Assembly: GCA_031258715.1 (NCBI GenBank)
Contig: JAIRMN010000022.1
Location: 1 to 32,177 of the forward strand
Length of the DNA stretch: 32,177 nt
Direction of reading: 5' to 3'
DNA from: Zoogloeaceae bacterium
GTDB taxonomy: Bacteria > Pseudomonadota > Gammaproteobacteria > Burkholderiales > Rhodocyclaceae
Shown: positions 1-32,177 of the stretch, piece by piece
Position numbering within the stretch: the first letter of the stretch is position 1
Layout: each line of letters starts with the position of its first letter
Made by a program: the position numbers and the translations under genes
The notes under the pieces: generated by a model
Told to the model about the DNA's origin: nothing
The model's database searches: none
The model's input: the letters and a program-made list of their open reading frames with translations, nothing else

Positions 1-404
1 CCTTCGTCGCGCGAGAACGGACTCGCCATCTGGCCCGGCAGGTGTTCCTGAATGCCTGTTCAGCCTCTCCGGTGGGCGGCCTCTTGTTCCACTCCGATCG
101 CGGCAGCCAGCGCGCCAGCGGCGCCCTCGGCAAGACCCTGACCGCGCGCGGCTTCGCGCCGCGCATGAGCCGCAGGGGCAACTTCCGGGACAACGCGATG
201 GCCGGGACATTCCTTGCCAGGATCAGGAGCGAGGAAGCCGCGGGCATCCATGAGAGCAAGACAGCAAGGCCGCTGCCCGCCTCGCTTCGCCCGCCAGATA
301 CATGGGAATCCGAAACGCCCGCGCTCCGCGCCCGGATACCTGTCGCCCAGGGACTACGCAAGGAGGCTCGAACAGGCCATTTGACTTCGTGCTTCCTGGC
401 GTCC
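1..404 (+). mobile_element. IS3-family element remnant: orfB (integrase core) 3' part plus right end
   Basis: Translation GGLLFHSDRGSQRASGALGKTLTARGFAPRMSRRGNFRDNAMAGTFLARIRSEE matches the IS3 OrfB DDE core pattern (HSDRGSQYAS...SMSRRGNCYDNA). After an apparent internal frameshift/deletion the OrfB-like tail SPRDYARRLEQAI-stop ends at 382-384, followed by the end-like sequence gcttcctggcgtcc (391-404). Confidence 0.8.
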
Positions 405-417
405 GTCCTTACAGGAG

Positions 418-462
418 AAGTTCACTTCCTCTGTCCTCCGTCTTCTGTCTTCTGCCCCGCGT
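418..462. repeat. Terminal fragment of dispersed intergenic repeat (cctctgtcctccgtcttctgtcttctgcc)
   Basis: Same CTCTGTC/CTTCTGTC-type terminus as the repeats at 14.2-14.4, 19.9-20.1 and 25.8-25.97 kb. Confidence 0.6.
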
Positions 463-1399
463 AGGCCAGTCGTTGGGGCTGGAGGGGCGCGAGGTCATGG
501 GCATGGGCGTCCAGCAGTACGACCAGCGCGGCGTGGCGTCCGGGATCGTGAGGGACGGGGGCGGCGGCAATGACCTTACCGATGGGCTGGCGCGGGTCCG
601 CGTTGGCGTACAAGTCTTCGTCAATTCGCAGGGGAGAGGGCGCGGCAAGGCGGTAGAGATGACGTTTGACTTCTCCCTGGTAGTGGGCGCGGGCAATGAT
701 TTCCTGTCCTGGATAGCACCCCTTCCTGAAACTGACGCCGGTTTTTTCAAAGTCCAGCATCTGCGGCACGAAGGCTTCCGCCGTCGCGTTCTCTATCCAG
801 GGCAGCGCGGCGCAAATGTCCCGCCATTGCCAGTATTGGACATCGGCGGCAGGGCATCGTTCGGCGAGGCGTCTGGCGTATTCGTCCAACAAGACGCGCG
901 GCGCGGTGATGAGGCAGCGGTCATCCGGCAGGCGGATGATCGTCGTCTCATCACACGCGCTCACGCCCAGGGCGGCGTCTTCCGGCGGCGGCGCGAATCC
1001 GAAAGCCGTCGAAAGAAACGACGCGCCGCACACGCCCAGAACACCCAGATCGACACGCGCCGCAAGGCTGACCTTTGCGCGCAGCACATATTTTTGCAGG
1101 CGGCGCAAAATTTCCGGCAGGCGATCCGCGCGCATGAAGAGGCGCAGCGTTTCGTCCCCGGCGGCATCGCGGTGGGCGTGGAGGATGACGTTGACCAACA
1201 TGCGTCCCTGCGCGTTGCACCAGGCGGAAAATTGCGCATTCGTCGCGTCCAGCGCCTTGACGTCGCTGGTGAGCTGCGCGTGCAGAAACGCGCGCGCGTC
1301 ATCGCCCCCGACTTCGAGCAGGGCAAACGGCGAGAGCATGACATGGCAATCTTCCGCCATCCAGGGCGGAGAAGAAAAGGCGGCGGCGTTGGGCGGCAT
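422..1399 (-). CDS. ygfZ: YgfZ/GcvT-domain folate-binding protein
   Basis: Motif KGCYPGQEIIARAHYQGEVKRHLYRL, the YgfZ signature (K-G-C-Y-x-G-Q-E); GcvT-like N-terminal half. Confidence 0.88.
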   Translation of the reverse strand: MPPNAAAFSSPPWMAEDCHVMLSPFALLEVGGDDARAFLHAQLTSDVKALDATNAQFSAWCNAQGRMLVNVILHAHRDAAGDETLRLFMRADRLPEILRRLQKYVLRAKVSLAARVDLGVLGVCGASFLSTAFGFAPPPEDAALGVSACDETTIIRLPDDRCLITAPRVLLDEYARRLAERCPAADVQYWQWRDICAALPWIENATAEAFVPQMLDFEKTGVSFRKGCYPGQEIIARAHYQGEVKRHLYRLAAPSPLRIDEDLYANADPRQPIGKVIAAAPVPHDPGRHAALVVLLDAHAHDLAPLQPQRLAYAGQKTEDGGQRK

Positions 1400-1416
1400 G
1401 ATGGTTTGACGGGGCT

Positions 1417-1851
1417 TTAGCGCGCCGCCTCTTGTTTCCGGGTCGTCACGCCGTTGCCGCGCATTTCCGCGACGAAATTACCCAGATCGTCATGGATTTC
1501 GACACGAAACACCGAGATGGTCTTTCCACGCGAAAGACAGGCGGAACGGGCGATCAGGCGTTTTCCACGAGGACGCGCCAGATAGGAAATGCTGCACGAT
1601 TGCCCCACGGTAATTCCCGTGTTCGCGCCCAGAAAGAGCGGCAAGTTGGAATGCACGGCAAAGGTGAGATCGGCAAGCGTGAAAATCGCCCCGCCCTGCA
1701 CGCCGCCGCCCGCGTTCAGGTGTTGCGCCGTGAGCGCCATGCCGCATTGCACGGTATCTTCCGTCACCGCGTCGATGACCACGCCCGCCTGTTGACAGGC
1801 GAAGCGGTCTGCCGCGAAAAAGCGCCGGATTTCTTCCAGGTCGATGTCCAT
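1417..1851 (-). CDS. PaaI-family hotdog thioesterase
   Basis: 144 aa; HLNAGGGVQGGAIFTLADLTFAVHSN... hotdog-fold pattern. Confidence 0.8.
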   Translation of the reverse strand: MDIDLEEIRRFFAADRFACQQAGVVIDAVTEDTVQCGMALTAQHLNAGGGVQGGAIFTLADLTFAVHSNLPLFLGANTGITVGQSCSISYLARPRGKRLIARSACLSRGKTISVFRVEIHDDLGNFVAEMRGNGVTTRKQEAAR

Positions 1852-1854
1852 TTT

Positions 1855-2454
1855 TCAGTCCGTCGTCCTTGCCGCCGCCTGCCCCCGGTCGAAGGCCTGC
1901 GCGTTCAATTCTGCCAGCGCGGGCTTTTTGGCGCGAAAGCGGGCGACGATGTTGTCTTTCAGGGTTTCGGCGGGAAAAGGCAAATTGTCGGCAATCGCGC
2001 CAAGCATGATGGTATTCACCAGCCGCAGGTCGCCCAGTTCGTGGGCGATGGCGCCCGCGTCGAAATCGTGGAGAGCGATGCCCTGGGCGCGGATGGCGGC
2101 GGCCGGATCATCGGGATAGTCGAAGATACCCAGCGAAACGATGGGCGGAACCAGCCGCAGGCGATTGACCATCGCCACGCCGTCCGGACGCAGGTAATGG
2201 CTCCAGCGCATAGCTTCGGCAGCCTCGAAGCCGATCAGGATGTCCGCCTCGCCCGGCGCGATTTCCGGCGATAGGACGCGCGCGCCAAAACGCACATGCG
2301 AGGAAACCACACCCCCGCGCTGGCTCATTCCGGCCACTTCGGTCTTCTTGACATCGTATCCCTTTTGCATGGCCGTTTCGGAAAGTATCTCCGAAGCCGT
2401 CATGACGCCTTGCCCGCCAATGCCGACAACAAGAATGTTAGTAGTCTGGTTCAT
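1855..2454 (-). CDS. iorB: Indolepyruvate ferredoxin oxidoreductase beta-like subunit
   Basis: MNQTTNILVVGIGGQGVMTASEILSETAMQKGYDVKKTEVAGMSQRGGVVSSHVRFG: POR gamma/IorB signature. Internal Met start at 2454 preferred to the 2469 ORF start. Confidence 0.85.
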   Translation of the reverse strand: MNQTTNILVVGIGGQGVMTASEILSETAMQKGYDVKKTEVAGMSQRGGVVSSHVRFGARVLSPEIAPGEADILIGFEAAEAMRWSHYLRPDGVAMVNRLRLVPPIVSLGIFDYPDDPAAAIRAQGIALHDFDAGAIAHELGDLRLVNTIMLGAIADNLPFPAETLKDNIVARFRAKKPALAELNAQAFDRGQAAARTTD

Positions 2455-2532
2455 GGTTCTTCGCCGCAAAAATTATGGGACAACGATTCATTCCACGCCG
2501 CCCAGCCGAAAACGAACGGGGATATTACACGC

Positions 2533-2611
2533 GGAATAGAGAGGAGAGGGATCAGGAATCGGGATTAGGAGACAGAGCGCCCCGCCTCGTCAAAAGTGAG
2601 GATTCTGTCTC
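2533..2611. repeat. Partial copy (left end) of dispersed intergenic repeat
   Basis: gggatcaggaatcgggattaggagacagagcgccccgcctcgtcaaaag resembles the left ends at 5793 and 14221. Confidence 0.6.
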
Positions 2612-3835
2612 TCAGGCCGCTTCCAGCCTGAAGGCGCGGTGCAGGGCGCGGACGGCGAGTTCCAGGTATTTTTCGTCCAGCACCACGGAAATCTTGATTT
2701 CCGAAGTGGAGATCATGCGGATGTTGATGCCTTCTTCCGCCAGGGCGCGGAACATTTGGCTGGCGACGCCGGGATGCGAGCGCATGCCCACGCCCACAGC
2801 AGAAACCTTGCAGACCTTGTTGTCGCCCTGGATCTCGCGCGCGCCGATGTGTTCGCACACACTTTCCAGCACCGCCTTCGTCTTGTCGAATTCCGAACGA
2901 TTCACCGTGAAGGAAAAGTCGGTCGCGCCGTCGTGTCCCACGTTCTGGATGATCATGTCCACGTCGATGTTGGCGTCGGCCACCGCGCCTAGTATCTGGT
3001 AGGCGATGCCGGGACAGTCGGGGACGCCCAGCACGGTCAGCTTGGCCTCGTCACGATTGAATGCGATGCCAGAAATAATCGGTTCTTCCATGTTCCTGCC
3101 TTCCTCAACAGTAATCAGCGTACCCTCCCCCGCTTCCTCGAAGCTGGAGAGCACCCGCAGTTTGACCTTGTATTTGCCCGCAAATTCGACGGAACGGATT
3201 TGCAGCACCTTGGAGCCAAGGCTCGCCATTTCCAGCATCTCCTCGAAGGTGATGCAGTCGAGCTTTCTCGCTTCGCCGACAATGCGCGGGTCGGTGGTAT
3301 AGACGCCATCCACGTCGGTATAAATCTGGCACTCGTCGGCCTGCAGTGCCGCCGCCAGCGCCACGCCCGTGGTATCCGAGCCGCCGCGTCCCAACGTGGT
3401 GATGTTGCCCGCCGCGTCCACGCCCTGGAAACCCGCCACCACCACCACGCGCCCCGCTTCCAGATCGCGGCGGATGGCCACGCCGTCGATGCTGGAAATG
3501 CGCGCCTTGTTGAAGGCGTCATCGGTGAGGATGCGCGCCTGCCCGCCGGTGTAGCTCCTGGCATCAACGCCCGCCGCCTGCAAGGCCATGCACAGGAGAC
3601 CCATCGTCACCTGCTCGCCCGTGGAAAGCACCACGTCCAGCTCGCGCGGATCGGGCTGGGACTGGATTTCCCTTGCCAGCGCCAGCAGACGATTGGTCTC
3701 GCCGCTCATGGCGGAAACGACCACGACCACCCGATCCCCGCGCGCCACGAAACGCGCCACGCGCGCGGCCACGTTCCGGATGCGCTCCGGAGTGCCTACG
3801 GAAGTTCCGCCATATTTCTGAACAATCAGGGCCAT
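2612..3835 (-). CDS. lysC: Aspartate kinase
   Basis: [26 protein letters not shown]..., [27 protein letters not shown], two ACT domains. Start placed at the internal [10 protein letters not shown] Met. Confidence 0.95.
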
Positions 3836-3925
3836 ACCGTTCCTTCTGGAGAAAAAACCAGACGATTTTAGCGCAGCATGGAAAATGCACGCAATTTGTA
3901 TCAAATGTAAAAAATCCTAAGACAC

Positions 3926-3955
3926 TTGCAATTATGCTTTGCAGTTACCTATAAT
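3926..3955 (+). promoter_or_regulatory. Sigma70-like promoter TTGCAA-N18-TATAAT for the HTH gene
   Basis: -35 TTGCAA 3926-3931, -10 TATAAT 3950-3955, 18-bp spacer. Confidence 0.65.
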
Positions 3956-3962
3956 GCGATAC

Positions 3963-4001
3963 TATAACTTTAGTTATAGCGCAAGCGATAACTCGAGTTG
4001 T
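3963..4001. promoter_or_regulatory. Two palindromic operator-like sites
   Basis: TATAACTTTAGTTATA (3963-3978, perfect 7-bp arms) and ATAACTCGAGTTGT (3988-4001, one arm mismatch); shared pattern ATAACTnnAGTTRT; centres 24 bp apart, just downstream of the -10. Confidence 0.6.
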
Positions 4002-4063
4002 ATGACAAAATGGGAAATCCTGGATTTTCTGTTTGAAATTAAATCGTTGAAAGGAAAACGACA

Positions 4064-4372
4064 ATGAACGTAAAAGCAACTGAAATCATCAACCCGCGCG
4101 AAATCCGATACAAGCTGGGCATGAACCAGCAACAGTTCTGGTCGCGCATCAATGTCACCCAGAGCGGCGGCTCCCGCTACGAGAGTGGGCGCACCATGCC
4201 CAAGCCTGTGCGCGAGCTGTTGCGCCTGGTCCATGTGGAACAGATCGATATCCATCGCATCAAGCGGGAGGGCTTCGAAGTCGTGGAGTACCTGAAAAAA
4301 TATGAGCCTGAGCAGTTCAAGGCGCTAAAAAAATCCGCCCAACAAGCAAAGAAAGCGGAAAAAGCGGCCTGA
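4064..4372 (+). CDS. XRE-like helix-turn-helix transcriptional regulator
   Basis: 102 aa; NPREIRYKLGMNQQQFWSRINVTQSGGSRYESGRTMPKPVRELLRL, HTH_3-like pattern. Confidence 0.85.
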   Translation: MNVKATEIINPREIRYKLGMNQQQFWSRINVTQSGGSRYESGRTMPKPVRELLRLVHVEQIDIHRIKREGFEVVEYLKKYEPEQFKALKKSAQQAKKAEKAA

Positions 4373-4393
4373 GGCAAGACCGTTTTTCCATCG

Positions 4394-4438
4394 ACGGGCG
4401 TCAGGGCGAGACTTTTATCGCCCTGACGCCCGTTTTTT
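4394..4438 (+). terminator. Rho-independent terminator downstream of the HTH gene
   Basis: ACGGGCGTCAGGGCGA / TCGCCCTGACGCCCGT perfect 16-bp stem, 8-nt loop, followed by a T tract. Confidence 0.88.
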
Positions 4439-5285
4439 GCCGGATGCGCCGTCCCCACGTCCGCAAGACCGGCGCGGACAGGCGCGAGAGCTTTTCCGCC
4501 CCCGGCTGTTTCGGCGCGCGCGCCAGGCCATAGAGATGCACACCGCAAATCACGTCCGCCACCTGTGCCAACATCTCCAGATAGGCCGCCTCCGCCGCGC
4601 TGTCCGGCGCTTTGCCTTCCGTGGCGAACCAGCAGGTCTGCACCCAAGTGGGCAGAATCGCGGCGCAGGTTCTCAGGTTTTTCAACACGCGCGCCGGATC
4701 GCCCGCGATGTGGTTGACCGCCCGCATTCCCGCCGCGTCGCCGCGATCCAGCTTGAACCACGCTTCGCCGCTCGCCCGCGCCAGTGTCGCCAATCCCGCG
4801 CGCGCCTTGTGGATCAGACTGCCATTGGTGATCAGGCGTAGCGGCAACCGGTCCAGCAATCCGTGCGCTTCCAATACGGCGACCACCCGCGCCGCCGACG
4901 ACGCGAATTCCCTGGCCGCCGTCGGCTCGCCTTCGCCGGAAAAGGCGATGTCCGCCAGACGCCGGTAACGCGCCTCCGCGACATGCCGCGTCAGGTAATC
5001 GCCCCGCACGGCTTCCCATAAAAAGCCGTCCAGCTCCTTTTCGAGCAAATCCAGATCGATGGCGTCCGGCGCGCCGCGCCGCAGGTTTTCCACCTGGCAA
5101 TAGACGCAAGCCCAGTTGCAGGCGCGATTCCGATTGAGGTTGATGCCGATGGAAACGCCGCGCGCGCGGCGGGAAAGCACAGGATAGACATAGACCATCC
5201 CCGCCTGATCGCGTCGATGGTCGGCAATGGAGAGCGTCGCCGCCCGGTCTTGCCGCCCGATGTTACAATCCGCCGCTTCCTTCAT
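4401..5285 (-). CDS. Radical SAM protein (COG0731-like)
   Basis: CNWACVYCQ (CX3CX2C), FSGEGEPT, LITNGSLIHK motifs. Start uncertain; ATG at 5285 (MKEAADCN...) is the nearest plausible one. Confidence 0.8.
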   Translation of the reverse strand: MKEAADCNIGRQDRAATLSIADHRRDQAGMVYVYPVLSRRARGVSIGINLNRNRACNWACVYCQVENLRRGAPDAIDLDLLEKELDGFLWEAVRGDYLTRHVAEARYRRLADIAFSGEGEPTAAREFASSAARVVAVLEAHGLLDRLPLRLITNGSLIHKARAGLATLARASGEAWFKLDRGDAAGMRAVNHIAGDPARVLKNLRTCAAILPTWVQTCWFATEGKAPDSAAEAAYLEMLAQVADVICGVHLYGLARAPKQPGAEKLSRLSAPVLRTWGRRIRQKTGVRAIKVSP

Positions 5286-5303
5286 CCGCTTTTCCCCGTT
5301 CGT

Positions 5304-5753
5304 ATGCACATTACCCGCCGTCTGGAATTCGATGCCGGACACCGCATCCCTGATCACGAAAGCCAGTGCCGCAACCTGCACGGCCATCGCTACGTTATCG
5401 AAATTACCCTGGAAGGGGAAGTCCAAAACACGGCGGGCGCTTCCGGAAACGGCATGGTGCTGGACTTTTCCAGCATCAAGGCCATCGCCAGAAAGCACCT
5501 GATCGACGCCTGGGATCACGCCTTTCTGGTCTGGCGGGAAGACAAGGCGGTGGTGGATTTTCTCGCCACCCTGCCCCATCACAAAACCGTGCTCCTGGAT
5601 GCCGTCCCTACCGCCGAAAACCTCGCCCGCGCCGCCTTCGATCAGCTTTCTCCAGTCTACCGGGAAAACTACGGTCATCGCCTGAAACTGAGCAAAATCC
5701 GCCTCTATGAAACGCCCAACTGCTGGGCGGACGTCGGGCGCGATTCAGACTGA
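5304..5753 (+). CDS. queD: 6-carboxy-5,6,7,8-tetrahydropterin synthase / QueD family
   Basis: MHITRRLEFDAGHRIPDHESQCRNLHGHRYVIEITLEG: PTPS/QueD zinc-binding and catalytic Cys pattern. Confidence 0.9.
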   Translation: MHITRRLEFDAGHRIPDHESQCRNLHGHRYVIEITLEGEVQNTAGASGNGMVLDFSSIKAIARKHLIDAWDHAFLVWREDKAVVDFLATLPHHKTVLLDAVPTAENLARAAFDQLSPVYRENYGHRLKLSKIRLYETPNCWADVGRDSD

Positions 5754-5792
5754 CGCAGCCCAAAGACGATTCGCGCCCCTCCACAGGGATCA

Positions 5793-5978
5793 GGTGTCAG
5801 GAATCAGGAGACAGAGCAGCCCCCACCTTGTCAAAATCGCGGCGCGGCTTGGCACGCTCCCACCCCGTTACACGCGCCCATCCCGTCATCGCGAGGAGCG
5901 AAGCGACGAAGCAATCCGGATGCGTAACCCACGGCGCAAAGCGCCGGTAAATTCCTCTGACTCCTGTCTCCTGATACC
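5793..5978. repeat. MITE-like dispersed intergenic repeat, copy A
   Basis: 24-bp imperfect terminal inverted repeats (GGTGTCAGGAATCAGGAGACAGAG vs reverse complement of CTCTGACTCCTGTCTCCTGATACC, 20/24 identical); internal gtcatcgcgaggagcgaagcgacgaagcaatcc. Confidence 0.8.
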
Positions 5979-6003
5979 GGCATTCCGCGCCTCTGCCTTG
6001 CAT

Positions 6004-6921
6004 TCATAGGCTTCCAGAGAGCGCCTTGCGGATGGCTTCCGCTTCTTTTGCCGCGTCCTGCTTTTCCAGCAGGGGAATAGAGGCCGCCATATATCCGGCG
6101 ACGCCTTTGATGCTGGCCGAGTAGCGAAGAAAAACCTCCAGACCCTCTTCATCATCCCGCCATCCAAAGGCAGCGGAGATTTCCATGAATTCGGCAAGCC
6201 GCGTTTCATGGGAACTGAAGAACCGCCAGAGCGGCAGGATGACGCGCTCCGGCGGCCTTTCAAAGGTTGCGATCTGTCCGCCCAGGCCGCCCATATCGGA
6301 TAACGCGCGTAACACCAGCCGCGCGTCACGGGTTTCCAAGGCACCTTCCAGGGCGAGGAGGTACTTGTCCTCCGCGGACAATGTGAATATCTGGACAAGC
6401 GCATAGGATTTGCTCAGGTCATCCCAGGACAGGACATGGGTTGTCGTCGTGGTTTCTCCAGCACTCCACTCATATCTTGTTTCAAAAAGCGTCAGTGTCT
6501 TTCCGTCCGGGCTGAAATACCCGGACAAGGTTGAATCCCAAGCGAATCTCCAATAAAACAGATCCGGCGCAAAGGGTAATGGTTCGTGGCTCTCGCATGT
6601 TTCGGGAAGCGCGCAGGACCAGGCGGGGAAATGGCTGGCATCACCAAGCAAGACGCCATCATCGCCGCTGAAGATGATTCTCTTGGGATACTGAGGCGTG
6701 TCTTCCAAGGTAAAAACCCACAAATATCTGGTATGGCCAAACCCCATGAATTCGCTGTAATCGACGCGCGTCACCAGACGCCCGTCCGGTGCGCGCCATA
6801 TTACATCGGTATACCCCAGCGTTAATTCGGGCAAATCCGCCCGCGCTTTTCCCGCCAGGAAAAAGAGGCTTATGAAGAAGAGAGAAAAAATCCGTCGCAT
6901 GGCTTGTCTCCTTGCCGTCAC
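6004..6921 (-). CDS. Hypothetical secreted protein
   Basis: 305-aa ORF with N-terminal signal peptide (MRRIFSLFFISLFFLAGKARA); no family recognised. Start may be the internal Met (MRRIF). Confidence 0.7.
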   Translation of the reverse strand: MTARRQAMRRIFSLFFISLFFLAGKARADLPELTLGYTDVIWRAPDGRLVTRVDYSEFMGFGHTRYLWVFTLEDTPQYPKRIIFSGDDGVLLGDASHFPAWSCALPETCESHEPLPFAPDLFYWRFAWDSTLSGYFSPDGKTLTLFETRYEWSAGETTTTTHVLSWDDLSKSYALVQIFTLSAEDKYLLALEGALETRDARLVLRALSDMGGLGGQIATFERPPERVILPLWRFFSSHETRLAEFMEISAAFGWRDDEEGLEVFLRYSASIKGVAGYMAASIPLLEKQDAAKEAEAIRKALSGSL

Positions 6922-7123
6922 CTTGTGGCGCGTGCGGCGCGCGTTTCGGCTTTTCCGGCAAAGCGGTTTCCAGATACCCCGGCAGGATACACGGATTTAT
7001 TCGTAAGTGACATGCCGGGCCATGAGATGACCTGACGCGCCACCTTCGTCGTCCTGAAGCGCGAAACGTCGCGGCGCGCGCGCCCTCGTAATTTCTAGGC
7101 GCACGGCGACTCGGCAATTGAGT

Positions 7124-7143
7124 TGATAACAATTCTCATTCAT
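7124..7143. promoter_or_regulatory. Putative Fur box
   Basis: tgataacaattctcattcat resembles the Fur consensus GATAATGATAATCATTATC (about 12/19 identities by eye); 35 bp upstream of the 7178 start. Confidence 0.5.
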
Positions 7144-7177
7144 TGACATTTTATCGGGCATCGTTCAGACTTTTTCA

Positions 7178-9349
7178 ATGACCGCAACCCATCCTCCGCG
7201 CCATCGTTATCCGGCTCTCCTGCCTTTTTCCTGTCCGCCGCAAGCCGATTGGCTTTTGTCGCTCACCCTCTGTCTTCTGGCGCTTGCCACCCATTTTCCG
7301 GCGCTCCCCCTGTTCGCCTGGCCGGTTTTTTTCCTTGCCCTGGGTAGCCGTTTCCTGCCGCGCCGTTTTTGGGCGGCGGCGCTGCGCCTCGTTTTTTTGT
7401 CCGTTGTCGTCATTACGCTCGGTCTGCTCCATGGCTGGCTGGACGACCGCACCTTGCGGCTTTCCCTCATGCTGGCGTTGCTCTTGAAATGGGCGGAAGC
7501 GAAAACCGCGCGGGAGTTTGTCCTCCTAGCGGGCGCGGCGCTCCTGGCGGGCGCCATCGGCGTATTGCAATGGAACGAATGGATCGGCCTCATCCTGATC
7601 CTGCTTTTGTCGATCGTCGCCCTGGGCGTCCTGGAAGCCGCCAGCGACGGCAGGCGTTCCGTGCGAGCGGCGCTCCTGCGCAATTCGGGACGCATCCTCA
7701 TGGCCTTGCCGCTCGCCGCTGTGCTCTTCCTCTTTTTTCCGCGCATTCCCGGCCCCTTGTGGGACATTGGCCTTTCCTTCGGATTGCCGCTCACGCTCAG
7801 CCTCGAAAAGTCCAACCAGGGACTGGGCGTCTCCACCCGCCTGAAACCCGGCCAAGAACAGACGCAAGCTGGCGTGGCCGAAAGCCAGCCGGTGTTGGTG
7901 GCGGAATTCGAGAACTGGGTACCGCCCACCGCGCTGCTTTACTGGCGCGGGCCGGTGTATTACGACTTCGACGGACAGGAGTGGCGGCTGGACACGGAAT
8001 ACGAGGCGGGTCAAGGGCGCAAGCTCATGCGTCGCGGCTGGACGAAGGCCAGCGTCTTTGGCGAAACCCTGAAGCGCAAGGGGCAGGAAATTCGTTACCA
8101 GGTGCGCATCACGCCGCATGAACGCCTCTGGCTCTATGGACTCGATCTGCCTTCCGGCCTAACCAGCGAAGCGTTCATCAGCCAGGATTGGCAGGTGCTT
8201 TCGCATCGTCCGATACGCGAGGAAACAAGTTACCACTTGAGTTCCTGGCTGGATTGGGAAGCGGGCGGCGCGTTATCCGAGGCATTGCGCCAACGCGCGC
8301 TCGCCCTGCCGCCAAACGGCAATCCGCGCCTCAAGGCGCTGGGCGCGGAACTCGCCGCCCTGCCAGATGTCGAGGATCGCTACAAGGCCGTCCTCGCGTC
8401 GCTTGCGCGGGAGGGGTATACGCTGCGCGACCAGTTCGCCTTCCAGGAGGGGGCGGACGCCTTCGATAATTTCTGGTTCGAGACGCGCACGGGCAACGCC
8501 GACCTCTATGCCGGCGCCTTCGTTTTTCTGATGCGCGCCGCAGACGTCCCGGCGCGGCTCGTCACCGGCTATCGCGGCGGAAAGCTGGTTGCCCTGACCG
8601 ATTATGTAATCGTCAAGAAAAGCCATGCTCACGCCTGGGCGGAAATCTGGGAAGAGGCGCGGGGTTGGCGACGCATCGACCCCATCGATCTGATCGCGCC
8701 GGAACGCTTTGAGAGCACCGCCGCGACGCGCCCAAAATCCACGCCCAACCCGACGGCGCCCAAGCCCAAAACCGAACCCTCCCGCCCGGTAAATCCGCCG
8801 AAAACGCCCGCGCCCACTCCGCAACAAAAGCGCGAGGAATCGCCTGCCGGCGCGTTCAACGTCGCGGTGTCCACGCCCGCGTCGTCTGGCTGGCATCTTC
8901 CCGATCTGGGCGATTTCCTGGGGCGCTGGATTTTTCGTCTCGACGCCGGGACGCAACAATCCCTGATCGGTGGGCTTGGCGGTGGATTCGCATGGGTATG
9001 GCTCCTGGGCGGCGCGACTTTGGGCAGCGCGCTGGTGATGGTCATGGGACAACTCCTTGCCCAACTGCGCGCCCACCGCCGCCTGCCGCCGCCCGAACGC
9101 GAATGGCGGCGCATCTGCCGCCTGTTGCGGCAACACGGATTTTCGTATGCTGACTGGGAATGCCCCAGCGATTTCGCCCGCCGTGTCGCCGCCGCCCGTC
9201 CGCGCTGGAAAAAGGAAATGACCGCCTTCACGCTGGCCTATACCGACTGGCGCTACGCCGCTGGACGCGCCGACGCGCCTATGCGTGCTGCAGCCTGCGC
9301 CCGCCGCCTGTACAACCTGATTCTTGCCGATGTCCAGCCTATTTCATGA
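7178..9349 (+). CDS. DUF3488/transglutaminase-like membrane protein (TgpA-like)
   Basis: N-terminal multi-TM region, RAADVPARLVTGYRGG, HAHAWAEIWEEARGWRRIDPI, C-terminal DUF4129-like region. Confidence 0.88.
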   Translation: MTATHPPRHRYPALLPFSCPPQADWLLSLTLCLLALATHFPALPLFAWPVFFLALGSRFLPRRFWAAALRLVFLSVVVITLGLLHGWLDDRTLRLSLMLALLLKWAEAKTAREFVLLAGAALLAGAIGVLQWNEWIGLILILLLSIVALGVLEAASDGRRSVRAALLRNSGRILMALPLAAVLFLFFPRIPGPLWDIGLSFGLPLTLSLEKSNQGLGVSTRLKPGQEQTQAGVAESQPVLVAEFENWVPPTALLYWRGPVYYDFDGQEWRLDTEYEAGQGRKLMRRGWTKASVFGETLKRKGQEIRYQVRITPHERLWLYGLDLPSGLTSEAFISQDWQVLSHRPIREETSYHLSSWLDWEAGGALSEALRQRALALPPNGNPRLKALGAELAALPDVEDRYKAVLASLAREGYTLRDQFAFQEGADAFDNFWFETRTGNADLYAGAFVFLMRAADVPARLVTGYRGGKLVALTDYVIVKKSHAHAWAEIWEEARGWRRIDPIDLIAPERFESTAATRPKSTPNPTAPKPKTEPSRPVNPPKTPAPTPQQKREESPAGAFNVAVSTPASSGWHLPDLGDFLGRWIFRLDAGTQQSLIGGLGGGFAWVWLLGGATLGSALVMVMGQLLAQLRAHRRLPPPEREWRRICRLLRQHGFSYADWECPSDFARRVAAARPRWKKEMTAFTLAYTDWRYAAGRADAPMRAAACARRLYNLILADVQPIS

Positions 9350-9359
9350 GGAAAGCTCC

Positions 9360-10547
9360 ATGTCATCACTTTGCCGCCTCGTCTTCGCGCTCGTCTTTTC
9401 CATTTTTCCCCTCACGCTTCACGCCGAAGGCATCGACGGCGAAACGGTGATCGCCGACATCCTGGCGCGTGGCGAAGCGGGCGTCGCTGCCTATGATCCA
9501 GCGAATCCGCTCGCCACCGCCGGTGAATTCTCGGCGCTCTATTTCGATCGCTTTGAGCATCTGGAGCTTGATCTGGGTCTCAAGGACGCCAACCTGAAGA
9601 ACGAACTGGAAATCCTGTTCGGCGCGTTGAACGGCGGTGCCATGCGCGGCGTGCCGAAAGCGCAACTGGAAACCGCTTGGCAGGAACTGGAAGGCAAGCT
9701 CGCGCTGGCGCGGGCGCTTTACGCCGAAAGCGAACAGGCCAGCGGCGGCGGCACTTTCTTGAAGGCGCTGACCATCCTGCTCAGGGAAGGTGTGGAGGCC
9801 ATGCTGGTCGTCGGCGCGCTGGCGGCCTATCTGCGGCGCGCAGGCGCGGCGGATCGGGTATGGGTCATCTACGCGGGCGCGGCGGCGGCCATTCCCCTCT
9901 CCCTTCTGACCGGATGGGCGGTCAATGATTTCCTTCAATCCACGGGCGCGCCGTTGGCGGTGGTGGAAGGCGTCACCATGCTGGCGGCCTCTATCGTGTT
10001 GTTCTACGTGAGTTGCTGGATGTTCGCCAAACGCGAAGCCAAACGTTGGGAAGAATGGATCGCCCGGCAAATGGACGCCGCCCTGGGCAAGGGTTCCCTC
10101 TTGACACTCTCCGGTGCGGCCTGCCTGGCGGTCTACCGGGAAGGCGCGGAGACCGTGCTGTTTTATCAGGCGCTGGCGCTGCAATCGCCGGGGCAGACAT
10201 TTTTTCTCTACGCGGGACTGGGCGTTGCCGCCCTCCTCCTCATCGCCTTCTTTTTCCTGATGCGTCACGCGGCGCTGCGCCTGCCCTTCAAGCTCTTCTT
10301 CGGCGTAACCTCGACCCTGCTCTATGGCCTCGCCGTCATCTTTCTCGGCCAGGCCATCGTCGAACTCCAGGCCGCAGGCTGGATCGCCAGCATCTACATC
10401 CCCGGCTTCCCGCACATCAACTGGCTGGGCATCGCCCCCACCGCCCAAAGCCTGGGCGCGCAGGCAACCCTGCTCTTCCTGCCACTGGCGTGGTGGCTGG
10501 TGAAAGGACGGTTCCCAGGAAAGCAACCAGCCGTCAGGAATCCATAG
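9360..10547 (+). CDS. FTR1-family iron permease with N-terminal periplasmic extension
   Basis: Two REGxE motifs (LLREGVEAMLVV and YREGAETVLFY), signal peptide, multiple TM segments. Start at internal Met MSSLCRLVF. Confidence 0.9.
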   Translation: MSSLCRLVFALVFSIFPLTLHAEGIDGETVIADILARGEAGVAAYDPANPLATAGEFSALYFDRFEHLELDLGLKDANLKNELEILFGALNGGAMRGVPKAQLETAWQELEGKLALARALYAESEQASGGGTFLKALTILLREGVEAMLVVGALAAYLRRAGAADRVWVIYAGAAAAIPLSLLTGWAVNDFLQSTGAPLAVVEGVTMLAASIVLFYVSCWMFAKREAKRWEEWIARQMDAALGKGSLLTLSGAACLAVYREGAETVLFYQALALQSPGQTFFLYAGLGVAALLLIAFFFLMRHAALRLPFKLFFGVTSTLLYGLAVIFLGQAIVELQAAGWIASIYIPGFPHINWLGIAPTAQSLGAQATLLFLPLAWWLVKGRFPGKQPAVRNP

Positions 10548-10684
10548 CCATGCCGATACCCGCGTTGAGCGCGACAAACGCTCTTTCCTGTTCGCCGCTA
10601 TTTTTCCCAAGGGGATTTATGTTTCGCCAACATGCCCTCGAAGTCCTTTGATCGGGGAAGGAAGGGCAATCGAGGCAATCAAAA

Positions 10685-10714
10685 TTGCCGTCCGGAAGGG
10701 TAGTAGGCTATAGT
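10685..10714 (+). promoter_or_regulatory. Sigma70-like promoter TTGCCG-N18-TATAGT for the M48 protease gene
   Basis: -35 10685-10690, -10 10709-10714, upstream of the likely start at 10757. Confidence 0.5.
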
Positions 10715-10756
10715 GTGGCGCGTGTCGCTCGATTTTCCCGGCCTTTTATCCTCATC

Positions 10757-12213
10757 ATGAAATTTTCCTCCTTGCCGTTTCGCGCTTTCCTGTTGACGCT
10801 GTGCCTCCTCCTGGGCACGGCGGGACGGGCATGGGGGCAGTCTGGCGATAACGACCTGCCGGAACTGGGCGATTCCGCCAGCACGGAACTGAGTATGCAG
10901 GCCGAAAAAAGGATCGGCCAGGAGATCATGATCGAAATCCGGCGCAACGCGATGTATCTCGACGACCCGGAAGTCGAAGCCTATCTGAACCGCCTGGGCA
11001 ACCGGCTGTCCGCCGCCAGTCCCGATCCCGGCATCGGGTTTTATTTCTTTCCGGTGGATGACCCGATGATCAACGCCTTTGCCATGTTCGGCGGCTATAT
11101 TGGCGTAAACAGCGGGCTGGTGCTGGCGGTGCAGAACGAATCGGAACTGGCGGGCGTGTTGGCGCACGAAATCTCGCACGTCACACAGCGCCATCTGGCG
11201 CGCGGCATTGCCCGGCAAAAACAGATCGGCGGCGCGACCCTCCTGGCGCTTGCCGCCGCCATCCTGCGGCGCATTCCAACCCGGACGCAATGGGTGCGGC
11301 AGTAACGGGCGTGTCCGCCGGAGGGATACAGGCGCAGTTGGGCTTTTCCCGCGACTTTGAGCGCGAAGCCGACCGCGTGGGTTTCCAGACATTGCAGAAG
11401 GCCGGGTTCGATGTGCGCGGCATGTCCGCGTTTTTTTCCCGTTTGCAACGGGCCACGCGGGTCTATGAAAACAACGCGCCGGTCTATCTGCGCACCCACC
11501 CGTTGAATACCGAGCGCATTTCCGACATGCAGAACCGGGAACTGAACCAACCTTACCGGCAGGTGTCGGACGGCCTGGAATTCCAGCTTACGCGCGCGCG
11601 CTTGCAGGCCATGCGCAGCACGGCCAACGAAGCGGTCACGCATTTCCAGACACTCCTCGCCGAACAGAAAACCCTGAATGCCGCCGCGACGCAATATGGC
11701 TTGGCGGTTGCCCTGGCGCGCAAAAAGGACTGGGCGGCGGCGGAAAACATCCTGAACATCCTGCGCCAGGAAGAGGAAAACGCTTCGCCCATGATCGACC
11801 GCCTTTACGCCGAAGCCCGCGTCCGGCGCGGCGATCTGGCGGGAGGACTGGCGGCCTTCCAGGAAGCCTTGCAGCGCTATCCCGATGCCGCGGCAGTGGT
11901 TTATTCCTATGGCGAAGCGCTGCTGGAAAATCGGCGCTTCGCCGAAGCGCGGGCTTTTTTTGAACAGCGCCTGCGCAAGGATACGGCGGATGCCCGGCTC
12001 TACAAATTGCAGGCGCGCGCCTGCGCGGCACTGGGCAAGACAGGGCAACAGCATCAGGCGCTGGCGGAAGCCTACGCGCTGGAGGGCGCGCTGCCCGCCG
12101 CCATCGAACAACTCGAACTCGCGCAACGCGCCAAAGACAACGACTTTTATACCAGTTCCGCTATCGACGCCCGTCTGCGCCAATTGAAACAAAGACAGGC
12201 GGAAACGAAATAG
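10757..12213 (+). pseudogene. bepA: M48 metalloprotease with TPR region (BepA/YfgC-like), split by an apparent 1-nt frameshift near 11263-11275
   Basis: ORF 10757-11305 holds the signal peptide and HEISH zinc motif; ORF 11290-12213 continues with GFSRDFEREADRVGF and TPR-like repeats. Inserting one G in ATCCTG-CGGCGC restores AILAAHSNPDAMGAAVTGVSAGG. Confidence 0.8.
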
Positions 12214-12267
12214 ACGCGTAGGAAGAAAAACCTGTGGCGCCAGGAACCTCAAGGACTTTTATCAGAC

Positions 12268-12495
12268 ATGGACGTGGATTTTGAACTCGATGTACGCGGG
12301 CTGAATTGCCCCTTGCCCATCCTGCGCACCAAAAAGGCGCTGGCGGGTATGACGAGCGGACAGACGCTCAGTGTGCTGGCGACCGACCCCGGCGCGCGCC
12401 AGGATTTCCCCGCCTTCGCCGAACAAAGCGGCAATGTCTTGCTGGCGCGAGTGGAAAACGACGGCGTGTTCACATTCGTCTTGCGGCGCAGGTGA
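12268..12495 (+). CDS. tusA: TusA/SirA-family sulfurtransferase
   Basis: 75 aa; FELDVRGLNCPLPILRTKKALAGM with the conserved Cys. Confidence 0.87.
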   Translation: MDVDFELDVRGLNCPLPILRTKKALAGMTSGQTLSVLATDPGARQDFPAFAEQSGNVLLARVENDGVFTFVLRRR

Positions 12496-12509
12496 GGGCG
12501 GAGGATGAA

Positions 12510-12580
12510 GGGCAGAGGACAGAAAAGTTACCGGCGTATCGAGCCGCGGGTTGCGTCTCTAGATTGGCTTGCGGCCAGCA
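12510..12580. repeat. Partial, inverted copy of dispersed intergenic repeat
   Basis: gggcagaggacagaaaagttaccggcgtatcgagccgcgggtt matches the terminus and CGCCGGTAA block of other copies in inverse orientation. Confidence 0.65.
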
Positions 12581-12800
12581 AGGCTACAGCGCCTTGTTTC
12601 GGAGAACGAGGAGGGCGGCGCGAATCGTCCCATCCGTTTGAATCGTGCCCTTTTGCCCGTGAAATTGGCGCAGGAAACGCATTGTCAACCTTATCGAATG
12701 TTGTACCATATGTAGCCTGTTTTCCGGTTTTGCCCGCGCAATCGCAAGGGGCAACCGATGCACAATGACCGATGCACAGTAAACGAAGGGAGGCGGCATC

Positions 12801-13688
12801 ATGACCCCTATATCATTTTCGCGTTATGGCGGCGCACTTGGGTTGTTCGGGCTTTTGGGACTCATGGCGGCGATGTCAGTCCAGGCGGCAGATGCGGGCA
12901 AGGTTCTGCATCTGGTTCCTGGCGCGACGCTCTCGCGTGACGGAAAGACCCAGTCCCTGCAACAGGATGCCGTGGTTCGGGATACCGATGTGATTGTCAC
13001 CGATGCCACGGGACGGGTGCGGATTCTGTTCAACGACGGTACTGCCCTGAGTTTTGGCGGCGATACCCGCATCAGGCTGCGCGACTTTGCCGGCGCGCAA
13101 AAAACCGCGTTCAGCGCCCGCCTGCTGCAAAGCGCCGCGCGTTCGGCTTCCAACACGATTCGCGCGCAAAATCCGGGCGGTTTCGGCGGCGTCAGGCCGA
13201 CCGGCACGGCGGGCAAGGAAGGCATGGATGATGGAAAAGGCGCGCCCGTGCTGGTCAATGTGAAGGGAAAGATAGGCGCGGGTCTGGATTACGCCTTTGA
13301 ATTTCGCATGAACCTGACGACGGGCGTTATCTTTCAGGGCCAGTTGTCGGATGGCGGCAAGACTGGAGACAAGGCGTATTCCCCCGATTTTTCCGGGGGA
13401 GAAGGCAAAATCGACGAATTCGGCTGGCGCGTGGATTTTGTTAGCGGCAGCGTTTCAGCGAAGGACGCCAGGGGCGCGGCGGTGACGCACAGGAACTGGA
13501 AAGTGACGCTATTTGGCGCGGATACCCTGAAAGACTTGAAAGCCCTGTCCGCAAAAGGCGGCAACGTGCGGGGAAACGGGTTCGAGATGCGGGACGAAAA
13601 GGACGCGATCGTGCTGGAATACCGTCTGGCGGGTAGTCGTGCGCAGGCGGCTTCCGGCGGCGTGAGCGGGCCGCCGAAGTTCTATTGA
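12801..13688 (+). CDS. Secreted FecR-domain protein
   Basis: Signal peptide then VLHLVPGATLSRDGKTQSLQQDAVVRDTDVIVTDATGRVRILFNDGTALSFGGDTRIRL, FecR (PF04773)-type pattern. Confidence 0.8.
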   Translation: MTPISFSRYGGALGLFGLLGLMAAMSVQAADAGKVLHLVPGATLSRDGKTQSLQQDAVVRDTDVIVTDATGRVRILFNDGTALSFGGDTRIRLRDFAGAQKTAFSARLLQSAARSASNTIRAQNPGGFGGVRPTGTAGKEGMDDGKGAPVLVNVKGKIGAGLDYAFEFRMNLTTGVIFQGQLSDGGKTGDKAYSPDFSGGEGKIDEFGWRVDFVSGSVSAKDARGAAVTHRNWKVTLFGADTLKDLKALSAKGGNVRGNGFEMRDEKDAIVLEYRLAGSRAQAASGGVSGPPKFY

Positions 13689-13690
13689 TT

Positions 13691-14170
13691 CTATCGAGGG
13701 CCGCTCTCCATCTCCGGCGCGCGAAAGCGAATCGCCAGCATTTCGGCCTGGGCGCGGATTTCTCCAGCGGCGGCGAGTTCCATCGCCAGCCTGATCTTGC
13801 GGCCGGAATGTTCGATCAGCCGGGCGCAAAGCGTGAGTTCCGTGTCTTGCGGCGTAGGGTGCAGAAAGTCGACTTTCAGGGAAGCCGTGACGTAGCGGAC
13901 GATCGCGGCTAATGGGCGGTCTTCGAGACGACAGGCGAAGGCGGCGGCGGAAGCCGTGCCGTGACAGTCGAATAACGCCGCAATCAGCCCGCCATACACA
14001 TGCCCCGGCACGCCGCCGCTGTAGATCGGCGCGGGCGTGAAGCGGGTGAGGGTACGCTCCGGATCGTCCGCGTCCCAAAATGTCCTGAGCCGCAATCCCT
14101 GCGGATGGCGCTTGCCGCAACCAAAACAATGACTGAATTCATCCGGATAATCATCCTGAAAAGCCCGCAT
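13691..14170 (-). CDS. PaaI-like thioesterase with N-terminal CFGCG motif
   Basis: HCFGCGKRHPQGLRLRTF...PGHVYGGLIAALFDCHGTASA. Confidence 0.78.
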   Translation of the reverse strand: MRAFQDDYPDEFSHCFGCGKRHPQGLRLRTFWDADDPERTLTRFTPAPIYSGGVPGHVYGGLIAALFDCHGTASAAAFACRLEDRPLAAIVRYVTASLKVDFLHPTPQDTELTLCARLIEHSGRKIRLAMELAAAGEIRAQAEMLAIRFRAPEMESGPR

Positions 14171-14220
14171 GACAACCTTCTCCTATAACGCGAGCGGCGG
14201 ATTCTAACAGTTCGGCAGAA

Positions 14221-14397
14221 GGTAGGAGACAGGAATCAGGAGACAGGGCGCTTCCCGCCTCGTCAAAAGCGCGGCGCGGCTTGGTGCGCGCCCACCTCAT
14301 CATTCTTTGGAGCGAAGCGACGAAGCAATCCTGATTTCTAACCCGCGGCGCAAACGCCGGTAGCTTTTCTGTCCTCTGTCTTCCGTCCTTCTGTCCC
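14221..14397. repeat. Dispersed intergenic repeat, copy B
   Basis: ggtaggagacaggaatcaggagacagggcg ... gcctcgtcaaaagcgcggcgcggcttgg ... ggagcgaagcgacgaagcaatcc ... acccgcggcgcaaacgccggtag ... ctgtcctctgtcttccgtcc; same block order as copy A. Confidence 0.8.
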
Positions 14398-14465
14398 CTC
14401 TTGCGGATGACAGGCGGCAACCATCGGAGTATCATGGGCGCTTTGGATTTTGCCGGGGAGAGACT

Positions 14466-16436
14466 ATGGCGCGTACATCGCTTGCCTTTGGCTTCATGGG
14501 TTCGGTCGTGCTGGTGGGACTGATCGTGACGTTCTTTGCCTCTCCCAGCGTTACGCCACCGCCGGTTGCCGCCATTGACGGCAGCGCGGAAAAACGGCTG
14601 AGGGCGTTTCGCTCAGAGGCGGAACTGCGCGCCTGGTTCCAGGAGAAAACCCGCGACGCCGGGCAGCGCAATAAGGATAAGTCTACGTGGGCGGAAGACC
14701 GTGCCTCCTCGGAATCGATCACCCCTACGCAAAGCGCGGGCGTCGATGAAGGCGGCATCGTCAAGCTGTACGGGAAACATCTGGTCATCCTGCGCCGGGG
14801 ACGGCTTTTTACCGTAAAAATTGGCGGCGACGCCCTTTCTCCCGTCGACATGCAAGACGCCTTTGCGCCCGGCTCCGATGGCAGCGGCACCTGGTATGAC
14901 GAACTCTTGATTTCTGGCGACACCGTCGTGGTCATTGGCTACAACTATGGAAAAGGCGGCACGGAACTGACGCTCTTCAGGATTGCGGAGGATGGCAAGC
15001 TCACCTACCAATCCACCTATGTCCTGCGTTCCAATGACTATTATTCCTCGCGCAATTACGCCAGCCGACTGATTGGCGACACACTGGTTTTTTACACGCC
15101 GAGCTACCTCGGTTCCGATCCTGAAACGTGTCTGCCCGCGTTGCGCCGCTGGCAAAACTGGCAGGAACCCGGCGAATTCAGGCCGATTGCGCCTGCCACC
15201 CGTATTTACCGCGCGGCGGACGATCTCGATCCCAGCGCTCGCGCCATCGCGCTGCATACCGTCACCACCTGCAAAATTGCCAATGGCACACTGGATTGCT
15301 CGGCTTCGGCGGTACTGGGAGATGCCGGACGCGAATTTTATGTTACGAGAAACGCGGTCTATGTCTGGACCGCGCCCTGGTTTCATCATGACAACGCAGA
15401 AGGAGAACCTGTCAGATCCTCGCTTTTCCGCCTGCCGTTTTCGCATGAAGCCGCGCCGACCGCCCTGAAGGTCTTCGGCAGTCCCATCGACCAGTTCTCC
15501 TTTCTGGAAAGCGAAGACGGACATCTCAATGTGCTGTTGCGCGCCGAGGGGCCGATCGCTTCAATGTGGGCGGCGGAGCATGGCAGCCAAAACCTGGCCT
15601 TCCTGCGTGTGCCGCTCGCCGCCTTTGGTGATGGCGCGGATTTTGTCGCAAAGGAAAATTACAGGCTGCTTGCGGCGCCCCAAGGCGGATGGCGCATCCA
15701 GAATCGCTATATTGGCGATGTCCTGGTGTATGGCGCGGAGGAACAGACTTGGGGGGGCGCGGAAAAAACGCCCGCCGCCGCCTATGTGTTTCACTGGAAA
15801 TCGGAAGCGATAAAAGGATTGTCCTACAATCCGCTGCAAAAGATTTCATTGCCGCACGGCGTCGATCGCGTCGAGGCGATGGGCGAGACGCCGTTGCTCA
15901 TCGGCGCGAAGGGTAACGACCTTTATTTCACGCCGCTTTTCATCGCCTCGCCTTACACTTCCGGCCTCATATCGAGGGCGGGCGACAGTTTCAAGCTGGA
16001 AAAGGCCGCGCAGGGCGAAACCCGCAGTCACGGCTTTTTCTACAAACCCGGCGCGGATGGCGGACTTTTGGGACTACCCTTTATCGGCAGCGGCGCACGG
16101 AGTTGGCGGCAGCAACTCTGGCAAACTTCCAGCGGCGTGGTGTTTTTGCGCTACAGGACGTCACATCCCAAAAGCGGCGATATTTCCGGCGGCAGGATCT
16201 CTGCGGCGGGCGTTCTCGCGGCGACGGACAAAGGTGAAAGCAACGACCGCTGCATCGCCTCCTGCGCGGACTGGTACGGCAATTCCCGGCCACTCTTCAT
16301 CGCCAACCGGCTATTCGCGCTGATGGGCTATGAAATCGTGGAAGGGCGGATCGAAAACGGAAGCGTCCAGGAAATCCGCCGCGTCGATTTTTACCGGCAG
16401 ATCGCCCAAACAGAACAGCCTCTTCAGAAACAATGA
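14466..16436 (+). CDS. Membrane-anchored beta-propeller domain protein (PF09826-like)
   Basis: N-terminal TM, SITPTQSAGVDEGGIVKLYGKHLVILRRGRLFTVKIG pattern typical of this family. Confidence 0.75.
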   Translation: MARTSLAFGFMGSVVLVGLIVTFFASPSVTPPPVAAIDGSAEKRLRAFRSEAELRAWFQEKTRDAGQRNKDKSTWAEDRASSESITPTQSAGVDEGGIVKLYGKHLVILRRGRLFTVKIGGDALSPVDMQDAFAPGSDGSGTWYDELLISGDTVVVIGYNYGKGGTELTLFRIAEDGKLTYQSTYVLRSNDYYSSRNYASRLIGDTLVFYTPSYLGSDPETCLPALRRWQNWQEPGEFRPIAPATRIYRAADDLDPSARAIALHTVTTCKIANGTLDCSASAVLGDAGREFYVTRNAVYVWTAPWFHHDNAEGEPVRSSLFRLPFSHEAAPTALKVFGSPIDQFSFLESEDGHLNVLLRAEGPIASMWAAEHGSQNLAFLRVPLAAFGDGADFVAKENYRLLAAPQGGWRIQNRYIGDVLVYGAEEQTWGGAEKTPAAAYVFHWKSEAIKGLSYNPLQKISLPHGVDRVEAMGETPLLIGAKGNDLYFTPLFIASPYTSGLISRAGDSFKLEKAAQGETRSHGFFYKPGADGGLLGLPFIGSGARSWRQQLWQTSSGVVFLRYRTSHPKSGDISGGRISAAGVLAATDKGESNDRCIASCADWYGNSRPLFIANRLFALMGYEIVEGRIENGSVQEIRRVDFYRQIAQTEQPLQKQ

Positions 16437-16438
16437 AA

Positions 16439-16467
16439 ATGGACGCCTGGAATTTCCGGGCGTCCAT
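16439..16467. terminator. Bidirectional hairpin terminator between convergent genes
   Basis: ATGGACGCC-tGGAAtTTCCg-GGCGTCCAT stem; short T-rich flanks on both strands. Confidence 0.7.
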
Positions 16468-16497
16468 CTTTGCGAACGGCAGAATTGCCGCGCGAAA

Positions 16498-18618
16498 TTA
16501 CGGCTGCTGCGGTTCCTGTTGTTGCGCCGCTTCTTCCGCCAGCATCGCCTTCATCGAAAGTTTCACGCGACCGCGGTCGTCGACTTCCATGACCTTGACG
16601 CGCACGATCTGGCCTTCCTTCAGGTAATCCTCGACCCGATTCACGCGCTCGTTGGCGATCTGGGAAATGTGCAACAGGCCGTCCTTGCCGGGCAGGAGAT
16701 TGACGAACGCGCCGAAATCGAGAATCTTCTGTACCGCGCCTTCGTAGATTTTGCCGATTTCCACTTCCGCCGTGATGAGGTCGATGCGCGCGCGCGCGTC
16801 GGCGGCGGCTTCGCTGCTCGTGGCGGCGATGGTGATGGTGCCGTCGTCGGCGATGTCGATGGTGGCGCCGGTTTCTTCCGTCAGGGCGCGGATGACCGAG
16901 CCGCCCTTGCCGATTACGTCGCGGATTTTTTCCGGGTTGATCTTGAAGGTGTAAAGACGCGGCGCGTAGGTGGACATCTCTTCCCGATGCCCGGAAACAG
17001 CGGCTTCCATCAGGCCGAGGATGTGCATCCTCGCTTCATTGGCCTGCGCGAGCGCGATTTTCATGATTTCCCGCGTGATGCCCTGGATCTTGATGTCCAT
17101 TTGCAGCGCCGTGACGCCCTGCCTTGTTCCGGCCACCTTGAAGTCCATGTCGCCCAGATGATCCTCGTCGCCCAGAATATCGGTGAGGACGGCAAAGCGG
17201 TTGCCATCCTTGATGAGACCCATCGCGATTCCAGCAACATGGGATTTCAGCGGTACGCCCGCGTCCATCAGGGCGAGCGATCCCCCGCAGACGGAAGCCA
17301 TCGAGGAGGAGCCGTTGGATTCGGTGATTTCCGAAACCACGCGCATGGAATAGGAGAAATCCTCCGGCCTGGGCAACACCGCCAGCAGGGCGCGCTTGGC
17401 CAGCCGCCCATGCCCGATTTCTCGCCGTTTGGGAGAACCGACGCGCCCGCATTCGCCAGTGGCGAACGGCGGCATGTTGTAATGGAGCATGAAGCGGTCG
17501 CGGTATTCGCCCGCCAGCGCGTCGATAATCTGCTCGTCGCGGTTGGTGCCCAGCGTGGCAATCACCAGTCCCTGCGTTTCGCCGCGGGTAAAGAGGGCGG
17601 AACCGTGGGTGCGCGGCAACACGCCGGTACGGATGCGGATCGGGCGCACGGTGCGGGTATCGCGACCATCGATGCGCGGCGCGCCGGAAAGGATGCGTCC
17701 GCGCACGATGGCGGCTTCCAGGTTGAAAAAGAGATCGGCGACCGCGCCTTCGTCGGCGGCCTCATCGCCTTTGCACAAAGCGGCGATGGTCTCTGCCCGG
17801 ATTTCCTTCACTTTCTGGGTGCGTTCCTGCTTGCCGATGATGTGGTAGGCGGCTTCGAGCCTGGCGCGCGCCAGCGTGTCGACGCGGGCGATCAGGGGTT
17901 CGTCCTTCGCCGGCGGCTGCCAGTCCCATTCCGGTTTGCCGCCCTCTTCCACCAGTTCATTGATGGCGTTGATCGCGGCCTGCATCTGTTCGTGGCCGAA
18001 CATCATCGCATCCAGCATGATTTCTTCGGAAAGCTCACTGGCTTCCGATTCCACCATCAGCACGGCGGCCTCCGTGCCCGCCACCACCAGATCGAGCTGG
18101 CTTTCCTTCAACTGCGTCGCCGTGGGACAGAGCACATAATGGCCATCGACATAAGCGACGCGCGCTGCGCCGATGGGGCCGCCAAAAGGGACGCCGGAAA
18201 TCGCAAGCGCGGCGGAAGCGCCCAACAGCGCGGGAATGTCCGCGTCGATTTCCGGATCGAGGGAAAGGACGGTCGCCACCACTTGCACCTCGTTATAGAA
18301 ACCTTCTGGAAACAAGGGACGAATGGGACGGTCGATCAGGCGGGAAGTCAGGGTTTCCTTTTCCGAAGGCCGCCCTTCGCGCTTGAAAAAACCGCCGGGA
18401 ATGCGTCCCGCGGCATAGAATTTTTCCTGATAATCCACGGTCAGGGGGAAGAAGTCCTGTCCCGGCTTGGCGTCTTTCGCCGCCACCACCGCAACCAGCA
18501 CCACGGTTTCTCCCATGCGCGCCAACACCGCGCCGGAAGCCTGACGAGCAATCTCGCCCGTCTCCAGTGTGACCTGATGATCGCCATAGGCGAAAGTTTT
18601 TTTCACGATTTCAAACAT
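16498..18618 (-). CDS. pnp: Polynucleotide phosphorylase
   Basis: [32 protein letters not shown]..., [13 protein letters not shown] motif [22 protein letters not shown]1 domain. Confidence 0.98.
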
Positions 18619-18780
18619 GTTTTCCTCTCACTCAATTCAACAACAACTCGATACGCTTTCCTGGCGGGAAGTCCGCGCGGATAAACGAAAAGAGCGCCCT
18701 GCCAACGAGACAGGCCGCCCTTGCAACGGATTGCGCGAAGCATGGGCGCGCACCGCGCCCCGTGCGGGACACGCGCCCCT

Positions 18781-19050
18781 TTATTTGCGCAGCCCAAGAC
18801 GTTCGATCAGGCCACGATAACTGTTTAGATCCCTGTCCTTCAGATAATCCAGCAATTTGCGGCGCTGGCTCACCATGCTGAGCAGTCCGCGCCGGGAGTG
18901 GTGATCCTTCTTGTGCTCCTTGAAGTGCCCGGTAAGGTCGTTGATGCGGGCGGTCAGAAGCGCGATCTGCACTTCGGAAGACCCGGTATCTCCGGGCGCA
19001 CGCTGGAATTCGGCAACAATTTTTGCCTTTTGTTCGGTCGTAACAGCCAT
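18781..19050 (-). CDS. rpsO: 30S ribosomal protein S15
   Basis: [57 protein letters not shown]. Confidence 0.98.
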
Positions 19051-19260
19051 TTCAAACACGCTTTCCAAAAACGGCGCCGCCCCGGTTTGAGAGAGCCAAC
19101 GCCAGACAAATGAACCCGAAAGACGCGCGACACGCTAGAATACGCGCTTTCGGCGGGAATCCCGTGCGTCCGCGCACAAGAGGGTCGGGATTCTATCAGT
19201 ATCGGCGCGCAAAGGGTAGTCTTCCTTTGACCCCTCCCGCGTGGCAATTCATGAGGCATC

Positions 19261-19851
19261 ATGGGGAAAACAGGAACCGGGGAAATGGACATGGCATTCC
19301 AGGGAGGCTGGCTTTCTTCGGCGCGACGGATCATCAGCCCGAATTTCGACGCGCGGCCCGCAAACGAGACGGTTTCGCTCATCGTCCTGCACAGCATCAG
19401 CCTTCCGCCGGAAGAATTTGGCGGGCATCATGTGGCGGCGTTATTTACAAATACGCTGGATGGCGCGGCGCATCCTTATTTTGCCCCGCTGGTCGATACG
19501 CGCGTCTCCGCCCATTTCTTCATCCGGCGCGACGGCGGGTCGATCCAGTTCGTGAGCGCGGAGGATCGCGCCTGGCACGCCGGAAAATCGCGCTGGCAAG
19601 GCCGGGAAAACTGCAACGATTTTTCCATTGGCATCGAACTCGAAGGCAGCGAACGGCAGGCATTCACGCCCGCCCAATACGCCGCCCTCTGGCCGCTGCT
19701 GACCCTCCTCTGCGCCCGCTATCCGATACGCGCCATCGTTGGCCACGAACACATCGCGCCCGGACGAAAAACCGACCCCGGCCCCCACTTCGACTGGCCA
19801 ACCCTCGCCAGACGCTTTCCGGAACAAGGGGTGATTGAAAGCGCCGGATGA
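19261..19851 (+). CDS. ampD: 1,6-anhydro-N-acetylmuramyl-L-alanine amidase AmpD
   Basis: VLHSISLPPEEFGG, SAHFFIRRDG, HAGKSRWQGRENCNDFSIGIELEG, GHEHIAPGRKTDPGPHFDW. Confidence 0.94.
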   Translation: MGKTGTGEMDMAFQGGWLSSARRIISPNFDARPANETVSLIVLHSISLPPEEFGGHHVAALFTNTLDGAAHPYFAPLVDTRVSAHFFIRRDGGSIQFVSAEDRAWHAGKSRWQGRENCNDFSIGIELEGSERQAFTPAQYAALWPLLTLLCARYPIRAIVGHEHIAPGRKTDPGPHFDWPTLARRFPEQGVIESAG

Positions 19852-19878
19852 CCGGTTCGCGCCCCTGTATCGCCAAGG

Positions 19879-20073
19879 AGCAGAGGGCAGAAGACAGAAA
19901 AGTTACCGGCACCCTGCGCCGCGGATTACGCGTCTGGATTGCTTCGTCACTCCGCGCCTCGCTTTTGACGGGTCTGGGCGCGCGCCATGTCGCGCCGTGC
20001 AATGACGGGTAGGTTGTCGCGATTTTTTCTGATCCCTGATCCCCGGATCCGTCCTCTCTCCTCTATCTTCTGC
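19879..20073. repeat. Dispersed intergenic repeat, copy C (inverted)
   Basis: gcagagggcagaagacagaaaagttaccggc ... gccgcggattacg ... ggattgcttcgtcactccgcgcctcgcttttgacggg ... gcaatgacggg; reverse complement of copy A/B block order. Confidence 0.75.
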
Positions 20074-20763
20074 CTACCAGGTGGGAGTTTCGATAACGGC
20101 GGGAGGCGGGGGTTCGGGTATCCATGTGCCGCAGGCTGCCCAGAGCGCGAGGGTGGCGATCGCCAGCGCCAGCAGGAGCGCCGGAATGCCGCCGCCCCTG
20201 GCGGGCTGGGACGGTTCGTTTTCCGGGACATTGGCGCGGCCGGTCAGCATGGGCAGCAGGAGATTGTGTTTTTTCACGAAGCGATAAAAGACGATGGAAG
20301 CCACATGCAGGCCGATGAAACCAAGCAGGATGTAGGCAAGCGTCTGGTGCCAGCCGGTGAAACGGATGGCGAGATCGTCGCCGATCAGCGCGGCGAGCGG
20401 CCCGTGAAAGCTGATTTCATCGAAGGAAAACAGCCCCAGGCTGGTTTGCAGGGCGGTCAGAAAAAGCAGGGCGAAGACGGAAAGCGCGCCTAGCGGGTTG
20501 TGTCCCAGGCCGCGCCACTCGCCTTTCAGGTAGGCGAGGACGCGGGCGGGCGTGGGGAAGAACTGCAGGAAGCGGGCATAGGTGGAGCCGATGAATCCCC
20601 AGATCACGCGAAACGTCAGAATGGGCACGACAAAAACGCCGATCTTGCCATGCAAGTCAATCGCGTCATCCATCTTGCCAGTGACGAAAAGCGCGGCGAT
20701 GGAAGCGACCAGAAGCCAATGAAAAAAGCGGGTGGGCAGATCCCAGACTTTGACGGTTTGCAT
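20074..20763 (-). CDS. Cytochrome b561-family protein
   Basis: MQTVKVWDLPTRFFHWLLVASIAALFVTG ... GWHQTLAYILLGFIGLHVASIVFYRF; multi-TM with conserved His. Confidence 0.87.
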   Translation of the reverse strand: MQTVKVWDLPTRFFHWLLVASIAALFVTGKMDDAIDLHGKIGVFVVPILTFRVIWGFIGSTYARFLQFFPTPARVLAYLKGEWRGLGHNPLGALSVFALLFLTALQTSLGLFSFDEISFHGPLAALIGDDLAIRFTGWHQTLAYILLGFIGLHVASIVFYRFVKKHNLLLPMLTGRANVPENEPSQPARGGGIPALLLALAIATLALWAACGTWIPEPPPPAVIETPTW

Positions 20764-20798
20764 GATGAAAACTCCTTTTTCAGAAAACACGGGCGCCT

Positions 20799-21773
20799 TC
20801 AGACGCAGGCGCCATCCGCCGTCATGGTCGGGTCCTTGGCCTTGGCGGGCTTGATGAACTGTTCGCGCGAAACGCCCAGCCACATGACAATGGGCGAAGC
20901 GACCAGAACCGACGAATAAATGCCGAAGCAGATGCCGATGGTCAGCGCCAGCGCGAAATTGTGCAGGGTTTCGCCGCCGAAGATCAGCATGGAAAGTACC
21001 ACCGCCTGCGTGGAACCGTGGGTAATGACGGTGCGCGATATGGTGCTGGTGATGGCGCGATCCAGGACTTGTGCCGTCGTCATGCCGCGCACTTTCCGGA
21101 AGGTCTCGCGCACGCGGTCGAAGACCACCACGGATTCATTGACGGAATACCCCAGCACCGCCAGCACCGCAGCCAGCACCGAAAGCGAGAATTCCCACTG
21201 GAAGAAGGCAAAAAACCCAAGGATGATGGTGACATCGTGCAGGTTGGCAATGATGGTGGAGACGGAAAAGCGCCATTCGAAGCGGAAAGCCAGGTAGATC
21301 ATGATGCCGACCACCACGAACAACAGCGCCAGCGCGCCGTTTTCCGCCAGATCCCTGCCGACCTGCGGGCCGACGAAATCGCTCCGGCGCAGTTCCGGCG
21401 GCGTGGCTGTGGTAGCGCTCAGGATTTTCAGTACCATTTCGCCCTGTCGCGCGGCGTCCGGCGCGGCGCTGTCGGCGGCGGCGTCCTGCAGATTCAGCGG
21501 TAGGCGAATCAGCACGTCCTGTGAAGAGCCGAAATGCTGCACCGGCACGTCGCTATAGCCCGCATTTTCCAGCGCGGCGCGAATTTCGGCCAGCGGCGCG
21601 CTCTCCGCGTAATGCACTTCCACCAGCGTGCCGCCCGTGAATTCCACGGAAAAATTAAGCCCGCGCGCCGCCAGGAAAAAGACGGCCAGCGCGAAGGTAA
21701 TCAGGGAAATGATATTGAAGACCAGCGCGTGGCGCATGATCGGAATATCTTTCTTGATGCGGAAAAATTCCAT
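20799..21773 (-). CDS. secF: Protein translocase subunit SecF
   Basis: GLNFSVEFTGGTLVEVHY; VLGYSVNESVVVFDRVRETFRK. Confidence 0.97.
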   Translation of the reverse strand: MEFFRIKKDIPIMRHALVFNIISLITFALAVFFLAARGLNFSVEFTGGTLVEVHYAESAPLAEIRAALENAGYSDVPVQHFGSSQDVLIRLPLNLQDAAADSAAPDAARQGEMVLKILSATTATPPELRRSDFVGPQVGRDLAENGALALLFVVVGIMIYLAFRFEWRFSVSTIIANLHDVTIILGFFAFFQWEFSLSVLAAVLAVLGYSVNESVVVFDRVRETFRKVRGMTTAQVLDRAITSTISRTVITHGSTQAVVLSMLIFGGETLHNFALALTIGICFGIYSSVLVASPIVMWLGVSREQFIKPAKAKDPTMTADGACV

Positions 21774-21784
21774 GATGTGCTCCC

Positions 21785-23680
21785 TTATTGCGCCCTGGCG
21801 GGTTCAGATTTCCAGACTTGGCCGATGGAGACGCGGACAAGTTTGCGCCGGTAGCCATAGACCAGGTTGACCAGCGCGCGCGAGACCGTGACCGCCGAAA
21901 AGATGGAGGTAAAGATGCCCAGGCAATGAACCACGGCAAAGCCGCGCACCGGGCCGGAACCGAAGATCAACAGCGCCAGACCCGCGATCAGGGTTGTGAG
22001 GTTGGAATCGAGAATGGTGTCGAAGGCGCGTTCATAACCGGCGTGGATGGCGGCCTGGGGCGTCATTCCGGCGCGCAGTTCCTCGCGGATGCGCTCGTTG
22101 ATGAGCACGTTGGCGTCGATGGCCATGCCCAGGGTAAGGGCGATGGCGGCAATGCCGGGCAGGGTCAGCGTCGCCTGCAACATGGAAAGCAGGGCTAGCA
22201 GGAAAAGCAGGTTGGCGGTGAGCGCGATGCTGGAAATCAGCCCGACCACGCGGTAGTAAAAACACATGAAGGCCACGACGGCGACAAAGCCCCAGAGCGT
22301 GGAATCAAAGCCCATTTCGATGTTTTCCTTGCCCAGCGAGGGACCGACGGTGCGTTCCTCAATGATCTCCATCGGCGCGGCAAGCGAACCGGCGCGCAGC
22401 AGAAGGGCGATGTCGTTGGCTTCGGACATCCGCATATTGCCGGAAATCATCATGCGTCCGCCGCCGATTTCGCTGCGGATGACCGGTGCGGTCACGACTT
22501 CGGCGCGGCCTTTTTCGATCAGCAGGATCGCCATGCGCTTGCCGGCGTTCTCGCTGGTGATGGCGCGAATGACGCGCGCGCCGGAAGCGTCGAAATCCAG
22601 GTGCACGGCGGGCTGGCCGTTTTCATCTACGCCGGGCTGGGCGTTGGTTAGGCGTTCGCCGGTCAGCACCACCTGTTTCTTCAGCAGGATGGGACGCTTG
22701 CGTCCGTCGCGCTCATGTTCGGTCAGAAGTTCGTCGCCAAACGGCAAACTCCCGCCCAGCGCCGCTTCCAGCGCGCCCGGCGTTTCATCGACCATGCGCA
22801 GTTCCAGTGTCGCGGTACGGCCTATCATATCCTTGGCCTTGCCGGTATCCAGGACACCCGGCAACTGCACCACGATGCGATCCGCGCCCTGCTGGGTAAT
22901 CACCGGCTCAGCCACGCCCAGCTCGTTGATGCGGTTGTGCAGTGTGCTGATATTCTGTTTCAGCGCGTATTCGCCAAGCTGTTGCAAGGCTTCCGGGCGC
23001 AAGGCGGCGGCCAGGGCGAATGTCTTGTCTTCCGCGCTGGCGGCTTCCGTCTCGATCATCGCCAGTTCGGGAAAACGATCGCCGATCAGTTCCTGCGCCT
23101 TCGTCCGCGTTTCGGCATCGTGAAAACGCAGGAGGATGCTTTCTCCCTCGCGGTTGATGCCCGTGTAGCGCATGTCCCGGTCGCGCATCAGTGTGCGCAG
23201 GTCGGCGGAAATGGAATCCAGTCGGCGCGACTTCGCGCCCGGCATGTCGACCTGCAAGAGAAAATGCACGCCGCCGCGCAAATCCAGTCCCTGATACATG
23301 GGCAGCGCGCCGATGGCGGTCAGCCATCGCGGCGAGGCTGAAAGGAAATTCAGCGCCACCACGTAATCATGGTCGGCGGGATTCGGCGCGGGATTCAGCG
23401 CCTTTTCCAGCGCGACGCGCGCCCTGGACTGCGCATTCTCGTCGGCAAAACGCACCTTGATGCCGGTAGCATCGACAAAAATGCCCGTGTTTTCAATGTC
23501 CGCCGCCGCCAGGATTTCCTCGACGCGCGGCCTGAAGTTTTCGTCAATCTTCAGTGTGGCGCGGTTGGAGGAAACCTGCACGGCGGGTGCCGATCCGAGC
23601 AGGTTAGGCAGGGTGTAGACGAACCCAAACAAAAGGGCCGCCAGCACCATGATGTATTTCCAAAGCGGATAGCGATTCAT
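21785..23680 (-). CDS. secD: Protein translocase subunit SecD
   Basis: GLDLRGGVHFLLQVD; ALTLGMAIDANVLINERIREEL; order with yajC and secF. Confidence 0.97.
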   Translation of the reverse strand: MNRYPLWKYIMVLAALLFGFVYTLPNLLGSAPAVQVSSNRATLKIDENFRPRVEEILAAADIENTGIFVDATGIKVRFADENAQSRARVALEKALNPAPNPADHDYVVALNFLSASPRWLTAIGALPMYQGLDLRGGVHFLLQVDMPGAKSRRLDSISADLRTLMRDRDMRYTGINREGESILLRFHDAETRTKAQELIGDRFPELAMIETEAASAEDKTFALAAALRPEALQQLGEYALKQNISTLHNRINELGVAEPVITQQGADRIVVQLPGVLDTGKAKDMIGRTATLELRMVDETPGALEAALGGSLPFGDELLTEHERDGRKRPILLKKQVVLTGERLTNAQPGVDENGQPAVHLDFDASGARVIRAITSENAGKRMAILLIEKGRAEVVTAPVIRSEIGGGRMMISGNMRMSEANDIALLLRAGSLAAPMEIIEERTVGPSLGKENIEMGFDSTLWGFVAVVAFMCFYYRVVGLISSIALTANLLFLLALLSMLQATLTLPGIAAIALTLGMAIDANVLINERIREELRAGMTPQAAIHAGYERAFDTILDSNLTTLIAGLALLIFGSGPVRGFAVVHCLGIFTSIFSAVTVSRALVNLVYGYRRKLVRVSIGQVWKSEPARAQ

Positions 23681-23752
23681 GGGAAAAAAGCCTGAAAATG
23701 TGAAAGCATGGGCAAGACCGGTCAGGGAGGCGTCAACGCGCCAGATGGGGAC

Positions 23753-24082
23753 TCAGAGCGCCGATTTCAACGTTCCCTTGGGCAGGGCCAGCACGATGGC
23801 GGATCGTTGCACCAGCACTTCCGAACCAGAGAGTATTTCCAGCGCGACATAGCTTTCGCCCAGCTTGCTGACGCGCCCGGCCAGGCCGCCCTGCGTCACC
23901 ACTTCGTCGCCTTTTTGCAGGCTTTCCAGCAACTGCTTGTGTTCCTTGGCGCGCTTCATCTGCGGACGAATCATCATGAACCAGATGAAAACGAATATCA
24001 GAATGAAGGGCAGATAGGCCGCGAATGGGGCGGCATTTGCGCCGGTCGTGGCGACTTCCTGAGCATACGCGATGCTGATCAT
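23753..24082 (-). CDS. yajC: Preprotein translocase subunit YajC
   Basis: FILIFVFIWFMMIRPQMKRAKEHKQLLESLQKGDEVVTQGGLAGRV. Confidence 0.96.
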   Translation of the reverse strand: MISIAYAQEVATTGANAAPFAAYLPFILIFVFIWFMMIRPQMKRAKEHKQLLESLQKGDEVVTQGGLAGRVSKLGESYVALEILSGSEVLVQRSAIVLALPKGTLKSAL

Positions 24083-24128
24083 CGAACAACTCCTTTAATT
24101 CAGGGCAAAATATGTCAAGCCGCGCATT

Positions 24129-25259
<1,131 letters not shown>

Positions 25260-25384
25260 TCAAAAGGTGAGAAAGGATACTACAAGGCAAGAAATGGCGC
25301 GATTCAAAGTGTCGCTTTCGGGCGTCTTCGGCGTGTCAGGGGATAGGAGTCAAGAGTCAGAGGACAAAAGACGCCACCGGCAAA

Positions 25385-25565
25385 GCCTGTGGCTTGGATG
25401 GTGAGCGACTCAAAGGCGTCCATGAAACCGTGAGCCGCTTTGAGCGGCTTACCTTCCAAGCCCATAGCGATCGTCATCCCATCCCTGGTTTCGGATGTGC
25501 GCTCGAACAATCTTCTCGTCCAATCCGACCGTCGAGACAAAGCAGCCTCGCTCTTGGTAGAGATC
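25385..25565 (-). mobile_element. IS200/IS605-family tnpA 3' remnant with right-end hairpins
   Basis: DLYQERGCFVSTVGLDEKIVRAHIRNQGWDDD resembles the TnpA Y1 C-terminus (FVSTVGLNEEVIRRYI); downstream hairpins agccgc-tttga-gcggct and aagcc-tgt-ggctt. Confidence 0.7.
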
Positions 25566-25577
25566 GGAAAATGAGTC

Positions 25578-25760
25578 AGCGGCTGACCGGCGCGCGCGGC
25601 GCCCAGCCAGTGGCTCAATGTTGGAAGTCCAACTGCCGGGCCGCCCTGGCCCGACCAACCGGACTCCGTCAGGGCGATGGCCTGAGTCTTGAAGTCGTCT
25701 GTCGCATGGGAACCTCCAGGTTGCAATGGTAATGAAGGTATCGCTTCCTGGCGTCCATTT
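25578..25760 (-). mobile_element. IS3-family orfA 5' remnant plus left end
   Basis: TDDFKTQAIALTESGWSGQ..VGLPTLSHWLGAARAGQPL resembles IS3 OrfA; gcttcctggcgtcc at 25743-25756 is identical to the right-end sequence at 391-404. Confidence 0.72.
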
Positions 25761-25786
25761 TAGGGGGGACAGATTTAAAGTGCCGG

Positions 25787-25965
25787 CTGGATTGCTTCCT
25801 TCCTCACAATGACGGGCTTAGGAGTGTTATGCGAAGCGCGGCGCGACCTGAAACGCGCCCAACATCGTCATTGCGAGGAGCGTAGCGACGAAGCAATCCA
25901 GAAGCCAACCCGCAGCTTGATACGCCGGTAATTTTTCTATTCTCTGCCTTCTGCCCCCTGTCATC
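25787..25965. repeat. Dispersed intergenic repeat, copy D
   Basis: catcgtcattgcgaggagcgtagcgacgaagcaatccag ... aacccgcagcttgatacgccggtaatttttct ... ctctgccttctgccccctgtc; inverted ctggattgcttcc...caatgacgg at its left. Confidence 0.75.
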
Positions 25966-26126
25966 CGATTCCGATATAATCCTTGCTTTCCGTTCATCCT
26001 GCGCATACGGCATTGTCGTGATCCGGGGTGTTTCCGGGAATTTGCTTTTTCGTCGATGCGGCGTTGGCCGGAGGTTTCCGCGGGTCTGGCGCGCGCGTGG
26101 CGATACTCCTTTCGGGAGACGCGAGA

Positions 26127-29100
26127 ATGAAAGCAAGCGAACGTATGAACGACCGTCCCTTTTTGCGGCGGCGCGGTTTTGCGGCGCGGTTCTGGGCGTC
26201 TTGCTTTCTGCTGCTCTTCCTCCTTCTGGCCTTCTCGCTTTCCGCCCTGGCCGACGCGCCGGAGGCGGGCGGGTTTCCCCAGGGTTTCCGCGACATTCCC
26301 GGCATCACGGCGGAGGAAATCCAGGCTATCGAAAAGGTGCTTGCCGGGCGGAAATCGTTTTCCTATGGGGCGCTGGAGAGCGCCGAGTGTTTTTATCGGG
26401 ACGACGGTTCGCTGGATGGCTATACGGTGTCGCTGGCGCAGATGTTGAGCAGGCTTTTTGGCGTGCCCTTCGAGGTGGAAATCCACACCTGGAACGACTT
26501 GCGGCGCGGCATTCGCAATGGGGACATCGACTTTTCCAGCGATTTCGATCCCGGCAGCGGCAACGCCCAGGGCCTGCTGATGAACCGTTCCTTCCGGGAA
26601 CGCGCCATCAAGTTCGTCAGCCGCGCCGCCGGGTCCCCTCTTGCCGAGATCGCCCGCCAGGACAAGGCGCGCGTCGCCGTCATGCGCGATTCGGCCGTCG
26701 TGGCATTGGTCATGCCGCATCTGGAAAAACAGTATGGCGACAAACTGGTCATCATCCCCATCGACGACCGGAAAAAGGTCGCCGACATGTTGCGCAAGCG
26801 GGAACTGGACCTCTTCGTCGCCGATGACGCCTGGGCGGAAATCTTCATCGGGCGGCCAGACATCGCTGTCGATACCTTCCGCCCCCTCCTCTACAAGCGC
26901 GTGGCCGTGACCACCGGCAAACCGGAACTCGAGCCGATCATCCGGGTCATCAGCAAGCTCTTCCCCTACCGGAAACCGCACTTCCAAAGCCTGCGACACA
27001 TCTACGAACTGCACCGCCAGGGCAGGAGGCGCTTCCTCCACAAAATCTTCACCGGCAGCCTGAACGAGGCCGAGCGCGCGTACTATGACCGGCGGATCAA
27101 GGCGGGCATTTCCGTGCCCATCGTCGCCAGCCCCACCAACTATCCCGTTGAGTTCTACGACAAGGACAAAAAACGCTGGGAAGGCATCGCCTTCGACATT
27201 CTCGGCGAGATCGGCGAAATCACCGACCTGAAATTCCGTCCGGTCGAGTTCGCCGAGGATAACTGGCCGCTCCTCCTCAAGATGCTGCGCAGCGGCGATC
27301 CCGAAGCGCCGATGTTGCTGGACGTGGGCTACAACGAAACCCGCGCGAGGGATTTCATTTTCGCCGACAAACCCTATCTTCTGGACCACTACGCGCTCAT
27401 CTCGTCGAAAGATCTGCCGAATCTCCACCATGACGAGGTGCTCTACCACCGCGTTGGCCTCTTGCAGGAATCCATGTTCGCCGAGGTCTTCCAGCGCTGG
27501 TTTCCCAGCCACGCCGACACGGTTTATTTCAGCGCCCAGTACGAAGAATTCAAGGCCCTCGAGGAAGGAAAAATCGACCTTCTGATGTTGAGCCAGTTGC
27601 ACTTTTCCTACATCAGCAATTTCCTGAAACGGACGAATTTCAAGATCAACATGGTCTTTGAAGACCCGCTGCGCACCGGCTTTGGCTTTGGCAAGGCGCA
27701 GACGGAACTGCGCGGCATCATCAGCAAGGCGCAGGATTTGGTCGATACCCAGAGCATCGTCCGGCGCTGGGAATATTCGGTTCTCGACTACCGGAGAGAA
27801 GACGCGCAGACCCGCGCCGTCCTCATGGCGATCAGCAGCGTCTTCATGCTGCTGGTCATCGCGCTCCTCGCCCTTTTGCTCTTCCAGCGCCGCCGTGAAG
27901 GGAAGCGCCTGCGCGCCCAAGTCGCCGAGCGCACCCGCGAACTGGACGAGCAGGTGGAGGCGACCCAGGCCGCTTCCGCCGCCAAGAGCCGCTTCCTCGC
28001 CAACATGAGCCATGACATGCGCACGCCGCTCAACGCCATCATTGGCCTCTCCCGGCTGGCGCTGACCGACCGCGCCGTCGTGCTCGACCCCAAGAATACC
28101 CGCAGTGTCCTCAACGCCGGCCTCACCTTGCTCTCCTTGGTCAATGACCTTCTGGACATTTCCAAGATCGAGGCCGGGCGCTATGAACTTACGCCGGTGG
28201 ACTACGAAACCCCCGCCCTGATCAGCGATACGATCAGCATAAATATCGTCCGCCTGGCCGGGAAGCCCATCACCTTCCGGCTGAAACTGGACGAAACCCT
28301 GCCCGTCCGTCTTTGCGGCGACGACCTGCGCGTGCGGCAAATCTTCAACAACCTCCTCTCCAACGCCCTCAAATACACCGAACGCGGCGAAGTAGAATGG
28401 TCGCTTTCCTGGACGAAGGAAGGCGATTCGGTCTGGCTCGTCTCCTCTGTGCGCGATACCGGCATCGGCATCCGCCCGGAAAGCTTGGAAAAAATCTTCT
28501 CCGACTATAACCAGATCGATGTCGACGCCATACGCAAGACCGAAAGCACCGGGCTGGGACTGCCGATTGCCTGGAACCTGGCAAAACTGATGGACGGCGA
28601 ACTGACGGTGACGAGCGAATACGGCAAGGGGTCGGTCTTTTCCGTGCGCCTCAGGCAGGGCTTCATCGACGCCGAACCCATTGGCCCGGAACGGACGCAA
28701 ACCCTCCGGCAATTCCAGTATTTCGCCACGGAGGAAGAGCATGGCGGCGCGCGCATCGTCTATCGTGACCTCTCCCACGCCGCCGTGTTGGTAGTCGATG
28801 ACGTGGAAAGCAACCTCGAAGTCGCCGCCGGCATGATGGAACGCTACCGGCTGCGCATCGACTACGCGACCAGCGGCCAGCAGGCGATCGACATGGCGCG
28901 GGCGGAACGCCTCCGTTACGACATCATTTTCATGGATCACATGATGCCCGGCATGGATGGCGTCGCGGCGCTCAAGGCCATCCGGGAGATCGGCACGGAA
29001 TACGCCAAAAACGTCCCCATCGTCGTCCTCACCGCCAATGCCATCGTCGGCAACGAACAACGGTTTCTGGAAAGCGGCTTCCAGGCGTTTCTTGCCAAAC

Positions 29101-29765
29101 CCATCGACATGTGGCAACTGGACGCTGTGCTCTCGCGCTTCATCCAGGACAAGGCGCGAGAACCGGAGGACACGCTCCCGCAAGCGGCCATTCCCGGACT
29201 GGACATCGAAGCCGCCCTGAAACGCTTTTCCGGCGACATGAAAATTTACCGGCGTGTGCTGACATCTTGGGCGCGGCATACCCCCGCCCTTTTGGAGAAG
29301 GCGAAGGCAGTCTCCAGGGAGACGCTCGCCGACTACACCGTCGTCATGCACGGACTCAAGGGCGGGGCTTTGAGCGTCGGCGCGACAGAAGTCAGCCAGA
29401 AGGCGGCAAGGCTGGAAGCGGCGGCAAAGGAGGGCGATCTCGCCTTCATCGGCGCGAATAACGCCGATTTCGTCGAGATGACGGCGCGGCTCCTCGCCAG
29501 TCTCTCGGCCTTCCCGGCGGAAAGCGGCGAAGCGGAAAAACCCCTGAAGAACGCGCCCGACCCCGAAACGCTCGCCCGGCTCGAAGCGGCCGCTATCGCC
29601 TACGACATGGACAGCGTGGACGCGGCGCTCGCGGAACTGGAAAGCTACCGCTACCGGAACCGGCAGGCATTCGTCGCCTGGCTGCGCGAGCAGGCGGAAG
29701 CGATGGAACTTTCGCGCATGGCCGAAGCCCTGGCGAAGCTGAACAAGGAAAAGGAGAGGCATTGA
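26127..29765 (+). CDS. BvgS/EvgS-like hybrid histidine kinase: two SBP_bac_3-type sensor domains, TM, HisKA, HATPase_c, REC, HPt
   Basis: Signal peptide; SLDGYTVSLAQMLSRLFGVPFEVEIHTWNDL and RWEGIAFDILGEIGEITDLKFRPVEF; MSHDMRTPLNAIIGLSRLAL; RQIFNNLLSNALKYTERGE; REC VDDVESN..FMDHMMPGMDG; HPt VVMHGLKGGALSVGA. Confidence 0.93.
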   Translation: MKASERMNDRPFLRRRGFAARFWASCFLLLFLLLAFSLSALADAPEAGGFPQGFRDIPGITAEEIQAIEKVLAGRKSFSYGALESAECFYRDDGSLDGYTVSLAQMLSRLFGVPFEVEIHTWNDLRRGIRNGDIDFSSDFDPGSGNAQGLLMNRSFRERAIKFVSRAAGSPLAEIARQDKARVAVMRDSAVVALVMPHLEKQYGDKLVIIPIDDRKKVADMLRKRELDLFVADDAWAEIFIGRPDIAVDTFRPLLYKRVAVTTGKPELEPIIRVISKLFPYRKPHFQSLRHIYELHRQGRRRFLHKIFTGSLNEAERAYYDRRIKAGISVPIVASPTNYPVEFYDKDKKRWEGIAFDILGEIGEITDLKFRPVEFAEDNWPLLLKMLRSGDPEAPMLLDVGYNETRARDFIFADKPYLLDHYALISSKDLPNLHHDEVLYHRVGLLQESMFAEVFQRWFPSHADTVYFSAQYEEFKALEEGKIDLLMLSQLHFSYISNFLKRTNFKINMVFEDPLRTGFGFGKAQTELRGIISKAQDLVDTQSIVRRWEYSVLDYRREDAQTRAVLMAISSVFMLLVIALLALLLFQRRREGKRLRAQVAERTRELDEQVEATQAASAAKSRFLANMSHDMRTPLNAIIGLSRLALTDRAVVLDPKNTRSVLNAGLTLLSLVNDLLDISKIEAGRYELTPVDYETPALISDTISINIVRLAGKPITFRLKLDETLPVRLCGDDLRVRQIFNNLLSNALKYTERGEVEWSLSWTKEGDSVWLVSSVRDTGIGIRPESLEKIFSDYNQIDVDAIRKTESTGLGLPIAWNLAKLMDGELTVTSEYGKGSVFSVRLRQGFIDAEPIGPERTQTLRQFQYFATEEEHGGARIVYRDLSHAAVLVVDDVESNLEVAAGMMERYRLRIDYATSGQQAIDMARAERLRYDIIFMDHMMPGMDGVAALKAIREIGTEYAKNVPIVVLTANAIVGNEQRFLESGFQAFLAKPIDMWQLDAVLSRFIQDKAREPEDTLPQAAIPGLDIEAALKRFSGDMKIYRRVLTSWARHTPALLEKAKAVSRETLADYTVVMHGLKGGALSVGATEVSQKAARLEAAAKEGDLAFIGANNADFVEMTARLLASLSAFPAESGEAEKPLKNAPDPETLARLEAAAIAYDMDSVDAALAELESYRYRNRQAFVAWLREQAEAMELSRMAEALAKLNKEKERH

Positions 29766-30137
29766 ATGAAACAGGCAAAATCTCCAAGGGGCGCGGCGCT
29801 TGCCGCGATATTGATCGCGGGAACCTGGCTGGCATGGTCATGCCTGACGACGTCCCCGGCGAATGCCGGAGAATTGGAGAAATGCGACATGGATCCGGTA
29901 AAACAGTCGATCTGTATCTATCAAGCCATTCTCGCCGACGTGGAAAAAACCTACCCGATGCGCGGCGGCGGCGGGATCGGTTCGATCGCGCAAACCGCGA
30001 CCACGACTTTCAGGGTGCAACTCTTGCAGGAGGGGCGAATAGATCGTCTGGACTACACGGTCAGGATCGGCGCGGGTGGAGCGGTCGAGATTGTCGGCAA
30101 GAAGGAGAGCGCCCAGACAATGGGGCGCCCCGAATAA
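29766..30137 (+). CDS. Small secreted protein of unknown function
   Basis: 123 aa with signal peptide; ATG directly abuts the kinase TGA (29763-29765). Confidence 0.75.
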   Translation: MKQAKSPRGAALAAILIAGTWLAWSCLTTSPANAGELEKCDMDPVKQSICIYQAILADVEKTYPMRGGGGIGSIAQTATTTFRVQLLQEGRIDRLDYTVRIGAGGAVEIVGKKESAQTMGRPE

Positions 30138-30166
30138 TCTTCGGATAAGAAAAGGAGGACTGAAAC

Positions 30167-31255
30167 GTGGAAAAGCGGGCAAAAATCATGCTCGTGGACG
30201 ACGACATGCCCACCCTGCTCATGGGCAAGGACATGCTCAGGAGCCATTACGAAGTCTATCCCCTGCCTTCGGCGGCCAAACTCTTCGAGACGCTGGAACA
30301 CGTCTCCCCGGACATGATCCTGCTCGACATCGAGATGCCGGAAATGAACGGCTACGAAGCCATGCGCCGCCTGCGCGCCGACGGTCGTCTCGCTGAAATC
30401 CCGGTCATCTTCGTCACCGCCCGGACGGACGAAGACAGCGAACTGGAAGGCTTGAGCCTAGGCGCGGTCGATTATGTGCTGAAACCCTTTTCCGCCCCGC
30501 TCCTTTTGAAACGCATCGAAAACCACCTGGAAGCCGCCTTGCGAAAAAAGGAACTGGCGCGCTACAACGCCGACCTGCAAGGCATGGTGCATCAGCAAGG
30601 CGGACGCATCGTCGATCTGCAAAATTCGGTCTTATGCACGGTCGCCAACCTGGTCGAATTCCGCGACGACGTGACCGGCAGCCACATCAGCCGCACGCGG
30701 GAATACCTGCGCCTGTTGATAGAAGCCCTCGCGCGGGAGGATCTCTATCAGGAGAAGGTTTCCGGCTGGGACATGGCGCTTCTCCTTTCTTCCTCGCAAC
30801 TGCACGACGTGGGAAAGATCGCCATCAGCGACGCCATCCTGAACAAGCCCGGCAAACTCACGCCGGAAGAATTCGAGATCATGAAGACGCACGTCGCCAT
30901 CGGCATCCGCATCATCGAAAAAATCGAGGAAAACACGGCGGAACACGCCTTCCTGCGCCACGCCAAGGTCTTCGCCGCCACACACCACGAAAAATGGGAC
31001 GGCAGCGGCTACCCGCAAGGACTTTCCGGCGAGGACATCCCGCTGGAAGGCCGCCTGATGGCCATCGCCGACGTCTACGACGCGCTCATCTCCCAGCGCC
31101 CCTACAAGCCGCCGCTCGACATCGCGGAAGCAAACGCCTCCATCATCGAAGGCAGCGGCAAACACTTCGACCCCTCGCTGGTGGAAGTCTTCCGGAAGGT
31201 GTCCGACGGGTTTGCGGGGATTGTCGAACAGGGACGGAATGCGTCGCCCGTATGA
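30167..31255 (+). CDS. Response regulator with HD-GYP domain
   Basis: REC VDDDMPTLL..LLDIEMPEMNG; HD-GYP LHDVGKIAISD, HHEKWDGSGYPQGLSGEDIPLEGRLMAIADVYDAL. GTG start preceded by aaggagga. Confidence 0.93.
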   Translation: MEKRAKIMLVDDDMPTLLMGKDMLRSHYEVYPLPSAAKLFETLEHVSPDMILLDIEMPEMNGYEAMRRLRADGRLAEIPVIFVTARTDEDSELEGLSLGAVDYVLKPFSAPLLLKRIENHLEAALRKKELARYNADLQGMVHQQGGRIVDLQNSVLCTVANLVEFRDDVTGSHISRTREYLRLLIEALAREDLYQEKVSGWDMALLLSSSQLHDVGKIAISDAILNKPGKLTPEEFEIMKTHVAIGIRIIEKIEENTAEHAFLRHAKVFAATHHEKWDGSGYPQGLSGEDIPLEGRLMAIADVYDALISQRPYKPPLDIAEANASIIEGSGKHFDPSLVEVFRKVSDGFAGIVEQGRNASPV

Positions 31256-31285
31256 ACGCGGCAAAGGAGAGGACGGCAAGAAATT

Positions 31286-31370
31286 AGCGACAGCCCTTCA
31301 GGGCTGTCGGTCTAACGCAATTGGGAAGGGGTCTCAACCTTCGCACCGCCCTGAAGGGCGGGGTTTCAAA
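31286..31370. mobile_element. Putative solitary IS200/IS605 end
   Basis: gacagccc-ttca-gggctgtc perfect hairpin, then cctt..caccgccctgaagggcggggtttcaaacc, resembling tnpB-associated right ends; no transposase ORF adjacent. Confidence 0.5.
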
Positions 31371-31439
31371 CCGGGGTTAGTTTTTGGATGAACGACTCCC
31401 CAAACGCTCTCTCCGGTCTCCCTGGGCGACACCATGCAT

Positions 31440-31680
31440 GACCACGGGCTATTGCGGTCTGGAACTGCGCGGACACAATCGTATGTTGGGGCATGCCCCC
31501 TTGATTGACCATACCCGCGCAGCGGCGAGAAGATCGTGTTCGAGCCGCCCGATGCAATACGTTACCGCGAGCGCACAGTGGCCGAGCGGATGGACGCGCG
31601 TCTGAAAGACAAATTCGGCGGACGGAATGTGTGGGTCATGGACTATCTGAAGGTCAACAGCCATCTGATGTTAGGCCATA
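31440..31680 (+). pseudogene. DDE transposase C-terminal remnant (IS4/IS1182-like), frameshifted
   Basis: MLGHAPLIDHTR then, in another frame, EKIVFEPPDAIRYRERTVAERMDARLKDKFGGRNVWV..LKVNSHLMLG, like transposase C-termini (RYRERSxAERxNxRLKDEFGGR...HLMFG). Confidence 0.7.
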
Positions 31681-31838
31681 GCCAACCGCCCATGTTCGCT
31701 ACTTTCCGCCACCTCGCCAGTATCGACTTTCGCGCTTCGCATCAAGCGCCGCTGTCTGGCTCCGGTTTGCCGTCTGTGGCAAACTCCGATTTCTGGTCTT
31801 TTGGGTTTTGCAAGTCAGAGCGACGTTTATAATAGATG

Positions 31839-32177
31839 TTACTGCTTTGGACAAAGTAAATTATGATCATCAATCACCCCCTCTTTTAAATTGATTGATA
31901 TCATATACTCATAATCATGCTTTTCAGTATCGTATTGCCTGTATTTTGTACAAACGAAACCACGGAACCCTCTCATCTGTGCACCTGTATGCTCAGCATT
32001 ATCTTTGATGGATAAGGGCATTTGGTAATATATGGCCTCGGCAGCATCTCCGGTGAGGCAAGAATCCATCCATCCATATACAGCGATAGCCCGTCCAAAG
32101 ATTTTCCCCCGAATGTAATCAAACCCTTCCAGTTCTCCGCTTTCTTCAATAATTTCTTCAGAAATAATCCACTCTTG
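31839..32177 (-). CDS. Hypothetical protein, 5' end beyond the window
   Basis: Frame stays open from 32069 to the edge (QEWIISEEIIEESGELEGFDYIRGKIFGRAIAVYGWMDSCLTG...); region visibly more AT-rich than the rest. Confidence 0.6.
   Translation of the reverse strand, partial: QEWIISEEIIEESGELEGFDYIRGKIFGRAIAVYGWMDSCLTGDAAEAIYYQMPLSIKDNAEHTGAQMRGFRGFVCTKYRQYDTEKHDYEYMISINLKEGVIDDHNLLCPKQ

What the first reader, a model, noticed from the sequence alone, without database searches (positions are those of the whole stretch)
8490..8660. Transglutaminase-like protein appears to lack its catalytic cysteine
The segment ETRTGNADLYAGAFVFLMRAADVPARLVTGYRGG...SHAHAWAEIW aligns by eye with the transglutaminase core of DUF3488/TgpA proteins, which as recalled reads TRRGFCEHFA.AFV.LMRAAGIPARVVTGYQGG...HAWAE. 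The Cys position is Ala here (GCC at 8498-8500, residue 441 of the 7178 ORF). The HAWAE histidine and a downstream Asp are kept. The frame is otherwise intact, which suggests a pseudo-transglutaminase rather than a decaying gene.
Basis: partly seen in the sequence, partly recalled or inferred. Interest (0 to 1): 0.66.

Follow-up and report, generated by a model that had tools for sequence, protein, structure and literature searches.

The report
Inactive transglutaminase paired with iron permease
A bacterial membrane protein built like the enzyme TgpA has permanently lost its catalytic cysteine, is kept under selection across several genera of one bacterial family, and nearly always sits directly next to an iron-transporter gene, which suggests a dead enzyme reused as a binding or scaffold partner in iron handling.

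Summary
The 7178-9349 ORF (723 aa) is a full-length TgpA-like protein (TgpA_N + Transglut_core + DUF4129) with Ala441 where TgpA has its catalytic Cys; no Cys exists anywhere in its periplasmic domain. It is not an error or a decaying gene: 16 homologues from at least 6 genera of one family (Rhodocyclaceae/Zoogloeaceae-like) all lack the Cys (15 Ala, 1 Ser), form one branch (SH-aLRT 100) apart from 23 Cys-bearing TgpAs, and are under purifying selection (core dN/dS 0.13-0.30). The genome also keeps an ordinary Cys-bearing TgpA. The paralogue has its own conserved signature (FCEH to NA[D/E]L, new His483 and Asp504, retained Asp501) and a predicted TgpA fold. New beyond the finding: in 14 of 16 loci an FTR1-type iron permease follows (13 times within 50 bp), both genes co-occur across the genus, and a Fur-like box precedes the pair here. 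In relatives the pair ends a larger T2SS-like/multihaem-cytochrome cluster with its own MoxR and DUF58. Best reading: a duplicated MoxR-DUF58-TgpA unit whose TgpA became a non-catalytic partner of FTR1, possibly binding iron in the former active site (inferred, untested).

The parts
7125..7146 (+). Fur-box-like site GATAACAATTCTCATTCATTGA, about 32 bp before the start codon (reverse strand reads TGAGAATTGTTATCA)
   Evidence: 13 of 14 specified positions of TGAGAATNATTATCA, 0 of 300 shuffles as good; same site at the same place in L035 and L036; 0.01 expected in window shuffles at up to 3 mismatches, but that pattern was written from these three sites, so describes and does not test
7178..9349 (+). 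pTgpA: TgpA-like protein without catalytic Cys, 723 aa
7262..8251 (+). TgpA_N (PF11992): membrane helices plus first part of the periplasmic domain
   Evidence: residues 29-358, E 3.3e-40; helices in the model
8408..8683 (+). Transglut_core (PF01841), predicted catalytically dead
   Evidence: residues 411-502, E 1.8e-15; model pLDDT mostly above 90
8495..8506 (+). N440-A441-D442-L443, replacing the F-C-E-H of active-type TgpA
   Evidence: FCEH in 24 of 24 Cys-bearing TgpA; N 14/16, A 15/16 (S 1/16), D/E 14/16, L/F 15/16 in the pTgpA group
8624..8632 (+). H483-A484-H485: H485 is the old catalytic His; H483 is new (16/16; D/E/A/T in active-type TgpA)
8678..8689 (+). D501-P-I-D504: D501 is the old catalytic Asp; D504 is new (15/16; A/F/G/S in active-type TgpA)
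9104..9301 (+). C-terminal DUF4129 (PF13559)
   Evidence: residues 643-708
9360..10547 (+). FTR1/EfeU-family iron permease, start codon 10 bp after the pTgpA stop
   Evidence: PF03239 E 7.4e-20; below the NCBIfam EfeU cut-off
9783..9797 (+). first REGxE motif of FTR1 (REGVE)
   Evidence: sequence; both motifs found
10137..10151 (+). second REGxE motif of FTR1 (REGAE)
   Evidence: sequence

Best explanation
This is a fixed pseudoenzyme branch of the TgpA family (call it pTgpA). Shown: the Cys is gone in the whole branch, the domain is kept under purifying selection with its own invariant residues, and the gene is almost always directly followed by an FTR1-type iron permease. Inferred: a MoxR-DUF58-TgpA unit was duplicated, became attached to a T2SS-like/multihaem-cytochrome locus, and its TgpA lost catalysis and became an inner-membrane partner of FTR1. 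The most likely mechanism is that its transmembrane part docks on FTR1 and its periplasmic pseudo-active site (H483, H485, D501, D504) holds iron or an iron-bearing ligand near the FTR1 entrance, the place that EfeO/EfeM take in EfeUOB. In the window's lineage the pair has left the cluster and stands alone behind a Fur-like box, so it probably serves iron uptake there.
For: Cys absent in 16/16, no alternative Cys. One branch, SH-aLRT 100. dN/dS 0.13-0.30 in the core, 0.08-0.26 in residues 200-360, against 0.28-0.64 in the linker. New conserved His and Asp next to the retained pair. FTR1 next door in 14/16 loci, spacing -4 to +49 bp in 13 (for the window, ATG at 9360); no FTR1 near 23 ordinary tgpA loci, though most of these carry only about 1 kb of downstream sequence. 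Genus co-occurrence: pTgpA in 8 of 9 genomes with this FTR1 and 0 of 12 without (4e-5 if genomes were independent); the ninth has its FTR1 381 bp from a contig end. Fur-like box. TgpA fold: Foldseek to 6g4h, TM 0.92 by target.
Against: No metal binding, no FTR1 contact and no iron phenotype has been shown. H485 is Tyr in L045 and D504 is Ser in L058, so a site using all four residues is not universal. I had no atomic coordinates, so ligand distances were not measured. In most relatives the pair sits in a T2SS-like/cytochrome cluster, so the ancestral job may concern that system and not iron supply. A good Fur-like box upstream of pTgpA was seen only in the window, L035 and L036. L044 has pTgpA without FTR1 beside it (an FTR1 of this type lies on another contig of that genome).
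Confidence: 0.45

Rival explanations
1. pTgpA is a non-catalytic scaffold of the MoxR-DUF58-TgpA kind: with its own MoxR ATPase and DUF58 protein it assembles or matures the T2SS-like/multihaem-cytochrome complex, and FTR1 supplies iron for haem or is a passenger in the operon.
For: MoxR and DUF58 lie in the same cluster in L038, L044, L045, L056, L057, L059, L060, L061 and L062, in most cases with secretin, Pom barrel, GspG-like protein and a 5-haem cytochrome or DHOR. The window's genome keeps that part on contig C16.
Against: The window and L035 have pTgpA away from the cluster together with FTR1 only. G002 has pTgpA-FTR1 but no detectable cluster cytochrome, and G006 and G010 have the cytochrome without pTgpA or this FTR1. 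So FTR1 is the tighter partner.
Confidence: 0.33
2. pTgpA is still an enzyme with another chemistry, using the new His/Asp residues (for example a metal-dependent hydrolase) or Ser in the L062 branch.
For: New conserved H483 and D504 beside H485 and D501; L062 has Ser at the Cys place.
Against: 15 of 16 have Ala at the nucleophile position; the residues on either side are also replaced; L045 has Tyr for the catalytic His. I could name no precedent in this fold.
Confidence: 0.12
3. The gene is a relic on its way to loss.
For: Loss of the nucleophile; a truncated, fused copy in the Accumulibacter contig L038.
Against: Intact frames in the other loci, purifying selection, invariant pseudo-active-site residues, gene pair kept across several genera.
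Confidence: 0.03
4. Isolated mutation, assembly or base-calling error.
For: The window comes from a fragmented draft (233 contigs).
Against: Same codon GCC in all nine sequences whose codon was read, Ala or Ser in all others.
Confidence: 0.01

Closest known systems
TgpA of Pseudomonas aeruginosa (PA2873; 6g49/6g4h; PMC3507681)
   Same: Membrane protein with a periplasmic transglutaminase-fold domain; predicted fold of that domain matches (TM 0.92 by target), about 32% identity, His and Asp of the triad kept
   Different: Cys replaced by Ala and its neighbours F, E/A, H replaced; new H483 and D504; next gene is FTR1; the P. aeruginosa domain was purified and assayed for transglutaminase activity
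Erythrocyte band 4.2 (EPB42) and other inactive members of the transglutaminase fold (PMC10888553, PMC10318531)
   Same: A transglutaminase-fold protein without catalysis; EPB42 is membrane-associated and, from memory, also has Ala for Cys
   Different: Eukaryotic, cytoplasmic side of the membrane, no link to iron transport; independent origin
EfeUOB/M and FtrABCD iron systems (PMC9174327)
   Same: An FTR1-family inner-membrane permease encoded with extracytoplasmic partners
   Different: Partners there are M75/cupredoxin or peroxidase proteins; here the constant neighbour is a pseudo-transglutaminase. The permease scores below the NCBIfam EfeU cut-off
MoxR-DUF58-TgpA operons
   Same: Relatives of the window have MoxR and DUF58 with pTgpA; the window's genome has a normal MoxR-DUF58-TgpA set on contig C162
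   Different: The pTgpA version is embedded in a T2SS-like/multihaem-cytochrome cluster and followed by FTR1

Membership tests
TgpA family (DUF3488/TgpA_N transglutaminases) | TgpA_N + Transglut_core + DUF4129 in one membrane protein | tested here: met
   model
TgpA family (DUF3488/TgpA_N transglutaminases) | Periplasmic domain with TgpA fold | tested here: met
   Foldseek to 6g49/6g4h, E about 1e-21 to 1e-22, TM by target 0.89-0.92
TgpA family (DUF3488/TgpA_N transglutaminases) | Cys-His-Asp catalytic triad | tested here: not met
   Cys absent in 16/16, His kept in 15/16, Asp in 16/16. Hence a pseudoenzyme paralogue branch by homology, not a functional TgpA
TgpA family (DUF3488/TgpA_N transglutaminases) | Transglutaminase activity | not testable with these tools
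   needs protein
TgpA family (DUF3488/TgpA_N transglutaminases) | MoxR and DUF58 genes upstream | tested here: not met
   not beside it in the window; present upstream in nine relatives, and on contig C16 in this genome
FTR1/EfeU permease family (downstream gene) | FTR1 domain and two REGxE motifs | tested here: met
EfeUOB / FtrABCD iron system | Permease encoded with EfeO/EfeB or P19/cupredoxin partners | tested here: inconclusive
   No imelysin, DyP or cupredoxin domain among the ten neighbouring proteins scanned, but not every ORF of the window was scanned; permease below the NCBIfam EfeU cut-off
Fur regulon | Fur box at the promoter | tested here: inconclusive
   Good match to the consensus in the window, L035 and L036; binding and the presence of a Fur protein were not tested

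The most novel reading that the evidence does not exclude
A new kind of iron-uptake unit: an FTR1 permease whose periplasmic iron-binding partner is a transglutaminase whose active site was converted from Cys chemistry to a His/Asp metal site, derived from a MoxR-DUF58-TgpA operon inside a T2SS-like, multihaem-cytochrome locus.
Probability: 0.27. Interest if true: 0.78.

Novelty: new variant of a known kind. Interest (0 to 1): 0.56.

Why it matters
TgpA was reported as critical for viability in P. aeruginosa (PMC3507681). A natural, selected, Cys-less branch separates what the fold does as an enzyme from what it does as a membrane partner, and its constant FTR1 neighbour gives a concrete, testable function. 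It would add a bacterial membrane example to the inactive transglutaminase-fold proteins and a new type of FTR1 partner.

Tried and rejected
Sequencing error, isolated mutation and gene decay: rejected by homologues, tree and dN/dS. Cys elsewhere in the core: none in residues 200-512. Wider spread: samples of 399 genomes of the order, 369 of the class and 399 of the phylum gave no further member at E 1e-85 to 1e-110; a more diverged branch could be missed, and the samples overlap. A more distant genome (G893) with a related multihaem cytochrome has no detectable pTgpA beside it. Literature searches for the cluster (secretin + MoxR + DUF58 + cytochrome; FTR1 + multiheme + secretin) and for a transglutaminase-like pseudoenzyme found nothing; the library is open-access only. 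A Fur-like box upstream of the C16 secretin gene was looked for and not found. The second structure-prediction job and two of three fold searches were not used.

Full report
OBSERVATION. The frame 7178-9349 (+) is open and codes for 723 aa. Pfam finds TgpA_N, Transglut_core and DUF4129, all above cut-off. The only PDB sequence match is P. aeruginosa TgpA (6g49/6g4h, E 3.9e-42). In that alignment SGFCAHYAG pairs with TGNADLYAG, so Ala441 (GCC, 8498-8500) takes the place of the Cys, while H485 and D501 are kept. There is no Cys anywhere in residues 200-512.

IS IT FIXED? The window's genome has a second, ordinary TgpA with GFCEHYA on contig C162, with MoxR and DUF58 upstream. Searches of relatives gave 15 further loci of the Cys-less type: within the genus (G002, G004, G007, G011, G012, G014, G016), in other genera of the family (G096, G149, G152, G215, G238, G239, G276) and in an Accumulibacter contig (L038). 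All lack the Cys: 15 of 16 (window included) have Ala and L062 has Ser. L035, L036 and L037 match G002, G014 and G016 and were not counted twice. The named records are Zoogloeaceae MAGs and an Accumulibacter MAG, so the window very probably belongs to that group (inference).

The 16 sequences form one side of a branch against 23 Cys-bearing TgpAs (SH-aLRT 100). Because the tree is midpoint-rooted for drawing only, 'clade' is an inference. The signature is a coordinated change: F-C-E-H, present in 24/24 active-type sequences, becomes mostly N-A-[D/E]-[L/F]; position 483 changes from mostly D/E to an invariant His; position 504 from mostly Ala to Asp; other framing residues change too (R466, K469, A472-L473-T474, K480). 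Pairwise dN/dS among six members is 0.13-0.30 in the core and 0.08-0.26 over residues 200-360, against 0.28-0.64 in the linker (Nei-Gojobori). This is a maintained protein, not a relic. L045 has also lost the catalytic His (Tyr), which fits the absence of catalysis.

STRUCTURE. AlphaFold2 on the 38-row alignment gives mean pLDDT 81.7, with blocks in the transglutaminase core mostly 90-98. The closest solved structure is TgpA's periplasmic domain (TM 0.92 by target length). A441 opens helix 441-454, H485 lies at the start of strand 484-492 and D501 follows strand 496-500, the usual transglutaminase arrangement. I had no coordinates, so the suggestion that H483, H485, D501 and D504 come together as a metal site is inference from sequence and fold only.

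PARTNER. The next gene (ATG 9360, 10 bp after the stop) is an FTR1-family permease with two REGxE motifs. The same permease follows pTgpA in 14 of 16 loci, with -4 to +49 bp between them in 13 and a gap of roughly 0.9-1.2 kb in L042 (the window's -20 is an upstream alternative ATG). The exceptions are L038, whose pTgpA frame runs into a membrane-fusion-protein-like sequence after about residue 506 (that identification is by eye), and L044, whose genome has the permease on another contig. In the genus, pTgpA is present in 8 of 9 genomes with this FTR1 and in none of 12 without; the ninth (G019) has its FTR1 381 bp from a contig end. Several of these genomes are incomplete and they are not independent, so the nominal 4e-5 overstates the case.

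REGULATION. A Fur-box-like site lies at 7125-7146, about 32 bp before the start codon; the same site is in L035 and L036 at a similar distance. The pattern shared by the three occurs with no mismatch only here in the genome. That binding occurs, and that a Fur protein is present, was not tested.

WIDER LOCUS. In relatives the pair is the end of a long cluster: prepilin-like proteins, GspM-like, PilT-like and GspE ATPases, GspF, secretin, Pom-type outer-membrane barrel, (di-haem oxidoreductase), MoxR, DUF58, a small membrane protein, a 5-CxxCH cytochrome, GspG-like protein, pTgpA, FTR1 and a small putative lipoprotein (CxxCH count); not every locus has every part. The window's genome holds the secretin-to-GspG part on contig C16, apart from pTgpA-FTR1. 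So the pair has been separated from its ancestral cluster but not from each other (direction of change inferred). G002 keeps the pair without a detectable cluster cytochrome, and G006 and G010 the reverse.

MECHANISM. Best explanation: duplication of a MoxR-DUF58-TgpA unit, loss of catalysis, and reuse of the protein as an inner-membrane partner of FTR1, its former active site perhaps binding iron. That is analogous in position to EfeO/EfeM in EfeUOB/M; a minimal complex of binding protein and permease is described for B. subtilis (PMC9174327). Shown here: loss, fixation, selection, predicted fold, gene linkage. Inferred: physical contact, metal binding, role in uptake. The main rival is a non-catalytic MoxR-type assembly scaffold for the cytochrome/secretion complex.

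NOVELTY. Inactive transglutaminase-fold proteins are known (EPB42, Rad4/XPC, menin, FBXO21; PMC10318531, PMC10888553). I found no description of an inactive TgpA branch or of its link to FTR1 in the open-access library. I rate it a new variant of a known kind.

Noticed in passing
L045 1-10690 with L084; L044; L056; L057; L059-L062; L064 2851-10040: A long conserved cluster joining T2SS/type-IV-pilus-like parts (GspD, E, F, G, M, PilT-like, prepilins) with a Pom-type outer-membrane barrel, multihaem or di-haem cytochromes, MoxR, DUF58, pTgpA and FTR1. No description found; it may be an electron-transfer or secretion system worth its own study.
   Followed up: partly
window 10757-12213 (+): An M48-type metallopeptidase/TPR gene (HEISH motif near 11166) is split between two overlapping frames (10757-11305 and 11290-12213): frameshift or assembly error.
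   Followed up: no
L038 about 9401-10004: In the Accumulibacter contig the pTgpA frame passes after about residue 506 into sequence that looks by eye like an RND membrane-fusion protein: real fusion or misassembly.
   Followed up: no
L042 about 6147-7310: About 1 kb separates pTgpA from FTR1, with a weak Fur-box-like site (14/19) just before FTR1.
   Followed up: no
L071 (G000:C108), about 18717-19334 of the contig: A second, more distant FTR1 protein in the same genome (about 700-aa frame, 36% identity); distant FTR1 hits are also seen in some genus members that lack pTgpA.
   Followed up: no
L058 4331-4630, L057 3431-3718, L045 10538-10690: A small putative lipoprotein (CEREVQSVEWYKDHDAERM or similar) follows FTR1 in several loci.
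   Followed up: partly
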